Below are positions 1 through 64,000 of a stretch of DNA of 64,000 bases, in pieces (within the stretch, counting starts at the first letter, position 1; every line of letters starts with the position of its first letter). The notes under the pieces were generated by a model. It did not search any database, had not been told where the DNA came from, and saw only the letters and a list, made by a program, of their open reading frames with translations. A program made the position numbers and the translations under genes. Source of the stretch: Arcobacter cloacae (GTDB lineage: Bacteria > Campylobacterota > Campylobacteria > Campylobacterales > Arcobacteraceae); contig NZ_CP053833.1 of NCBI RefSeq assembly GCF_013201935.1, positions 2,294,001-2,358,000 on the forward strand. The letters are read 5' to 3'.

Positions 1-1
1 T

Positions 2-2224
2 ACATTAAATGCAAATCAAAAAGTAACTCTTTATCTTGATTGGTTAAACCAATTTCAATTTGCAGGTTATTATATAGCTAAGGAAAAAGGTTACTATAAA
101 GATTTAGGTATTGATATTGAAATTAAAGAGTTTCGAGGTAATTATAATTCTATAGTAGAAAATGTAGTTTCAAATGAAGCAATTTATGCAATTGGAAAGT
201 CTTCTTTAATATTAAATAATAATGATAATAAAAATATTATTCTACTCTCAACTATTTTTCAAAAATCTCCCTTGATATTATTAACACTTGAATCTTCAGA
301 AATAAAAACACCAAAAGATTTAGAAAACAAAAAAGTTATGATTACTTCTGATGCAAAAGATTCTGCTTCAATTAGTGCTATGATTTTATCACAAGGATTA
401 AATTTAAATAGTATTCAATTTTTAGAACATACTTTTGATATAAATGATTTATTAAATAAAAAAGTTGATGCCTATGCTGGATATTTATCTAATGAGCCTT
501 ATTTGTTAGATAAAAAGAATATCAAATATAATGTTATAAATCCTAGTGATTATAATTTTGATTTTTTTGAAGGAATTTTATTTACATCAAGAGAAGAATT
601 ATCAAATAATCCAACAAGAGTTTTAAACTTTAATGAAGCTTCATTAAAAGGTTGGAATTACGCGTTTAATAATATCGAAGAGAGTGCGAAAATAATATAT
701 GAAAAATATAATACTCAAAATAAAACTTTAGATGCATTAATCTTTGAAGCAAATGCACTAAAAAAATTGTCAAATATAGAAGAAGGTATTTTAGGAAATA
801 TTAATTCAAATAAGATTAATGAAATAAACTCATTTTATAAATTTTTAGGATTAAACACAAAAAATGATTTAAATATTGAATCTTTAATTTTTGATAAAAC
901 AAAAATTTTACTCAATAAAGATATAAACAATTATTTAAAAGATAATCATTTTACCTTACTTATAGAAACTAATAAAATACCCTACTCTTTTAAAATTACA
1001 AATGAATTAGTAGGTATTTAAATAGATTTTTGGAAACTCCTGTCAGAAAAAACAAACAAAGCTTTTAATATAGAGGAAAGATTAAGTACTAAAAATTTAA
1101 ATATCTTTACAAATAATATAAAAGTTCAATTTAAATATAGTACTAAACCTATAAAAAGTGATAAATTTGTATACACTAACTCTATAGCAAAAATTCCAAT
1201 AGTAATGGCAACAAAAGATAATAAAAATCTAATAACTAATTTAGAATATTTAAGTAATGTAACTGTTGGTATTTTAAATAGATTAGACTTGATGCAAGAA
1301 TTACAACTAAAATATCCGAAAATTAATTTTATTGAACTTAATTCACTAGATAATGCTTTTAATAAATTGAAAAAAAATGAAATATATGGATTTATCGATG
1401 ATATTTATTCTATTTCTCATAAAATAAATTATGAAAATATTAAAGATATTAAAATAACCCAAACACTAGAATATTATTTAAATATATTTTTAGAAAGTGA
1501 AAGTATAAATAAACCTTTCATAAATTTATTAAATATTGCAATAGATAAATTAACAAATGAAGAGAAAAATAATATATTAAATGCTTATCAACAAATTTTA
1601 TATCATGACAAAACAAATATAGTTGAAATTTTAAAATATATAGTTCCTCTATTTTTTTTACTTGGTATTTTTATGTTTTTAAATTATAAATTAAATAGTG
1701 AAATCAAAAAAAGAAAAGAAATTGAAAAAGAGTTATTAAAATTAGCAAATAAAGATAGCTTAACAGATATATATACAAGAAGAAAAATTGAAGAGATTTG
1801 TGAACATGAAATAGATAGAAATTATAGATACAATACAGTTTTTTCAATAATTTTCTTTGATTTAAATGATTTCAAACCAATAAATGATAAATTAGGACAT
1901 CATATCGGTGATGAAGTATTAGTTAATGTTGCACAAACTATAAAGAAAAATATAAGAAATTCAGATAGTTTAGGTAGATGGGGAGGAGATGAATTTTTGA
2001 TTATTCTTCCAGAAACAAATGTAGAACAAGCAAAAAAAATTGTTATTCATTTAGAAAAAAGAGTTTCTGATATTGTGATTGATTCAAATAAAAATTTAAA
2101 AATATCTTGTAGTTTTGGTGTTGCACAATATGAAAAAAACGATACTTTTGATTCATTGATGGAAAAAGCTGATAAGCTTATGTATATATCAAAGACTATT
2201 TATAAAGATAAAAAGAAGGGTTAA
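2..2224 (+). pseudogene. Sensor diguanylate cyclase (NMT1-like + SBP_bac_3-like + TM + GGDEF) with an in-frame stop; 5' end outside window
   Basis: One reading frame is open from the window edge to 2224 except for a single TAA at 1019-1021. The part before the stop resembles an NMT1/THI5-type substrate-binding domain (LYLDWLNQFQFAGYY near the start). The part after it resumes as a second solute-binding domain (IDFWKLLSEKTNKAFNIEE). Next come a membrane segment (about 1640-1690), a short coiled coil and a GGDEF domain with intact RWGGDEF and an RxxD inhibitory site (RNSD) five residues before it. The intact parent would be a periplasmic-sensing c-di-GMP synthase. Both halves keep good coding character, so the lesion is recent, a sequencing error, or tolerated. 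The downstream half could be made alone from an internal start such as ATG 1205, which has no obvious Shine-Dalgarno site. Domain names are by recognition. Confidence 0.8.
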
Positions 2225-2234
2225 TCCCTTCTTT
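2212..2234. terminator. Bidirectional hairpin between convergent genes
   Basis: AAAGAAGGG (2212-2220) pairs perfectly with CCCTTCTTT (2226-2234). The loop is TTAAT and contains the TAA stop of the cyclase gene. The stem touches the stop codon of the minus-strand reductase gene. It likely ends transcripts from both sides. Confidence 0.65.
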
Positions 2235-3813
2235 ATTCAACCTCATCTTCAGTAGTCTCTAAAGCTGCTAAATAATCTTTAAATCTTTTTTGTCCTAAAT
2301 TATCAGTTCTATAATCATTTATTAATTTTTCAACATAAGATACAACTCCATTTGCTGGAACTTTTACTCCAACTTTTCTTGCAATTCTACTTTTACTTGT
2401 ACCTTCTAAATTTCCACCTAATAAAACTTCATAACCTTCTACTCTTTCACCTTCATGTCTAATCATAGCTCCAACAAATCCTATATCTGAGATTTGTGGC
2501 TGAGAACATCCATTTCCACAACCTGAAAAAGAGATTGTAACATCATCTTTGAACTCGGGGAATTTTTCTTCCAATTGAGTTACTATTTTTTTAGCAAACT
2601 CTTTAGTTTCAGTAATTCCAAATTTACAGAACTCTTTTCCTGTACAAGATTGTAATCTTGCTCTAAAAGGAGTTGGATTGTATGGATAACCTAAAGCTAC
2701 AAACTCATCTGCCAAAGCTTGAACAACTTCATCTTTTACACCATAAACTACAAAGTTTTGAGTAGCAGTTAATGCAATTCCACCTGCATTATATTTTTTA
2801 CAAATATCATACATAGCTTGGAAATCACTTCCTGGTACTCTTCCTGAGTTTGTTGCAAATCCAACATAAGACTCACCTTTTTGTTTCGCTTTATTTATTC
2901 CAAAATGGTTTCTATTTTCAAATGAAGCAATTTTTGGTTCTACTAATCCTTCTTGAAGTTTATATCCAATATTTTTTTCTATCTCTTCAACAAATTTTTC
3001 AATTCCCCAATCATTTAAAAGGTGTCTTACTCTTGCTTTATTTCTATTATCTCTGTTTCCATTATCTCTAAAAATTTCAGCACAAGCAACAGCAACTGCT
3101 CTTACTTGTTCTGGTTTTACATATCTGTTTGCCCGTGTAGCTATTTGTTTTGATTTTGATAAACCTCCACCAATAGTTAAATCAAATAAAACTTCACCAT
3201 TTTCAGCTTTAAAAGCAGTAAATGCAACATCTTGGATTTCATGAGCTGCACAATGGCATTTACATCCAGAAATTCCTATTTTATATTTTCTTGGGAAATT
3301 ACAATAACTATCTTCATTTTTATCAAAATAAGTATCAACTTCTTTTACTAAATCTCTTACATCATAAATTTCATCTTCATCAACTCCACTAACAGGACAT
3401 GTCATAATAGGTCTTGGTCCATCACCTGATGCCATTCTTGAAGTAAGACCAACTGATTGTAATAATCTAAAAATTTCTGGCATATCTTTTATTTGAATAT
3501 AGTGAAATTGAACATTTTGTCTAGTTGTAAAATCTACTAAACCTTGAGCAAAATCTGTTCCAATTTTTGCCATAACTTCTAGTTGCTCTAAATTCATTTT
3601 AGTATCAACAAGCTTTATTCTTTTCATAAAATATTTTTTATCTTCTAATCCATCACTATTTACATGAGGATACATTCCGTACCATTTTAATAAACCAATA
3701 TATTCAGGTGATAAAGGAATTCCTTCATTCGCTTCTTTATATATATCATCGATAACTCTTAAAGGATTTCTTGAAGCTTTTAATTGTTCCAATGCTGATA
3801 ATTCTTTTGCCAT
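2233..3813 (-). CDS. Ferredoxin-type nitrite/sulfite reductase (siroheme, 4Fe-4S)
   Basis: 526 residues in the usual two-repeat fold of the assimilatory nitrite/sulfite reductase family. Siroheme/4Fe-4S ligands are visible as CTGKEFC near residue 390 and CGNGC near residue 430, the CX5C...CX3C pattern. A further cysteine group (GCKCHCAAHE) sits in the first half. The enzyme makes a six-electron reduction of nitrite to ammonia or sulfite to sulfide in the cytoplasm. The sequence alone does not settle which, because no sulfate or nitrate assimilation neighbours are present. It is monocistronic: a terminator lies at its 3' end and a divergent spacer upstream. The AAGGAG-like site before ATG 3813 reads AGGAGTG. 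Confidence in the family is high, in the substrate moderate. Confidence 0.9.
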   Translation of the reverse strand: MAKELSALEQLKASRNPLRVIDDIYKEANEGIPLSPEYIGLLKWYGMYPHVNSDGLEDKKYFMKRIKLVDTKMNLEQLEVMAKIGTDFAQGLVDFTTRQNVQFHYIQIKDMPEIFRLLQSVGLTSRMASGDGPRPIMTCPVSGVDEDEIYDVRDLVKEVDTYFDKNEDSYCNFPRKYKIGISGCKCHCAAHEIQDVAFTAFKAENGEVLFDLTIGGGLSKSKQIATRANRYVKPEQVRAVAVACAEIFRDNGNRDNRNKARVRHLLNDWGIEKFVEEIEKNIGYKLQEGLVEPKIASFENRNHFGINKAKQKGESYVGFATNSGRVPGSDFQAMYDICKKYNAGGIALTATQNFVVYGVKDEVVQALADEFVALGYPYNPTPFRARLQSCTGKEFCKFGITETKEFAKKIVTQLEEKFPEFKDDVTISFSGCGNGCSQPQISDIGFVGAMIRHEGERVEGYEVLLGGNLEGTSKSRIARKVGVKVPANGVVSYVEKLINDYRTDNLGQKRFKDYLAALETTEDEVE

Positions 3814-3867
3814 TTTTCACTCCTATTATAAAAGACATAATAATATCTTTTATCTTATATTTGCAAA

Positions 3868-3917
3868 ATTATATCCTATAAACATAAAAAATTAATTAAA
3901 TTAATCTTGATTAATTT
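3868..3917 (-). promoter_or_regulatory. Reductase promoter region with palindromic operator candidate
   Basis: A minus-strand TATAAT lies at 3873-3868. Upstream, AAATTAATC-TT-GATTAATTT (3898-3917) is a perfect 20-bp palindrome whose core reads TTAAT-N4-ATTAA, the 5-4-5 geometry of Crp/Fnr-family sites. The centre is about 34 bp from the first base of the -10 box, 5 bp farther than an ideal class II position. The assignment is therefore tentative. Confidence 0.35.
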
Positions 3918-4015
3918 ACTATACTATATTATTATATAAAAATATCTATTTTATTAAAGATTTTTTTCCTCTTATAAAATTAAAACTTTTTTTAATTTAT
4001 GATTATTTTCTTTTT

Positions 4016-4040
4016 AAAAAGCCTTAAAATAGGCTTTTTT
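4016..4040. terminator. Orphan intrinsic terminator in a divergent spacer
   Basis: AAAAAGCC (4016-4023) pairs with GGCTTTTT (4032-4039). A T run follows on the plus strand and five T follow on the minus strand. Neither flanking gene ends here, since both are transcribed away. It could end a short untranslated RNA started within 3920-3990. Confidence 0.5.
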
Positions 4041-4094
4041 AGCACATATAATATTTTTAAGATTTTTTTTAGGATATTTCTTTTTTTTATGGTT

Positions 4095-4180
4095 TATAAT
4101 TACAATATAGAATAAGAATTAAATCATAAATGGTTTAATAATCTTAAATAAGCTCTTATTCTATCTAAATTTTGCAGGAG
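4095..4180 (+). promoter_or_regulatory. Promoter and structured 5' leader of the M42-like peptidase gene
   Basis: A TATAAT at 4095-4100 predicts a transcript start near 4107. There ATAGAATAAGA (4107-4117) begins and is a perfect 11-bp inverted match to TCTTATTCTAT (4154-4164). An inner hairpin abuts it directly: ATTAAATC (4118-4125) with GGTTTAAT (4132-4139), one G-U pair. AGGAG (4176-4180) follows 12 bases after the outer stem. The fold is read by eye. Confidence 0.5.
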
Positions 4181-4186
4181 AATAAA

Positions 4187-5272
4187 TTGGGTGTTTCATT
4201 TATAAATGAGCCTAAAAATTTTGTTCCTTTTTTAGACCTTTTAAAACAATTAATTAGAGTTCCATCAGTAACAGGTGCTGAACACTCTTTTTTATTATAT
4301 TTAAAAAGAGAATTAGAAGAGATAGGAATAAAAACACAATATTATGATGGTTTATTAGTTGCGCAAGGGAAAAATCCTACAAAAGGGATGCTAAGTGCCC
4401 ATATTGATAGACATGGAGTAATTTGTACAGGTCCAAATGAGTTTCAATTTGCTGCATTTCTTGCTAAAAATCGTTCGGATTTAAGAGGAAATTCACTATC
4501 TGAACAAACATATCAATTAATCGCAAAAAGATATATCAATCAACAAGTTCAAGCTTATGAGCCATGGAGTGGAAGTTATCTTGGTATTGGAAAAATTCAT
4601 GATGCTTATATGTGTGAAGAGGTAAATAATCTAATTTTTAAAATAGATGGATTATCTCATTTACAACCAGGGACTCCTATTGCTTTTAGTGATAAACTAA
4701 AAAGAGAAGATGATTTAATATCTGCCCAGCTTGATAATGTAATCTCAGCAGCTATAATAATTTATTTATATCAAAATGGCTTTCAAGGAACTGCATTTTT
4801 TACAGCACAAGAAGAAGCTGGTAAATCTTGGAGATATGTTTATGAGTGGTTTAGAAAAAACAATATAACTACTAATGAATTATTAGTTTTAGATACTAGT
4901 CCTTATGAAACAAGAGTTGAAGCAGACGTGCAACAAGTAGTTCTAAGAAATAGAGATGCAAATGCTAGATTTAAGTCTCCAGTTTTAAAACAATTAAAAA
5001 ACTTTTGTCACAAAAACAGAATTGATTTTTCTTGTAAAGATACTTTTATACAAGAAAAAAATAGAGTTAGAAAAGAAAAAAATTTACCTTTACTTACTCT
5101 TGGTAGTACAGAGCTTGGTAGAATTGTAATGGAATCAAAAGGAACTATTCAAGGAACAACATTACAAATACCAACAACAGGTTATCATACAGTTGAAGAA
5201 ACAGCATCAATTAAGTCTGTTAAAGCAATTTTATATATTTTAAGCAGTTTATATATTGAAAAAAATGCTTAA
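4187..5272 (+). CDS. M42-like (FrvX-type) metallopeptidase / aminopeptidase
   Basis: Cytoplasmic zinc peptidase of the M20/M42 clan by motif. SAHIDRHGV gives the first His/Asp ligands, SAQLDN the bridging Asp, TAQEEAG the catalytic Glu pair, LDTSPY a further acidic ligand, and TTGYHT the late His. I chose TTG 4187 (361 residues) because AGGAG lies six bases upstream. A TTG at 4172 in the same frame would include that AGGAG and has no site of its own. A long leader that can fold precedes it. It likely trims peptides, but the substrate cannot be read from the sequence. It heads a short plus-strand run with an acidic small protein, a SnoaL-like protein and an oxygenase; the shared role is unclear. 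Confidence 0.75.
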   Translation: MGVSFINEPKNFVPFLDLLKQLIRVPSVTGAEHSFLLYLKRELEEIGIKTQYYDGLLVAQGKNPTKGMLSAHIDRHGVICTGPNEFQFAAFLAKNRSDLRGNSLSEQTYQLIAKRYINQQVQAYEPWSGSYLGIGKIHDAYMCEEVNNLIFKIDGLSHLQPGTPIAFSDKLKREDDLISAQLDNVISAAIIIYLYQNGFQGTAFFTAQEEAGKSWRYVYEWFRKNNITTNELLVLDTSPYETRVEADVQQVVLRNRDANARFKSPVLKQLKNFCHKNRIDFSCKDTFIQEKNRVRKEKNLPLLTLGSTELGRIVMESKGTIQGTTLQIPTTGYHTVEETASIKSVKAILYILSSLYIEKNA

Positions 5273-5315
5273 TAAAAAATCATAAAACTATTTTAATTTA
5301 GAGGAATTTGAAATT

Positions 5316-5546
5316 ATGGATTTAGCTATTATTTACGAATTAAGAGCAAATGACGTGAGTGAAGAGCATATTGAATTAATCATGAATAGAGTGAAGAATA
5401 GATTAACAGAAGAGAATATAGATAAAGAGTTAGTAAAATTAGGTTATCCTAAGATATTTACAGTAGATTATGATGAATATGATAACTACGATTTTGATGA
5501 TGACTATAGTCCTAGTCACAAGGGAAATTATGAAGAAATTGACTAA
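5316..5546 (+). CDS. Small acidic protein of unknown function
   Basis: 76 residues, not recognised. The N-terminal two thirds look helical (ELRANDVSEEHIELIMNRV) and the tail is a run of Asp and Tyr (about residues 50-65). GAGGAA precedes ATG 5316 with good spacing. The 3' end overlaps the next gene by 17 bases, which suggests translational coupling. No signal peptide or membrane segment is seen. The acidic, flexible tail could bind a basic partner or metal, but that is inference. Confidence 0.7.
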   Translation: MDLAIIYELRANDVSEEHIELIMNRVKNRLTEENIDKELVKLGYPKIFTVDYDEYDNYDFDDDYSPSHKGNYEEID

Positions 5547-5934
5547 TAAAGAGCTTGTTAAAGTTTATTATGATGAATTATGGAACAAACAAAATAGAGA
5601 TTATATAGATATTTTATTTGATGATAATATAACATTTCATGGTTCATTAGATATATCTGTAAAAGGTAAAGAGGAATTAAAAAAGTATATGGATACTATT
5701 TTAACTGGTATTCCTAATCTTTTTCATAGTATTGTAACTATGGTATGTGAAGGCGATACAATTGCTGTTAAAGCCTTATACAATGGTAGACATACAGGAA
5801 AACTATTTGATTATGAACCAACAAATAATAAAATCGCTTATAGTGGAGCATCTTTTTTCAAATTTAAAGATGGTAAAATTATAGATATTTGGGTTCTTGG
5901 TGACTTAAAAACTCTAATCAAGCAACTTTCATAA
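5530..5934 (+). CDS. SnoaL-like / NTF2-fold protein (ester cyclase family)
   Basis: 134 residues. Family resemblance: an N-terminal helix pair (ELVKVYYDELWNKQN), then DDNITFHG, a central GIPNLFHSIVTMVCEGD and the ending KDGKIIDIWVLGD, typical of the SnoaL/polyketide-cyclase branch of the NTF2 fold. Members bind or isomerise small hydrophobic molecules, and the ligand here is unknown. I chose ATG 5530 after AAGGGA. An upstream in-frame ATG at 5470 would add a Met/Thr/Ile-rich peptide that is just another frame of the preceding gene. The stop codon lies in the stem of a perfect hairpin that runs up to the next gene's ribosome site. Confidence 0.7.
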   Translation: MKKLTNKELVKVYYDELWNKQNRDYIDILFDDNITFHGSLDISVKGKEELKKYMDTILTGIPNLFHSIVTMVCEGDTIAVKALYNGRHTGKLFDYEPTNNKIAYSGASFFKFKDGKIIDIWVLGDLKTLIKQLS

Positions 5935-5950
5935 ACATAAGTTTATGAAA
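5927..5950 (+). promoter_or_regulatory. Hairpin across a stop codon, abutting the next ribosome site
   Basis: TTTCATAAAC (5927-5936) and GTTTATGAAA (5941-5950) form a perfect 10-bp stem with an ATAA loop. The TAA stop of the SnoaL-like gene is in the left arm. GGAAG, the ribosome site for TTG 5959, begins at the next base. There is no T run, so processing or translational control is as likely as termination. Confidence 0.5.
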
Positions 5951-5958
5951 GGAAGCAT

Positions 5959-6669
5959 TTGACTCAAATTAGTAATAAAATTTTTTGTTCTGATTTTTTA
6001 ATTTCATTTGATATTGAAACTAAACTATTAACTAACCCCTATTATGATTATCCTTTTTTAATTATTGAGAATTTTTTGGATGAAAATGAGTGTTATGAAA
6101 TAAATAAAAAAGTAAAAGAAGATGATGATTATCAAAAGGCACAAATAAAAATAAAAGAGATTATAACAACAGCACAAATAAATGAAGAGATTAGAAAAAC
6201 AAATATATATTCTTTAAGTGAAAAATATTTAGAAATTTATACTAAAAGATTTCTAACTTTTCAAGCAAAAATTGAAGATTATTTTAAATTAGCTTTGACA
6301 ACATCTACTCAAATTCAAGTTTTAGAATATATAAAAGATTCTTTTTATGCTATGCATAGTGATGATTCAAGTATGATATATAAAAGCAATAAATTAATAG
6401 GATTTTTACCTGTTGCTAAACAAAGAAAAATTTCCACTGTCTTATTTACAACTTCATCCAATAAAATAGCAAGTGACGATAGTTTTATTGGTGGAGAACT
6501 TTTATTTAATTTTCTTTTTGATAAAGATGGAAATGAGATAAAAATAACACCAAAAGCTGGAATGATGATTGTGTTTTTAAGTAATCCCTATTTTACACAT
6601 GAAGTTTTAAAAGTAATAAGTGGAAGAAGAATAAGCTTAGTACAATGGCATAATGCAATAATAAATTAA
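5959..6669 (+). CDS. 2OG-Fe(II) dioxygenase, prolyl-4-hydroxylase-like
   Basis: 236 residues starting at TTG 5959, three bases after GGAAG. Iron ligands fit the HxD...H pattern: His133-Ser-Asp135 in YAMHSDD and His214 in FTHEV. Arg223/224 (SGRRISLVQW) suits 2-oxoglutarate binding, and GGELLF before the distal His is typical of the family. The enzyme would hydroxylate a substrate using oxygen and 2-oxoglutarate. Bacterial members act on proteins, amino acids or small molecules, and no substrate can be assigned. The N-terminal 100 residues are helical and carry no known domain that I recognise. It is downstream of the SnoaL-like gene, with a hairpin between. Confidence 0.75.
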   Translation: MTQISNKIFCSDFLISFDIETKLLTNPYYDYPFLIIENFLDENECYEINKKVKEDDDYQKAQIKIKEIITTAQINEEIRKTNIYSLSEKYLEIYTKRFLTFQAKIEDYFKLALTTSTQIQVLEYIKDSFYAMHSDDSSMIYKSNKLIGFLPVAKQRKISTVLFTTSSNKIASDDSFIGGELLFNFLFDKDGNEIKITPKAGMMIVFLSNPYFTHEVLKVISGRRISLVQWHNAIIN

Positions 6670-6697
6670 GATTAACTATCAAGAAAGTATATTTAAC

Positions 6698-6703
6698 TAT
6701 AAT
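6698..6703 (+). promoter_or_regulatory. -10 box for tex
   Basis: TATAAT 31 bases before the TTG start of tex, with an A/T-rich upstream tract. It suggests an own promoter for tex in the 64-base spacer after the oxygenase gene. Confidence 0.45.
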
Positions 6704-6733
6704 TACAAAAATTTAACTTATTAAAGGTACCTC

Positions 6734-8845
6734 TTGACTAATAATTTAATTGAACTTTTAGAAGAAAAAACATCTTTTTCTAAAAATATAATTCAAAATA
6801 TACTAAAACTTCTTGATGATGGTTGTACTATCCCATTTATTGCAAGATACAGAAAAGATTTAACTTCAAATGCTACAGATGAACAACTTCGTGAGTTTGA
6901 AGAGATTTATAACTATTCTTTAAAACTTCTAAATAGAAAAGAAGAGATTATAAATATTCTAAAAGAACGAAACTTTTTAGATGAAAAAATCCAAAATCAT
7001 ATAAATAGTGCTACAACTTTGCAAATGTTAGAAGATATTTATGCTCCATTTAAAGATAAAAAATCTTCAAGAACTTTAAGTGCCATTGAAAATGGACTTG
7101 AACCACTCTGCAATATAATTCAATCAATGAAATATTCCCTTGAAGAAATAAATCAAAAAGCAAAACAGTTTTTAAATAAAGAAGTTACAACAATAGAAGA
7201 TGCAATAAATGGAGCAAGTGATATTATCGCCCAAAGATATGCAGATGATTTTAAAACAAAAGAGATAATTCGAAATATCGTTTTAAACTATGGAATACTT
7301 GAAACTAAAAAAACAAAAACATTTAATGAATCTGGCGTTTATACAAGTATTGCAAATGTAAGCGAAAAAATAAAATATATAAAATCACATAGATTTTTAG
7401 CAATAAACAGAGCAGTAAATGAAAAAGAGTTAACTGTAAAAATTGAAGTTGATGAAAACTATATTTTAGAAAATATAAAAAAATATAAAATTCCATCAAG
7501 TGCAGCTAGTTCAAAAGAGTTAGTATTTGAAGCCTACAAAGATGGACTAAAAAGACTTTTGCTTCCAAGTCTAAAAAGAGAAGCTTTGAGCCAACTAAAA
7601 GAAAAAGCTTCAAGTGAAGCAATCACACTTTTTGGGAAAAATCTAAAAGAGTTACTTTTAACTCCTCCACTTGTAAATCAAGTAATTTTAGGAATGGATC
7701 CTGGATATGTAAGTGGTTGTAAACTAGCAGTCATCGATGAAAATGGAAACTACTTAGCTTCAAATGTTATTTATCCAACCAAACCAAAAGAGGATTTTCA
7801 TGGTTCAGCAAAAATAGTATTAGAGTTAATCAAAAAATATAAAATCAACTCAATAGCAATAGGAAATGGAACAGCCTCACAAGAGACAGCAGCATTTATC
7901 TCAAAACTAATAAGTGAAAATAACTTAGATATAAAATACGCAGTTGTAAGTGAAATTGGAGCAAGTGTTTATTCAGCTTCAAAAATAGCTGCAATGGAAT
8001 ATCCAAACCTTGATGTGACAATAAGAGGTGCAATTTCAATAGCTCAAAGACTTCGTGATCCAATGGCAGCACTTGTGAAAATTGACCCTAAATCACTAGG
8101 AATTGGACAATATCAGCATGATGTAAATCAAAAAGAGTTAGAACAAAAACTTCAAAATGTAACTGTGGATTTAGTAAATAAAGTGGGAGTTGATTTGAAC
8201 TCTGCTTCATATAAACTACTATCTTTCATCTCAGGAATCTCTGAAAAACTTGCCCTTAATATAATAGAACATAAAGAAAAAATCAAAAATTTCAAAACAA
8301 AATCAGAACTTCTAAAAGTAAAAGGAATCGGTGCAAAAGCCTATGAACAATCAGTTGGATTTTTACGAATCAAAGATGGAAAAAGTATCCTAGATAACAC
8401 AGCAATTCACCCAGAAAACTATGACATAGTAGAAAAACTGCAAAAAAAATATAAAATAGAAGAGATAAAAGATAGTGAAATTGAAACTATAGCAAAAGAG
8501 CTAAACTGCCCTATTTTACTTTTAAAAGATATAATTGCTGAACTTTTAAAACCAGGGCATGATGTAAGAAGCGAATTTAATGAAGTAGAATTTTCAAAAG
8601 ATATAAAAACCATAGAAGATTTAAAAGAGGGATTTATTATAAGTGGAGTTATACGAAATATCACAGACTTTGGAGCCTTTGTAGATATAGGATTAAAAAA
8701 TGATGCCTTACTTCATATTTCACAAATAAGTGAAAAAAGAATCTCTCATCCAAGCGATATTTTAAGTATAAATCAACAACTTAAGAATCTCAAAGTTATA
8801 AATGTAGATTTGGAAAAACAAAGAGTTGGAGTTAGTTTAAAATAG
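6734..8845 (+). CDS. tex: Tex, RNA-binding transcription accessory protein
   Basis: 703 residues, start TTG 6734 with AAAGG upstream. Domain order matches Tex: a helical N-terminal Tex domain (IPFIARYRKDLT near residue 35), a YqgF/RNase H-like domain from about residue 320 (LGMDPGYVSGCKLAVID), helix-hairpin-helix repeats around 490-560 (LLSFISGISEKLALNI, LLKVKGIGAKAYEQS), and a C-terminal S1 domain from about 633 (GVIRNITDFGAFVDIGL). It acts in the cytoplasm on nucleic acid and supports transcription and stress tolerance. Its length is a little short of the usual 720-780. A hairpin follows its stop. Confidence 0.92.
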   Translation: MTNNLIELLEEKTSFSKNIIQNILKLLDDGCTIPFIARYRKDLTSNATDEQLREFEEIYNYSLKLLNRKEEIINILKERNFLDEKIQNHINSATTLQMLEDIYAPFKDKKSSRTLSAIENGLEPLCNIIQSMKYSLEEINQKAKQFLNKEVTTIEDAINGASDIIAQRYADDFKTKEIIRNIVLNYGILETKKTKTFNESGVYTSIANVSEKIKYIKSHRFLAINRAVNEKELTVKIEVDENYILENIKKYKIPSSAASSKELVFEAYKDGLKRLLLPSLKREALSQLKEKASSEAITLFGKNLKELLLTPPLVNQVILGMDPGYVSGCKLAVIDENGNYLASNVIYPTKPKEDFHGSAKIVLELIKKYKINSIAIGNGTASQETAAFISKLISENNLDIKYAVVSEIGASVYSASKIAAMEYPNLDVTIRGAISIAQRLRDPMAALVKIDPKSLGIGQYQHDVNQKELEQKLQNVTVDLVNKVGVDLNSASYKLLSFISGISEKLALNIIEHKEKIKNFKTKSELLKVKGIGAKAYEQSVGFLRIKDGKSILDNTAIHPENYDIVEKLQKKYKIEEIKDSEIETIAKELNCPILLLKDIIAELLKPGHDVRSEFNEVEFSKDIKTIEDLKEGFIISGVIRNITDFGAFVDIGLKNDALLHISQISEKRISHPSDILSINQQLKNLKVINVDLEKQRVGVSLK

Positions 8846-8856
8846 ATTGATACATT

Positions 8857-8883
8857 GAACATCATTTTATATAAATGGTGTTC
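8857..8883. terminator. Hairpin between convergent tex and PAS-GGDEF-EAL genes
   Basis: GAACATCATTT (8857-8867) pairs with AAATGGTGTTC (8873-8883), 11 bp with one G-U, loop TATAT. The T-rich TTCTTCTT follows on the plus strand. Confidence 0.55.
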
Positions 8884-8893
8884 TTCTTATAAA

Positions 8894-10960
8894 TCAAACT
8901 AGATGTTCAGGTTCATGAAACAAATAACCTTGAGAAAAATCAATTCCCAAAGATTCAACAACATCTTGAACCTCTTGGCAATGTACAAATTCAGCAACAG
9001 TCTTAATTCCTAAAACTTTAGCAAAATTTACAATAGTTAAAACTGTTAATCTTATATTTTCATTTATATGGATATTCTTAATCAAAGAACCATCTATTTT
9101 TAAAAAATCCACATTTAATTTTATAATATATTCAAAATTTGAATATCCAGTTCCAAAGTCATCTATTGCAACTCTACAACCAAGAGATTTTGCTTTTCTT
9201 ATAAAATCACCAACCTCTTCAAATTTTTCTATTCCTTCTGATTCTACAATTTCTAAAATAACCCTATTAGCTACTTTTGTTTCCATTAATTTTGAAAATA
9301 AAAAATTTATAGTTTTCTCATTTTTTATATCTTCTATCATTAGATTTATTGAAAAGACACTATCATTATCTTTAAAATATTCACAAGATTTTTCAATAAC
9401 TTTTTTTGTCATCATAGGATATAATCTTGCTTTTTTTGCATGTTCTAAAAACACAAAAGGAGATAGGATTTTTCCATTTGAAAGTTTCATTCTCATTAGT
9501 GTTTCATATTTTAAATTTTTTGTTTTATTATCAATAATCTTTTGCCCATAAATTAAGATATTATCATCTTTTAATGATTGTTTTATATCTTTAGTTAATT
9601 CAACATTACTTTTCAAATCTTTATAAATAGGCATATTTTCATCAAATATTCCAATATCTATATTTATTTTTTTTGCCCAATAAAGTGCAATTTCTGCATG
9701 AGTCAATATTTTTTCATTGTAATCAGCAATTCCAATTGTAAATGAAATATCAAAATTATCCTCATCTATTAAAAAACTCTCCCTATCACATAAAGTGTTA
9801 AGATTTATACAAGTTTTATGCAACTCAGTTAATTTAAAATTTCCAAATGCTAAAAATGCAAATATATCTCCAGAAATTCTATAAATATTAAGATTTGTAC
9901 TTTTAAATGTTAATAATCTCTTTGCAAAACTTTTTAATATTTTGTCTCCTATTTCTATACCATAAGAGTTATTTATATCTTTAAATCTATCTATATTTAT
10001 CAAAGCAAGTTTTGGTGAAACTAAATTTTTCAAATCATTTAAAAGTCTTTGTCTATTGGGTAAAGCTGTTAATTCATCAGTAAATTGTTCATATATTAAC
10101 TCATCTTTTTCAAATAATGCACTAATATCATTTCTTATTGCAATATACTCAACAATATTATTATTCTTATCCAATATAGGAATTATTGTTGAATCAACAT
10201 AATAGGCTTGACCACTCTTTTTTTTATTTTTTATTATCCCTTTAAATGTCTTTTTTTGATTTATTGTATTCCATAATTGAGTAAAAAAATCTTTTTTTGT
10301 ATCAGGATGCCTTATTATATTGTGATTTCTTCCTATTAATTCCTCTTTTGTATATCCTGAGATTTCACAAAACTTATCATTTACATAAGTAATAACTCCA
10401 TTTAAATCAGCTTTTGAAACAATTGAACTCTCATCTAAAGCTTTTTTATACTCTTCAAGTAATAATAAAGAATCATATAAATTCTTACTCTCATCACTTG
10501 TTGTCAAAATCGTTTGATTTATTTTATTAATAAAATTATCTTTTTGTTCTAACTGCATTTTTTGTTTTAAAACTTCATCTTTTAAAGTTTTAATAGTCTC
10601 TATGTCTTTAAGTGTTGCTTGAATCATATCTTTATTATTAATAGATATTTTTTTCAAACTTACTTCTATTAAAAAAGTTTTATTATCAAGTCTTTTAGAT
10701 AACCATTCAAAAGTACACTCTCCCTCTTTATAACACTTTTGAATATAGTAATTTGATTTATCAATAGAAAGAGTTCCATCTGGTTGGTATTTTGGGGATA
10801 TTTGAGAAGGGTGTAATAAAATAAGTTCATCTAGGGAGTTCATATTAAATAACTCCAAAGCTTTATAATTTGCATCGATAAAATATGATTCTTCCATCAA
10901 AAAAACTGGCTGTGAAATATTATTAAATACTTCTTTATAATAATCAATATTTTTATCCAT
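8894..10960 (-). CDS. PAS-PAS-GGDEF-EAL protein, probable c-di-GMP phosphodiesterase
   Basis: 688 residues, no membrane segment. There are two PAS domains, about 1-120 and 175-285; the second ends in NDISALFEKDEL like a PAC motif. A coiled coil links them. The GGDEF domain (about 300-420) is degenerate: the signature reads SGDIF, so cyclase activity is unlikely. The EAL domain (about 440-688) keeps YETLMRM, NLMIED, EIVESEG, the DDFGTGYSNF loop, DFLKIDG, AEFVH and QGYLF, so c-di-GMP hydrolysis is likely. The PAS domains would sense a cytoplasmic or redox ligand. It stands as a single gene with hairpins at both ends. Confidence 0.88.
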   Translation of the reverse strand: MDKNIDYYKEVFNNISQPVFLMEESYFIDANYKALELFNMNSLDELILLHPSQISPKYQPDGTLSIDKSNYYIQKCYKEGECTFEWLSKRLDNKTFLIEVSLKKISINNKDMIQATLKDIETIKTLKDEVLKQKMQLEQKDNFINKINQTILTTSDESKNLYDSLLLLEEYKKALDESSIVSKADLNGVITYVNDKFCEISGYTKEELIGRNHNIIRHPDTKKDFFTQLWNTINQKKTFKGIIKNKKKSGQAYYVDSTIIPILDKNNNIVEYIAIRNDISALFEKDELIYEQFTDELTALPNRQRLLNDLKNLVSPKLALINIDRFKDINNSYGIEIGDKILKSFAKRLLTFKSTNLNIYRISGDIFAFLAFGNFKLTELHKTCINLNTLCDRESFLIDEDNFDISFTIGIADYNEKILTHAEIALYWAKKINIDIGIFDENMPIYKDLKSNVELTKDIKQSLKDDNILIYGQKIIDNKTKNLKYETLMRMKLSNGKILSPFVFLEHAKKARLYPMMTKKVIEKSCEYFKDNDSVFSINLMIEDIKNEKTINFLFSKLMETKVANRVILEIVESEGIEKFEEVGDFIRKAKSLGCRVAIDDFGTGYSNFEYIIKLNVDFLKIDGSLIKNIHINENIRLTVLTIVNFAKVLGIKTVAEFVHCQEVQDVVESLGIDFSQGYLFHEPEHLV

Positions 10961-11032
10961 ACAAATTCCAAATTCTTAAATTATTTAAACATTGTACTAT
11001 ATATTTATTACTATTTATATAATCAATGCTTC

Positions 11033-11054
11033 AAACTAGAGATAACTCTAGTTT
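11033..11054 (-). terminator. Hairpin on the ridA stop codon
   Basis: AAACTAGAG (11033-11041) and CTCTAGTTT (11046-11054), perfect 9 bp, loop ATAA. The minus-strand TAG stop of ridA lies in the stem. It has only a short T tract. Confidence 0.5.
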
Positions 11055-11431
11055 TTAAACGCAATAGTATCAACCTCAACTAAAACATTTTTTGGTAAAG
11101 TTTTAACTGCAACTGTACTTCTAGCAGGAGCTGTTTCACCTTTGAAATATTGTGCATAAACTTCATTAAAAGCCACAAAATTATCCATATCTGATAAATA
11201 ACAAGTTGTTTTTAAAACATTTTCAAAAGAACTTCCTGCTTCTTCTAAAACAGCTTTTAAATTTTCCATAACTTGTTTAGTTTGTTCTTGAACTCCACCT
11301 TCAACTATTTCCATTGTAGTTGGATCAAGAGCTATTTGTCCTGATGTGAAAATTAATTTATCAAATGCTGTTGCTTGATTATATGGTCCTATTGCACTTG
11401 GAGCTTTTTGTGTTGAAATTATTGTTTTCAT
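11048..11431 (-). CDS. ridA: RidA family 2-iminobutanoate/2-iminopropanoate deaminase
   Basis: 127 residues, the full YjgF/RidA length. Signature stretches are APSAIGPYNQA at the N-terminus, TSGQIALDP, and PARSTVAVKTLPKNVLVEVD near the C-terminus, with the Arg needed for iminoacid binding (PARS). It hydrolyses reactive enamine/imine products of threonine dehydratase and other PLP enzymes to 2-oxoacids, protecting PLP enzymes such as the IlvA and aminotransferase encoded in this window. AAGGA precedes ATG 11431. Confidence 0.95.
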   Translation of the reverse strand: MKTIISTQKAPSAIGPYNQATAFDKLIFTSGQIALDPTTMEIVEGGVQEQTKQVMENLKAVLEEAGSSFENVLKTTCYLSDMDNFVAFNEVYAQYFKGETAPARSTVAVKTLPKNVLVEVDTIAFKN

Positions 11432-11470
11432 TTTATATCCTTAATTGTTAGCTTTATTAAATTTTTTGTA

Positions 11471-12256
11471 TTATACAAGTTTCTTACTTTCTCTTGGGAA
11501 AAACAACTCAAAATCTTTTTTAATATGACTTAAAACTTCTTGATTTACTTTTATAAATCCTTTATATTCAAGTGCAGCTAAAACAATAGCTTTTGAATAA
11601 TCTAAAACATCAATATCAACTAAATACTCATTTACATCAACCCATTTAGCATCTGTTATCTCTTGTGTATCTTGAATATTTATTTCATAAGTTTTAGGAG
11701 TTGCTGTACATAAAATATATAAATTTGATTTATGAAATTGATGGGGATAAAAATGTCCTAACGAAATAATAGATTCAAATTCTACTTCTATTCCAGTTTC
11801 TTCTAAAACTTCCCTTTCAAGTGCTGTTGAAATCATTTCACAATTATCAATATGACCTCCTGGAAGTTTATATCCAATATGAAAATGTTTCTCTTTTATA
11901 ACTAAAAGTTCATTGTTTTCATTTATTACAACAGCACCCACTCCCAAAGTATGATTCGCAGCTGTAGGAATTATGGCATCTTCTTTTAGTCTTTTAACAA
12001 CTAATATATAATTTTCATCACAAGAATGAAAAATAAATCCTCTATTTACAGCTATTGGTATAAAATCAGATTTTTTTATATCTATATAAATCCAAATTAA
12101 ATTTCTTCTACTTTCTACACTTTTTATTAAAATATCAAGACTTACTTCAAACTCTTCTTTTGTATTTGGTAGATATTTTTCGTCAATTGTTATACCATTA
12201 TATGGATCTAAAACTGTTGTAAAACAACCTATATTTTCTAAACTTGTATTATTCAT
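11471..12256 (-). CDS. Nudix hydrolase with NUDT6-like N-terminal domain
   Basis: 261 residues. The Nudix box is complete: G-HIDNC-E, seven residues, then REVLEETGI, fitting GX5EX7REUXEEXGU, so a Mg-dependent pyrophosphohydrolase of nucleoside-diphosphate compounds is expected. The first half is not the usual short Nudix N-terminus. It reads RRNLIWIYIDIKKSDFIPIA followed by an RGFIFHSCDENY stretch, resembling the pre-Nudix domain of NUDT6-like proteins, a GNAT-like module. The product lies eight bases downstream of the AraC/GyrI regulator and is probably cotranscribed with it. The substrate is unknown. Confidence 0.85.
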   Translation of the reverse strand: MNNTSLENIGCFTTVLDPYNGITIDEKYLPNTKEEFEVSLDILIKSVESRRNLIWIYIDIKKSDFIPIAVNRGFIFHSCDENYILVVKRLKEDAIIPTAANHTLGVGAVVINENNELLVIKEKHFHIGYKLPGGHIDNCEMISTALEREVLEETGIEVEFESIISLGHFYPHQFHKSNLYILCTATPKTYEINIQDTQEITDAKWVDVNEYLVDIDVLDYSKAIVLAALEYKGFIKVNQEVLSHIKKDFELFFPRESKKLV

Positions 12257-12264
12257 CTTTTTTC

Positions 12265-13143
12265 CTAAACATATTTTATTGGTAAATAAAAATCTAAAAT
12301 AAACTCATCTTCTTCAACTAAAAAATGATTCTTATGATACATAGTATATGAAGGATTAGTTGTAGTTTCATAGCCACTTTGTATTAACCAAGTGTGATAA
12401 ACCCATTGAATAAGTTTTATGACATCTCCATATTTTCCACTTAAAGAGAATTTTGCATAAATTCCTTTTGGAATTATCAAAGTAGGAAGTGATAAATCTT
12501 TTAATTGTTCTTCTTCCTTTTCTAAAACTACTATTGCAATATATTGACACTCTTCAAGTGGAGTAATAATTGGATTATCATGATGTAATGCCATTTGTTT
12601 GTACTCTTTTATATCATTTGTATAAATCCAAGTTTGAAGTTTTTGCCAACTTTTTTTAATAGTTCTATCATAACCTTTGTGTCTTATGTAATAAGCTTTT
12701 ATTTCTGGCATTTTAACTATACTTGGTTCAATTTTAGAAAAATCTATTGTTTCATTGTTTGTAGAGATTTTTTCAACTATTTTATTTGAATACTCTTTAT
12801 AACCTCCATTTTTCCACTCTTTTGGAGTCATCAAAAATCTCTCTTTAAATGCACGTAAAAAAGAGGTTTGAGAACTATATCCTGTCATTTTTGATATATC
12901 TGTAATAGTTGAATATTTATTTGTTATTAATAAATTTGCAGCTTTTTCAAGTCTAATTGCTTTTATACTCTCATAAATATTTTTTCCAAACTCTTCTTTA
13001 AAAATTCTATGAAGATGAAATTTACTAATATTTAATTGTAAACTCAACTCATCTATATTTATATTTGTATCAATATATTTATAAATATAGTTCATTACAT
13101 CATTTGCAATTTTTGCTCGTTTTTCATAAGTTGATTTTTTCAT
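12265..13143 (-). CDS. AraC-family regulator with GyrI-like effector domain
   Basis: 292 residues. The N-terminal 110 residues hold the two AraC helix-turn-helix motifs (INIDELSLQLNISKFHLHRI and TDISKMTGYSSQTSFLRAFK). The C-terminal half resembles the GyrI/Rob small-molecule binding fold (IVKMPEIKAYYIRHKG, WVYHTWLIQSGYE, PSYTMYH, EFILDFYLPI). Such fusions sense hydrophobic or cationic compounds and activate detoxification genes. The likely target is its own operon with the Nudix gene, and perhaps the divergent aminotransferase gene across the 123-bp spacer. Confidence 0.88.
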   Translation of the reverse strand: MKKSTYEKRAKIANDVMNYIYKYIDTNINIDELSLQLNISKFHLHRIFKEEFGKNIYESIKAIRLEKAANLLITNKYSTITDISKMTGYSSQTSFLRAFKERFLMTPKEWKNGGYKEYSNKIVEKISTNNETIDFSKIEPSIVKMPEIKAYYIRHKGYDRTIKKSWQKLQTWIYTNDIKEYKQMALHHDNPIITPLEECQYIAIVVLEKEEEQLKDLSLPTLIIPKGIYAKFSLSGKYGDVIKLIQWVYHTWLIQSGYETTTNPSYTMYHKNHFLVEEDEFILDFYLPIKYV

Positions 13144-13266
13144 AATTTTATTATAACAATAAATGTATATAAAAATAGCAAAAATAGATAATATTTAAAG
13201 CATTTTATGTAAAGAATAAAAAAATATTTTGATGTAAACTTTCACAAATTTAAAAAAAGGATAAAA

Positions 13267-14373
13267 ATGAAAAGATCATTTATTCGAGAAATCCTTGAGG
13301 CAATTGACGAAGAGACTATCTCTTTTGCAGGAGGACTTCCAAGTGAAAATCTATTTCCATGTGAAGATATAAAAACTGCAACTTTAAAAGCTATGGAAAA
13401 TCCAAAAATATACCAATACGGGATTAGTAATGGTATAAATGAATTAAGAACACAAATAGCACAGCGTTATACAAATGAAGGATTTCCTACAACAAAAGAT
13501 AATATTTTAATAACAACAGGAAGCCAACAAGCTATGTATATTTTGGCAAAATATTTTGAAGGTAAAAATATAACTATTGAAGAACCTTCATATTTAGGAG
13601 CTATGAATATATTTAGATTAAATCACTTAAATATGCAAGGAGTAAAACTTGAAAATGATGGAGTTAATATAGAAGCTTTTGAAAAAAGTTTCAAAGATAC
13701 AAAATTAACTTATATAATTCCAGATTTTCAAAATCCAAGTGCAACAACTTATAGTGATGAAAAAAGAGAAGAAATAGCAAAAATCATAAAAAAATATGAT
13801 GGAATTTTAATAGAAGATTCACCTTATGGTGAACTATTTTTTGATAAAAAGAATGTTTCTATTAGTTCTAAACTTCCTAAAAACTCTTTTCATTTGGGAA
13901 GTTTTTCAAAAACTTTAGTTCCAAGTCTTAGAATTGGTTGGATTAGAGCTGATGAAGATTTATTAAAATCATTGATGATAATAAAAGAAAGTATTGATTT
14001 ACACTCTTGTGGAATTTCTCAATATATTTTGACTGAATATTTAAAAGATGAACAAAAATATGAAAAACATCTTCAAGAAATAAGAGATGATTATTCTAAA
14101 AAAGCTAACTTTTTTTCAGAGCAATTAAATCTAATTATGCCTGAGTTTAAACATGAAAAACCAAGAGGTGGAATGTTTTTATATGGAACTTTTGAAAATG
14201 AAATTGATACTTTTGCACTTGTTCATGAGAGTTTAAAGAAAAAAGTTGTTTATGTTCCAGGAAATCAATTTTATATAGATAAAGTTCCAAATGCAGAAAT
14301 TAGATTTAACTATACCCATTCTACTTTTGAACAAATAGAAAAAGGTATAAAGCTAATAAAAAGTTGTTTATAA
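13267..14373 (+). CDS. PLP-dependent aminotransferase, class I/II (2-aminoadipate/LysN-like)
   Basis: 368 residues, fold type I. The PLP lysine is in GSFSKTLVPSLRIGWI. PDFQNPSATT holds the Asn/Asp-Tyr region, LITTGSQQAMYIL the phosphate-binding turn, and RFNYTHS the C-terminal Arg for the carboxylate. The closest pattern is the LysN/KAT/MocR-like aminotransferase group, though no DNA-binding domain is present. It moves the amino group of an aromatic, branched or dicarboxylic amino acid to 2-oxoglutarate; the substrate is not readable. Divergent from the AraC-type regulator. Confidence 0.85.
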   Translation: MKRSFIREILEAIDEETISFAGGLPSENLFPCEDIKTATLKAMENPKIYQYGISNGINELRTQIAQRYTNEGFPTTKDNILITTGSQQAMYILAKYFEGKNITIEEPSYLGAMNIFRLNHLNMQGVKLENDGVNIEAFEKSFKDTKLTYIIPDFQNPSATTYSDEKREEIAKIIKKYDGILIEDSPYGELFFDKKNVSISSKLPKNSFHLGSFSKTLVPSLRIGWIRADEDLLKSLMIIKESIDLHSCGISQYILTEYLKDEQKYEKHLQEIRDDYSKKANFFSEQLNLIMPEFKHEKPRGGMFLYGTFENEIDTFALVHESLKKKVVYVPGNQFYIDKVPNAEIRFNYTHSTFEQIEKGIKLIKSCL

Positions 14374-14374
14374 C

Positions 14375-14980
14375 TTATAAAACTTTTGCTTTTTTTAGCC
14401 TTTTGTAATACCAAAAAGCTAAAAAAGCAAGGGCGATTAAAATAGCTACAATTATATATCGTAAATACTCTTTTATTAAACCTTCATTATCTCCTAAATA
14501 ATAACCCAATACCGTTAAAATAACAACCCATATCCCAGCACCCAAACTTGTATATAAACAAAATATAAACAAATTCATTCTGGCAAGTCCTGCTGGAAAA
14601 GAGATATATTGTCTAACAGCAGGTATTAATCTTCCCGAAAAAGTAGAGATATGACCATGATTTTTAAAAAACTCTTCCATTTTTACAATAGTTTGTTCTT
14701 TTATAAAAAAATATCTTCCATATTTAATTAAAAATTTTCTTCCAAACTTCACTGCTAAATAGTAATTAAATAAAGCACCTGCAAGTGAACCTAATATTCC
14801 AAAAAGAATCACTAGATACATATTCATTTCACCCTTATAAACCAAATAACCAGCTGGAATCATAACAACTTCAGAAGGGAAAGGGAAAAAAGAGCTTTCT
14901 AAAAACATCATAATAAAAATACCTGCATAACCTAAAGTTCCTACAGTTTGGACAATAAAATCAATTATAGTTGAAAGCAA
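14375..14980 (-). CDS. DedA family inner-membrane protein
   Basis: 201 residues with the DedA/SNARE-associated signature. [20 protein letters not shown] is the conserved re-entrant loop with acidic and Pro residues. [21 protein letters not shown]-type sequence carries the key arginines (split here as [10 protein letters not shown] and SFPAGLARM). Four to five hydrophobic segments are visible. Members flip or transport undecaprenyl phosphate and phospholipids and support envelope integrity. It is last in the trmD-rplS-nucleosidase direction and starts 10 bases after the nucleosidase-like gene. Confidence 0.92.
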
Positions 14981-14990
14981 AGGTTATCCT

Positions 14991-15509
14991 TTAGATTAAG
15001 TTTTTCCATTTTGAAATAGAGTTATTTATTAGTTCAAATATTTTTTCATTTGTTAGTTCTGTTTCATCAAAATAGTCAGAAACAATTTTTAAAATATAAA
15101 AATCTTTTATATTTTCTTTACATATTAAAGAAAAAAACTTAGCTTGTTTATCAACTAATAAAGTATCAAGATTTTCATCTGTTTCAAGGGGTTTTTCTAC
15201 AGTTGTGACATTAGCAAAATTTAATCCGCCAATAAATCTGTTTGTACAAAAAAGTGTTCCTAATGCAATTGAACCATCACTACAAGAAGCAATACTTAAA
15301 TCAAATGCTTTAGAAATTGAATAGTTTTTAAAAATATAATCTAATGAGTTAACTATTGAATCTTTACTTATACCAGATATAATAAGTAAAATATCATCGT
15401 TTGAATATATTTTATTTTCAAATGAAGTTTCAAGTTTTTTCAAACCAAAAAAATCAATGATAGGAGTAGCTTCAGCTAAAGAAGTTGTATGAATTAAAAT
15501 TTTTGACAT
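14991..15509 (-). CDS. Nucleoside phosphorylase/nucleosidase superfamily-like protein
   Basis: 172 residues, short for the PNP/MTA-SAH nucleosidase superfamily (usually 200-250). Resemblance: N-terminal ILIHTTSLAEATPI, ILLIISGISKDSI (the conserved Gly turn), SIASCSDGSIALGTLFCTNRF (the sugar/base region) and LKIVSDYFDET near the C-terminus, where the catalytic Asp of MTA/SAH nucleosidase-type enzymes sits. It may cleave a purine nucleoside such as methylthioadenosine or a futalosine-type compound, or it may be a divergent homologue. It starts shortly after the rplS terminator. Confidence 0.6.
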   Translation of the reverse strand: MSKILIHTTSLAEATPIIDFFGLKKLETSFENKIYSNDDILLIISGISKDSIVNSLDYIFKNYSISKAFDLSIASCSDGSIALGTLFCTNRFIGGLNFANVTTVEKPLETDENLDTLLVDKQAKFFSLICKENIKDFYILKIVSDYFDETELTNEKIFELINNSISKWKNLI

Positions 15510-15516
15510 AGAATCA

Positions 15517-15540
15517 AAATTAAGGCAAAAGCCTTAATTT
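15517..15540 (-). terminator. rplS terminator
   Basis: AAATTAAGGC (15517-15526) and GCCTTAATTT (15531-15540), perfect 10 bp with an AAAA loop, right after the rplS stop. On the minus strand the right arm ends in TTT. Confidence 0.65.
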
Positions 15541-15541
15541 A

Positions 15542-15898
15542 CTATTTTTTTAATTCTTTAATTCTTGCAGCTTTACCTTTTAATCCTCTTAAGAAGTGAA
15601 GTTTAGCTCTTCTTACTCTTCCTTTTCTTACTACTTCAAATGATTTTAAAGATTCAGAATATAATGGAAAAATTCTTTCAACACCAACAGAGTTTGCACC
15701 AATTTTTCTAATTGTAAAAGTAGAATCTACACCATTACCACTTCTTCCAATAACAATACCTTCGAAAGTTTGAATTCTTTTTTTCTCACCCTCTTTAATT
15801 TCAACACCAAGTTTTAATGTATCTCCTGCTTTGAACTGAGGAATTTGTTTTTCTGCAATTTGCGCTGCTTCAAAGCTCGCAATGTATCTATTTTTCAT
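15542..15898 (-). CDS. rplS: 50S ribosomal protein L19
   Basis: 118 residues from ATG 15898. L19 signatures: [56 protein letters not shown] and [20 protein letters not shown]. It sits at the 30S-50S interface. I chose the inner ATG because AAGGGA lies six bases upstream and L19 proteins start MKNRY-like. A start at 15949 would add 17 residues made from the leader hairpin. It follows trmD as in most bacteria, with a GC-rich hairpin in the gap. Confidence 0.96.
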
Positions 15899-15920
15899 TG
15901 TATTTCCCTTTGGTGAAAGT

Positions 15921-15943
15921 GCCCGCATTTGCAACTTGCGGGG
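15921..15943 (-). promoter_or_regulatory. GC-rich hairpin in the trmD-rplS gap (candidate L19 leader)
   Basis: On the minus strand CCCGCA (15942-15937) pairs with TGCGGG (15927-15922), loop AGTTGCAAA. It stands out in a very AT-rich genome, has no T run, and lies 23 bases before the rplS start. It may be an L19 autoregulatory leader or a processing site. Confidence 0.45.
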
Positions 15944-15953
15944 TATCACACTT

Positions 15954-16643
15954 TTATTTAAATTTTTTGTTCGTAACTAAACCTGGTCTAAAGTATTTTG
16001 TTTTGCAAATAGACAGATTCTTTTTTAGGTCGGCAATTTTATTATGATTTCCCTTTAAAAATTCTTTAACAACACTTAAATTTTGGAAATTTTCAGGTTT
16101 TGTAAAAGATGGTGCTTCAAGCAGATTATTTTCATAACTTTCCACATCTAAAGAATCAGCATTTCCAAGTACATTTTCAACATTTCTTGCAATCGCATCA
16201 GCCATTACTAAAGATGGTAATTCCCCACCTGTTAATATAAATTCTCCAATACTAAACACTTCATTTGCATACTTTTCTATTACTCTTTCGTCAATTCCTT
16301 CATATCTACCACTTACAAATACAATATTTTTTTTCTTTGCTAATCTTTTTGCGTCATTTTGTTTAAATGGTTTAGCAGCAGCTAGCGGGAATATAATATA
16401 AGCATCTTCATTTTTCTTTTTAATTTCATCTAAACAATCAAATAAAGGTTGACAAAATAGAAGCATTCCAGCTCCACCACCTACCATTTGATCATCAACT
16501 TTTTTATGTTTGTTAGTTGTAAAATCTCTTGGATTATAAAATTCATAAGATATAAAGTTTGCTTCAATTGCTCTTTTTAAAATGGAATCATAAAAATATG
16601 GTTCTATTAAATTTGGGAAAAGTGTTACAAATGTAAATTTCAA
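15954..16643 (-). CDS. trmD: tRNA (guanine-N1-)-methyltransferase TrmD
   Basis: 229 residues. Knotted SPOUT methyltransferase that makes m1G37 in tRNAs, preventing frameshifts. Visible motifs: [66 protein letters not shown] and [23 protein letters not shown], the last forming the SAM-binding knot. The usual upstream partners rpsP and rimM are not adjacent here: a divergent promoter region and a plus-strand gene are found instead. rplS follows. Confidence 0.96.
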
Positions 16644-16748
16644 AATAAAATCTAGCCTTTTTTAGTTGAAATGTTAACATAATTATTTTTATTTGTAATT
16701 AAGGATTAATCATTTACACTTCGAACTTATTTATTTTAAAGGTTTTAA

Positions 16749-17093
16749 TTGAAGTTATTAAATGGTTTTGGAAAAAAATACTTTACTCTTTGTTCAATCC
16801 AAGCACACTCTGTTGCTATTACATTACATAGTGTAATTACATCTAGTAAAAATCATTTAACTACAAAATTAAAAATCTCTTCGAATGAAGAGGAAGAAGA
16901 ATCCCCTCCAAATCTTCAGGAAAATTTATTATCTTGTTTTATTCAAAATAAAAAACCTTGTCATTGTGATTGTGTCTTCAAAAGAAGAACAGCATTAGCT
17001 GTTGCTTTATTTAAGTTTATTCCAAGATGTCCTTATTATACAACCTACTTCGCATTTAGAAGAACAGGCGTTCATCCACCTATTTTTAATTAA
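16749..17093 (+). CDS. Cysteine-rich small protein of unknown function upstream of metE
   Basis: 114 residues from TTG 16749, with AAAGG six bases before the start. Not recognised. It has a mid-section acidic run (SSNEEEEESPPN), a Cys/His cluster KPCHCDCVFKRR near residue 70, a further Cys in FIPRCPYY, and an ending RRTGVHPPIF. No signal peptide or clear membrane span is seen. Codon choice resembles neighbouring genes, and no stop interrupts the frame for 345 bp. The CxCxC cluster could bind zinc or copper. It precedes metE by 44 bases in the same direction, so cotranscription is plausible. Confidence 0.55.
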   Translation: MKLLNGFGKKYFTLCSIQAHSVAITLHSVITSSKNHLTTKLKISSNEEEEESPPNLQENLLSCFIQNKKPCHCDCVFKRRTALAVALFKFIPRCPYYTTYFAFRRTGVHPPIFN

Positions 17094-17137
17094 TCTTTCA
17101 AACAAAAATCAAAACAAAAATATTAAGAGGATTAAGA

Positions 17138-19408
17138 ATGCAAAAAAATTACGTAATAGGATTTCCCCGAATTGGAGAAAAAAGAGAACTTAAAAAAGTT
17201 TTAGAAAAATATTGGTCAAAACAAACAGATTTTAATGAAGTAAAATATGTAGGTGAACAACTTAGAAAAAGACATTGGAATTATCAAAAAGAAGCAAAAA
17301 TTGAGTTTATTTCTTCAAATGACTTTTCATATTATGACAATATGTTAGATACATCTATTTTATTAGGAGCAATTCCAAAAAGATTTGAAAATCTAAAAGA
17401 TGAAGAGTTATATTTTGCAATGGCAAGAGGAAACGAAACAAGTGTTGCAATGGAAATGACAAAATGGTTTAATACAAACTATCATTATATTGTTCCTGAA
17501 ATTTCTAAAGATACAAAATTTAAATTAAATAGTAAAAAAGTGATTGAAGAGTATAAAGAGGCTTGTGAATTAGGAATAAAAACAAAAATCAATCTAATTG
17601 GTGCAATAACATATCTTGGACTTTCAAAAAGTGTGGATAATAGTGATGTTTATTTACATATAAATAGTGTAGTTGAAGTCTATAAAGAGTTGTTAGAAGA
17701 GATTTCAAAACTTGATAATGAAATTGTAGTTCAATTTGATGAGCCATTATTTGTAAAAGATTTAGATTCAAAAATTTTATCTCTAATCAAACCTGTTTAT
17801 GATGTTTTAGCAAATGTTTCACCAAATATAAAAATAGTTGTAACAACATATTTTGAACACTCAAATGAAGCTACAAAAATATTAGTTAACACTCCAATTT
17901 GGGCGTTAGGATTAGATTTTATACATGGAAATAAAAATTTTGAAGCTTTAGAGTTTATCAAAAACTCAAATAAAGTTTTAATTGCAGGAGTTATTGATGG
18001 AAGAAATGTTTGGAAAAGTAATTTTGAAGAAAAAATAAAATTACTTGAAAAAATTTCAGAAGTTGTTTCTAAAGAAAATATTATTGTTGGAACTTCTTGC
18101 TCACTTTTACATGTTCCTTTTACTTTAAATTATGAAGAGAACTTAGATAAAGAGATAAAATCTTGGTTAGCTTTTGCAAATGAAAAATTAAAAGAGTTAT
18201 CACTTATATCTAAACAATTTTTTGATTTCAAACTAAATTTAGAAGAAACAGCAACTATAAAAAGAAATATTGAAGATAACAATCAAAGAAAAATCTCTTC
18301 AAAAATTCATAATATTAAAATTCAAGAAGAATTAAAAAATCTAAAAGTTTTTGAAAGAGTTGATAAATTTCAAGATAGAATAAAAGTTCAAAGAGAATTT
18401 TTCAGATATGATTTTTTAACAACTACAACTATTGGTTCATTTCCTCAAACTCCAGAAATTAGAGAAAATAGAAAGAATTATAAAGCGAATTTAATTTCAA
18501 AAGAAGAGTATGAAGCTCAAATAAAAAAATATATTGATGATTGTGTTGCATTTCAAGATGAAATAGGACTTGATATTTTAGTTCATGGAGAACCTGAAAG
18601 AAATGACATGGTTGAGTATTTTGGAGAATTAATGGATGGTTTTGCCTTTACACAAAATGCTTGGGTTCAATCTTATGGAAGCAGATGCGTAAAACCACCT
18701 TTAATTTACGGTGATGTAAATAGAGAAAATCCTATGACAGTTGAATGGATAAAATATGCTCAAAGTAAAACTAAAAAAGTTATGAAAGGAATGTTAACAG
18801 GACCTGTAACAATTCTTAACTGGTCATTTGTAAGAGATGATATGCCAAGAAATGAGGTAGCAAAGCAAATTGCACTTGCTATAAATAAAGAAGTAGATGA
18901 TTTACAAAATGCTGGAATAAAAATGATTCAAGTTGATGAAGCAGCATTTAAAGAAGGTTATCCACTTAGAATTGAAAATATAAAAGCTTATGAAAAATGG
19001 GCAGTTGAAAACTTCCGTCTTAGTGTAAGTTGTGCAAAAGCAAATACTCAAATTCATACACATATGTGTTATAGTGAATTTAATGACATTATTAAAACTA
19101 TTGAAGCTATGGATGCGGATGTTATTTCTATTGAAACAGCACGAAGTGGAAATAGACTTTTAAGAATTTTTAAAGAAGTAGCATACAAACAAGAAATAGG
19201 ACCTGGAATTTATGATATTCATAGTCCAAGAGTTCCAAGTGTAGAAGAGATGGTAAAACAAATAAAAGCTTTAATTGAAGTTTTACCAAAAGAGCAATTA
19301 TGGATAAATCCAGATTGTGGATTAAAAACTAGAAAATGGCCTGAAGTTAAACAGAGTTTAAAAAACATGGTTGAAGCTGTAAATATTGTAAAAGCAGAAA
19401 TAAACTAG
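17138..19408 (+). CDS. metE: Cobalamin-independent methionine synthase MetE
   Basis: 756 residues, full length. It transfers the methyl group from 5-methyltetrahydropteroyl-triglutamate to homocysteine. The N-terminal folate half begins IGFPRIGEKRELKKVLE, and the C-terminal catalytic half starts near residue 430 (TTTIGSFPQTPEIRENR). Zinc ligands are visible: His and Cys in IHTHMCYSEF, a Glu in the following strand, and Cys in INPDCGLKTRKW. AAGAGG precedes ATG 17138. A perfect hairpin lies on its stop codon. Confidence 0.97.
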   Translation: MQKNYVIGFPRIGEKRELKKVLEKYWSKQTDFNEVKYVGEQLRKRHWNYQKEAKIEFISSNDFSYYDNMLDTSILLGAIPKRFENLKDEELYFAMARGNETSVAMEMTKWFNTNYHYIVPEISKDTKFKLNSKKVIEEYKEACELGIKTKINLIGAITYLGLSKSVDNSDVYLHINSVVEVYKELLEEISKLDNEIVVQFDEPLFVKDLDSKILSLIKPVYDVLANVSPNIKIVVTTYFEHSNEATKILVNTPIWALGLDFIHGNKNFEALEFIKNSNKVLIAGVIDGRNVWKSNFEEKIKLLEKISEVVSKENIIVGTSCSLLHVPFTLNYEENLDKEIKSWLAFANEKLKELSLISKQFFDFKLNLEETATIKRNIEDNNQRKISSKIHNIKIQEELKNLKVFERVDKFQDRIKVQREFFRYDFLTTTTIGSFPQTPEIRENRKNYKANLISKEEYEAQIKKYIDDCVAFQDEIGLDILVHGEPERNDMVEYFGELMDGFAFTQNAWVQSYGSRCVKPPLIYGDVNRENPMTVEWIKYAQSKTKKVMKGMLTGPVTILNWSFVRDDMPRNEVAKQIALAINKEVDDLQNAGIKMIQVDEAAFKEGYPLRIENIKAYEKWAVENFRLSVSCAKANTQIHTHMCYSEFNDIIKTIEAMDADVISIETARSGNRLLRIFKEVAYKQEIGPGIYDIHSPRVPSVEEMVKQIKALIEVLPKEQLWINPDCGLKTRKWPEVKQSLKNMVEAVNIVKAEIN

Positions 19409-19426
19409 AGCTAATGCTCTAGTTTA
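19401..19426 (+). terminator. metE 3' hairpin on the stop codon
   Basis: TAAACTAGAGC (19401-19411) and GCTCTAGTTTA (19416-19426), perfect 11 bp with a TAAT loop. The TAG stop (19406-19408) is in the left arm. No proper T run follows directly. Confidence 0.6.
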
Positions 19427-19473
19427 AAAATATGTTTTGTTATAAACATTAATTATGATAAAACATATTTTTA
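19425..19473. promoter_or_regulatory. 19-bp inverted repeat upstream of ilvA
   Basis: TAAAAATATGTTTTGTTAT (19425-19443) pairs with 19455-19473 along all 19 positions, two of them G-U, loop 11 bases. It fills most of the metE-ilvA spacer and ends 23 bases before the ilvA start. It could be a second terminator, an attenuator or an operator. Confidence 0.4.
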
Positions 19474-19496
19474 GATAATATTCGGGAATTATAAAA

Positions 19497-20717
19497 ATGA
19501 GAAAAGAAGAAATGATTACACTAAATGATATAAAAGAAGCAAAAAAAAGATTAGCAAACACAGTTTCGATGACACCTTTGATGAAAGCCCCTATTTTAAG
19601 TAAAGAAAAAAATGCAGAAATTTTTTTAAAAGAGGATAATTTACAATTAACAGGAAGTTTTAAAATTAGAGGTGCTTTTAACAGAGTTGCAATGCTTGAT
19701 GAAGCCAGAAGAAAAAATGGTGTAGTAGCTGCAAGCGCAGGAAACCATGCCCAAGGTTTAGCATTTGCAGCTCAACACTTTAACTGCGAAGCAACAATAT
19801 TTATGCCAGAAGCAACTCCTCTTACTAAAGTTTCGGGAGTTAAATCTTATGGAGCAAATGTTGTTTTAACTGGTGAAAATTTTGATGAAGCATACGCTGC
19901 TGCTACAAAATTTGCAGAAGATAATAACAAAGAGTTTATTCATCCTTTTGCAGATGATGCAGTAATTGCAGGACAAGGAACAATTGCTCTAGAAATTTTA
20001 GAAAAAATTGAAGATATTGAACATATTATCGTACCAATTGGTGGTGGTGGTTTAATCTCTGGAATTGCAATAGCTGCTAAAACAATAAATCCAAATATTA
20101 AAATAACAGGTGTAGTTGCAAGTGGCGCAAGAGGAATGAAAGACTCTTTTGAAGCAAGACTTCCTTTGGATTCTTCAAGTGTGAGAACAATTGCAGATGG
20201 AATTGCTGTTCGTGATGTAACACCTAAATTACTTGAAATTATTTTAGAATATGTTGATGAAATTGTTGAAGTTAGTGATAATGAAACTGCTAATGCCATT
20301 TTATTTTTATTAGAAAAGCATAAACTTATGGTTGAAGGAGCAGGTGCTGTTGCAACTGCTGCTATTATGCACAATAAAGTACATATTGAAAATGAAAAAG
20401 TTTGTGCGATAGTTAGTGGTGGAAATATAGATGTAACAATGTTGTCATTAATTATAGACAAAGGATTAGTAAAATCATTTAGAAAAATGAACTTAATTGT
20501 TACACTTATGGATAAACCAGGTGCATTAATGAGATTAACTGAAATATTTACAGAATGTTCAACAAATATAGTACAAATAGATTATGATAGAAATTCAGTA
20601 AAATTAGAATTTGGAGAAGCTCATGTTACTATTGCCCTTGAAACAAAAGGTGAAGAGCATCAACAATTAATAAGAGAAAATCTGAAACAAAACGGTTACA
20701 GATTTAAACAAATTTAA
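19497..20717 (+). CDS. ilvA: Threonine ammonia-lyase (threonine dehydratase) with ACT domain
   Basis: 406 residues. Fold type II PLP enzyme converting threonine to 2-oxobutanoate, the first step to isoleucine. PLP lysine in LTGSFKIRGAF, AASAGNHAQGLAFAA, and the Gly-rich phosphate loop IVPIGGGGLISG. A C-terminal ACT domain (about 335-406, LIVTLMDKPGALMRLTEIF) gives one regulatory module, as in the shorter IlvA/TdcB-with-ACT group. GGGA lies nine bases before ATG 19497. ATG 19512 (MITLNDI) is an alternative start, since many homologues begin there. The imine by-product is a RidA substrate, also encoded in the window. Confidence 0.92.
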   Translation: MRKEEMITLNDIKEAKKRLANTVSMTPLMKAPILSKEKNAEIFLKEDNLQLTGSFKIRGAFNRVAMLDEARRKNGVVAASAGNHAQGLAFAAQHFNCEATIFMPEATPLTKVSGVKSYGANVVLTGENFDEAYAAATKFAEDNNKEFIHPFADDAVIAGQGTIALEILEKIEDIEHIIVPIGGGGLISGIAIAAKTINPNIKITGVVASGARGMKDSFEARLPLDSSSVRTIADGIAVRDVTPKLLEIILEYVDEIVEVSDNETANAILFLLEKHKLMVEGAGAVATAAIMHNKVHIENEKVCAIVSGGNIDVTMLSLIIDKGLVKSFRKMNLIVTLMDKPGALMRLTEIFTECSTNIVQIDYDRNSVKLEFGEAHVTIALETKGEEHQQLIRENLKQNGYRFKQI

Positions 20718-20807
20718 TTTAATTTAATATCTTTAGAAAGTTTTTAGAAAAAAGATATTATAATCCATGCATAATTTAGTATGTAGAAACAAAAAAAAAG
20801 GAAGAAA

Positions 20808-21494
20808 ATGGAAGGAAGACTGTTTACGTTCTTGGGTGCTATTGGTGGGCATGGTCAAGAATGGATAATCTTATCACACTACATTTTAGTGCTTGGAATC
20901 ATTTTCCTAGTAGCAAGAGCAGCAACTAGAAAGTTACAATTAGTTCCATCTGGTGCGCAAAATGTAATGGAAGCATTTGTTGGTGGTATTATTAGCATGG
21001 GTGCTGATACTATGGGAGAAAAAAACGCTAGAGTTTATATGCCATTAATCGCATCTTTAGCTTTAGTTATTGTATGTTGTAACTTAATTGGTGTTATTCC
21101 AGGTTTTGAGTCTCCTACAAGTAACATCAACTTTACTTTATCTTTAGCTTTAATAGTTTTCATTTATTATAACTATTTAGGTATCAAGAAAAATGGTTTT
21201 ATTAACTATTTCAAACATTTTATGGGACCAATGCCTATATTAGCTCCATTAATGTTCCCTATTGAAATAATTTCTCATGTTTCAAGAATTATTTCTTTAT
21301 CGTTCAGGCTTTTTGGAGCAGTTAGAGGTGATGATATGTTCTTAATGGTATTATTAATGTTAGTACCTTGGATTATACCTTTATCTGGATTCTTCTTATT
21401 ATTTGCGTTTGGTATTTTACAAGCGTTTATTTTCAGTATATTAACTTATGTTTATATTGCTGGTTCAATTATGATGGAAGACCACGATCACTAG
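20808..21494 (+). CDS. atpB: ATP synthase F0 subunit a
   Basis: 228 residues, five to six membrane segments. It forms the proton half-channels against the c-ring. The essential Arg is in SLSFRLFGAVRGDD, and other conserved patches are FVGGIISMG, LIGVIPGFESPTSNINFTLS and FGILQAFIFSILTYVYI. GGAAG precedes the ATG. It stands alone, apart from other atp genes, as is usual in Campylobacterota, and ends at a strong terminator. Confidence 0.95.
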   Translation: MEGRLFTFLGAIGGHGQEWIILSHYILVLGIIFLVARAATRKLQLVPSGAQNVMEAFVGGIISMGADTMGEKNARVYMPLIASLALVIVCCNLIGVIPGFESPTSNINFTLSLALIVFIYYNYLGIKKNGFINYFKHFMGPMPILAPLMFPIEIISHVSRIISLSFRLFGAVRGDDMFLMVLLMLVPWIIPLSGFFLLFAFGILQAFIFSILTYVYIAGSIMMEDHDH

Positions 21495-21510
21495 TCTTTA
21501 GTGATTTTTC

Positions 21511-21547
21511 AAAAAGGGGAAAGAGTTTTACTCTTTCCCCTTTTTTT
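21511..21547 (+). terminator. Strong intrinsic terminator after atpB
   Basis: A perfect 15-bp stem: 21511-21525 (AAAAAGGGGAAAGAG) with 21531-21545, loop TTTTA, followed by more T. One of the clearest intrinsic terminators in the window. Confidence 0.9.
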
Positions 21548-21563
21548 ATATAAGGATTTTAAA

Positions 21564-22118
21564 ATGATTAAATATTTGATTACAGACCCCGCTTATTATA
21601 GTAATAATGAACAAATATTTAAAGAAAAACTAATTAAAGTTTTAAAAAATCATAAAATAGATATTGCTTGTTTTAGAGATAAGAAATCTAATAACTTTGA
21701 AGAATTAGCAAAAATTTTTATAGAAGTTTGTAAAAATTATAAAATAAAAAATATCCTTTTAAACTCAAATTATCATCTAGCAAAAAAACTAAATGCTACT
21801 GGAGTTCATCTAACTTCTACACAATTTAATGATATAAAAAATGCAAAAGAGTTAGGTCTATATACTATTATATCTTGCCATAATAACAATGAAATAGAAG
21901 AAGCTATAAAATCAAATATTGATGCAATAACATTTTCACCAATTTTTGAAACACCAAATAAAGGTGAACCAAAAGGTGTAGAAAAATTAAAAAAGATATT
22001 AAATCAATATAAAAATATAAATATTATTGCTCTTGGAGGAATAGTTACAAAAGAACATATAGAAGAGATATCTAAAACTAAAACTTATGGATTTGCTTCT
22101 ATTAGATATTTTATTTAA
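21564..22118 (+). CDS. ThiE/TenI-like thiamine phosphate synthase family protein
   Basis: 184 residues from ATG 21564, with AAGGA eight bases upstream. An earlier in-frame start at 21501 would run through the atpB terminator and is rejected. TIM-barrel motifs: IKYLITDPAYY, GVHLTS, ISCHN, ITFSPIFETPNKGEPKG and IIALGGI phosphate loop. ThiE joins hydroxymethylpyrimidine-PP and thiazole-P, while TenI isomerises the thiazole. The short length and the HxT/FSPxFxTPSK-like site favour the TenI or Campylobacterota ThiE branch. Its stop overlaps that of convergent addA by 4 bases. Confidence 0.8.
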   Translation: MIKYLITDPAYYSNNEQIFKEKLIKVLKNHKIDIACFRDKKSNNFEELAKIFIEVCKNYKIKNILLNSNYHLAKKLNATGVHLTSTQFNDIKNAKELGLYTIISCHNNNEIEEAIKSNIDAITFSPIFETPNKGEPKGVEKLKKILNQYKNINIIALGGIVTKEHIEEISKTKTYGFASIRYFI

Positions 22119-24847
22119 ACTTCATAAACTACACAATTATCTGATTTTAAATAAACTAAATAAGATTTTACATTTGATGTATCAAATATAGATTTTATAG
22201 CTTTTTTATAATGTGAAACTTGTAATTTATGTTCTTGTAACTCTTCTTTTGTAGTTTTATAATCAATTATATAAAAACAATCATCCTTAATTAAAAGAAG
22301 GTCAATGATTTTTATCTCCTCTTTATAAATCAAAGATTGTTCAGTTATAAACATACTATTATTAATCAAAGATTGAAAAGTATTATTATTTATTAATAAA
22401 TATAATCGATTTTTAATATCTATAAAATCACTTTCATCTAAAAAATTAGAATATCTTGTTTTTACCAAATTAATCACATAATCAATATTTGATTCTTTAA
22501 ACTCAGTAATCATTTCTAAACAATAATGTGTTGCTAGTCCAAAATATTTTGCGTGAAGATGGTCAACTTCAAACTCTTTTTCTTTACTAATTGGTTTTTC
22601 TTGTGTTCCCAAATTTAAAGGTGAATATGAAACTATTTTTTTCTCTTCAATATTTTTTATTTGATTTGAACTCTCTATAATTTTTCCAATTTTACAATTG
22701 CTCATACTTAATATATCAAAAACTGATGATTTACTTTTTTTAAAAATAATCATATTATTTTTAGCTCTTGTCATTGCTACATACAAAATATTGATTTCAT
22801 CATCTAAACTTAGTGCTTTTTCTTTTTTTATTGCATTTTCATACTCTTTATTAAAATTTTCATAACCTTTTATTTTATAAAAGATATTTTTTAATTCTAA
22901 ATTTTCATATTCAAATAAAAGCGATGATTTATCCACATTTTTTCTTTTTATTCTATCAAGTAAAATAACAGTATGAAACTCTAAACCTTTTGATTTAAAT
23001 ATTGTAAGAATTTGAAGTCCTATTGATTCATTATTTACCATATTAGCTTCAAGCTTATCTATTTCATAAACAAAATCTACAATATTATTAAACTCTGAGC
23101 TTACTTCGATTAATTTAATAATATTTTCATCAATGATTTTTAATCTTTTAGATAACTCTTTGATTAATTCTTGTATAGATTTTTCATTTAAATTTATTTC
23201 TAAATCTAAAGTTGTTAAAAGTTCATTCCCAATTATTGAGTTTAAATTCTCTTTATAAATCTCTTCTTTAAAATAGATATACTTTATTGCATTTATAATA
23301 GCTTTTACATTTTGTTGATTTATAAGTTTTGAGGTCATTTCAGTAGAAATTTTCATATCAGGAAATTTTTGTTTTAGATAATAATATAAAGATAAAACAT
23401 CATCATTTGTATATGTTAAAATAGCAATATCATTAAAATTCACTCCACTTTTTAATAACTCTTCAATTTTGATTACAATATTTACAAACTTCTCATCTTC
23501 TTCTAATGCATCATCAATTATTACTTCAACAAAACCATCTTTTGCTACTGATTCTTGTTTAAAATATTCATAATTTGGAAGTTTTAGAAAAAGTTCATTT
23601 ACAAAATTTATGATATTTTCACAAGACCTATAATTTGTATTTAGAACTTCTACTTCTAAAACACTATTCGAATTTGCAACATAATCAAAGAGTTCTCTTT
23701 TCCCACCTCTAAATCTATAAATTGATTGTTTTGTATCTCCAACATAAAAAAATGTTTTAAATTTTGTAGTATCACCTGAGAGAATCTCTTTAATTAATGG
23801 TTCTAATATTTTATATTGTAAAAGTGAAGTATCTTGAAACTCGTCAATTAAAATATGAGAATATGTGGAATCAAGTCTAAAATATAAAAAATCTTTATCT
23901 ATTTTTGTAGATAATAATTCATAAACTAAATTTGAAATATCATTAAATTCTAAATAGTTTTTGTTTTTATTAAACTCTAATTTAAACTCTTTAAACATTA
24001 AAAATAGTTCAAACAGTTTATTTAAACTATATCCTGCTCTTATTTTATAGTATAAAGTTATATCTTTTTTTAATTCAATAAAATATGCTTCAATTGTCTC
24101 ATTTGCACATTTTTTAAAATATGAATATTCAGATAAACTATCTTTTTCAAGCCAAGTTTTCCCAAATAATTCATCAAATTTCTCAAAATCAACCGCTTTT
24201 TTTGCACTTGCACTTGCAACACTACAATTTAAAATAAATTCTTTAATCTTATAAGCATTTTCTAAAACTTTATCTTTTTGAAAATCAATTAATTTTGCAT
24301 CTATATTTAGAACTTCTACTTTTTCATTTTTTTCTAAAAGCATTTTAAATAGTTCAAATATTGAATTAAATTTCTTTTTTTCATAAAAAGAAAAATCTAT
24401 TAAAGTTTCAAATTGATTAGCATTTAATGATTGCAAAAACTTCATACTTAAAGCTTCAATATCATCCTCTTTTATCTCAAAATCATCACTAATTCCAATA
24501 TATCCACAAAATTCTCTTAATATCTTATTTACAAATTTATCTATTGTAAAAATAGATAGATTCGCACTTGAAAAGGATTTTATCAAAAACGACTTTTTCC
24601 CTAATATATCTTGCTTTGACATATTTGATTGTTCGATAATTGCATTCAAATATGCTTCATCATCCCCTAAAGTAAGAAGAGTTTTATATATTCTTTCACT
24701 CATTTCATTTGCAGCTTTATTTGTAAATGTAAGAGTTAAAATTTCATTTGGTTTTGCACCAAGTAAGAGTAAACAAACATAACGAACTGTTAATGCAAAA
24801 GTTTTACCACTTCCTGCACTGGCTTTTAAAGCTAAATAATTTTTCAT
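22115..24847 (-). CDS. addA: AddA/RecB-type ATP-dependent helicase-nuclease
   Basis: 910 residues from ATG 24847 (MKNYLALKASAGSGKTF); a start at 24862 adds five residues without a ribosome site. UvrD-superfamily helicase motifs: Walker A ASAGSGKT at the N-terminus, LTLTFTNKAANEM, ILIDEFQDTS (motif II), GDTKQSIYRFRGG (motif III), LTIFKSKGLEFHTVILLD and NILYVAMTRAKNNM (motif VI). A C-terminal RecB-family nuclease is intact (IDLLLIKDD...IIDYKTTKEE, Q..Y). It resects double-strand breaks to load RecA. The partner AddB is not next to it. Confidence 0.9.
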   Translation of the reverse strand: MKNYLALKASAGSGKTFALTVRYVCLLLLGAKPNEILTLTFTNKAANEMSERIYKTLLTLGDDEAYLNAIIEQSNMSKQDILGKKSFLIKSFSSANLSIFTIDKFVNKILREFCGYIGISDDFEIKEDDIEALSMKFLQSLNANQFETLIDFSFYEKKKFNSIFELFKMLLEKNEKVEVLNIDAKLIDFQKDKVLENAYKIKEFILNCSVASASAKKAVDFEKFDELFGKTWLEKDSLSEYSYFKKCANETIEAYFIELKKDITLYYKIRAGYSLNKLFELFLMFKEFKLEFNKNKNYLEFNDISNLVYELLSTKIDKDFLYFRLDSTYSHILIDEFQDTSLLQYKILEPLIKEILSGDTTKFKTFFYVGDTKQSIYRFRGGKRELFDYVANSNSVLEVEVLNTNYRSCENIINFVNELFLKLPNYEYFKQESVAKDGFVEVIIDDALEEDEKFVNIVIKIEELLKSGVNFNDIAILTYTNDDVLSLYYYLKQKFPDMKISTEMTSKLINQQNVKAIINAIKYIYFKEEIYKENLNSIIGNELLTTLDLEINLNEKSIQELIKELSKRLKIIDENIIKLIEVSSEFNNIVDFVYEIDKLEANMVNNESIGLQILTIFKSKGLEFHTVILLDRIKRKNVDKSSLLFEYENLELKNIFYKIKGYENFNKEYENAIKKEKALSLDDEINILYVAMTRAKNNMIIFKKSKSSVFDILSMSNCKIGKIIESSNQIKNIEEKKIVSYSPLNLGTQEKPISKEKEFEVDHLHAKYFGLATHYCLEMITEFKESNIDYVINLVKTRYSNFLDESDFIDIKNRLYLLINNNTFQSLINNSMFITEQSLIYKEEIKIIDLLLIKDDCFYIIDYKTTKEELQEHKLQVSHYKKAIKSIFDTSNVKSYLVYLKSDNCVVYEV

Positions 24848-24954
24848 AAAAGAATAATACAAAAGTTACAATTATAAACACTATAATTCTTTTTTAGTTA
24901 ATAAGATTCTTTTAGATATAATCTTGCTTTAAAAATCATTTAGGATAAGTTTAT

Positions 24955-25854
24955 ATGCAAAAAAAACATCAAAAAGTTCAAACCCTACTTGACGCAATCC
25001 CATATATAAAAAAATTCTTTGGAAAAACTGTTGTTATTAAATATGGTGGTTCTGCTCAAACAAGCCCTGATTTAAAAGAGAAATTTGCGGAAGATATAGT
25101 ATTGTTATCTCTGCTTGGAATTAAACCTGTTATTGTTCATGGTGGAGGTGCTAGAATTACTGAATTATTAACTAAATTAGAAATTCCTTCTCATTTTGTA
25201 GATGGACATAGAGTTACTTGCCAAGAGAGTATGAGAGTTGTTGAAATGGTTTTAAGTGGTGAAATCAACAAAAATATCACCTCTTTATTAAATCATCATG
25301 GCGCAAAAGCTATTGGTATTTCAGGAAAAGACTCAAGTATTATAAATGCTATTCCAAAAGATGGTGGGAAGTTTGGGTTTACAGGTGAAATCACAAAAGT
25401 AAATGGTGAGATGATAAATAATTTAATAAAAGAAGGATTTATCCCTGTTATTGCTCCAATTGCTGATAGTGCTGAACCTAATCATCCAGGATTTAATATA
25501 AATGCTGATGTTGCAGCTTGCGAAATTGCAGTTGCAGTTAAAGCACAAAAAGTACTTTTTTTAACTGATACAATAGGTGTTTTAGATAAAGAAGGAAAAT
25601 TAATAGAAACTTTAGATAAAGATGATGTTGAAGCATATAAAAAAGATGGAACAATTGCTGGTGGAATGATTCCTAAAGTTGATTCGTGTATTGATGCTAT
25701 TTATAATGGAGTTAATAAAGCTCATATTATAGATGGAAGAGTTGAGCACTCAATTTTACTTGAGTTATTTACAAGCGATGGAATCGGAACACAATTTTTA
25801 AGAAGAGATAACCCAAACAATGGCATAGATATGCAAAAACTATTAGAAAATTAA
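24955..25854 (+). CDS. argB: Acetylglutamate kinase
   Basis: 299 residues. It phosphorylates N-acetylglutamate in arginine synthesis. Amino acid kinase motifs: VVIKYGGSAQTSPDLKEKFAEDIVLLS, PVIVHGGGARI, RVTCQESMRVVEMVLSGEINKNI, NINADVAACEIAVAVKAQKVLFLTDT (given here in parts) and GTIAGGMIPKVDSC with the catalytic Lys. AGGATAA precedes the ATG. The thrC gene starts 8 bases after its stop, implying an operon. Divergent from addA. Confidence 0.96.
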   Translation: MQKKHQKVQTLLDAIPYIKKFFGKTVVIKYGGSAQTSPDLKEKFAEDIVLLSLLGIKPVIVHGGGARITELLTKLEIPSHFVDGHRVTCQESMRVVEMVLSGEINKNITSLLNHHGAKAIGISGKDSSIINAIPKDGGKFGFTGEITKVNGEMINNLIKEGFIPVIAPIADSAEPNHPGFNINADVAACEIAVAVKAQKVLFLTDTIGVLDKEGKLIETLDKDDVEAYKKDGTIAGGMIPKVDSCIDAIYNGVNKAHIIDGRVEHSILLELFTSDGIGTQFLRRDNPNNGIDMQKLLEN

Positions 25855-25862
25855 GGAATAAT

Positions 25863-27344
25863 ATGAATTTTATTGAAACAAGAGGAAATGATGGAATTAA
25901 GCCAATTGAAGTACCATTTAGTGAAGCAATACTAAATCCAAGTACTTCTTTTGGAGGATTGTATGTACCAAAAGAGTTACCTAAACTACAAGAAAACTTT
26001 ATTTTAAACCATGTTAATTCTTCATATAAAGAGTTAGCATATGATATTTTAAAAGCTTTCGAAATTGATATTGATGAAAATGAAATTAAAAAAGCTTTAG
26101 ATTTATATGATAATTTCGATGATGCTTCAAATCCTTGTCCTGTAGTTAAAGTTAAAGATGATTTATTTGTACATGAACAATATCATGGACCTACACGTGC
26201 TTTTAAAGATATGGCATTGCAACCTTTTGGTTCTATTTTAAGTTCTATTGCAAAAAAAAGAGATGAAAAATATCTAATTTTAGCTGCAACTTCTGGAGAT
26301 ACGGGACCAGCAGCTCTTAATACTTTTAAAAATAAAGAAAATATCCAAGTTGTATGTTTATATCCAGATGGGGGAACTAGCGATGTTCAAAGACTTCAAA
26401 TGGTTTGTGAAGATGGAAAAAATTTAAAAGTTTTAGGAATTAAAGGAAATTTTGATGATGCACAAAGCGCACTAAAAAATCTTCTTGCATCTAAAACTTT
26501 TAAAGAAGAGTTAGAAAAAGATAATATCAAACTAAGTGCTGCAAACTCTGTAAATTTTGGAAGAATTATTTTTCAAATAATTTATCATTTTTGGTCGTAC
26601 ATACAACTTTTAAAACAAAATGAAATCACTTTTGGTGAAAAAATTTATTTAGTAGTTCCAAGTGGAAATTTCGGAAATGTTTTAGGAGCATTTTATGCTC
26701 AAGAGATGGGACTTCCAATTGAAAAACTTTTAGTTGCTTCTAATGAAAATAATATTTTAACTCAATGGATAAATACAGGTATTTATGATATTAGAGGTAA
26801 AGAATTAAAACTGACTAAATCTCCTGCGATGGATATTTTAAAATCATCAAATATAGAAAGAGTAATCTATTCACTTTTTGGAGCTAAAAGAACGAAAGAG
26901 TTAATGGAAGATTTAAATAGTAACAATGTTTTTAAAATGAGTGAAACTGAAACAAAAGAATTACAAAAATATTTTTCTGCAGTTTATTCAGATGATACTT
27001 TTGGAACAAAAAAAATAAAAGAGTTTTTAGACAATGGATATTTGATGGATCCACATACTGCAACTTGTATAAAAGCTTATGAAGAGCTAAAAGAAAAACC
27101 TCTAAAAACTGTTATTTATTCAACAGCGGAGTGGACAAAATTTTCTCCTACTGTTTTAAATGCTTTAAATCAAAACGATGAAAAATACGCTGATAAAGAT
27201 GCATTAGAAGAGATATCAACAAAATACAATGCATTATTATCGCAAAGTATTAAAGAATTATTTAATGCTAAAATCAATCACTCTTTAGTTATCGAAAAAG
27301 AGAAAATTGAATCTGAAATTGTAAACTTTATTAGAAAATCATAA
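25863..27344 (+). CDS. thrC: Threonine synthase
   Basis: 493 residues, the long fold-II form. It converts O-phosphohomoserine, made by ThrB (also in this window), to threonine. Signatures: N-terminal RGNDGIKPIEVPFSEAIL, the PLP lysine in GPTRAFKDMALQPFG near residue 115, AATSGDTGPAALN, and the phosphate loop VPSGNFGNVLGA. GGAATA precedes the ATG. The stop codon lies in the loop of a perfect hairpin. Confidence 0.96.
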   Translation: MNFIETRGNDGIKPIEVPFSEAILNPSTSFGGLYVPKELPKLQENFILNHVNSSYKELAYDILKAFEIDIDENEIKKALDLYDNFDDASNPCPVVKVKDDLFVHEQYHGPTRAFKDMALQPFGSILSSIAKKRDEKYLILAATSGDTGPAALNTFKNKENIQVVCLYPDGGTSDVQRLQMVCEDGKNLKVLGIKGNFDDAQSALKNLLASKTFKEELEKDNIKLSAANSVNFGRIIFQIIYHFWSYIQLLKQNEITFGEKIYLVVPSGNFGNVLGAFYAQEMGLPIEKLLVASNENNILTQWINTGIYDIRGKELKLTKSPAMDILKSSNIERVIYSLFGAKRTKELMEDLNSNNVFKMSETETKELQKYFSAVYSDDTFGTKKIKEFLDNGYLMDPHTATCIKAYEELKEKPLKTVIYSTAEWTKFSPTVLNALNQNDEKYADKDALEEISTKYNALLSQSIKELFNAKINHSLVIEKEKIESEIVNFIRKS

Positions 27345-27354
27345 GATTTTCTAA
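27331..27354 (+). terminator. thrC 3' hairpin with the stop codon in the loop
   Basis: TTAGAAAATC (27331-27340) and GATTTTCTAA (27345-27354), perfect 10 bp. The loop ATAA contains the TAA stop of thrC. There is no T run. Confidence 0.5.
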
Positions 27355-27427
27355 TAATTAAATTAACCTTAATCTATTAATCTCTGTGTAAAAATTTCAC
27401 AAAAAATCCTAGAAAAACTATACTTTA

Positions 27428-27468
27428 TGACTAAAGTCAATACATTTTAAGAATTTTCGTAATATAAT
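27428..27468 (+). promoter_or_regulatory. petABC promoter with operator-like palindrome
   Basis: TATAAT at 27463-27468 predicts a start near 27475. TGACT-AA-AGTCA (27428-27439) is a perfect palindrome centred about 41.5 bp upstream of that start, the class II activator position. Read on the minus strand it is TTGAC-N4-GTCAT, similar in layout to Crp/Fnr-family sites. Confidence 0.5.
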
Positions 27469-27503
27469 AGCCCAATTCTAAATTTAAAAAAAGGAAGCCA
27501 AAA

Positions 27504-28004
27504 ATGTCTAAAGAAACAAATAGACGAGATTTTCTTGGTTACTCATTTGCTGCAGTTGCTGCAGTAGGTGGTGCTGCGTCTCTTGTTGGAATGAAACAAG
27601 CTTGGGATCCACTTCCAAGCGTACTTGCTGGTGGATTTACAGAGATTGATTTAACTGCTGTAAAAGCTGGTGAACCAGAAACTTTTACTTGGAGAGGGAA
27701 ACCTATCTTTATACTAAAAAAAACTGCTGAAATGGAAAGTAGCAGTAGAGATTTAGTAATTGGTCAAGATAGATTTACTGTTGCTATTGGGCTTTGTACA
27801 CACCTAGGATGTATTCCTGCATGGAAGAAAGATTCTTGGAAATGTGCATGTCACGGTGGTGAATTTAATGCAAGTGGTAAACAAACTTTTGGACCACCAC
27901 CAAGACCTCTTGATTTACCTCCATTTGAAGTTAAAGGAACAACTATTGTTCTTGGAAACGAAGGTCCTGAATACAAACAAATCGCTGCTGCGATGATGGC
28001 ATAA
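27504..28004 (+). CDS. petA: Ubiquinol-cytochrome c reductase Rieske iron-sulfur subunit
   Basis: 166 residues. A twin-arginine signal (NRRDFLGYSFAAVAAVGG) doubles as membrane anchor. The 2Fe-2S ligands are in CTHLGC and CACHGGEF, followed by GPPPRPLDLPPFEVKG. It takes electrons from quinol in the bc1 complex on the periplasmic side. Box II reads CACHGG rather than the common CPCHGS. First gene of petABC; GGAAG precedes ATG. Confidence 0.96.
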   Translation: MSKETNRRDFLGYSFAAVAAVGGAASLVGMKQAWDPLPSVLAGGFTEIDLTAVKAGEPETFTWRGKPIFILKKTAEMESSSRDLVIGQDRFTVAIGLCTHLGCIPAWKKDSWKCACHGGEFNASGKQTFGPPPRPLDLPPFEVKGTTIVLGNEGPEYKQIAAAMMA

Positions 28005-28014
28005 GGAGTTATTA

Positions 28015-29265
28015 ATGGCAAAATTTGAAAAAGCTAACTCTGTTGGTGAATGGTTAGACCAAAGATTAAATCTAACTACTTTCAACAAAGTTATGATGAC
28101 TGAGTATTGGATTCCAAAAGATATTAACTTCTTATGGGCAATGGGTGTTTTATTAGCTACTACTTTTGGTATTTTAGTAGTTTCTGGAATTTTCTTAATG
28201 ATGTATTACAAACCTGATGTTGCTTTAGCATTTGATTCTGTTAACTACACAATTATGCAAGAAGTTGCTTTTGGTTGGTTATTTAGACACATGCATGGGG
28301 TTGCAGCTTCTGTTGTATTCTTAATCATTTATATTCATATGTTTACAGGTATCTATTATGGTTCTTATAAACAAGGTAGAGAAATGATTTGGATTTCAGG
28401 TATGTTATTATTTATGACATTCTCTGCTGCTGGATTCTCTGGTTATATGTTACCATGGGGACAAATGTCTTACTGGGCTGCAATGGTTATTACAAACTTA
28501 TTTGGTGGAGTACCTGTTATTGGTGATGCACTTGTTGTTTGGATTAGAGGAGACTTTAACGTTGCTGATGCTACATTAACAAGATTCTTTATGTTACACG
28601 TATTCTTATTACCAATTGTTATAATGGGATTAATTGGATTACACTTCTATACATTAAGAATTCCTCACGTAAATAACCAATCTTCTGATGATATTGATTT
28701 TGATGCTGAAGCTGAGAAATATTTAAGTGGAAACAAAAAAGAGTCAAAAGTTATTCCTTTCTGGCCTGTATTTATCTCTAAAGATTTAGCAGTACTTGGT
28801 GTGTTCTTAATTTTCTACTTCTATTTAGTATTCTTCCATTATAACTTTGCTATGGATCCAGTTAACTTTGATCCAGCAGACCCAATGGTAACACCTGCTC
28901 ATATCTATCCTGAGTGGTATTTCTTATGGTCGTATGAAGTATTAAGAGGATTCTTCTTTGATATTGCTGGAGTTAGTGCATTTGATATTGGATTAATCGC
29001 ATTTGCATTTGCAAATGGTATTTTCTTAGTATTACCATGGCTAGATAGAGATCCAAAAATTTTACCAGCACACAAAAGACCTGCGTTCTTTATTTGGTTC
29101 TGGATTTTAATGATAGATTTAATTGTATTAACAGTTTATGGAAAACTTCCTCCAACAGGAACAAATGCATGGGTTGGATTCTTCTCAGCTGTTGCGTTTA
29201 TTTTATTATTCGTAATACTTCCAATTGTTACGAAAATTGATGCTAAAAGAAGGGGATCACTATGA
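28015..29265 (+). CDS. petB: Cytochrome b subunit of the bc1 complex
   Basis: 416 residues, full-length fused b type with eight predicted membrane segments. Heme-ligand histidines are in FRHMHGVAASVVFLIIYIH and in MLHVFLLP plus GLHFYTLRIPHV. The Qo motif PEWY is in YPEWYFLWSYEVLRG. It oxidises and reduces menaquinone/ubiquinone across the inner membrane. It lies 10 bases after petA and overlaps petC by 4 bases. Confidence 0.97.
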   Translation: MAKFEKANSVGEWLDQRLNLTTFNKVMMTEYWIPKDINFLWAMGVLLATTFGILVVSGIFLMMYYKPDVALAFDSVNYTIMQEVAFGWLFRHMHGVAASVVFLIIYIHMFTGIYYGSYKQGREMIWISGMLLFMTFSAAGFSGYMLPWGQMSYWAAMVITNLFGGVPVIGDALVVWIRGDFNVADATLTRFFMLHVFLLPIVIMGLIGLHFYTLRIPHVNNQSSDDIDFDAEAEKYLSGNKKESKVIPFWPVFISKDLAVLGVFLIFYFYLVFFHYNFAMDPVNFDPADPMVTPAHIYPEWYFLWSYEVLRGFFFDIAGVSAFDIGLIAFAFANGIFLVLPWLDRDPKILPAHKRPAFFIWFWILMIDLIVLTVYGKLPPTGTNAWVGFFSAVAFILLFVILPIVTKIDAKRRGSL

Positions 29266-30146
29266 GAGAATTAAAAATTTTAGCAGTAGTAGTAGCATTA
29301 ACGCTTATTACTTACTGGGGAGTAGAGCCATTTGCTCACTCACAAATGCATCCTCACGTAGCACCTGCAGATTTTAAATTTAATGATGTTCAAGAAGATA
29401 TCAAAGATATTAAAGCACTAAAAGGTGATGCTGCAAACGGTGAAGTATTAGTTACAGCAAATTGTACTGCTTGTCACTCAATTGAAGCTAAAGGTTTTCC
29501 ACAATTAATGGATAATGCAAGTGCTGGTGCTGCTTATGGAGTTACTCCTCCTGATTTAAGTACTTCTGGAAAACTTTATAATGAAGATTATTTAGCTGCA
29601 TTTATTAAAAATCCTGCTAAAGCTTCTTTAGTTCAACATAAATTTGAAGATGGTAGAGTTCATCCAATGCCAGCTTATGATTGGATGCAACCACAAGAAA
29701 TAGCTGATATGGTAGCTTTCTTAAAATCAATTGCTCCAAAAGAGATGACTAATAAAGAAGTTTATACTGATGCTTGTCAAAGATGTCATGGTATTAAATA
29801 TGGTGATATGAAAGGTGGTTCTATGGCTGCTTTCACATCAGATGCTGATATCAAAAAATATATGGGTAAATTACCACCTGATTTATCTCAATATATTAGA
29901 AGTAGAGGTGAGTCTTATTTAACAACATTCATAAACAATCCTCAAAAACATCTTGAAGGTACAGCAATGCCTAGAGTTGGATTAACAGAAGAAGCTCAAG
30001 CTCAAGTTGTAACTTATTTACAAGAAGTTGGTGATTCTAAAAAAGCTCAAAGAGAAGAATTAGGTCCTAAATTCTTAATTTATTTTGTGATTTTTGCAAT
30101 CTTTGCTTTCTTATGGAAAGCAAGTAAATGGAGAGATGTTCATTAA
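29262..30146 (+). CDS. petC: Diheme cytochrome c subunit of the bc1 complex
   Basis: 294 residues with an N-terminal hydrophobic segment and a C-terminal membrane anchor (FLIYFVIFAIFAFLW). There are two heme c sites, CTACH near residue 70 and CQRCH near residue 170, with Met-rich loops (HPMPAYDWM, AMPRVG) as axial-ligand candidates. A tandem diheme c replaces the single-heme cytochrome c1 of most bacteria, typical of Campylobacterota. It passes electrons from the Rieske centre to soluble cytochromes. Confidence 0.94.
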   Translation: MRELKILAVVVALTLITYWGVEPFAHSQMHPHVAPADFKFNDVQEDIKDIKALKGDAANGEVLVTANCTACHSIEAKGFPQLMDNASAGAAYGVTPPDLSTSGKLYNEDYLAAFIKNPAKASLVQHKFEDGRVHPMPAYDWMQPQEIADMVAFLKSIAPKEMTNKEVYTDACQRCHGIKYGDMKGGSMAAFTSDADIKKYMGKLPPDLSQYIRSRGESYLTTFINNPQKHLEGTAMPRVGLTEEAQAQVVTYLQEVGDSKKAQREELGPKFLIYFVIFAIFAFLWKASKWRDVH

Positions 30147-30156
30147 GAACATCTCT
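30132..30156 (+). terminator. petC 3' hairpin with the stop codon in the loop
   Basis: AGAGATGTTC (30132-30141) and GAACATCTCT (30147-30156), perfect 10 bp. The loop ATTAA contains the TAA stop of petC. It is followed by TTATAAATAATAGGAGAG, the ribosome site of the next gene. It may attenuate rather than end transcription. Confidence 0.5.
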
Positions 30157-30177
30157 TTATAAATAATAGGAGAGAAA

Positions 30178-30573
30178 ATGAAATTAGTTAAAATTTTAGT
30201 AGCATCAGCTTTATTAGTTGTAGCTGCAAACGCAAATGATGTTATGCAAAAATCTATGTCAATTATGGAAAAAGGTATGACTCAAATCCAACAAGGTTTT
30301 TTAAACAATAATCTTCAATTAATTAAAGATGGTGCAAAACTTGTGAAAGAAGGGAATGAGCTATTTTCTGATAAAAAAGTAATTGCTTCATATTTACCTG
30401 AAAATAAAAAACATATGGCAAATGTGGCTGAAAATGCTTCAAAAAGAATTGCTTTAGATATTAATGTTTTAGAATTAAATTTAGATGACAAAGCATTTGT
30501 AAATGCTGCAAATGCATATTCTGATATGTTAAATGCATGTTCTAGCTGTCACTCTATAGTTAGAAATTGGTAA
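30178..30573 (+). CDS. Small periplasmic cytochrome c with C-terminal heme site (class II-like)
   Basis: 131 residues. A Sec signal peptide ends near ANAND. The mature part is helical, and the only heme motif, CSSCH, lies seven residues from the C-terminus, as in class II cytochromes (c' / c556). No Met-rich loop is evident. It follows petABC closely and ends at a good terminator, so it may serve as an electron carrier for the bc1 complex or bind a gas ligand. The role is inferred from context. Confidence 0.75.
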   Translation: MKLVKILVASALLVVAANANDVMQKSMSIMEKGMTQIQQGFLNNNLQLIKDGAKLVKEGNELFSDKKVIASYLPENKKHMANVAENASKRIALDINVLELNLDDKAFVNAANAYSDMLNACSSCHSIVRNW

Positions 30574-30580
30574 AAATTTG

Positions 30581-30612
30581 AAAGAAGATAAATCAAATTT
30601 ATCTTCTTTTTT
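30581..30612. terminator. Bidirectional terminator between cytochrome and rsmE
   Basis: AAAGAAGATAAAT (30581-30593) and ATTTATCTTCTTT (30597-30609), perfect 13 bp with a CAA loop, then further T. It lies between convergent genes. Confidence 0.8.
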
Positions 30613-31282
30613 ATAAAATAATTTTAGAACAAACTGCTAAAACAGCTGTTTCAGAACGAAGTATCAAATTAGAATCAAATCCCACAATAAAATCTTTATC
30701 AAAGTTTTCTCTTTCATTGTTTGAAAAGCCACCTTCACAACCAATTACTATAGTTTTAATTTCATCTTTTTTTTCATCAATTAAAGTTGTAGAGAAATCT
30801 AAAAAATAAACATTTTGATTTTTAGAAATAAATTCATTTAAATTTTTGTAAATATCAAGTTTTATAATATCCGAACGTCCACATTGACATGAAGAATTAA
30901 TTAAAATTTTTTCAAGTTTCTCAATATTTATTTTAAAATTCTTTTGTGAATAATCACTATAAATAAAACTTATTCTATCAACTCCCATTTCATTCAAAGA
31001 AGCTATGTATTTTTCAACTGTTTTAGGATCAATTACACACCAGCCAATATGAAGTGTTTTATTATTAATAAGTATTTTCTTTTCACTATTTAAAAGATTC
31101 AAAATTGCTTTTTTCTTATCTATTAGAACAATTTTATATAAATATAAATTCTCATCTTTTAAATTTCTAAAATATATCTCATCATCAATTTTATGACGTC
31201 TTGCTTTTATTAAATAGTTATAAACTTCATCTTTTATCTCAAGAATATTTTCACCACAAAATTCATCATAAGTAAATTGCAT
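30611..31282 (-). CDS. rsmE: 16S rRNA (uracil1498-N3)-methyltransferase RsmE
   Basis: 223 residues, SPOUT family. An N-terminal PUA-like part (VYNYLIKARRHKIDDEIYF) is followed by the knotted SAM-binding domain with VIGCEGGFSNNERENF and LRSETAVLAVCSKI, the hallmark C-terminal motifs. It methylates U1498 in the decoding centre. Its ATG overlaps the stop of the upstream membrane-protein gene by one base (TAATG), so the two are translationally coupled. Confidence 0.93.
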   Translation of the reverse strand: MQFTYDEFCGENILEIKDEVYNYLIKARRHKIDDEIYFRNLKDENLYLYKIVLIDKKKAILNLLNSEKKILINNKTLHIGWCVIDPKTVEKYIASLNEMGVDRISFIYSDYSQKNFKINIEKLEKILINSSCQCGRSDIIKLDIYKNLNEFISKNQNVYFLDFSTTLIDEKKDEIKTIVIGCEGGFSNNERENFDKDFIVGFDSNLILRSETAVLAVCSKIIL

Positions 31283-31686
31283 TAAAATACCTTACTTATT
31301 ATATAAACTGAAACTAATACCATAATCTCAATTGTATAAATTTTTCTAGCATAAATAAAAAAATCATTTTGTAATTCAATTTGATCGCTTTTAATTACTC
31401 TCATCTTTTTATATCTTTTTATTTCTATTACTAATAAAAATATTGAAGCAGGAATCATTAAAGCTATTGTAAAACTAAAAACCTGTGCATAAAATGCAAC
31501 AATTGTTCCTGTATAAATAACTATCGCATTTGTTAAATGATACAAAGGTGTCATAAATCTCAATCTTTTTGCTAGAACTATAAAATTTTTTACCTTCATA
31601 ACTGAATATAAATTAAATAACATGATTGCTAAGAAAAAATATATTGTATATACATGTGTTTGAACTGCACTTTGCATTAATTCCAT
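31282..31686 (-). CDS. Four-helix integral membrane protein of unknown function
   Basis: 134 residues. Four hydrophobic segments are seen at about 14-32, 52-68, 70-88 and 112-132, separated by basic loops (KRYKKMRVIKSD), so both ends are probably on the same side. No motif that I recognise. Coupled to rsmE by a one-base overlap and divergent from moeA. Confidence 0.8.
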   Translation of the reverse strand: MELMQSAVQTHVYTIYFFLAIMLFNLYSVMKVKNFIVLAKRLRFMTPLYHLTNAIVIYTGTIVAFYAQVFSFTIALMIPASIFLLVIEIKRYKKMRVIKSDQIELQNDFFIYARKIYTIEIMVLVSVYIISKVF

Positions 31687-31766
31687 ACTTGTTTATCTCA
31701 CTTTTAAAAATTTTTGGTATTATATCTAACTTGTCATAAGTTTTTAATTTTTGAAAAAGGTGTAAT

Positions 31767-32990
31767 ATGGCTACTACAATGCAAAATACATTAGATATTC
31801 TATATGGTTTAAATCTAAAAATTAATTATGAAATTTTACCTATTGAAAACTCTTTAGATAGAATTTGTGCACAAGATATTTATGCAAACAGTTTTTTACC
31901 AAAATTTAACAACTCTGCAATGGATGGATATGCTTTAATTTACGAAGATAAAGATAATGAATTAGAAGTAATAGATACTATTTTAGCAGGTGATAACAAT
32001 AATAAATTATTAGAAAAAAATTCTTGTATTAAAATCATGACAGGTGCTAAAATACCAGATAATGCAACGGCTATTATTCCTAAAGAAGAGATTATAGAGC
32101 TAAATGACAATAAAATAAAAATATTAAAAAATATTAAAAAATTTCAACATATTAGATACATTGGTGAAGATATAAAAAAAGATGAAATTATTATTAAAAA
32201 AGGTGAAATTATTAACTTTTCAGGAATCACCCTACTTTCAAGTCAAGGAATTTCACATATTAAAGTTTTCAAAAAACCAAAAGTTACTGTTTTTGCAAGT
32301 GGTGAAGAGTTAAAGCTTCATTACGAAAAAATTGAATCTTTTCAAATTTATAATTCAAATACTCCAACATTTGTTGCAAGAGCAAAAGAGTTAGGTTGTC
32401 AAGTAAATTTTATTGGTCAAGCACAAGATAATATTGAATCTATAAAAGAATTAATTTTAAACTCTTTAGATGCTGATTTAATAATAACTTCAGGTGGAGT
32501 TTCAGTAGGAGATGCTGATTTTACAAAAGAATCTTTTTTACAACTAAATTTTGAAACAATAATTAATGGTATTGACATAAAACCAGGGAAACCTACAATT
32601 TTTGGTAAAATCAATAATACATTTATTTTAAATTTACCAGGCAATCCACTAGCTGCTTCATTAATTTTTGAGCTATTTGGGAAAATTATTATTCAAAAAT
32701 TATTAGGTTCAACAAATTTTTACCATAACTTTATTTATGGAAAATTAAAAGAAGATTTCACTACAAAAAAAGGTAAAACAACTATAATTCCAGGTTTTTT
32801 TGATGGAGAATATTTTGTAATATCAAAAAAAAGATCTGCAGGTATGGTTTCAACTTTAAGTTCATGTAATTCTATGCTTGTGTTAAATAGTGATGTTGAA
32901 AATTTAAAAAAAGATAATTTAGTAAAAATCTTACCTATTGATTGGAAATTTTTTACAGATATAAAAAAGGATTTTTTAACAAATGAATAA
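31767..32990 (+). CDS. moeA: Molybdopterin molybdenumtransferase MoeA
   Basis: 407 residues. It inserts molybdate into adenylylated molybdopterin. Motifs: NSAMDGYA, IMTGAKIPDNA, the MoCF/MPT-binding region with ITSGGVSVGDADFT and GIDIKPGKPTIFG, and NLPGNPLAA, then the C-terminal beta domain. AAGGTG precedes the ATG. The gene overlaps queC by 8 bases, so the queuosine genes ride on the same transcript although the pathways differ. Confidence 0.95.
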   Translation: MATTMQNTLDILYGLNLKINYEILPIENSLDRICAQDIYANSFLPKFNNSAMDGYALIYEDKDNELEVIDTILAGDNNNKLLEKNSCIKIMTGAKIPDNATAIIPKEEIIELNDNKIKILKNIKKFQHIRYIGEDIKKDEIIIKKGEIINFSGITLLSSQGISHIKVFKKPKVTVFASGEELKLHYEKIESFQIYNSNTPTFVARAKELGCQVNFIGQAQDNIESIKELILNSLDADLIITSGGVSVGDADFTKESFLQLNFETIINGIDIKPGKPTIFGKINNTFILNLPGNPLAASLIFELFGKIIIQKLLGSTNFYHNFIYGKLKEDFTTKKGKTTIIPGFFDGEYFVISKKRSAGMVSTLSSCNSMLVLNSDVENLKKDNLVKILPIDWKFFTDIKKDFLTNE

Positions 32991-33654
32991 AAAAGCAATA
33001 TGTATTTTAAGTGGAGGAATGGATTCTACTCTTGCTTCATATATAGCAAAAAATGATGGTTATGAAATAATTGCTGTTCATTTTAATTATGGACAAAGAA
33101 CACAAAATAGAGAATTAAAAGCATTTAGAGATATTTGTGATGATTTAAAAATTTTAGAAAAATATGAAATTGATATACCATTTTTCACACAAATTGGAGC
33201 TAGTGCATTAACAGATAAAAATATAGATGTTCCAACAAATGGTATTGAAACAGGTGTTCCAATAACTTATGTACCATTTAGAAATGGAATTTTTCTATCA
33301 ATTACAGCTGCAATTGCTGAAAAAGAAGGAGCAACAGCTATGTATATTGGTGTTGTTCAAGAAGATAGTTCAGGATATCCTGACTGTACTGATGATTTTA
33401 TTGAGAAAATGAAAAAAGCTATAAATCAAGGAACAAAAGAAGATACTCATATTGATATTGTTACTCCACTAGTGCACCTAAGTAAAGCACAAATTGTTGA
33501 AGAAGCTATTAGATTGAATGTTCCTCTTGAGCATACTTGGTCTTGTTATAAAGAAGAAGAGTTTGCTTGTGGAGTTTGTGACTCTTGTAGATTAAGATTA
33601 AATGGATTTAAAGTTGCAAATCAAGTTGATCCAATTCCTTATAAAGGCTTATAA
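32983..33654 (+). CDS. queC: 7-cyano-7-deazaguanine synthase QueC
   Basis: 223 residues. ATP-dependent conversion of 7-carboxy-7-deazaguanine to preQ0. PP-loop ILSGGMDSTLA near the N-terminus, NYGQRTQNRE, and the zinc site in TWSCYKEEEFACGVCDSCRLR (Cys four times, given here once). It overlaps moeA upstream and queD downstream (TAATG). Confidence 0.96.
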   Translation: MNKKAICILSGGMDSTLASYIAKNDGYEIIAVHFNYGQRTQNRELKAFRDICDDLKILEKYEIDIPFFTQIGASALTDKNIDVPTNGIETGVPITYVPFRNGIFLSITAAIAEKEGATAMYIGVVQEDSSGYPDCTDDFIEKMKKAINQGTKEDTHIDIVTPLVHLSKAQIVEEAIRLNVPLEHTWSCYKEEEFACGVCDSCRLRLNGFKVANQVDPIPYKGL

Positions 33655-34187
33655 TGCATTGGAAAATATCAAAAGAGTTTGAATTTTGTTATGGGCATAG
33701 AGTGTGGTCTCAGACTTTAAATACTGAATTTTCTTTGGATGGTTGTTTGAAATGTAGGCATTTACACGGTCATCAAGGAAAAATTTTAGTTTATCTAGAA
33801 GCTTCTGAGTTAAAAGATGGAATGGTAACAGATTTTAAACATCTAAATTGGTTTAAACAATTTATTGATGATGTACTTGACCATAAATTCATTTTAGATA
33901 TTAATGACCCACTGTTTGATACATTACTTCCAAATGTTAAGAAAAATGAATTAATTAAATTTGACGAAAACTACTATTTAGTAGATTTAACAAAATTCAA
34001 AGATGATGAAATTCATATTAAAGAGCTTTATGAAGGTTATGTTTTAGTTGATTTTGTTCCAACAAGTGAAAATTTATCAGCTTGGTTTTTAAGAATTGTT
34101 CAAAAGAAAATGGATAAATTAAATATAAAAGTTTCTCATATAGAATTTTTAGAGACTCCAAAAAGTAAAAGTACGTTTTATGCTTGA
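33654..34187 (+). CDS. queD: 6-carboxy-5,6,7,8-tetrahydropterin synthase QueD
   Basis: 177 residues, longer than the usual 120-140. Zinc histidines are in FCYGHRVW and RHLHGHQGKI. The catalytic Cys is probably in GCLKCRHLHGH, and MVTDFKHL plus LDHKFILD are family motifs. An insertion after the LDHKFILD region (LPNVKKNELIKFDEN) accounts for the extra length. It makes the QueE substrate from dihydroneopterin triphosphate. It overlaps queE by 8 bases. Confidence 0.93.
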   Translation: MHWKISKEFEFCYGHRVWSQTLNTEFSLDGCLKCRHLHGHQGKILVYLEASELKDGMVTDFKHLNWFKQFIDDVLDHKFILDINDPLFDTLLPNVKKNELIKFDENYYLVDLTKFKDDEIHIKELYEGYVLVDFVPTSENLSAWFLRIVQKKMDKLNIKVSHIEFLETPKSKSTFYA

Positions 34188-34944
34188 AATAAATGAGATT
34201 TTTGGACCAACTATTCAAGGAGAAGGTAAGCTTGTAGGTACTCCTTCAATTTTTATAAGATTTGGGAAATGTAATTTTAGCTGTGTTGGATTTGCAGTAG
34301 AATATGAAACTCCAAGTGGAATAAAAAAATGTGCTTGTGATTCATATTATGCTGTTGATACAGAGTTCAAAGATACATGGACAAAATATAAAAGTTATGA
34401 AGAAATTGTAAATGAAGTTAATAAACTAATGAATTTATTTCCATACAATTATAAAATTGATATAGTAATCACAGGTGGAGAACCTCTTTTATATTGGAAT
34501 AAAAAAGAGTTCCAGAAACTATTAGAGCATTATATAAATGATGGACATAATGTTACAATTGAAACAAATGCATCACTTAATCTAAATTTTGAATATGAAT
34601 ATCAAAAAAAACTTCTTTTTTCAATGAGTGTTAAACTTAGTAATTCATTAGAACCCATAAAAAAAAGAGTTAATAAAGAGACTTTGACAAAAATATTGTC
34701 AAACACCAAAGACTCTTATTTAAAATTTGTAATAGGAAAAGATTTTTTAACTCAAGCTAAAAAAGAGATTATGGAAATAATAAATAATATTCCAAAATGT
34801 GAAGTCTACTTAATGCCACTTGGAGATACAGCAGAAGAGATTAATAAAAATTGTGAAGAAGTTATAAATATGGCTATACAAAATGGATTTAAATATTGTG
34901 ATAGATTACATATTAGAGTTTGGGATAATAAAAGAGGCGTTTAG
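34180..34944 (+). CDS. queE: 7-carboxy-7-deazaguanine synthase QueE (radical SAM)
   Basis: 254 residues. N-terminal IFGPTIQGEGKLVGTPSIFI substrate motif, 4Fe-4S cysteines at C31, C35 and C53 (spacing CX3C then 17 residues, with an extra Cys51 adjacent), and VITGGEPLLYW for SAM binding. The CX3CX2C of classical radical SAM enzymes is opened by an insertion, as in several Campylobacterota QueE. It ends the moeA-queC-queD-queE run. No queF is seen nearby. Confidence 0.93.
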   Translation: MLEINEIFGPTIQGEGKLVGTPSIFIRFGKCNFSCVGFAVEYETPSGIKKCACDSYYAVDTEFKDTWTKYKSYEEIVNEVNKLMNLFPYNYKIDIVITGGEPLLYWNKKEFQKLLEHYINDGHNVTIETNASLNLNFEYEYQKKLLFSMSVKLSNSLEPIKKRVNKETLTKILSNTKDSYLKFVIGKDFLTQAKKEIMEIINNIPKCEVYLMPLGDTAEEINKNCEEVINMAIQNGFKYCDRLHIRVWDNKRGV

Positions 34945-35013
34945 CTTTCAAATGCTTTTATTATAAAAGTGTTGATATAATATAAAATTAATGTAAAAAA
35001 TTAAAGGATTAAA

Positions 35014-35757
35014 ATGAAATTTTCAGGTTCTAATGTATTAGTTACAGGTGCAAGTAGAGGAATCGGTGAGCAAATCGCAAAAACTCTTGCAAGTTTTGGA
35101 CTAAAAGTTTGGATAAATTACAGAAGTGGTGCACAAGCAGCTGAAGCAATAAAAGAAGAGATAGAAAAAGCTGGAGGGAAAGCTGCGATAATTAAAGCTG
35201 ATGTTACTAATGAAGAAGAGTTTACAAATGCAATCAAAACTATCATTGATGCAGATGGAGAACTATCATATTTAGTAAATAATGCTGGAATTACAAAAGA
35301 TAAATTAGCTCTAAGAATGAGTGTAAATGATTTTACTGATGTAATAAATGCAAACTTAACTTCTACATTTATTGGTTGTAAAGAAGCACTAAAAGTAATG
35401 GGTAAAAAAAGATTTGGTTCAGTTGTTAATATCTCTTCAATTGTTGGAGAAATGGGAAATCCTGGACAAACAAATTACTCAGCTTCAAAGGGTGGAGTAA
35501 ATGCTATGACAAAATCTTTTGCAAAAGAAGCAGCTTCAAGAGGTATAAGATATAACGCAGTAACTCCTGGTTTTATTCAAACAGATATGACTGATGAATT
35601 AAAAGAGGAAGTAAAAGCTGAATATGAAAAAAATATTCCTCTTTCAAGATTTGGTAAACCAAGTGAAATTGCCGATGCAGTTGCATTTTTATTAAGTGAT
35701 CATTCATCTTATATCACAGGTGAAATATTAAAAGTTAATGGTGGATTATACGTTTAA
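35014..35757 (+). CDS. fabG: 3-oxoacyl-ACP reductase FabG
   Basis: 247 residues. NADPH-dependent short-chain dehydrogenase: TGASRGIGEQIA cofactor loop, NNAGIT, catalytic Ser in NISSIVG, YSASK with Tyr and Lys, and VTPGFIQTDMT. It reduces the keto group in fatty-acid elongation. First of a fabG-acpP-fabF-accA set, with its own 3' hairpin and a fresh promoter before acpP. Confidence 0.95.
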   Translation: MKFSGSNVLVTGASRGIGEQIAKTLASFGLKVWINYRSGAQAAEAIKEEIEKAGGKAAIIKADVTNEEEFTNAIKTIIDADGELSYLVNNAGITKDKLALRMSVNDFTDVINANLTSTFIGCKEALKVMGKKRFGSVVNISSIVGEMGNPGQTNYSASKGGVNAMTKSFAKEAASRGIRYNAVTPGFIQTDMTDELKEEVKAEYEKNIPLSRFGKPSEIADAVAFLLSDHSSYITGEILKVNGGLYV

Positions 35758-35788
35758 TACGTTCTTAAAAAGTTTAACTATATAATTT

Positions 35789-35820
35789 AAAAGAGTTTTT
35801 AAAAACTTTTTTGTTATAAT
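35789..35820 (+). promoter_or_regulatory. fabG terminator hairpin merged with acpP extended -10 promoter
   Basis: AAAAGAGTTT (35789-35798) pairs with AAACTTTTTT (35803-35812), one G-U. Right after it comes TGTTATAAT (35812-35820), an extended -10 box, 31 bases before the acpP ATG. The two elements share a base. Confidence 0.6.
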
Positions 35821-35850
35821 ACAAAGATAATTTTATAAAAGGAAATAAAT

Positions 35851-36081
35851 ATGGCATTATTAGATGATGTAAAAGCAGTAGTTGTAGAGCAATTAGATTG
35901 TGATCCAGCAGAAGTAAAAGAAGATTCAAAGTTCATTGAAGATTTAGGTGCTGACTCATTAGATGTAGTAGAATTAGTTATGGCTTTAGAAGAAAAATTC
36001 GATATCGAAATCCCAGATGAAGATGCAGAAAAAATCTTAACTGTTGCAGATGCTATAAAATACATCGAAAATAACGCGTAA
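35851..36081 (+). CDS. acpP: Acyl carrier protein
   Basis: 76 residues, acidic, four-helix. The phosphopantetheine serine is in [20 protein letters not shown] (about residue 36). It carries growing acyl chains. AAAGGAAA precedes the ATG. It has its own extended -10 promoter and a 3' hairpin, which allows high independent expression within the fab cluster. Confidence 0.98.
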
Positions 36082-36093
36082 TTTATACGCTTT

Positions 36094-36118
36094 AAATAGA
36101 AGATTAATTCTTCTATTT
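36094..36118 (+). terminator. acpP 3' hairpin
   Basis: AAATAGAAGA (36094-36103) and TCTTCTATTT (36109-36118), perfect 10 bp, loop TTAAT, 12 bases after the acpP stop. Without a long T run, so partial read-through to fabF is possible. Confidence 0.55.
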
Positions 36119-36193
36119 ATACAATATTTAAACTATTGAGTTTTTTTGTAAAAAGATTGAATAATTCAAATAATTAACATGGAGCATATTTAA

Positions 36194-37453
36194 ATGAAAA
36201 GAGTTGTTGTAACAGGTATAGGTACTATTAATTCTACAGGACATAATGTAAAAGATTCTTTTGAAGCTGTTGTAAATGGTGTTTGTGGTATTGATACTAT
36301 AACACTATTTGATGCAAGTGATTTTTCAGTGACAATAGCTGGTGAGGTAAAAGATTTTAATCCTGAAACAGTAATGGATAAAAAAGAAGTTAAAAAAGCT
36401 GATAGATTTATTCAATTAGGTATAAAAGCAGCTCTTGAGGCAATGATTGATTCAGGATATGTAACATCTGAAAATAAAAAAGTTGATTCTTCTATAGCTG
36501 AAAGATTTGGGATAATCTCAGGTTCAGGAATTGGTGGTTTATCTACTATTGAAAAAAACTCTGTTGTGTGTGAAACTAGAGGTTCAAGAAAAATATCACC
36601 ATTTTTTATTCCTTCATCACTTGCAAATATGTTAAGTGGTTTTATTTCGATTGAACACAACTTAAAAGGTCCTTCTTTATCACATGTAACAGCTTGTGCA
36701 GCTTCAACTCATGCATTAAATGATGCAGTTAAAACTATAATGATTGGTGGAGCAGATAGAATATTAGTTGTAGGTGCAGAAAGTGCTATTTGTGGTGCTG
36801 GAGTTGGTGGATTTGCTGCAATGAAAGCATTATCTACAAGAAATGATGAACCTAAAAAAGCATCAAGACCTTTTGATAAAGATAGAGATGGTTTTGTTAT
36901 GGGAGAAGGTGCTGGTGCTTTAGTTGTTGAAGATTTAGAGAGTGCATTAGCAAGAAATGCAAAAATTTATTGTGAAATTATAGGTTTTGGAGAATCAGGT
37001 GATGCTAATCATATCACTGCACCTGTAATAGATGGTCCATTAAGAGCAATGAAAGCAGCATTTGAAATGGCTAAAAACATAACTGGTGAATATCCAAAAA
37101 TTGATTATATTAATACTCATGGAACTTCAACACCTGTTGGAGATAAAAATGAAACAGCTGCAATTAAAGAACTTTTTGCTGGAAAAGAGAATTGTCCTCC
37201 AGTTTCATCAACAAAAGGTCAAATCGGTCATTGTTTAGGTGCAGCTGGTGCTATTGAAGCTATTATGGCAATTAAAGCATTAGAAGAAGGTATAATTCCT
37301 CCAACTATAAATGTTGAAAATCAAGATCCAGATTGCGATTTAGATATAGTTCCAAATATTGCAAGAAAAGCAGAATTGACAACTGTAATGAGTAATAATT
37401 TTGGTTTTGGTGGAACTAACGGTTCAGTAATTTTTAAAAAATTTATTAAATAA
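36194..37453 (+). CDS. fabF: 3-oxoacyl-ACP synthase II FabF
   Basis: 419 residues. Condenses acyl-ACP with malonyl-ACP. Thiolase-fold catalytic triad: Cys about 168 in VTACAASTHA, His about 308 in NTHGTSTPVGD, His about 345 in IGHCLGAAG. NNFGFGGTNGSV is the C-terminal signature. ATGGAG precedes the ATG. Followed 13 bases later by a hairpin that masks a strong ribosome site upstream of accA. Confidence 0.97.
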   Translation: MKRVVVTGIGTINSTGHNVKDSFEAVVNGVCGIDTITLFDASDFSVTIAGEVKDFNPETVMDKKEVKKADRFIQLGIKAALEAMIDSGYVTSENKKVDSSIAERFGIISGSGIGGLSTIEKNSVVCETRGSRKISPFFIPSSLANMLSGFISIEHNLKGPSLSHVTACAASTHALNDAVKTIMIGGADRILVVGAESAICGAGVGGFAAMKALSTRNDEPKKASRPFDKDRDGFVMGEGAGALVVEDLESALARNAKIYCEIIGFGESGDANHITAPVIDGPLRAMKAAFEMAKNITGEYPKIDYINTHGTSTPVGDKNETAAIKELFAGKENCPPVSSTKGQIGHCLGAAGAIEAIMAIKALEEGIIPPTINVENQDPDCDLDIVPNIARKAELTTVMSNNFGFGGTNGSVIFKKFIK

Positions 37454-37466
37454 TAAACCTAACTAT

Positions 37467-37490
37467 AAGGAGTTATTTTGATAACTCCTT
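37467..37490 (+). promoter_or_regulatory. Hairpin sequestering an AAGGAG site upstream of accA
   Basis: AAGGAGTTAT (37467-37476) and ATAACTCCTT (37481-37490), perfect 10 bp, loop TTTG. The left arm is a consensus ribosome site, and the loop holds an in-frame TTG (37478). A second site, AAAGGG, follows at 37496. It could be the fabF terminator or a translational switch. Confidence 0.5.
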
Positions 37491-37507
37491 TACTTAAAGG
37501 GAAAACT

Positions 37508-38440
37508 TTGGCAGCTTACTTAGAATTTGAAGATAAAATCAAAAAAATAGAAGAAGATATAATTGTTGCAAAAACAAAAGCAGATGAACATGCTGTAGAA
37601 ATATTGGAAAAAAAATTAGAAAAAGAAGTTGAAAAAACTTTTAAAAATTTAAGTGATTATCAAAAACTTCAACTTGCACGTCATCCAGATAGACCATATG
37701 CAATGGACTACATTACTGGATTGTTAACTAATGCTTATGAAATTCATGGTGATAGACATTATGTTGATGATCATGCAATCGTGTGTTATTTAGGATTTAT
37801 TGGAACTCAAAAAGTTCTAGTAATAGGTGAACAAAAAGGTAGAGGAACAAAAGATAAACTTTACAGAAATTTTGGTATGCCAAGTCCTGAAGGATATAGA
37901 AAAGCCTTAAGAGCTGCTAAAATGGCCGATAAATTTCAGATTCCAATTTTAATGTTGGTGGACACTCCAGGTGCCTATCCAGGTATTGGAGCTGAAGAGC
38001 GAAATCAAAGTGAAGCAATTGCTAGAAATTTGTATGAATTTGCTGATTTAACTACTCCAACTGTTTCAGTTGTTATTGGAGAAGGTGGTTCAGGTGGGGC
38101 TTTGGCTATTTCTGTAGCTGATAAACTTGCTATGATGAGATATTCAGTTTATGCTGTTATTTCACCTGAAGGTTGTAGTGCTATTTTATGGAATGATCCA
38201 TCAAAAGTTGAAACAGCAGCTAATGCATTAAAAATCACAGCTGAAAATTTAAAAGAGCTTAATTTAATTGATGATGTAATAAATGAGCCATTAATTGGTG
38301 CTCATAGACAAAAAGAAGAGGCTGTTTTTGCTTTAAAAGAATATTTTCTAAACTCTTTAGAAGAATTAAATAAATTAACTCCACAAGAAAGATTAGAGAA
38401 AAAATACCAAAAAATTATGGCATTAGGTTCTTTCCAATAA
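37508..38440 (+). CDS. accA: Acetyl-CoA carboxylase carboxyltransferase subunit alpha
   Basis: 310 residues from TTG 37508, giving [18 protein letters not shown], the usual N-terminus in this phylum, with AAAGGG six bases upstream. A TTG at 37478 would add ten residues but lies in a hairpin loop. Crotonase-fold motifs: [45 protein letters not shown] and [12 protein letters not shown]. It transfers CO2 from biotin carrier to acetyl-CoA; accD is not in the window. Convergent with the HIT gene. Confidence 0.95.
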
Positions 38441-38462
38441 GACAAGAATTAAGATTCTTGTC
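38441..38462. terminator. Hairpin between convergent accA and HIT genes
   Basis: GACAAGAAT (38441-38449) and ATTCTTGTC (38454-38462), perfect 9 bp with a TAAG loop, directly after the accA stop and overlapping the HIT stop. No T run on either side. Confidence 0.45.
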
Positions 38463-38793
38463 TATCTCTCACTAACCTACCAGCAGGTTCACCACCTATT
38501 AAATGAAAATGTAAATGATGTACTTCTTGACCACCATGGTCTCCAATATTTGTGATTAATCTATAACCACTTTTTTTCACATCTAGTTTTTCAGCAACTT
38601 TTTGAATAAAAGTTGTCATCCCTGACATTACTTGTGCTGGAACAACATCAAAAGATTCATAATGTTCTTTTGGAATAATCAAAACATGAATTTTTCTAGT
38701 TGGATTAATATCATTAAATGCTAAGAAATTTTCATCCTCTAAAATAGTTTGATTTGGTATCTCACCTTTTACAATCTTACAGAATATACACAT
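38449..38793 (-). CDS. HIT family nucleotide hydrolase (HinT-like)
   Basis: 114 residues. Histidine triad HLHFHLIGG near the C-terminus and HVLIIPKEHYES in the centre; N-terminal CIFCKIVKGEIPNQ with two Cys as in HinT. It hydrolyses AMP-linked phosphoramidates. Beside pheS on the opposite strand, an arrangement also known from Campylobacter. Confidence 0.94.
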   Translation of the reverse strand: MCIFCKIVKGEIPNQTILEDENFLAFNDINPTRKIHVLIIPKEHYESFDVVPAQVMSGMTTFIQKVAEKLDVKKSGYRLITNIGDHGGQEVHHLHFHLIGGEPAGRLVRDRQES

Positions 38794-38851
38794 TATTTTT
38801 CCTTCAAATTAAATAGTAAAATATTATAACCAAACTCTAATAAATCTTTAA

Positions 38852-38880
38852 GTATAATCCCCTAAAAATACTACTATAAT
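38852..38880 (+). promoter_or_regulatory. Probable pheS promoter
   Basis: Two TATAAT boxes, 38852-38857 and 38875-38880, precede the pheS GTG at 38925. Either could direct the pheST-aroA-ispH run. Confidence 0.4.
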
Positions 38881-38924
38881 AATTTAAATCCATAATAATT
38901 ATTTATAAATTTAGGGAGAAAAAA

Positions 38925-39917
38925 GTGACACAGTGGATTGAAAAAATAGCCAATGCTACATCACTTGAAGAGTTAGAAAATTTAAGAATTGATACTTTAG
39001 GGAAAAAAGGTATTTTAACTTTAGAATTTGCTAAAATGAAAAGTGTTCCAAATGAAGAAAAAAAATCATTTGCAGAAAATTTAAATAAAAATAAAACATT
39101 GATAACAGATGCTTTAGAAACTAAAAAACTTGTATTAGAAAAAGAAGCTTTAAATAAAAAATTAGAAGCTGAAAGAATTGATGTAACAAGATTCAATAAT
39201 GAATTATCATGTGGGGCTACTCATCCTGTAGTTGAAACAATGGATAGAATTATTAAATATTTCCAAAATTTAAATTTTGCTGTTGAAGAGGGTCCTTTAG
39301 TTGAAGATGATTTTCATAATTTTGAAGCACTAAATCTACCTAAATATCATCCAGCACGTGATATGCAAGATACTTTTTATAATAAAGATTATACGCTACT
39401 AAGAACTCATACTTCTCCTGTTCAAATAAGAACTATGCTTAGTCAAAAAACGCCAATTAGAATGATTGCACCAGGAACGGTATTTAGAAGAGATTTTGAT
39501 ATTACACACACTCCAATGTTCCACCAAATTGAAGCATTAGTTGTGGATGAAGCTGACAAAGTTTCATTTGCAAATTTAAAACATGTATTAGTTGAATTTT
39601 TACAACATATGTTTGGTGATGTTGAAGTAAGATTTAGACCATCATTCTTCCCATTCACTGAACCATCAGCTGAAGTAGATATCTCTTGTGTATTCTGTAA
39701 AGGTGAAGGATGTAGAGTTTGTTCACATACAGGTTGGCTAGAAGTTTTAGGTTGTGGTGTAGTTGATGAAAATGTATTTAAAGCAGTTGGCTATGAGAAT
39801 AAATCTGGTTATGCATTTGGTTTAGGTGTTGAAAGATTTGCAATGCTAATCCATAATATTGGAGATTTAAGATCACTATTTGAAAGTGATACAAGATTAT
39901 TAGGACAGTTCAAATGA
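38925..39917 (+). CDS. pheS: Phenylalanine-tRNA ligase alpha subunit
   Basis: 330 residues, start GTG 38925 after GGGAG. Class II aminoacyl-tRNA synthetase catalytic chain: N-terminal coiled coil, motif 2 [36 protein letters not shown], and motif 3 [11 protein letters not shown] Cys cluster [12 protein letters not shown] sits in the insertion typical of bacterial PheS. It overlaps pheT by 4 bases. Confidence 0.97.
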
Positions 39918-42235
39918 TTATTACAAGAAGTTGGTTAGAAGAATTTATTGATATTTCGAAAATTTCTACAGATGAAATTTGTAAAACTTTAAACGCTATT
40001 GGTCTTGAAGTTGATAGTTTAGAAAATTACTCTATTGCATCAAAAGTTGTTGTTGGAAAAGTTTTAGAAAAACAAAAACATCCAGATGCGGATAAATTAA
40101 ATATTTGTCAAGTTGATTTAGGAACAAATCAAGTTCAAATAGTATGTGGTGCAAAAAATGTTGATGTTGGGCAATTTGTTCCTGTAGCAATGGTTGGGTG
40201 CGATTTAGGAAATGATTTTATTATTAAAGAGGCAAAATTAAGAGGTGTAGAATCAAATGGAATGATTTGTTCTTCAACTGAACTTGGTCTTCCAAAACTT
40301 AATGATGGGATTTTAGTTTTAGATAATTCAATTGGTGAATTGATTTTAGGAAAAGAGTTAAAAGAATATTCTAAATTAAATGATTCAGTTATTGAAATAG
40401 GTTTAACTCCAAATAGAGGTGATTGTTTAAGTATTCATGGAATAGCTAGAGAATTGAGTGCTTATTATTCTATTCCGCTATTAGAACTTGATAAACAAAT
40501 TAAATATAATGATTTGGGTATTGGTCAAATTTTTGAAATAGAGTGTGATAGTAATATTGATTCTGCTTTATCTTTTAAAGCTATTGATTTAACAAATTTC
40601 AAATTAGGTTTAATATTTAAATTTAGAACTTCTATCTTAGGAAAATATGTAGATAATAATGATATAAAAAATACATTAACTTATGTTACACATTCAACAG
40701 GAGTTATTTTAAATGCTTATTCTAAAAATATGACTTTAAAAAACAATAACTTAAATATTTTATATGCTAAAAAAGATGAAGATGGATTTGACAATATTTA
40801 TGGAATTGAACATTTAAGTAAAATTTGTGTGGAGCATAAAGAACTTGAATATAATGATACAGATTATATTATAGAAGCTTCTTATATCAATCCTGATTTA
40901 ATATCAAGAAAAGTTTATGAGAAAAAAATTAAAACATCTGATATTTATTATAAAGCTTCAAGAGGTAGTGAACCAAATATTGACTTTGGAATAGACTATC
41001 TATCAACTCTGATTTCTAAATTTGGTGCAACTATTTATAGAGGAACTGAAACATTTATCGAAGATAAAGAGAAATTAACTTTAGATGTAAGTACAAAAAA
41101 AATAAACTCTATTATTGGACAAGAGATTCCGAAAATTGAAATAGAAAAGATATTAACTTCTTTAGGTTTTGAAGTAAAAGATACAGTGGATAATGTTTTG
41201 GTAATAAAAGTTCCTCATTATAGACATGATATTAAAAATATAGCAGATATTACTGAAGAAGTTGTAAGAATAATTGGAATTGATAATATTGTTTCTAAAC
41301 CTTTACAAATTGATGAAGTAAATAGAGTAAATAAAACATCTAATGATTTAATTAAAAAAAATAAGCTTAGATTTAAAGCAATTGAAAATGGTTTCTTTGA
41401 AACTCTAACTTATGTATTTTCTTCAAAAGAGAATTTAGAAAAATATGGTTTTAAAACAGTTAAAGAAGAATTAGAACTTATAAATCCTATTGTAAAAGAG
41501 TTAAATACATACAGAACTACTCTTCTTTTAAATCTGGTTGAAGCTTGTTCAAATAATTTCAAAGTTGGTTCTCGTTCAACTGCATTTTTTGAAATTGGTA
41601 CAATTTTTGATGAAAATAGAAAAGAGAGCAAAAAGATTGCTTTTATTCAAACAGGTTTTGTAGAACAAGAAGAGATTTCAAATTCAGGAAAACCAAAAAA
41701 TATTGATTTTTTCTCTTTTTCAAAAAAGATATTAAATACTATAGGAAAATTTGATTTAGAACCTATGAATAATATTGACAATTCATTTATTCATCCTTAT
41801 CAAAATGCAAATGTCCTAATAGATGGTGAGGTAGTTGGATTTATTTGTAAACTTCATCCTAGCGTTTGTGCTGATTTTGATTTAAATGATACCTTTATTG
41901 CTCAAATTGATTTTGAAGCTATAAAAAATGATATTGTTAAAACAACAAAATATTCTAAATTTCAATCTTCTAAAAAAGATTTAAGTATTATTGCTCCTAA
42001 ATCATTAGAATATAAAGAGATTAAAAAAGCTATTAATTCATTGAATGATAAAAATATTAAACAATTTAATTTAATTGATATTTATAGTGATGAAAAGTTA
42101 GGTGATAAAGAAAGTTTAACAATTAGATTTGTTTTACAAAATGATGAAAAAACGATGGAAGAAGAAGATATTACAACAACTATGAGTTCAATTTTGGACA
42201 TATTAAATCAAAAATTATCTATAGGCATAAGATAA
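39914..42235 (+). CDS. pheT: Phenylalanine-tRNA ligase beta subunit
   Basis: 773 residues. Domain order: tRNA-binding OB domain (about 40-150, [23 protein letters not shown]), B3/B4 editing region, B5 and catalytic-like core, and C-terminal anticodon-binding FDX-ACB domain (about 685-773, [20 protein letters not shown] in part). It forms the alpha2-beta2 enzyme with PheS. aroA starts 13 bases after its stop. Confidence 0.96.
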
Positions 42236-42248
42236 AAAAAGGAAAAAA

Positions 42249-43529
42249 GTGGAAAAGTTCAATATAAAAAAATTAAATAAAACATTTAATGTAGAAATAG
42301 ACTCAATAGCAAGTGACAAATCAATATCACATAGATGTGCTATGTTTTCACTTTTTTCAAATGAAACTTCTTATATTAAAAATTATTTAACAGCAGAAGA
42401 TACTTTAAATACATTAAGTATTGTAGAACAACTTGGAGCAAAAATAAAAAGAGATGGAGGTTATGTTGAAATAACTCCAACACAAACTTTAAGTGAACCA
42501 TCAGATGTTCTTGATTGTGGAAACTCTGGAACGGCAATGAGACTTTTTTGTGGTCTTTTAGCATCAGTTGATGGAGCATTTACATTAACGGGTGATAAAT
42601 ATTTAAGAAATAGACCAATGAAAAGAGTTGCTGATCCATTAAGAAGTATTGGTGCTTTAATTGACGGAAGAGAACACGGAAATAAAGCTCCTTTATTTAT
42701 TAGAGGAGTAAAAGAATTACAACCCTTTACTTATCATTCTCCTGTTGATTCAGCTCAAGTAAAATCTGCTATGATTCTTGCAGCATTAAGAGCAAATGGT
42801 ATCTCAAAATATAAAGAAAATGAACTTACACGAGACCATACAGAACGAATGTTAAAAGGTATGGGAGCAATATTAGAAAATGACGCAGATGGATTTATAA
42901 ATATTCATCCACTAACGGGTCATTTAAAACCTCTAAATATTACTGTTCCAACTGATCCTAGTTCGGCATTTTTCTTTGCACTTGCAGCTGCTATTACTCC
43001 AAATGCAAGAGTTTTAATAAAAAATGTAACTTTAAATCCAACAAGAATTGAAGCTTATCAAGTTTTAAAAAGAATGGGTGTTATTGTTAATTTTATAGAA
43101 AAAGAAAATATTTATGAGCCAATTGGAGATATTGAAATTATCAATAATGAATTAAATGGCGTAGAGGTTAGTGAAAATATCTCTTGGTTGATTGATGAAC
43201 TTCCTGCTCTTTCAATTGCTATGAGTTTAGCAAAAGGAAAATCAAAAGTTTCAAATGCAAAAGAGTTAAGAGTAAAAGAGAGTGACAGAATATCATCTGT
43301 TGTTAATAATCTAAAACTTTGTGGTGTTACTTATACAGAGTTTGAAGATGGATATGAAATAATTGGTGGAACAATGAAAAAAGCAACGATTAATTCACAT
43401 GGTGATCATCGAATTGCTATGAGTTTTGCAATTGCTGGATTAAATTGTGATATGGATATTGAAGATACTCAATGTATTGAAACATCTTTTCCAAATTTTA
43501 AAGAGATTTTAGACTCTTTATATAAATAA
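42249..43529 (+). CDS. aroA: 3-phosphoshikimate 1-carboxyvinyltransferase (EPSP synthase)
   Basis: 426 residues from GTG 42249, GGAAAA upstream. Sixth step of the shikimate pathway. Motifs: [68 protein letters not shown] and [14 protein letters not shown]. The substrate-binding Lys, Arg and Asp residues of the family are present by eye. In the conserved pheST-aroA-ispH-rpsA-serA series. Confidence 0.97.
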
Positions 43530-43540
43530 GGTTTTATTTA

Positions 43541-44377
43541 ATGGAAGTAAAATTAGCCTCAAACTATGGATTTTGTTTTGGTGTAAAAAGAGCTATTAAA
43601 ATAGCAGAAGATTATACGAACTCTGCAACAATGGGACCATTAATTCATAATCAAGATGAGATAAATAGATTAAAAAATGATTTTAATGTAGGATTATATA
43701 CAAATTTAAGCGATATAAAAGAGAATGACACTGTAATAATTAGAACACATGGTATTCCCAAAAATGAATTAAAAGATTTAAGAAAACTTAATGCAAAAGT
43801 TATAAATGCAACTTGCCCGTTTGTTACAACACCCCAACAAATTGTAAAAAAGATGTCAAAAGAAGGATATTCAATACTAATTTTTGGTGACTCAGATCAT
43901 CCTGAAGTAAAAGGTGTACAATCATATGGAGAAGATCAAGATGACGTTCATATTATTTTAGAACCATCTGATTTAGAAAAAGTAATATTTAAAAATAATA
44001 AAATTGCAACTGTAGCACAAACAACTAAGAAAAAAGAAAAATATCTTGAAATAGTTAATGCTCTAATTTTAAAAAATAAAGAAGTAAGGGTATTTAATAC
44101 AATTTGTGATGCAACCTTTGAAAATCAAGATGCAGCTAGAGAGTTATCAAAAGAAGTAGATATTATGATTGTAATTGGGGGAAAAAACTCTTCAAATACA
44201 AAACAATTACACTCTATTTGCCTTGAAAATTGTAAAGATTCATACTTGATTGAAAATGAATTAGAATTAAATATCTCATGGTTTTTGAATAAAAAATTAT
44301 GCGGTATAACAGCAGGTGCAAGCACTCCTGATTGGATAATTCAACAAGTTGTAGATAAAATAAAATCAATAAACTAA
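43541..44377 (+). CDS. ispH: 4-hydroxy-3-methylbut-2-enyl diphosphate reductase IspH
   Basis: 278 residues. Last step of the MEP isoprenoid pathway. The iron-sulfur cysteines are in YGFCFGVKRA, NATCPFVTTPQQ and NTICDATFENQDA. IRTHGIPKNE, DHPEVKGV and TAGASTPDWII are further signatures. Starts 11 bases after aroA. Confidence 0.97.
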   Translation: MEVKLASNYGFCFGVKRAIKIAEDYTNSATMGPLIHNQDEINRLKNDFNVGLYTNLSDIKENDTVIIRTHGIPKNELKDLRKLNAKVINATCPFVTTPQQIVKKMSKEGYSILIFGDSDHPEVKGVQSYGEDQDDVHIILEPSDLEKVIFKNNKIATVAQTTKKKEKYLEIVNALILKNKEVRVFNTICDATFENQDAARELSKEVDIMIVIGGKNSSNTKQLHSICLENCKDSYLIENELELNISWFLNKKLCGITAGASTPDWIIQQVVDKIKSIN

Positions 44378-44399
44378 GAGTTTTTAAGTCAATTTTCTG

Positions 44400-44405
44400 T
44401 ATAAT
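44400..44405 (+). promoter_or_regulatory. -10 box for rpsA
   Basis: TATAAT preceded by TG (TTTCTGTATAATCG), 40 bases before the rpsA ATG. Gives ribosomal protein S1 its own promoter within the aroA-ispH series. Confidence 0.55.
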
Positions 44406-44444
44406 CGTCCCATTTAATAAAACTGGTAAATATGAAGGAATAAA

Positions 44445-46097
44445 ATGGGTATCGAAGATATTGATTTAGGTGAAGACTTTGATTTTGAGCAAATGCTTAA
44501 TGAGTCTTTTGAGAATGCAGAAAATAATTCTGTGGTTGATGGTGTAATTGTTGAAATTAATGATGAAAGAGTTTTAGTTGATGTTGGTCAAAAAGTTGAA
44601 GGTCAATTATCTATTTCAGAAATTACAATTGGTGGTGAAGTAAAATATAAAGTTGGTGATACTATTCCTGTTATGTTAATGGGAAATAGAGGAGAAAGAC
44701 CAAATATTTCACATAAAAAAGTGTTACAAAAAGAGAAATTTGATGCATTTGTAAAAGCACATGGTGAAAACTTTGAAGATGTAACAATTGAAGGTAAAAT
44801 CGTTTCTGTAAAACAAAGAGGTGGTTTTATAATTGAAGATGCTGATGGTTGTGAATATTTCATGCCAATGGCTCAATCATACCTAAAAGCACAAGGTGCT
44901 ATTGGAAAAACTGTAAAAGCTAAAGTTATCAAAGTTAACAAAGCTCAAAATTCAATTATCGTTTCTAGAAAAAAATTAATTGAAGAATCAAAAGCTGTAA
45001 AAGATAACAAAGTTACTGAAATCTTAGATAATAAAGAGCCAATCAATGGTATTATCAAAAAAATTACTTCTTATGGAATGTTTGTAGATTTAGGTGGAAT
45101 TGATGGTTTAGTAAACTACAATGAAATCTCTTACAAAGGTCCTGTTAATCCTGCAAATTACTACAATGAAGGTGATGAAGTTTCTGTTGTAGTTTTATCT
45201 TATGACAAAGCAAAACAACACTTATCATTATCAATTAAAGCTGCTTTATCTAATCCTTGGGAAGAAATTAAAGATGAGTTAGAAGTTGGTGATACAATTA
45301 CTGTAACTGTTTCTAATTTTGAATCTTATGGTGCATTTGTTGATTTAGGAAATGACATTGAAGGTTTATTACATATTTCTGAAATTTCATGGAATAAAAA
45401 CTTAAAAAATCCAAAAGAACTTTTAACAATTGGTGAAGAGATCAATGTTGAAGTTATTGAATTAAATATTGAACAAAAAAGATTAAGAGTATCTTTAAAA
45501 AATTTACAAGAAAAACCTTTTGCGAAATTTACAAATGAGCACAAAGTTGGAGATGTAATTAAAGGTAAAATTGCAACACTAACTGATTTTGGTGCATTTG
45601 TATCAATTGGTGAAGTAGATGGTTTATTACATAATGAAGAAGCTTCATGGGAGCCAAATGCTAAGTGTAAAACACTATTTAAAAAAGGTGATGAAGTTGA
45701 AGTAAAAATTATCAAAATTGATAAAGAAAAAGAAAACATCTCATTATCAGTAAAAGAAATAGCAGATTCTCCAGCAAAAAGATTCCAAGATGCTTATAAA
45801 ATTGGTGATATTGTAAAAGGTACTGTAAAAGATACAAAAGATTTTGGTATTTTTATCAAATTAGAAAACAATCTTGATGGATTAATCAGAAATGAAGATT
45901 TTGGACCATTAAAAGCTGATGAAATCAAAAATGGTGATGAAGTTGAAGCTGTAGTTGTAAATATAGATACTAGAAAAAACAGAGTTAGATTATCTGTAAG
46001 AAGATTAGAACAACAACAAGAAAGAGAAGTTTTAAAATCTGTAAGTGATGATTCAGCAATGACTTTAGGTGATATTTTAAAAGATCAAATGAAATAA
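44445..46097 (+). CDS. rpsA: 30S ribosomal protein S1
   Basis: 550 residues, six S1 RNA-binding repeats starting near 25, 110, 195, 280, 365 and 455. Each shows a KxTxYGxFVDLG-like strand (GIIKKITSYGMFVDLGG, NFESYGAFVDLGN, TLTDFGAFVSIGE, DTKDFGIFIKLEN). It unwinds and delivers mRNA to the 30S subunit. GAAGGA precedes the ATG. Confidence 0.96.
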   Translation: MGIEDIDLGEDFDFEQMLNESFENAENNSVVDGVIVEINDERVLVDVGQKVEGQLSISEITIGGEVKYKVGDTIPVMLMGNRGERPNISHKKVLQKEKFDAFVKAHGENFEDVTIEGKIVSVKQRGGFIIEDADGCEYFMPMAQSYLKAQGAIGKTVKAKVIKVNKAQNSIIVSRKKLIEESKAVKDNKVTEILDNKEPINGIIKKITSYGMFVDLGGIDGLVNYNEISYKGPVNPANYYNEGDEVSVVVLSYDKAKQHLSLSIKAALSNPWEEIKDELEVGDTITVTVSNFESYGAFVDLGNDIEGLLHISEISWNKNLKNPKELLTIGEEINVEVIELNIEQKRLRVSLKNLQEKPFAKFTNEHKVGDVIKGKIATLTDFGAFVSIGEVDGLLHNEEASWEPNAKCKTLFKKGDEVEVKIIKIDKEKENISLSVKEIADSPAKRFQDAYKIGDIVKGTVKDTKDFGIFIKLENNLDGLIRNEDFGPLKADEIKNGDEVEAVVVNIDTRKNRVRLSVRRLEQQQEREVLKSVSDDSAMTLGDILKDQMK

Positions 46098-46111
46098 TAG
46101 GAATTATTTAA

Positions 46112-47695
46112 ATGAGTAAACATACAATTGTAGTTTGTGACCATATACACGAAGCTGGTTTACAAATTCTTCAAAATACTGAAGATGTAAACTATGTATA
46201 TGCAGCAGACGTGAATAAAACAGAACTATTAAATATTATAAAAGATGCTCATGTAGCAATTACAAGATCATCAACAGATGTTGATGAGAAATTTTTAAAT
46301 GCGGCAACAAATTTAAAAGCTATCATCAGAGCTGGTGTTGGTTATGATAATGTTGATATTGAAGGTTGTAGTAAAAGAGGAATCATTGCAATGAATGTTC
46401 CAACTGCAAACACAATAGCAGCAGTAGAATTAACTATGGCACATATGTTATCTTGTATGAGAAAATTTCCTTATGCTCATAACCAATTAAAAATTGATAG
46501 AGTATGGAAAAGAGAAGATTGGTATGGAAATGAACTTTATGGTAAAAAACTAGGTGTAATTGGTTTTGGAAATATTGGTCATAGAGTTGCACTTAGAGCT
46601 AAATCATTTGAAATGGATGTTGTTACATATGACCCATATATTCCTTCAACAAAAGCAACTGATTTAGGTATTAAATATACAACAAATTTTGATGATATTC
46701 TAGCTTGTGATATTATTACAATTCATACACCAAAAAACAAAGAAACTATTGATATGATTGGTTTCGAGCAAATTGCAAAAATGAAAGATGGTGTAGTTTT
46801 AATTAACTGTGCAAGAGGTGGATTATACAATGAAGAAGCATTAGTAGAAAACCTAAAATCAGGAAAAATTGCAATGGCAGGAATTGATGTATTTAAAAAA
46901 GAGCCTGCAACAAATCACCCATTATTAGATTTACCAAATGTTACAGTAACAGCACATTTAGGTGCAAATACAAAAGAATCACAAAAAGAGATATCAATTC
47001 AAGCAGCAAATAATGCTATTGAATCAGCACGTGGAATTGCTTATCCAAATGCTTTAAATTTACCTATTGATGAAAGTAAAATTCCTTCTTTTGTAAAACC
47101 ATATATTGAATTAACTCAAAAAATGGCATTTTTACTTGCACAATTAAGTAAAAGTGAAATTAGATCAATCAATATTGCAGCTGAAGGTGAAATTTCAGAA
47201 TATTTAGATTCTTTACAAACATTCTCAACTGTTGGAGTATTATCAGCAAGTTCTGGAGATGAAGTAAATTATGTAAATGCAAACTTTATTGCTAAAGAAA
47301 AAAATATTGAATTAACAACTTCTGAATACTCAAATCATAGTGGATACCAAAATAAAGTTTCAATAAAAATAACTACATCAACTGGTGTTAAAACTATATC
47401 AGGAACTGTATTTAACGAAGATGTTCAAAGAATAGTTGAGTTAAATGGATTTACTATTGATATTGAACCTAAAGGTAAAATGATTGTTATGAGAAATAAT
47501 GATGTACCAGGTGTTATTGGTGAAGTTGGTAAAATTCTTGGTGATAATAAAATTAATATAGCTGACTTTAGACTTTCAAGAGGGAAAGATGGTGCTTTAG
47601 CTGTTATTCTTATTGATGAAAAAGCAACTTCAGATGTATTAAAAAAACTTGATAGTTTAGAAGCAGCAATTGCTGTTGCTTATGCTGAAATTTAA
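46112..47695 (+). CDS. serA: D-3-phosphoglycerate dehydrogenase
   Basis: 527 residues, long form. First step of serine synthesis. NAD-binding domain LGVIGFGNIGHRVALRAKSF, catalytic Arg in INCARGGLYNE, Glu region and His in VTAHLGANTKE; then an allosteric-substrate-binding domain and a C-terminal ACT domain from about 455 (VMRNNDVPGVIGEVGKIL) for serine feedback. AGGAA precedes ATG. efp follows after 9 bases. Confidence 0.96.
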   Translation: MSKHTIVVCDHIHEAGLQILQNTEDVNYVYAADVNKTELLNIIKDAHVAITRSSTDVDEKFLNAATNLKAIIRAGVGYDNVDIEGCSKRGIIAMNVPTANTIAAVELTMAHMLSCMRKFPYAHNQLKIDRVWKREDWYGNELYGKKLGVIGFGNIGHRVALRAKSFEMDVVTYDPYIPSTKATDLGIKYTTNFDDILACDIITIHTPKNKETIDMIGFEQIAKMKDGVVLINCARGGLYNEEALVENLKSGKIAMAGIDVFKKEPATNHPLLDLPNVTVTAHLGANTKESQKEISIQAANNAIESARGIAYPNALNLPIDESKIPSFVKPYIELTQKMAFLLAQLSKSEIRSINIAAEGEISEYLDSLQTFSTVGVLSASSGDEVNYVNANFIAKEKNIELTTSEYSNHSGYQNKVSIKITTSTGVKTISGTVFNEDVQRIVELNGFTIDIEPKGKMIVMRNNDVPGVIGEVGKILGDNKINIADFRLSRGKDGALAVILIDEKATSDVLKKLDSLEAAIAVAYAEI

Positions 47696-47704
47696 GGAGA
47701 AACA

Positions 47705-48265
47705 ATGGCAATAGGAATGAGTGAATTAAAAAAGGGATTAAAAATAGAAGTAGATGGTATTCCTTATAAAATTACAGAATATCAACATGTAAAACCTGGA
47801 AAAGGTGCTGCATTTGTTAGATGTAAAATTAAATCATTTTTAAATGGAAAAGTAATTGAAAAAACTTTCCATGCTGGTGATAAATGTGAAGTTCCAAATT
47901 TACAACAAAAACAAATGCAATTTTTATATGATGATGGTGAGTTATTACAATTTATGGATAATGCAACTTATGAGCAAGAAGGATTAACTTATGAGCAAGT
48001 AGGTGAAGCGTTTGATTGGATAATTGATGGAATGGTTTGTGATATGATGTATTTCAATGGAAAAGCTATCACAGTTGAACCTCCAATGGTTGTTGAACTT
48101 AAAATTGTAGAAACACCACCTAACTTCAAAGGTGATTCTCAAGGAGGAAGAAAACCAGCAACTTTAGAATCAGGTGCTGTTGTTCAAATTCCTTTTCATA
48201 TTTTAGAAGGTGATGTAATTAAAGTTGACACTAGAACTGGTGAATACTTAGAAAAAGTAAAATAG
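47705..48265 (+). CDS. efp: Elongation factor P
   Basis: 186 residues, three beta domains. It relieves stalling at polyproline. The modifiable residue is Lys33 in [11 protein letters not shown], so EpmA-type or other lysine modification is possible. LRL and YLEKVK close the C-terminal domain ([12 protein letters not shown]). AAGGAG precedes ATG. A hairpin lies on its TAG stop. Confidence 0.97.
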
Positions 48266-48283
48266 TAGCAAAGCTACTATTTT
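48259..48283. terminator. Bidirectional terminator between efp and ribD
   Basis: AAAATAGTAGC (48259-48269) and GCTACTATTTT (48273-48283), perfect 11 bp with an AAA loop; CTTTTT follows on the plus strand. The efp stop codon (48263-48265) lies in the left arm. Confidence 0.75.
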
Positions 48284-49281
48284 CTTTTTAAGAAAATAAC
48301 TTTATCTTCTCCAATAAAATTCTCATGCATTATTTCAAAATCTAAATCTATATCATTTAAACTATTTTCACCTTTTCTGATTTTTGAACTAACAATTAAA
48401 ATCATAAAATCTATTCTTTCTTTAAATTTCTCAAGTAAAGTGTAAACCCCTTCTATCATTACAAATTTATAATCAAGTAATTTAAACAAATCATTACTAA
48501 TAAAAACTTTTCTATTTGGTATTTTAAATAAAGGGATATTATTATCAAATATTTTATTTTTACTATAAATCATAATATCAGGAGCGCGTCCTGCGATATA
48601 TCTTGCATCTAAAGTCGGTTTATCAATTCTTACTGTATTTCCACCAATTAAAAGTAAGTCAATTTTATCTCTTAATGTGTGAACATATGCCAATGCTCTA
48701 TTTGAAGAGATTTTACCATCAATACTACCATTTAGCGTTTGTGCCATTTTAAAAAAGATACATGTTTTATTTTGCCAAGAAATAAATGGTAACAACAAGT
48801 TATAACCATCATTTTGTAATATTCCAATATCTACATCAATATTTGCATCTAATAGTGTTTCTAAGCCTCCAGAAGCTTTTGGATTAGGATCTTTTACACT
48901 TATTATTACTCTTTTTGGTTTTAGAATTTTTAATAGTTCAGAACATGCAGGAGTTTTTCCTTCATGATTACAAGGCTCAAGTGTTACAAAAATTTCACAA
49001 TCTTCAAAAAAATTATTATGATTCTTTTTTAAATAATCATGAATATCATGTGAATTATTTAATGTTTTTAATACTGAATTAGGATTTACTTTTAAAAAAG
49101 CAGCTTTAAGTGCATTTACTTCAGCATGAGCTTTTCCTGCTTCTTTATGAGCTTCTATTGATAATATAGCACCATTTTTTACAACAACACAACCAACAGC
49201 AGGATTTGGATATGTTAAGAGTTGATATTTCCATGCTTCATCAATTGCTAATTTCATATAAAAATTATCATCTATTTTCAT
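48277..49281 (-). CDS. ribD: Riboflavin biosynthesis deaminase/reductase RibD
   Basis: 334 residues from ATG 49281; a GTG at 49290 is possible. N-terminal cytidine-deaminase-like domain with zinc site HAEVNAL and PCNHEGKTPAC; C-terminal reductase domain from about 170 (KMAQTLNGSIDGKISSNRAL in part, LLIGGNTVRIDKPTLDAR). The two domains make successive steps from GTP-derived pyrimidine to the ribitylamino form. The C-terminal half is shorter and more divergent than in E. coli. It is downstream of rimP, separated by a strong hairpin. Confidence 0.9.
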   Translation of the reverse strand: MKIDDNFYMKLAIDEAWKYQLLTYPNPAVGCVVVKNGAILSIEAHKEAGKAHAEVNALKAAFLKVNPNSVLKTLNNSHDIHDYLKKNHNNFFEDCEIFVTLEPCNHEGKTPACSELLKILKPKRVIISVKDPNPKASGGLETLLDANIDVDIGILQNDGYNLLLPFISWQNKTCIFFKMAQTLNGSIDGKISSNRALAYVHTLRDKIDLLLIGGNTVRIDKPTLDARYIAGRAPDIMIYSKNKIFDNNIPLFKIPNRKVFISNDLFKLLDYKFVMIEGVYTLLEKFKERIDFMILIVSSKIRKGENSLNDIDLDFEIMHENFIGEDKVIFLKRK

Positions 49282-49341
49282 TGTTATCACTTTTAAAAAA
49301 ATTGGGAGAGTAGTATATATTAAGTAGTTTTAATTAGTAGT

Positions 49342-49374
49342 TAAAATTAATAGAGAAAATCTCTATTAATTTTA
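49342..49374 (-). terminator. rimP 3' hairpin
   Basis: A perfect 15-bp stem, 49342-49356 with 49360-49374, loop AAA. The minus-strand stop codon of rimP (49372-49374) begins the stem. It ends the ylxR-infB-rbfA-rimP operon. Confidence 0.7.
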
Positions 49375-49800
49375 CCATTCAAAGTAAGTAGCAGCAGCTA
49401 AAATATTATCATAAGTAAGTTCTTCATTTCCAAACTCTGTTTTAATAACAATCTTTTCCTCATCTGCACTTATAAGTTCACCTTTAAAAACATCAGTAGC
49501 AAAGTTCTTTACTTTAACTTTTTCACCGACAGAAGCCATAAAGTGTTTTTTTTTCTTTAATTTTCTTTCAATACCTGGAGAACTAACCTCAAGTACATAT
49601 TCTCCACTCATTGGTTCATCAAGATCTAAAATTGGAGAAATCATTCTTGAAACTTCAGCACACTTATCTAAACTTGTTCCACCCTCAACAGTGATAGAAA
49701 CTCTAAATATATTTTTATCATGTTCTCTTGCAGTTGTAATATCATAAAGTCTTGCACCAAGACTCTCTACTGCTAATTTTATAGACTCTTCTAAATTCAT
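49372..49800 (-). CDS. rimP: Ribosome maturation factor RimP
   Basis: 142 residues. N-terminal alpha/beta domain with the [11 protein letters not shown] segment and [20 protein letters not shown], the family hallmark, then a small beta barrel ([20 protein letters not shown]). It helps 30S assembly. It overlaps rbfA by 4 bases. Confidence 0.95.
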
Positions 49801-50156
49801 TCTTCACTACTTTTTGTTTTTCTAATTTGCATAAATAAATCTTCAATATGTTTTGATTTTTCTAATGATGTATCATTTACAAAATTGAAATTAGGACACT
49901 TATACCAACCTGTACTTGCTAAAATATGTGTTTTTATTCTTCCATTAGCCCTATTTAATAAAGAGATAATTATCTTTATCTCTTCTTTGTCATAATCACT
50001 ACCATCAAAATAAACTATTGCATCATATTTACCATTTTTACAATTTACACCAGTTATTGGTAAAGAGTTAATTCTATTATCATCTAAATTTGACAATGCT
50101 TCAGGAATTAACTCCATTAGTAAAGATTCTGTTCTTTGTAAATTTACACTTTTCAT
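49797..50156 (-). CDS. rbfA: Ribosome-binding factor A
   Basis: 119 residues with a KH-like fold: N-terminal [32 protein letters not shown] and [16 protein letters not shown]. It matures the 16S rRNA 5' end. It lies two bases after infB and overlaps rimP. Confidence 0.92.
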
Positions 50157-50158
50157 TG

Positions 50159-52864
50159 TTAGTTATCTACTGAAACTTTCTCTTCAATTTGAATAAATGT
50201 TTCAATAAAATCTCCAACTTTAATATCGTTGAATTTCTCAAACATAATTCCACACTCATAACCGTTTGCAACTTCTTTAACATCATCTTTAAATCTTTTT
50301 AATGATGAAATTTTACCTGTATATGTAACAACACCATCTCTGATGATTCTTGCATGACCACCACGAATAACTTTTCCATCTGTTACTAAACATCCTGCTA
50401 CTGTTCCAACTTTTGGAACAACAAATGTATCTCTAACTTCAGCTTGTCCTGTATTCTCTTCTCTAATAACAGCACTCATCATTCCAGATAAAGCATCTTT
50501 TACATCATCAATTAAATCATAAATAATAGAATAAGTGTTAATAGTTACACCATCAGCTTTTGCTTTTGCTTTTACTGAACCAGTTGGTCTTACATTAAAT
50601 CCTAAAATTATACATCCATCAGACGCACCTGCAAGAACTAAATCAGACTCAGTAATTCCACCTACAGCTGCATGGATAACTTTTACTTTTACTTCATCAT
50701 TTGCAATTTTTTCTAATGAACCTTTGATAGCTTCAAGTGAACCACCAACATCTGCTTTGATAATTACTGGTAATTGTTTAATTTTCCCCTCAGCGATTAA
50801 TCCACTCATCTCTTCTAATGAAACTTTTGTAGATTTAGATAACTCTTTAGCACGTGCATGCTCAGCTCTTGTTGTAGCAATATCTCTAACTTCTTTGTCT
50901 GAATCCATTGCAACCATAAATGAACCTGTAGTAGGAACATCATTAAGACCTAAAACAGTACCTGTCTCAGAAAGTCCCAACTCTTTTACTGGTTTTCCAC
51001 TATCATCAGTAATTGCTTTTACTCTACCAAAAGTAGTATCACAAACAATATTATCACCTATTCTTAAAGTACCATTTTGAACAATTATTGTTGCAACTGG
51101 ACCTCTTCCTTTTTCTAGTGATGATTCAATAACCGTAGCTTTAGCTTTAGCAGTTGGATCAGCTTTTAATTCTAATAATTCTGATTGAATTAAAATATTT
51201 TCTAATAAATCTTCAATTCCATCACCTGTTTTTGCAGAAACTGGAATAAATTCTGTATCTCCACCCCAATCAACAGGAGTTAATTCTCTTTCTGCCATTT
51301 GAGCTTTTACCATATCAGGGTTTGCACTCTCTTTATCCATTTTATTCATTGCAACAATAATTGGACAACCACTTGCTTTTGCATGAGAAATAACCTCTTC
51401 TGTTTGTTGTTTAACCCCATCATCAGCAGCAACTACAATGATAATAATATCCGTAACATTTGCACCTCTAGCTCTCATAGCAGAGAAAGCAGCATGTCCA
51501 GGAGTATCTACAAAAGTGATTTTTTGACCATTTTTTGTAACTGTGTAAGATGAAATATGTTGTGTAATACCACCTGCTTCACCAGATGCTATTTTTGAAC
51601 TTCTTATTTTATCTAATAAAGATGTTTTACCATGATCAACGTGTCCCATAATTGTTACAACAGGAGGTCTTGTCACAAAAGATGATTCATCAATATCTTC
51701 ACCTAAATAATCTTCAACATAATTCACATCTTCTAAAGCATCTTTTACAGTTACTTCAATACCAAACTCTTCTCCAAGGATTTCTAATTCATCTTGTTTC
51801 AAAAAGTCATTTTTAGTAACCATCATTCCTAAACTAAATAATACAGTAATTACTTCAGCTGGTGATTTTCCACAAGCTTCTGCAAATTCATAAACTCTAA
51901 TATCTTCAGGAATAGTTACTTCAGTAATCTCTACACTTTCTTGAGTTCTAGAAATTCTTTTCTTTCTTTTCCCTCTTTTTAACCCTTGAGGTGCATTACC
52001 AAACGCCGCTGGTCTTGAACTTCTTGATTGTTTTGCAGGGTTTTGAGGTTTTGGTTCATCAAAAATTTTAAATGTATCACCCAAATCCATATCTAATAAA
52101 ACTACCTCTTCACCCAATAATGAATCTGTAGAGCTTGAAAAGTCATCAGAGTATTCTCTATCAACTTCAAGTTTTTTACCATGTGCTTGAGCTTTTACTG
52201 TAGTTTTTTTCTTCTCTTTTTTCGCTTTGCTTCTTTTTGCTTCTTCAGAAAGATTTTGATTATTTTTTGTTCCACTTCTATCTTCATCTTCTGTCCCACC
52301 TAATATTTCACTAAGTGATTTCATCTGCTTTTTAGATTGTGAATCATTATCTATTGTATTATTTGATGTATAAGTAGCTAATTCTTCTTTAGGTTTTTTC
52401 TTCTTAATAATTACCAAACCTCTTCTTTTTGGTACTATTTTATTAGGATTATCACTATTTAAGTCAGGTTTTTCAGTGTTTTCTTCTTCAACTTTTGAAG
52501 GAGTTTTTAAAACAGGTTTTGATATTACAACTTTTTTTAATTCTGGTTTTTTAACTTCATTCTCTATTTCTGGCTGTTTTGTTTCTACTTTTACTTTTTC
52601 TTCTACAACTATATCATCATTTTTAGATTCAACTATTGTTTCTTCTTTTTTTACTATTTTTTTAGCTTTTGAAGGTGATTTACTAGGTAATTTTGAACTT
52701 TTTCCAGTCATAATATATTTTGTAATCTCTTCTGCTTCTTCATATGATACTGCACTTTGCGGTGACTTAAGCTCTATTCCTAAATCTTTTGCTTTTGCAA
52801 TAACATCTTGGCTACTTGCTCCCGCTTCTTCTGCAATTTCATAAACTCTTACTTTATCTGACAT
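50159..52864 (-). CDS. infB: Translation initiation factor IF-2
   Basis: 901 residues. An N-terminal IF2-N domain ([21 protein letters not shown]), a long charged linker to about residue 310, a second IF2-N-like domain ([21 protein letters not shown] in part), then the GTPase domain with [10 protein letters not shown] near 407, [16 protein letters not shown] and AMNKMDK, followed by domains II-IV. It places initiator tRNA on the 30S subunit. It overlaps ylxR by 11 bases. Confidence 0.97.
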
Positions 52865-53129
52865 CTGTTAGCATCTCCTTAAGTTGGGTAACATACTTAT
52901 CTTTATTTTTACACTCTTTACAAAGTGATTTTTCGATTTTGTTAAATTCTTTTAAATTCATATCTTTTTCAAGAGAAGATAAACAACCTTGACAAAGATA
53001 GAAACTTCTTCCACTATTGTCATAAAAAGACAACTTTTTATCTTTACATTTTAATCTTAATAACTCTTTTTGTTCAAATTTACCCTTGCAAATAATACAA
53101 GTTCTTAAGATTTTTTTTAAATTAGCCAA
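52854..53129 (-). CDS. YlxR/RnpM family RNA-binding protein
   Basis: 91 residues. The DUF448/YlxR signature RTCIICKGKFEQKELLRLKC is at the N-terminus, with FYLCQGC and a third and fourth Cys (SLCKECKN) near the C-terminus. Homologues next to infB act on RNA, in Firmicutes as modulators of RNase P. The extra Cys pairs may bind zinc. Overlaps infB. Confidence 0.85.
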   Translation of the reverse strand: MANLKKILRTCIICKGKFEQKELLRLKCKDKKLSFYDNSGRSFYLCQGCLSSLEKDMNLKEFNKIEKSLCKECKNKDKYVTQLKEMLTDVR

Positions 53130-53165
53130 GCATTATACCTAAAATATGCTTAATCTCAAAAATTA

Positions 53166-54047
53166 TCAAATTTCTATTCTCACACCAGTATTATCAAAAT
53201 CAACTGTAAAAACTCTAAAATGAGGAAATCTAAGCTTTAAGGCTTTTTCCAAATTTTTACTATCATCTGTATGAGCCATAGAAAAAAGAGTTGATCCTGA
53301 ACCCGATAAAGTACTCATCAAAGCCCCTTCTTTTAAAGCAGTTTTTTGAACATCAAAAAGTTCAGGCATTTGTTTCATTCTATATTTTTGATGAACTTGA
53401 TCATTTGATGCAAGTTTTAACATATCCCAATCTTCAGCCATAAAAGCAGCAGTCAATAAAGAAGAGTGTGAAATATTAAAAATCGTATCCTCTTTTGAGT
53501 ATTTAAAAGGCAAAGTTTTTCTTGATAATTGAGTTGAAATAGCTCTATTTGGTACCACTACAACTGCTTTTAAAGTCTTTGGTATCTCTTTTCTAATATA
53601 TTTAACTTCATTTTCTTGAACACAAGCAACATTAAATCCGCCCATAACAGCAGGTGTTATATTATCAGGGTGACTCTCATATGCTAAAGCTAAATTAAGT
53701 AATTTATCTTTTTCTAATTTTATCCCCTCAATTGCATAAGCACTTGCAATTGCTGAAACAATAACAGCAGATGAACTTCCTAAACCTCTTGATAAAGGGA
53801 TTTCATTTTGAAACTCAAATCTAAAAAATCTTTTTTTGTGAGATAAATTGTGATAAAAATCATTAAAAATAGAGATAAACATATTGTTATCTTTTAAAGC
53901 AGGATTGTTAGAACCTTCCCCTTTTAAAGATACACTATGGAATTTTGATGGTCTAATTATTACTTGATTTTTCATCGATATTGCAAGACCAAGACAATCA
54001 AATCCTGGTCCCAAATTTGCACTAGTAGCTGGAACGCTTACTTTCAT
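53166..54047 (-). CDS. thrB: Homoserine kinase
   Basis: 293 residues, GHMP kinase. [20 protein letters not shown] at the N-terminus, the phosphate loop [32 protein letters not shown], and [11 protein letters not shown] near the C-terminus. It makes O-phosphohomoserine for ThrC. GGAAATGG-type site before ATG. In line with the short TsaB gene upstream. Confidence 0.95.
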
Positions 54048-54065
54048 CCATTTCCTTCTTAAACT

Positions 54066-54518
54066 TCAAACAGCTGGTAAATTATATATTGGCAGTGTTT
54101 CTTTGTTAAAATTATATTTTTCTATACACATAGGTAATTTAAAGTCGCAGATTATACTATCTTTTTCTAAAAAATCTACTTTAATCTCATTATCTATTTT
54201 TATGAAGTATTTTTTACCTAAAGCTTTTATAGGTGAATTTTCATTAAATTCAAATCCATCTATTGCATTTAATTCAATATTTTTTGTTATACAAATAGTT
54301 TTTAAAAATAAATATGCAACTTTAATAGCCATAAAAGAACCAGGAGAATTTACATAAATAATTTTATTAATATCATAATCTTTTAATAAATCTTTAAATA
54401 ACTCAGGTAATAAATCAGAAGTTTTTCCATCAAGTTTAAACTCTTTAATCAACTTCTTTTTTTCATAAACACCAATCAACAATGGATTTGAAATAGTGAT
54501 AACTAAAACCTCTATCAA
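54066..54518 (-). CDS. Short TsaB-like protein (tRNA t6A biosynthesis)
   Basis: 150 residues against about 230 in E. coli TsaB. Resemblance: VLVITISNPLLIGVY at the N-terminus, YVNSPGSFMAIKVAYLFLKT matching the GPGSFTGIR loop, and an end EKYNFNKETLPIYNLPAV. The ASKHA phosphate motifs are degenerate, as expected of a TsaB that only scaffolds TsaD. Position between lpxC and thrB is the same as in Campylobacter. Name by context and pattern. Confidence 0.7.
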   Translation of the reverse strand: MIEVLVITISNPLLIGVYEKKKLIKEFKLDGKTSDLLPELFKDLLKDYDINKIIYVNSPGSFMAIKVAYLFLKTICITKNIELNAIDGFEFNENSPIKALGKKYFIKIDNEIKVDFLEKDSIICDFKLPMCIEKYNFNKETLPIYNLPAV

Positions 54519-54527
54519 TACTTTTCC

Positions 54528-55427
54528 TTAAGCTTTTGCATATGCCATTTCAAACATAACAGCTTGTTCACTAGCCTCTTCTAAATCTATAATCTCATAA
54601 TTTGATTCATCTTCATATAGTTTTTTTGTTAATAAATGATTTAAATGATGGCTACCTGCAATTGCATCATATTCTCCAACCATTGTATATTCTAAAAGAG
54701 CCATATCTCCGATTGCATCTAATATTTTATGTCTTACAAATTCATCATCATATCTTAAACCTTCAGGATTTAAAACTTTTGTTTGATCAAGCACAATCGC
54801 ATTTTCCATACTTCCACCTTGTGCTAAGCCAATACTTCTTAAATATTGAACTTCATGTAAAAATCCAAATGTTCTAGCACGACTAATATTTTCTTTATAC
54901 TCTTCAATAGAATAATCAAAGTGAAAGTTTTGTTTTCCAATCGCAGGATGTTCAAAATCTATTTCAAAATCATATACTATTCTATTTGATGGCTTTAAAC
55001 AAACTCTTTTTCCATCTGGTGTCGTAACTTCAACCATTTTTTTAACTTTGATAGCTTTTTTACTTTTATCTAGTTCTTTAATTCCTGCTTCTTCTATTAA
55101 CATACAATAACCAGAAGAACTCCCATCAAGAACAGGAACCTCATCATTATCTATTACAATTCTTAGATTATCTATTCCATAGGCATATACAGCAGATAAA
55201 AGATGCTCTATTGTAGAAATTACTACTCCATCTTTTCCAATAACAGTTGCCATCTTCGTATCTACTACAAACTCTTTTTTTAATGGAATCGTAACTCCTG
55301 CATCACTTCTGTAAAAAACTATACCCATATCACTATCAAGTGGTTCAAGTCTCATTTTTACAGGAACACCTTTGTGTAATCCAATTCCTACAATTTCTAC
55401 TTCATTTGCTAATGTTCTTTGTTTCAT
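54528..55427 (-). CDS. lpxC: UDP-3-O-acyl-N-acetylglucosamine deacetylase LpxC
   Basis: 299 residues. Committed step of lipid A synthesis. Start MKQRTLANEVEIVGIGLHKG; zinc and catalytic residues in TIEHLLSAVYAYGIDN, DEFVRHKILDAIGD and AGSHHLNHLL; DGSSSGYCMLIEEAG in the middle. Overlaps the M23 peptidase gene by 4 bases. Confidence 0.97.
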   Translation of the reverse strand: MKQRTLANEVEIVGIGLHKGVPVKMRLEPLDSDMGIVFYRSDAGVTIPLKKEFVVDTKMATVIGKDGVVISTIEHLLSAVYAYGIDNLRIVIDNDEVPVLDGSSSGYCMLIEEAGIKELDKSKKAIKVKKMVEVTTPDGKRVCLKPSNRIVYDFEIDFEHPAIGKQNFHFDYSIEEYKENISRARTFGFLHEVQYLRSIGLAQGGSMENAIVLDQTKVLNPEGLRYDDEFVRHKILDAIGDMALLEYTMVGEYDAIAGSHHLNHLLTKKLYEDESNYEIIDLEEASEQAVMFEMAYAKA

Positions 55428-56809
55428 TTATTATTTCCATTAATAATTTTAATAGCATCATTCATTGTTTTATTTAAATTAACTTTTATCCATTCATGGT
55501 CTAACCACTCATTAGGATTTACTTCTATTCCTTGAACTAACATTCCAAAATGAAGATGATCTCCAAATACAGCACCAGTTGCACCTGTATTTCCAATTAA
55601 TTGTCCTCTATTTAGTTCATCTCCAACTTCAACAGTTGCACTACTCATATGAGCATATAAAGACCCCAATCCTAAACCATGGTCAACAATAATAGAATCA
55701 CCATAAATTCCCAAATAGTCTTTAAATATAACTTTTCCTGGATTTGTGATATTAATTTCAGCTCTTTTAACACTTGCCCAGTCCATTCCTAAATGCCAAG
55801 CCTCATCTATTTTTTCTTCACCATAAAAATAGTGTCTTCTCTCTCCATATTGCGCAAAAGTTGCAGAATTTGGAAGTCTAACAAATGGTTTAACATCAAA
55901 GTTTATTTTACCGCTTTCTTGAATATTTTTCATAACTACATCTTTTATAGTTTTAACATTTTTTTCTCTTAATTCCCTATTTGCTTTTACAAAAATATCA
56001 ACTACATTATTTGGAACTGTCATATCACTATTTTCTAAAACTTGTCTACTTACATTGTTTACAAAATCATCAGAAATTTTTATATTATCAACTTTCTCTT
56101 TGAAACTTTTTATATAATAAGGAACTTTTGTAACTGTTTTATTTCCAGCCATATCAATAGCTACTAAATTAACCCTTTTAAACTCTTTTTTCTCAACAGG
56201 CCAAGCTATAATTGAGATGTAAAAATTCTCTTTATAAAAAGGGAAAAGTTCAAAAACTTCTTCATCATTAAAAGTTATATAGTAATCTTTTAAATTTTCA
56301 TCAATTATTTCAACAACTACAATACCACTTCCACCTTGTCTTAATAAGTAAGAATTAGCTATTACATTTGCAATAGGGCTTCTTTTATCTATAATAATTT
56401 TAGATTTTTTTAAAGCTTCATTACCTCTAAAAAAATTCCACTTACTACTATCAAATACTTGTGCTTGAATAATTCCACTATTTGGTTTATATAATTCACC
56501 AAAAGCAGGTGGGAATATTTCAAGTTCAATAGTTCCTTTTTGTTGAGCTACTATTTTACTCTCTAATTTAACTTGTTTTTCACCATCTACAAATGTAAAA
56601 TCATAAGATTTTATTCCTACATCATCAGATATAACAACATTTATTGGCTTTTGCAAATTCCAATAAATCTCTTCATTCATAGAAATTTTAGGTGCATTTC
56701 TTTCAAAAGTTGAAGATAAAAATACAAAACCAACAATACCAACCAATACAAACAAAATTACATATACTAGTAATCCTTTAATACTATTTTTACTACTTGT
56801 AAACTTCAA
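55424..56809 (-). CDS. M23 (LytM-type) metallopeptidase, membrane-anchored
   Basis: 461 residues. N-terminal membrane segment (about 13-33), a long periplasmic region of two or three Ig-like beta modules (KNYYITFNDEE-type strands, VNLVAIDMAGNKT), and a C-terminal LytM domain from about 330. Zinc ligands: AWHLGMD near 337 and DHLHFGM near 416; LGSLYAHMSS is also present. It probably cuts peptide crosslinks in peptidoglycan and may shape the cell. It overlaps the DHH gene by 17 bases. Confidence 0.9.
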   Translation of the reverse strand: MKFTSSKNSIKGLLVYVILFVLVGIVGFVFLSSTFERNAPKISMNEEIYWNLQKPINVVISDDVGIKSYDFTFVDGEKQVKLESKIVAQQKGTIELEIFPPAFGELYKPNSGIIQAQVFDSSKWNFFRGNEALKKSKIIIDKRSPIANVIANSYLLRQGGSGIVVVEIIDENLKDYYITFNDEEVFELFPFYKENFYISIIAWPVEKKEFKRVNLVAIDMAGNKTVTKVPYYIKSFKEKVDNIKISDDFVNNVSRQVLENSDMTVPNNVVDIFVKANRELREKNVKTIKDVVMKNIQESGKINFDVKPFVRLPNSATFAQYGERRHYFYGEEKIDEAWHLGMDWASVKRAEINITNPGKVIFKDYLGIYGDSIIVDHGLGLGSLYAHMSSATVEVGDELNRGQLIGNTGATGAVFGDHLHFGMLVQGIEVNPNEWLDHEWIKVNLNKTMNDAIKIINGNNK

Positions 56810-57779
56810 GAATTTCCTTTAATACTATTTTTTTTACTTCTTCAACATCAAGTATATCAAGTGTACAACCAGCAGCATTAAAATGCCCACCGCCACCAAA
56901 ATGACCTGCTATTGAAGATACATCAATTTTACCCTTTGAACGTAAAGATACCCTTGATGTTCCATTTACAACTCTTACAAAAAACGCAATTCTAACAACA
57001 GCAATACTCATAACCATATCCAAAGCATCTTCGCAATCTCTACTATGAGCTCCTGTTTGCTTAAACCACTCTTCTTTTGCAAATATTGTTGCTACTTCTC
57101 CCTCTTTATATAGTTCTAAACTATCTAAAACCTTTGGAATAATTCTATATTTTGCTAAGGAATCTCTTCTTAAAAGCTTATTTGCAATATCAGAAGGACT
57201 CGCTCCACATTCAACTAAAAAGTTGATTTTTTCAAAAGTGATTTCATCACATCGACTCAATGAAAAAGCCAAAGTATCATCATAAATACCAACATAAAGT
57301 GCAGTAGCTGAATTTTTTGTGATATATAAACCATTATGTTTAAAAAATTCAAATACCAACTCAGCAGTTGAACTTTTCATAGGATCAACTATATTAACTG
57401 TTCCAAAACCTTCATTTGATTGATGATGGTCAAAATTTATAAGAGGGATTGAAGGATCAAGTTCAAACCCCAATCTTTTATAAGTTCCACAATCAACACT
57501 AATCGCCAAATCAAAAAAAGGTGGCAATTGATCAGTTATTTTATCAAATCTTGGAATAAAATCCAGATTCTGTGGTAAATCACTACTTATATTAAAAACT
57601 TTATGTTTTATTCTATTTTCATAAAATAAATTTGATAAAGCTAATGCAGAACCGATAGAATCAGGATCAGGATTTACATGAGTGATGATTAGTATATATC
57701 TACTTTTTTCTATAAGTTGCAAAGCTTTTGTATATTCAGCCATATCAACTTTATTATTTGTAATAAAATCTTTTTTCAT
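56793..57779 (-). CDS. DHH/DHHA1 phosphoesterase (NrnA-like oligoribonuclease/pAp phosphatase)
   Basis: 328 residues. Metal motifs: THVNPDPDSIGSALAL, VDCGTYKR, NFDHHQSNEGFG and GIYDDT; DHHA1 substrate motif HFGGGGHFNAAGCTLD near the C-terminus. Degrades nanoRNA or 3'-phosphoadenosine phosphate in the cytoplasm. AAGGA six bases before ATG 57779 supports the start. Same strand as nadC, with an 88-base gap. Confidence 0.9.
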   Translation of the reverse strand: MKKDFITNNKVDMAEYTKALQLIEKSRYILIITHVNPDPDSIGSALALSNLFYENRIKHKVFNISSDLPQNLDFIPRFDKITDQLPPFFDLAISVDCGTYKRLGFELDPSIPLINFDHHQSNEGFGTVNIVDPMKSSTAELVFEFFKHNGLYITKNSATALYVGIYDDTLAFSLSRCDEITFEKINFLVECGASPSDIANKLLRRDSLAKYRIIPKVLDSLELYKEGEVATIFAKEEWFKQTGAHSRDCEDALDMVMSIAVVRIAFFVRVVNGTSRVSLRSKGKIDVSSIAGHFGGGGHFNAAGCTLDILDVEEVKKIVLKEILEVYK

Positions 57780-57867
57780 CCCTTTTCCTTATAACTTGAA
57801 ACTTATTTCAAGCCTAATAAACTAAATCTATCAAAAACTTACTAACCAAAAGTTAATCAATCTTTTT

Positions 57868-58689
57868 TTAATCAAACTTCATAGAAAAATCTAACCACGT
57901 TGCTTGATGGATTATACTTCCACTACTAATAGCATCAACACCTGTCATAGCGTATTCTCGTATAGTTTCAAAATTTATATTTCCACTTGCTTCTAGTAAA
58001 ATATGTGGATACTCTTTATTTCTAAATGCAACTACTTCTCTTATTTGTTCAGGAGTCATATTATCACACATTATAATATCTCCACCTGCTGCCATTGCTT
58101 CTTTTACTTGCTCAAAAGTTTCACACTCTATTTCTATTTTTGTAACCCAAGAGATTCTTTTTCTAGCTTTTTTTACAAATTCAGCAAGATTTTCTATAGT
58201 TCTTAAGTGAGTATCTTTCAACATCAAACAATCATCAAGTCCAAGTCTATGATTTATAGCTCCACCTACTCTACTTGCGTATTTTTCAAAATCTCTTAAT
58301 TGAGGTCTTGTTTTTCTAGTATCAAGTAAAACAACTCCTGTATCTTCAATCATCTTTGCATATTTATTTGCTTGTGTTGCTATTCCACTTGCATGTTGTA
58401 ACATATTTAAAAATGTTCTTTCACTTGATAATAAAATAGAAGCTTTACCTTCAAGTTCTGCTATAACATCACCTTTTCTTAAAACATCACCATCATTTTT
58501 CAAAAATTTGCAATCAAATTTTTCAGTTCTTGCAAGAACTCTTGCATACTGAATACCTGCCAAAATTCCATCTGATTTACATATAACTCTTGCAGTAAAT
58601 CTTCCTTTTGGAGCAACATCGAAGAATAAATCCCCTCTTCCATTATCTTCAATAATGGCATTTTTTACAAACTTTTTGATATTTATCAT
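57868..58689 (-). CDS. nadC: Nicotinate-nucleotide diphosphorylase (carboxylating)
   Basis: 273 residues. Quinolinate phosphoribosyltransferase: LSSERTFLNMLQHASGIAT, DTRKTRPQLRDFEKYA, GGAINHRLGLDDCLMLKDTH, IEIECETFEQ and LEASGNINFETI. Makes nicotinate mononucleotide from quinolinate made by NadA. Its ATG overlaps the nadA stop (ATGA), so the pair is coupled. nadB is not in the window. Confidence 0.96.
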   Translation of the reverse strand: MINIKKFVKNAIIEDNGRGDLFFDVAPKGRFTARVICKSDGILAGIQYARVLARTEKFDCKFLKNDGDVLRKGDVIAELEGKASILLSSERTFLNMLQHASGIATQANKYAKMIEDTGVVLLDTRKTRPQLRDFEKYASRVGGAINHRLGLDDCLMLKDTHLRTIENLAEFVKKARKRISWVTKIEIECETFEQVKEAMAAGGDIIMCDNMTPEQIREVVAFRNKEYPHILLEASGNINFETIREYAMTGVDAISSGSIIHQATWLDFSMKFD

Positions 58690-59675
58690 ACTTCAAACAT
58701 CCTTTCTAATGCTACTTTAGCCCACTTTGCAGTTTCATCACTTACAAAAATTTCATTCTCTTTTGAAATATTATCATCTTTTATAGATTTCAAAGTTTTA
58801 TAAACATCTTCAAGTGTTGTTTCATTCATAGTTGGACATTCAGGTTTTGTAGAACTTAAAATATATGTATTTTTTGTTCTTAATCTATTTACCATATTAA
58901 ACTCTGTTCCAACTGCTACTTTTTGATTTTCATCCAAACCTTTTATATATGTTATTAATTGTGAAGTCGAACCAACAAAATCAGCAACATCACAAACACT
59001 AGGGTCACACTCAGGATGAACAGCAATTAAAATATCAGGGAATTTATTTCTATAAAACTCCACATCTTCTACAGTAAATTGTTGATGAACTGAACAAAAA
59101 CCGTTATAACAGATAATATCAGCCTCTTTTAAATCACTTCCATCACCAACAACAGCAGATTTTAGATTTAATGATTTTGCAAAATTTTGCCCCAAACATC
59201 TATCAGGCACAAAAAATATTTTTTTACCTGATTGTAAACCTTTTTCTATAATTTTATAAGCATTTGAAGATGTACAAACCATACCACCCATTTCTCCAAC
59301 TTTTGCTTTTACTGCTGCACTTGAGTTTATATATGTAATTGGTAAGATATTTTCACTAGGAATTCCTGCTTCATTTATCTTTTTTAGATTTTGCTCATAA
59401 TATCCCTCATCAATCATTCTTGCCATTGCACAACAAGCGATTTTTGGCATCAAAACTCTTTTTTGTGGACTCATAACTTTTACGCTTTCACCCATAAAAC
59501 CAACTCCACAAAAAACAACAAATTTTGAATCAGTCAACATCACTTTTTTTGCCAATTCCAATGAATCCCCAGTAATATCAGCTAACTCAAAAACTTCATC
59601 TCTTTGATAAAAGTGTGCTACTAAAGTAACATCTAACTCTTCTTTTAGTTTTAATATCTCTTCTTTTAAATTCAA
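58686..59675 (-). CDS. nadA: Quinolinate synthase
   Basis: 329 residues from TTG 59675, giving MNLKEEILKLKEEL, with AAGG seven bases upstream. A TTG at 59714 would add 13 residues without a ribosome site. 4Fe-4S enzyme: LVAHFYQRDEVFELAD, CGVGFMGESVKVMSP, CCAMARMI, CTSSNAYKI, VPDRCLGQNFA, WHGFC-equivalent CYNGFCSVHQQF, HPECDPSVCDVADFVGST and TEFNMVNRL. The iron cysteines are distributed as in NadA. Condenses iminoaspartate with dihydroxyacetone phosphate. Confidence 0.95.
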   Translation of the reverse strand: MNLKEEILKLKEELDVTLVAHFYQRDEVFELADITGDSLELAKKVMLTDSKFVVFCGVGFMGESVKVMSPQKRVLMPKIACCAMARMIDEGYYEQNLKKINEAGIPSENILPITYINSSAAVKAKVGEMGGMVCTSSNAYKIIEKGLQSGKKIFFVPDRCLGQNFAKSLNLKSAVVGDGSDLKEADIICYNGFCSVHQQFTVEDVEFYRNKFPDILIAVHPECDPSVCDVADFVGSTSQLITYIKGLDENQKVAVGTEFNMVNRLRTKNTYILSSTKPECPTMNETTLEDVYKTLKSIKDDNISKENEIFVSDETAKWAKVALERMFEV

Positions 59676-59785
59676 ATATAAACCTTGTATTTTTATTAAA
59701 TGTGAATATAACAAAATTTTAGTTATAATCTCATTTAATTCAATAACATAGGGTTCTTAAAATAGAACCATTTAAAAGGTAATAA

Positions 59786-60409
59786 ATGGATTTTTTCTCA
59801 AATACAAACGTTTTATTTTTTATTGCAGCTTATCTAATAGGCTCTATTCCTTTTGGTTCTATCTTAGCAAAAACTTTCGCAGGTGTTGATATAAAAACAC
59901 AAGGAAGCAAAAGCATCGGAGCTACAAATGTTTTAAGAGTAGTAAAAGAGACAAACCCAAAACTTGCAAAAAAACTAGGAATTGCTACAGTTTTACTAGA
60001 TGCATTAAAAGGAACAGTTGTATTACTTGCAGGTTTATATTATGGAGTTAGTGATTCTACACTTTGGGCTATTGCTGTTCTTGCTGTTTTAGGGCATTGT
60101 TATTCTATATATTTAGGTCTTGAAGGTGGAAAAGGTGTTGCTACAGGACTTGGTGTTTATATAGTTCTTATTCCAATTCCTACAATCATCGGTGCTGTTT
60201 TTTGGATAGTTTGTGCAAAAGTTTTAAAAATCTCATCTTTATCTTCACTTTTAGGACTTTTAGCTGTAATTGTAAGTGCAACATTTTTAAATGATGGCTT
60301 AAATATAGGCTCAAATGTTCCTATGTATCTAATAGCATTTATCATCTTTTACAAACATATTCCAAATATAGTAAGAATCATAAAAGGTGAGGAGAAAAAA
60401 GTTATATGA
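59786..60409 (+). CDS. plsY: Glycerol-3-phosphate acyltransferase PlsY
   Basis: 207 residues, five membrane segments. Uses acyl-phosphate to start phospholipid synthesis. Motifs: AAYLIGSIPFGSILAK, GSKSIGATNVLRV, HCYSIYLGLEGGKGVATGLG and FYKHIPNIVRIIKGEE. AAAGG precedes the ATG. It overlaps folB by 4 bases. Confidence 0.95.
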   Translation: MDFFSNTNVLFFIAAYLIGSIPFGSILAKTFAGVDIKTQGSKSIGATNVLRVVKETNPKLAKKLGIATVLLDALKGTVVLLAGLYYGVSDSTLWAIAVLAVLGHCYSIYLGLEGGKGVATGLGVYIVLIPIPTIIGAVFWIVCAKVLKISSLSSLLGLLAVIVSATFLNDGLNIGSNVPMYLIAFIIFYKHIPNIVRIIKGEEKKVI

Positions 60410-60717
60410 AGATAGAAATATCAAATTTAACTTTTAAATGTATCATTGGAATACTAGATTTTGAGCGAATCAAAAAACAAAAAGTAGTTATAAATCTATC
60501 ATTTGAATACAACTTTTCAAATGATGATTTTATAAACTATGCAACTGTGGCAGAACTAGTAGAAAAAACTATGAAAAAAGAGAAGTTTTTACTCCTTGAA
60601 GATGCTATTTTACACTTAGAAACTCTTTTAAATAATAGTTACAACATAAGCAACCTAAAAATCAAAATCTCAAAACCAAATATTTTAAAAAACTGTGTAG
60701 TAAGTCTAGAAAATTAA
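60406..60717 (+). CDS. folB: Dihydroneopterin aldolase FolB
   Basis: 103 residues, slightly short. EISNLTFKCIIGILDFERIKKQ at the N-terminus holds the family signature, and LLEDAILHLETLL the central helix. It cleaves dihydroneopterin in folate synthesis. The C-terminus KISKPNILKNCVVSLEN lacks nothing obvious. Coupled to plsY. Confidence 0.85.
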   Translation: MKIEISNLTFKCIIGILDFERIKKQKVVINLSFEYNFSNDDFINYATVAELVEKTMKKEKFLLLEDAILHLETLLNNSYNISNLKIKISKPNILKNCVVSLEN

Positions 60718-60724
60718 ACTAGGA

Positions 60725-60747
60725 ATTAGTAATCCGAAACTTGTTTT
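60725..60747 (-). repeat. Inverted copy of the dispersed palindromic repeat (copy C)
   Basis: AATCCGAAACTTGTTTT (60731-60747) is the exact reverse complement of 62326-62342 beyond the porin gene. Directly after the folB stop. Confidence 0.7.
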
Positions 60748-60824
60748 GAACTAACAAACAAAATACAAGACAAAAATAGTCCCAAATTTCCCTTACAATA
60801 GCATTTGCACAGCATTAATAGTTT

Positions 60825-60862
60825 GTTAATTAAAAGTTAACTTAAATTAACAGTTAATTAAC
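60825..60862 (+). promoter_or_regulatory. Array of GTTAA/TTAAC motifs upstream of the porin promoter
   Basis: GTTAA at 60825 and 60836 and TTAAC at 60847 recur at 11-base steps, then GTTAATTAAC (60853-60862) is a 10-bp palindrome. The array ends about 43 bases before the -10 box. Suggests a regulator that binds on one helix face. Confidence 0.45.
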
Positions 60863-60904
60863 ACTGAAAATAACATTTTAAGAAAACTTTAAAATTTAGT
60901 GCTG

Positions 60905-61005
60905 TAGAATGGTCGCAACGGTATGTCGGAAAAGGTTTAAAACCTAGGTTTTAGATGAGTTCGCGCGCTCCGATAGACTGAATAAAGATTTCGAAATTTT
61001 AGGAG
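60905..61005 (+). promoter_or_regulatory. Porin promoter and GC-rich structured 5' leader
   Basis: TAGAAT (60905-60910) is the -10 box, start expected near 60917. CGGTATGTCGGA (60919-60930) pairs with TCCGATAGACTG (60969-60980): 11 of 12 positions pair, two as G-U. Inside are AGGTT/AACCT (60933-60945) and an alternative GAGT/GCTC pairing (60957-60970) that competes with the outer stem. AGGAG (61001-61005) follows. Confidence 0.55.
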
Positions 61006-61010
61006 AACAA

Positions 61011-62216
61011 ATGAAAAAAATCGCAAAATTAAGTTTAGTAGCTGCTGTTGCAGTAGCTGGTTTCTCAACTGCTAATGCTCAACCATTAGAAGAAGCAATC
61101 AAAAATGTAGAAGTATCTGGATCTGTTGTTTACAGATATAATGATGAAAATAACGATACTGCTGTTGATAAAAATTCAGATACAAACAACAATTATAAAG
61201 TTGCTTTAAATCTTTCTTCAAAAGTAAATGAAGATGTAAAATTTAATTCTAGATTTGTAATAGCTAAACCAAACGGTTCTGATTCAGATTTTGCAAAATT
61301 AAATACGCAAACTGAAGCTGATGCAAATCCTGAAGTAAGATTATCTCATGCATATTTTGGTTATACTGGAATTGCAAATACTACTGTTAATGTTGGTAAA
61401 CAAGGTTTAACAACTCCATGGACTGTAGCTATTGACTCTGACGGTGGAGAGCAAAATGGTACTGGTATCTTAGCTCTTTCAACAGTAGGACCTGTAACTT
61501 TAGCTGCAGCTTATTTCAACCAAACTAATTTAGATACTACGGCTGCAAAAGGTCTTCTAGTTACTGGTAATGTTGGTGCAAATGATATTGTGACTGTTGG
61601 GGCTATTGCTGATTTAGATGTTGTTACTTTAGATGCTTGGTACTTAGACTTAGCTGAGACTTTTGATTCTTATACAATTGGTGCAAAAGCTGACTTAGAT
61701 TTATCAGGAATTAAATTAGGTGTTGATGCAAGATATGCTTCTTTATCTTTAGATGATAGAGCACAAGTTGTATCTGGATTAAAAGAAGACAATTCTATTG
61801 CTAAAATTGCATTAACTGCAAAAGCAGGTATCGTAAATGGTAAATTAGCTTATGCTATGACTGATAAAGATGGTGGATTAACAGCATTAGACAATGATGC
61901 TAACACAACTTTATTAGGTTGGAATTTAAATGCTAATGGTAAAGCTGATGCTGATTATTGGCAAGCTGTTGTTGGTGTAGATGTGTTATCTAACTTAAAT
62001 TTATCAGCTAATTATGGAAATATTGAATATAAAGAAGGAACTGATAAAGTAGAAGGAGAAGAAATTTATGCACAATTAACATACAAAATGAGCAAAAACT
62101 TATCTACTTATGTTAGATATGGTTTATTAACTATTGATGAAACTTCTGCTGCTGGTGTAAAAAATGAAATTACAGATGGAACAGTTGGAAGATTACAAGT
62201 TGAATATACATTCTAA
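61011..62216 (+). CDS. Major outer membrane porin
   Basis: 401 residues. Sec signal peptide cut after TANAQ-type site (residue about 23). The mature part starts PLEEAIKNVEVSGSVVYRY and shows alternating beta strands with acidic loops, ending in VGRLQVEYTF with the C-terminal Phe needed by the Bam machinery. Fits the Campylobacter major outer membrane protein/porin family. A trimeric channel for small solutes is expected. Highly expressed judging by strong AGGAG site, structured leader and strong terminator. Confidence 0.88.
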   Translation: MKKIAKLSLVAAVAVAGFSTANAQPLEEAIKNVEVSGSVVYRYNDENNDTAVDKNSDTNNNYKVALNLSSKVNEDVKFNSRFVIAKPNGSDSDFAKLNTQTEADANPEVRLSHAYFGYTGIANTTVNVGKQGLTTPWTVAIDSDGGEQNGTGILALSTVGPVTLAAAYFNQTNLDTTAAKGLLVTGNVGANDIVTVGAIADLDVVTLDAWYLDLAETFDSYTIGAKADLDLSGIKLGVDARYASLSLDDRAQVVSGLKEDNSIAKIALTAKAGIVNGKLAYAMTDKDGGLTALDNDANTTLLGWNLNANGKADADYWQAVVGVDVLSNLNLSANYGNIEYKEGTDKVEGEEIYAQLTYKMSKNLSTYVRYGLLTIDETSAAGVKNEITDGTVGRLQVEYTF

Positions 62217-62250
62217 TTTTTTTAGAGTATAAAAACTTTTTTCTCACTTC

Positions 62251-62280
62251 AAAGGGTTGGGGTTTCCCAACCCTTTTTTT
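62251..62280 (+). terminator. Porin terminator
   Basis: AAAGGGTTGGG (62251-62261) and CCCAACCCTTT (62266-62276), perfect 11 bp, loop GTTT, then T4. Strong intrinsic terminator. Confidence 0.92.
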
Positions 62281-62321
62281 ATTTAGAAACTTAAAACTTT
62301 TTTCAATCCCAAAAATAATAC

Positions 62322-62368
62322 ATCCAAAACAAGTTTCGGATTCCTATTAAAATATTTTATGTTATAAT
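62322..62368 (+). repeat. Repeat-promoter block, copy A
   Basis: Holds the AAAACAAGTTTCGGATT core (62326-62342) and ends in the extended -10 TGTTATAAT (62360-62368). It matches copy B at 62807-62859 except for two substitutions in the shared part, a differing first base and a 6-base gap. It drives the first toxin-antitoxin-like pair. Confidence 0.75.
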
Positions 62369-62395
62369 TTTGTAGATTTAAAATTAGGAATTATT

Positions 62396-62593
62396 ATGCG
62401 TACATTAAATATAAAAATAAAAGATGAATATTTTGATAAATTTGTATCTTTTCTTGAATTATTACCAAAAACAGCTATTAAAATTGAAGAACCAGCTGAA
62501 AAAAATAAATTGGATAAGATAAAAAAAGAATTAAAAAATGCAATAGAAGATATAGAAGAGGGGCGTTCTAATATTATAAGAGTTATAAAATGA
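62396..62593 (+). CDS. Antitoxin-like small protein of a RelE-type pair
   Basis: 65 residues, AGGA six bases before ATG 62396. N-terminal beta strand (RTLNIKIKDEYFDKFVSFLELLP) like small ribbon-helix-helix or Phd-type partners, then a charged helix (KNKLDKIKKELKNAIEDIEEG). It overlaps the following toxin-like gene by 4 bases, the usual antitoxin-first coupling. The name rests on this context and on the downstream RelE similarity. Confidence 0.65.
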   Translation: MRTLNIKIKDEYFDKFVSFLELLPKTAIKIEEPAEKNKLDKIKKELKNAIEDIEEGRSNIIRVIK

Positions 62594-62799
62594 AAGAATT
62601 ACAAAATCTTATAATAAAGGATACTGATACATTTAATAAAGCAGTTAAAAATAGTGGCAAAAGCTCTGGATATAGACTTATCTCTTATCTTAAACTTATT
62701 GAAAATGAACTTTATTTAATGTTTATCTATGATAAAAGTGAAATTGAAAATATCAATGAAAAAGAAATAGATAAATTTATTTTAGAATTATATAAATAA
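62590..62799 (+). CDS. Short RelE/HigB-like toxin
   Basis: 69 residues. The core SSGYRLISYLKLIENELYLMFIYDKSEIENINEKEIDKFI matches the central strands of RelE/HigB mRNA interferases (GGYRVIYYL..., YLLTIYSKSE), given here in parts. The usual N-terminal 40 residues of the family are missing, so this may be a minimal form or a remnant. No His/Lys active-site pair can be assigned. Coupled to the upstream gene. Confidence 0.65.
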   Translation: MKELQNLIIKDTDTFNKAVKNSGKSSGYRLISYLKLIENELYLMFIYDKSEIENINEKEIDKFILELYK

Positions 62800-62806
62800 T
62801 CGAATA

Positions 62807-62859
62807 GTCCGAAACAAGTTTCGAATTCCTATTTCTATTAAAATATTTTATGTTATAAT
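62807..62859 (+). repeat. Repeat-promoter block, copy B
   Basis: TCCGAAACAAGTTTCGAATT is a near-perfect palindrome. The last 25 bases (62835-62859), ending in TGTTATAAT, are identical to 62344-62368 of copy A. A 6-base insertion separates the parts. It drives the VapBC pair. Confidence 0.75.
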
Positions 62860-62883
62860 AAAAAAATGACAAAAAGGGCTTAT

Positions 62884-63114
62884 ATGGTAAGAGAAATTAT
62901 CAAACCTGTTAGTGAAGTATATAATTTACATATTCCAAAAGAATACATAAATAAAAGAGTGGAAATATTGATTCTACCTTTTTCATATAATGAAAACGAT
63001 AAAAATATAGAACAGAATGATGATGTTTTAAAAAAAACTTCAGGTATTTTAAAAAATACAAATATAGACCCTTTAAAATGGCAAGAAGAAATAAGAGATG
63101 AATGGAATAAATAA
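62884..63114 (+). CDS. VapB-like antitoxin
   Basis: 76 residues from ATG 62884, with AAGGG upstream. An ATG at 62866 coincides with the predicted transcript start and has no leader, so it is less likely. VYNLHIPKEYINKRVEILIL looks like a swapped-hairpin or AbrB-type N-terminal strand. The C-terminal helix DPLKWQEEIRDEW resembles toxin-wrapping tails. It overlaps the PIN-domain toxin by 17 bases. Confidence 0.75.
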   Translation: MVREIIKPVSEVYNLHIPKEYINKRVEILILPFSYNENDKNIEQNDDVLKKTSGILKNTNIDPLKWQEEIRDEWNK

Positions 63115-63475
63115 TCAATATTTAATTGATTCTAATATCATAATATATCACTTAAATGGTGAAGAAATTGCAACAAATTTTTTAAGGGAAAATATTTTAA
63201 ATTGTTTTATATCAAGAATAACATTTATTGAAGTATTATCTTTTAATTTTTCAATAAATGAAAAAAATGATGTTATTAATCTATTAAATACATTCACAAT
63301 TATAGATACAAATGAAGATATATCATTGCAATGTTTAAAAAACAGAGAAATAAAAAAGATTAAATTACCCGATAATCTTATAGCATCAACTGCTCAAATC
63401 AACAATCTAATATTAGTTACAAGAAATATAAAAGATTTTGAGAATTTGGATATAAAAGTAGTTAATATTTTTTAA
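63098..63475 (+). CDS. VapC-type PIN-domain ribonuclease toxin
   Basis: 125 residues, full PIN length. Acidic residues: Asp11 in YLIDSNIIIYHL, Glu45 in ITFIEVLSF, Asp92 in KLPDNLIASTA, and the LVTRNIKDF motif with Asn110/Asp113. These fit the Mg-binding cluster of VapC RNases that cut tRNA or rRNA. No obvious inactivating change. The pair likely regulates itself through the upstream block. Confidence 0.88.
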   Translation: MNGINNQYLIDSNIIIYHLNGEEIATNFLRENILNCFISRITFIEVLSFNFSINEKNDVINLLNTFTIIDTNEDISLQCLKNREIKKIKLPDNLIASTAQINNLILVTRNIKDFENLDIKVVNIF

Positions 63476-63492
63476 TTATGGATTTTTTCATT

Positions 63493-63520
63493 CAGGAACT
63501 TGAAACAAGTTTCAGATTCT
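63493..63520. repeat. Degenerate palindromic repeat, copy D
   Basis: CTTGAAACAAGTTTCAGATTC carries the GAAACAAGTTTC core (63502-63513) with changed flanks. It lies just after the vapC stop and lacks the promoter part. Confidence 0.6.
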
Positions 63521-63551
63521 TAAAAGTAACTATTACTAAAATTTAACCTTA

Positions 63552-63562
63552 TTATGCTAAAA
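63552..63562 (+). promoter_or_regulatory. Extended -10 for the last gene
   Basis: TATGCTAAAAT contains TG-C-TAAAAT, 30 bases before the TTG start of the final gene. The upstream tract is A/T-rich. Confidence 0.4.
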
Positions 63563-63591
63563 TCTTACAAAATTTAAAAAAGGATTTTATC

Positions 63592-64000
63592 TTGAAAAAA
63601 GCAATTCTTTCAACTATTTTATTATTTGGAACTACATCTATTTTTGCTCAAACTACTATGTGTTTCAAAGAAAATCACTCATCTATGAGCACTATTGAAA
63701 CTACAGCTTTAAACGGTGGGGCATGTGATGGGAAATATTCTATAAATGATATGAAGAAAAAAGGTTGGATTGTTGATGATATCAAAATCTCTCAATCTGC
63801 AAATGGTATGAACTTTATCTATATTTTAAAAACTCCTACATCAGCAACTCCTGTTATTACTGGAAATGTATCAGCAAATAGTGAAGAGATGGAAGCTAGA
63901 ATTTTAGCAAAATTAGAAGAGAAAAAAGTAGCACAAGAAAAAGCAAAAGTTGAAGAAGAGTTAAAAGAAGCAGCTATTGATGCACAAAATCTTTATATTA
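63592..64000 (+). CDS. Secreted/periplasmic protein of unknown function (3' end outside window)
   Basis: The frame is open from TTG 63592 to the window edge, 136 residues. AAGGA lies seven bases before the start. A Sec signal peptide (KKAILSTILLFGTTSIFAQ) is clear, then TMCFKENHSSMSTIE, two Cys (about 24 and 45), a GYSIND-like stretch DGKYSINDMKKKGWIVDDI, and a C-terminal coiled-coil run rich in Glu, Lys and Ala. Not recognised. The coiled coil suggests envelope anchoring or oligomerisation, by inference only. Confidence 0.75.
   Translation, partial: MKKAILSTILLFGTTSIFAQTTMCFKENHSSMSTIETTALNGGACDGKYSINDMKKKGWIVDDIKISQSANGMNFIYILKTPTSATPVITGNVSANSEEMEARILAKLEEKKVAQEKAKVEEELKEAAIDAQNLYI

Follow-up and report, generated by a model that had tools for sequence, protein, structure and literature searches.

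The mRNA of the abundant outer-membrane protein OmpA of E. coli has a stabilising stem-loop in its 5' UTR that starts within a few nucleotides of +1. Porin leaders are also classic targets of small RNAs in enterobacteria. In H. pylori vacA, disruption of a stem-loop at +4 to +30 lowers the level and half-life of the mRNA, and restored pairing rescues them (PMC4843948). The suggested role of this stem-loop is to restrict RppH and RNase J in H. pylori, which lacks RNase E (PMC4843948). CJnc140 of Campylobacter jejuni is a separate small RNA, the deletion of which left PorA unaltered (PMC10470494). Further, Arcobacter sp. L was scanned for structured RNAs, and rare candidates confined to Arcobacter were left unnamed in that study (Stav et al., 2019; PMC6429828).

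Here we describe the 5' leader of a porin mRNA of Arcobacter cloacae, in a window of 64,000 nucleotides (the whole stretch of DNA that was analysed). Positions 60917-61005 are preceded by a -10-like hexamer and followed by the start of a Campylo_MOMP porin gene (Table 1). This was the sole MOMP match found in the A. cloacae genome, and the porin is the main outer-membrane channel of Arcobacter-like bacteria. The porin leader element proper occupies positions 60917-60982 at the 5' end of the mRNA. As stated in the initial annotation, the leader is GC-rich, with a GC content of approximately 0.38-0.44 vs. approximately 0.17-0.30 just upstream.

Table 1. Features of the porin locus of A. cloacae (positions in the window)
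Feature	Position	Strand	Basis
Conserved promoter element TTTAAGAAAACTTTAA (-40 to -25)	60877-60892	+	single exact match in the window
-10 hexamer TAGAAT	60905-60910	+	TAnAAT-type hexamer at a constant distance from AACGG
Putative transcription start (+1, A)	60917	+	conservation starts at AACGG and is low in the spacer
P1 terminal stem, 5' arm	60919-60930	+	P1 covariation
Internal loop, 5' strand (AAAG type, well conserved)	60931-60934	+	alignments
P2 inner hairpin (arms 60935-60943 and 60948-60956, loop CTAG)	60935-60956	+	covariation
Core strand GUUCGCGCG, 3' side of the internal loop	60959-60967	+	near-invariance in the alignment
P1 terminal stem, 3' arm	60969-60980	+	P1 covariation
AU-rich palindrome ATTTCGAAAT	60988-60997	+	just upstream of the Shine-Dalgarno sequence
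Shine-Dalgarno sequence AGGAG	61001-61005	+	sequence; largely open in predictions (mean 0.64 over 45 leaders)
Campylo_MOMP porin gene	61011-62216	+	Pfam PF05538, E 3.4e-33
Terminator-like stem-loop, 3' of the porin gene	62251-62276	+	pattern scan

The promoter stretch from -40 to -7 had a mean identity of 0.91 to the relatives. It includes TTTAAGAAAACTTTAA, a sequence retained by almost every porin promoter that was read, including those of clade B, a group within the same genus, and possibly an activator site or a special promoter element. Of 46 species, 44 had a spacing of 6 nt between the -10 hexamer and AACGG, and the other two had 5 nt. Within this 6-nt spacer (-6 to -1), the mean identity to the window was 0.45, vs. 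0.82 in the leader. Since the conserved part starts 6 nt past the -10 hexamer, the stem would start at approximately +3, with two unpaired nucleotides between the putative +1 and P1. The constant spacing thus supports the earlier claim that the stem starts almost at +1, a position that we infer from the conservation profile.

Outside the element, the AU-rich palindrome ATTTCGAAAT was common to most leader types, both motif-bearing and motif-lacking, and was replaced by a different palindrome, ACAAATTTGT, in several leaders of one genus. The porin unit is flanked by an inverted pair of AATCCGAAACTTGTTTTG (60731-60748 on the plus strand and 62325-62342 on the minus strand), and degenerate copies are found nearby (62810-62827 and 63501-63518, both on the minus strand). 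Four copies with at most three mismatches were present vs. 0.12 expected. The 15-nt core of this sequence was absent from the loci fetched from other species, and it looks like a small dispersed repeat.

By folding energy, 60917-61005 does not stand out from sequences of its composition (z = -0.56; an equally good fold was reached by 51 of 200 shuffles), and the question was therefore settled by species comparison. In a DNA search of 60 relatives, congeneric species and members of two further genera were found to carry the leader, and a consensus of P1 and P2 from the aligned leaders was built into a covariance model (R1). In A. cloacae, the terminal stem P1 has 12 positions and 11 pairs, with one mismatch (A60923/G60976), and encloses the inner hairpin P2. 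Covariation was examined over 20 pairs in 46 aligned members, the alignment being fitted to the model. In this set, 93.6% of the cells were paired, and 14 of the 20 pairs varied on both sides. There were 96 compensated cells, compared with 22.4 in shuffles, and the covariation score was 0.405, compared with 0.181 when shuffled. None of 500 shuffles reached the real value on any measure, and slid registers were far lower. In P2, all nine pairs changed on both sides and 91% of the cells were paired. An independent count of P1, anchored at fixed positions at the top of the stem, was also made: the first five positions were paired in 45 of 45 leaders with CG/UA and UA/CG/UG pair types, and a UA/AU exchange occurred two positions further. 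Because the covariation and the anchor-based count agree, P1 and P2 are very probably real RNA helices. Thus the stem and the inner hairpin given in the initial annotation are both present and both supported by covariation, and the compensatory changes sought in the porin leaders of relatives were found for both helices.

The strand GUUCGCGCG was complete in 45 of the 46 aligned sequences, and the remaining one (L090) carried ATTCGCGCG. It was also found in five further loci (L120, L121, L127, L131 and L139), and L119 had GTTCGCGCA. This 9-nt strand follows P2 and precedes the 3' arm of P1; it is unpaired in the consensus structure and had no pairing partner there. It is near-invariant while the adjoining P2 freely changes its length and sequence between species. 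The helices covary, yet the core is nearly invariant. In single-sequence predictions, a shifted fold of near-equal energy pairs part of the core; this competing fold was not kept, its middle pairs being lost in L014, L015 and other genera. The core is the most telling feature of the leader and was overlooked in the earlier reading, which stressed two non-conserved features. One is the 14-base palindrome AAAACCTAGGTTTT (60939-60952), which is present in A. cloacae but, owing to a freely varying loop, is not shared beyond its close relatives. The other is the pairing of GAGT (60957-60960) with GCTC (60967-60970), which likewise exists in A. cloacae but is lost in L015 and several other genera. 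Separately, another outer-membrane-protein-like gene of the A. cloacae genome has TTTTGCGCGAAA in its probable leader (L102, positions 299-305).

With model R1, 48 of the 104 Arcobacteraceae genomes, from nine of 20 genera, were found to carry the element. It occurred once per genome, except for one weak extra match in G021, which is not a leader. Among the 32 loci read, a porin-type start followed in all except this weak match and L098, a locus cut off by the end of its contig. A refined model raised the number of genera to ten and detected one additional genome from a genus already represented; the element is thus present in about half of the 104 genomes (10 genera). When the refined model was applied to 399 genomes of the order, there was no match outside Arcobacteraceae. 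In a collection-wide pattern scan, 26 of the 37 hits were Campylobacterota or matched contigs already seen there; the other 11, in unrelated organisms, look like chance (five were inspected). One locus, L131, comes from a metagenome-assembled genome labelled 'Campylobacteraceae bacterium SI074_bin141' and has AACGGT followed by GTTCGCGCG upstream of a signal-peptide-like start. No Rfam 15 family matched within the leader at either threshold, and no paper describing it was found in the literature searches made. We regard the porin leader as a 5'-terminal mRNA leader element, absent from Rfam, with an unusual invariant core.

Several groups of leaders without the motif also had a stem-loop at the 5' end, of a different kind. 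In clade B, a shorter 5'-terminal stem-loop occupies the same place, with compensatory changes of its own and without GUUCGCGCG (folding z = -2.6 and -2.3). Two other genera possess leaders of the type AACATTGTG...CACAATTGTT or similar, the 5' end of which folds (z = -1.2 to -3.8). Since a 5'-terminal stem is found in motif-bearing and motif-lacking leaders, it is the common denominator among the family types examined. The sister species, which have the 5' stem without the core, therefore provide a natural comparison. A leader variant containing CTCGCGCG was observed in one genus (G031), and the leader was short in L163, which belongs to a relative in a different family of the order. Upstream of the porin in L167 (a g32 genome), a long 5' stem-loop contains UUUUGCGCAUCCGG, which resembles a degenerate core and may represent an intermediate leader type.

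We give a probability of roughly 0.55 to the reading that the leader acts as an ompA/vacA-type stabiliser at the 5' terminus of the mRNA, with an added recognition core. With P1 formed, the mRNA would begin with no more than about two unpaired nucleotides, and so short a 5' end would hinder the removal of pyrophosphate and the loading of the 5'-3' exonuclease RNase J. The porin mRNA would be long-lived as a result. RNase J was found in 104 of 104 Arcobacteraceae genomes, RNase E/G exceeded the curated cut-off in none of the 104, and vacA provides a precedent; protection of the 5' end is therefore the most likely role of P1. The ompA-like stem proposed in the initial annotation was the best of its options, as judged by the start at approximately +3, the compensatory changes and the 5'-terminal stems formed by unrelated leader sequences in sister clades, but it leaves the invariant core unaccounted for. 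Stabilisation alone falls short here because a plain stem needs no invariant unpaired 9-mer. The lack of the core in clade B and the competing fold of similar energy are further points against the combined reading. The core might serve in recognition or contribute to a compact tertiary fold, and could make the protection stronger or adjustable via a protein or a ligand.

A more tentative possibility is that the leader belongs to a new class of cis-regulatory RNA, in which the core loop would form a protein or ligand pocket, or an exonuclease-resistant 5' tertiary fold, that sets porin output. If so, a new RNA class would set porin output in bacteria for which Hfq, CsrA and RNase E went undetected. 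A regulatory switch, which seems doubtful to us, would use the core loop as an aptamer or protein-binding site, and binding would refold the leader and set porin translation or decay, in a riboswitch-like manner or under autogenous or envelope-stress control. The near-invariant strand between covarying helices is as in aptamers, and the two folds of near-equal energy in single-sequence predictions also point in this direction. However, the second of these folds is not conserved, a pattern scan found no intrinsic terminator in the leader, and no Rfam family matches. Further, every confirmed site has one and the same gene context, unlike most riboswitches. Thus, of the riboswitch option in the initial annotation, the conserved aptamer-like core stands, whereas neither a terminator nor a platform sequestering the Shine-Dalgarno sequence was found and there is a single gene context. 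The Shine-Dalgarno sequence was predicted to be open from 10 to 37°C; its mean openness over 45 leaders was 0.62 at 10°C vs. 0.64 at 37°C, and it was mostly open at 25°C as well. The proposed thermosensor is not borne out by these predictions. A pairing of GUUC/UCC with GGAGAAC at the Shine-Dalgarno sequence was also considered and rejected: GUUC stays when the context becomes GACA, GAAA, GAAU or GAUC, and therefore there is no covariation between the two.

That the core could be a transcription-factor site downstream of the promoter (GTTCGCGCG) is suggested by its near-invariance as DNA and the strongly conserved promoter. This is unlikely, as P2 and the 3' arm of P1 flank the core in every case, the distance of the core from +1 shifts with the length of P2, and the flanking arms covary as RNA. 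Pairing of a trans-acting small RNA with GUUCGCGCG would agree with the unpaired state of the core in the consensus structure and with the role of enterobacterial porin leaders. We consider it quite improbable: GCGCGCGAAC with at most one mismatch occurs in the leader alone, outside the leader the shorter GCGCGAAC is absent from the A. cloacae genome and from at least G020, G014, G108, G103 and G081, and none of the six other GCGCGAA sites in the A. cloacae genome was recognised as a small RNA gene. Hfq was found in 0 of 104 genomes, and the target for an Hfq-type small RNA suggested earlier is accordingly disfavoured. Control by CsrA was rejected, since PF02599 was detected in 0 of 104 genomes while control genomes were positive. 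C. jejuni has a CsrA that has been studied, as indicated in PMC4892619, and in Arcobacteraceae the protein is either lost or too divergent. Finally, an upstream ORF (ATGAGTTCGCGCGCTCCGATAGACTGA, MSSRAPID*) could control porin translation; of the 17 closest leaders, 16 have its ATG in frame with its TGA. This is scarcely credible, because the ATG is missing in L015 and other genera (e.g., AUUGUUCGCGCG and AUGGUUCGCGCG) while the core persists.

A compact and widespread leader with a near-invariant core offers a direct handle on post-transcriptional porin control in Arcobacteraceae. Such control is worth asking about because Hfq and CsrA were undetected and no RNase E/G exceeded the cut-off in the 104 genomes.

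The porin leader resembles that of ompA in having a stem within a few nucleotides of the putative +1. The two differ in protein family and in the nuclease involved, which is RNase E in E. coli vs. RNase J in Arcobacteraceae. Further, we know of no invariant internal-loop strand in ompA. CJnc140 is similar in being a non-coding RNA upstream of C. jejuni porA, a MOMP gene of a related family (PMC10470494); it is a separate small RNA, whereas the porin leader element lies inside the porin mRNA. The main text of Stav et al. (PMC6429828) makes no mention of a porin or outer-membrane motif, and the porin leader could be among the candidates of that study. The vacA stem-loop shares with the porin leader the phylum, a position near +1 and compensatory changes (PMC4843948). 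In contrast to vacA, in which a simple hairpin is formed and pairing rather than sequence matters, the porin leader comprises the larger P1-P2 structure with an invariant core and is conserved across genera.
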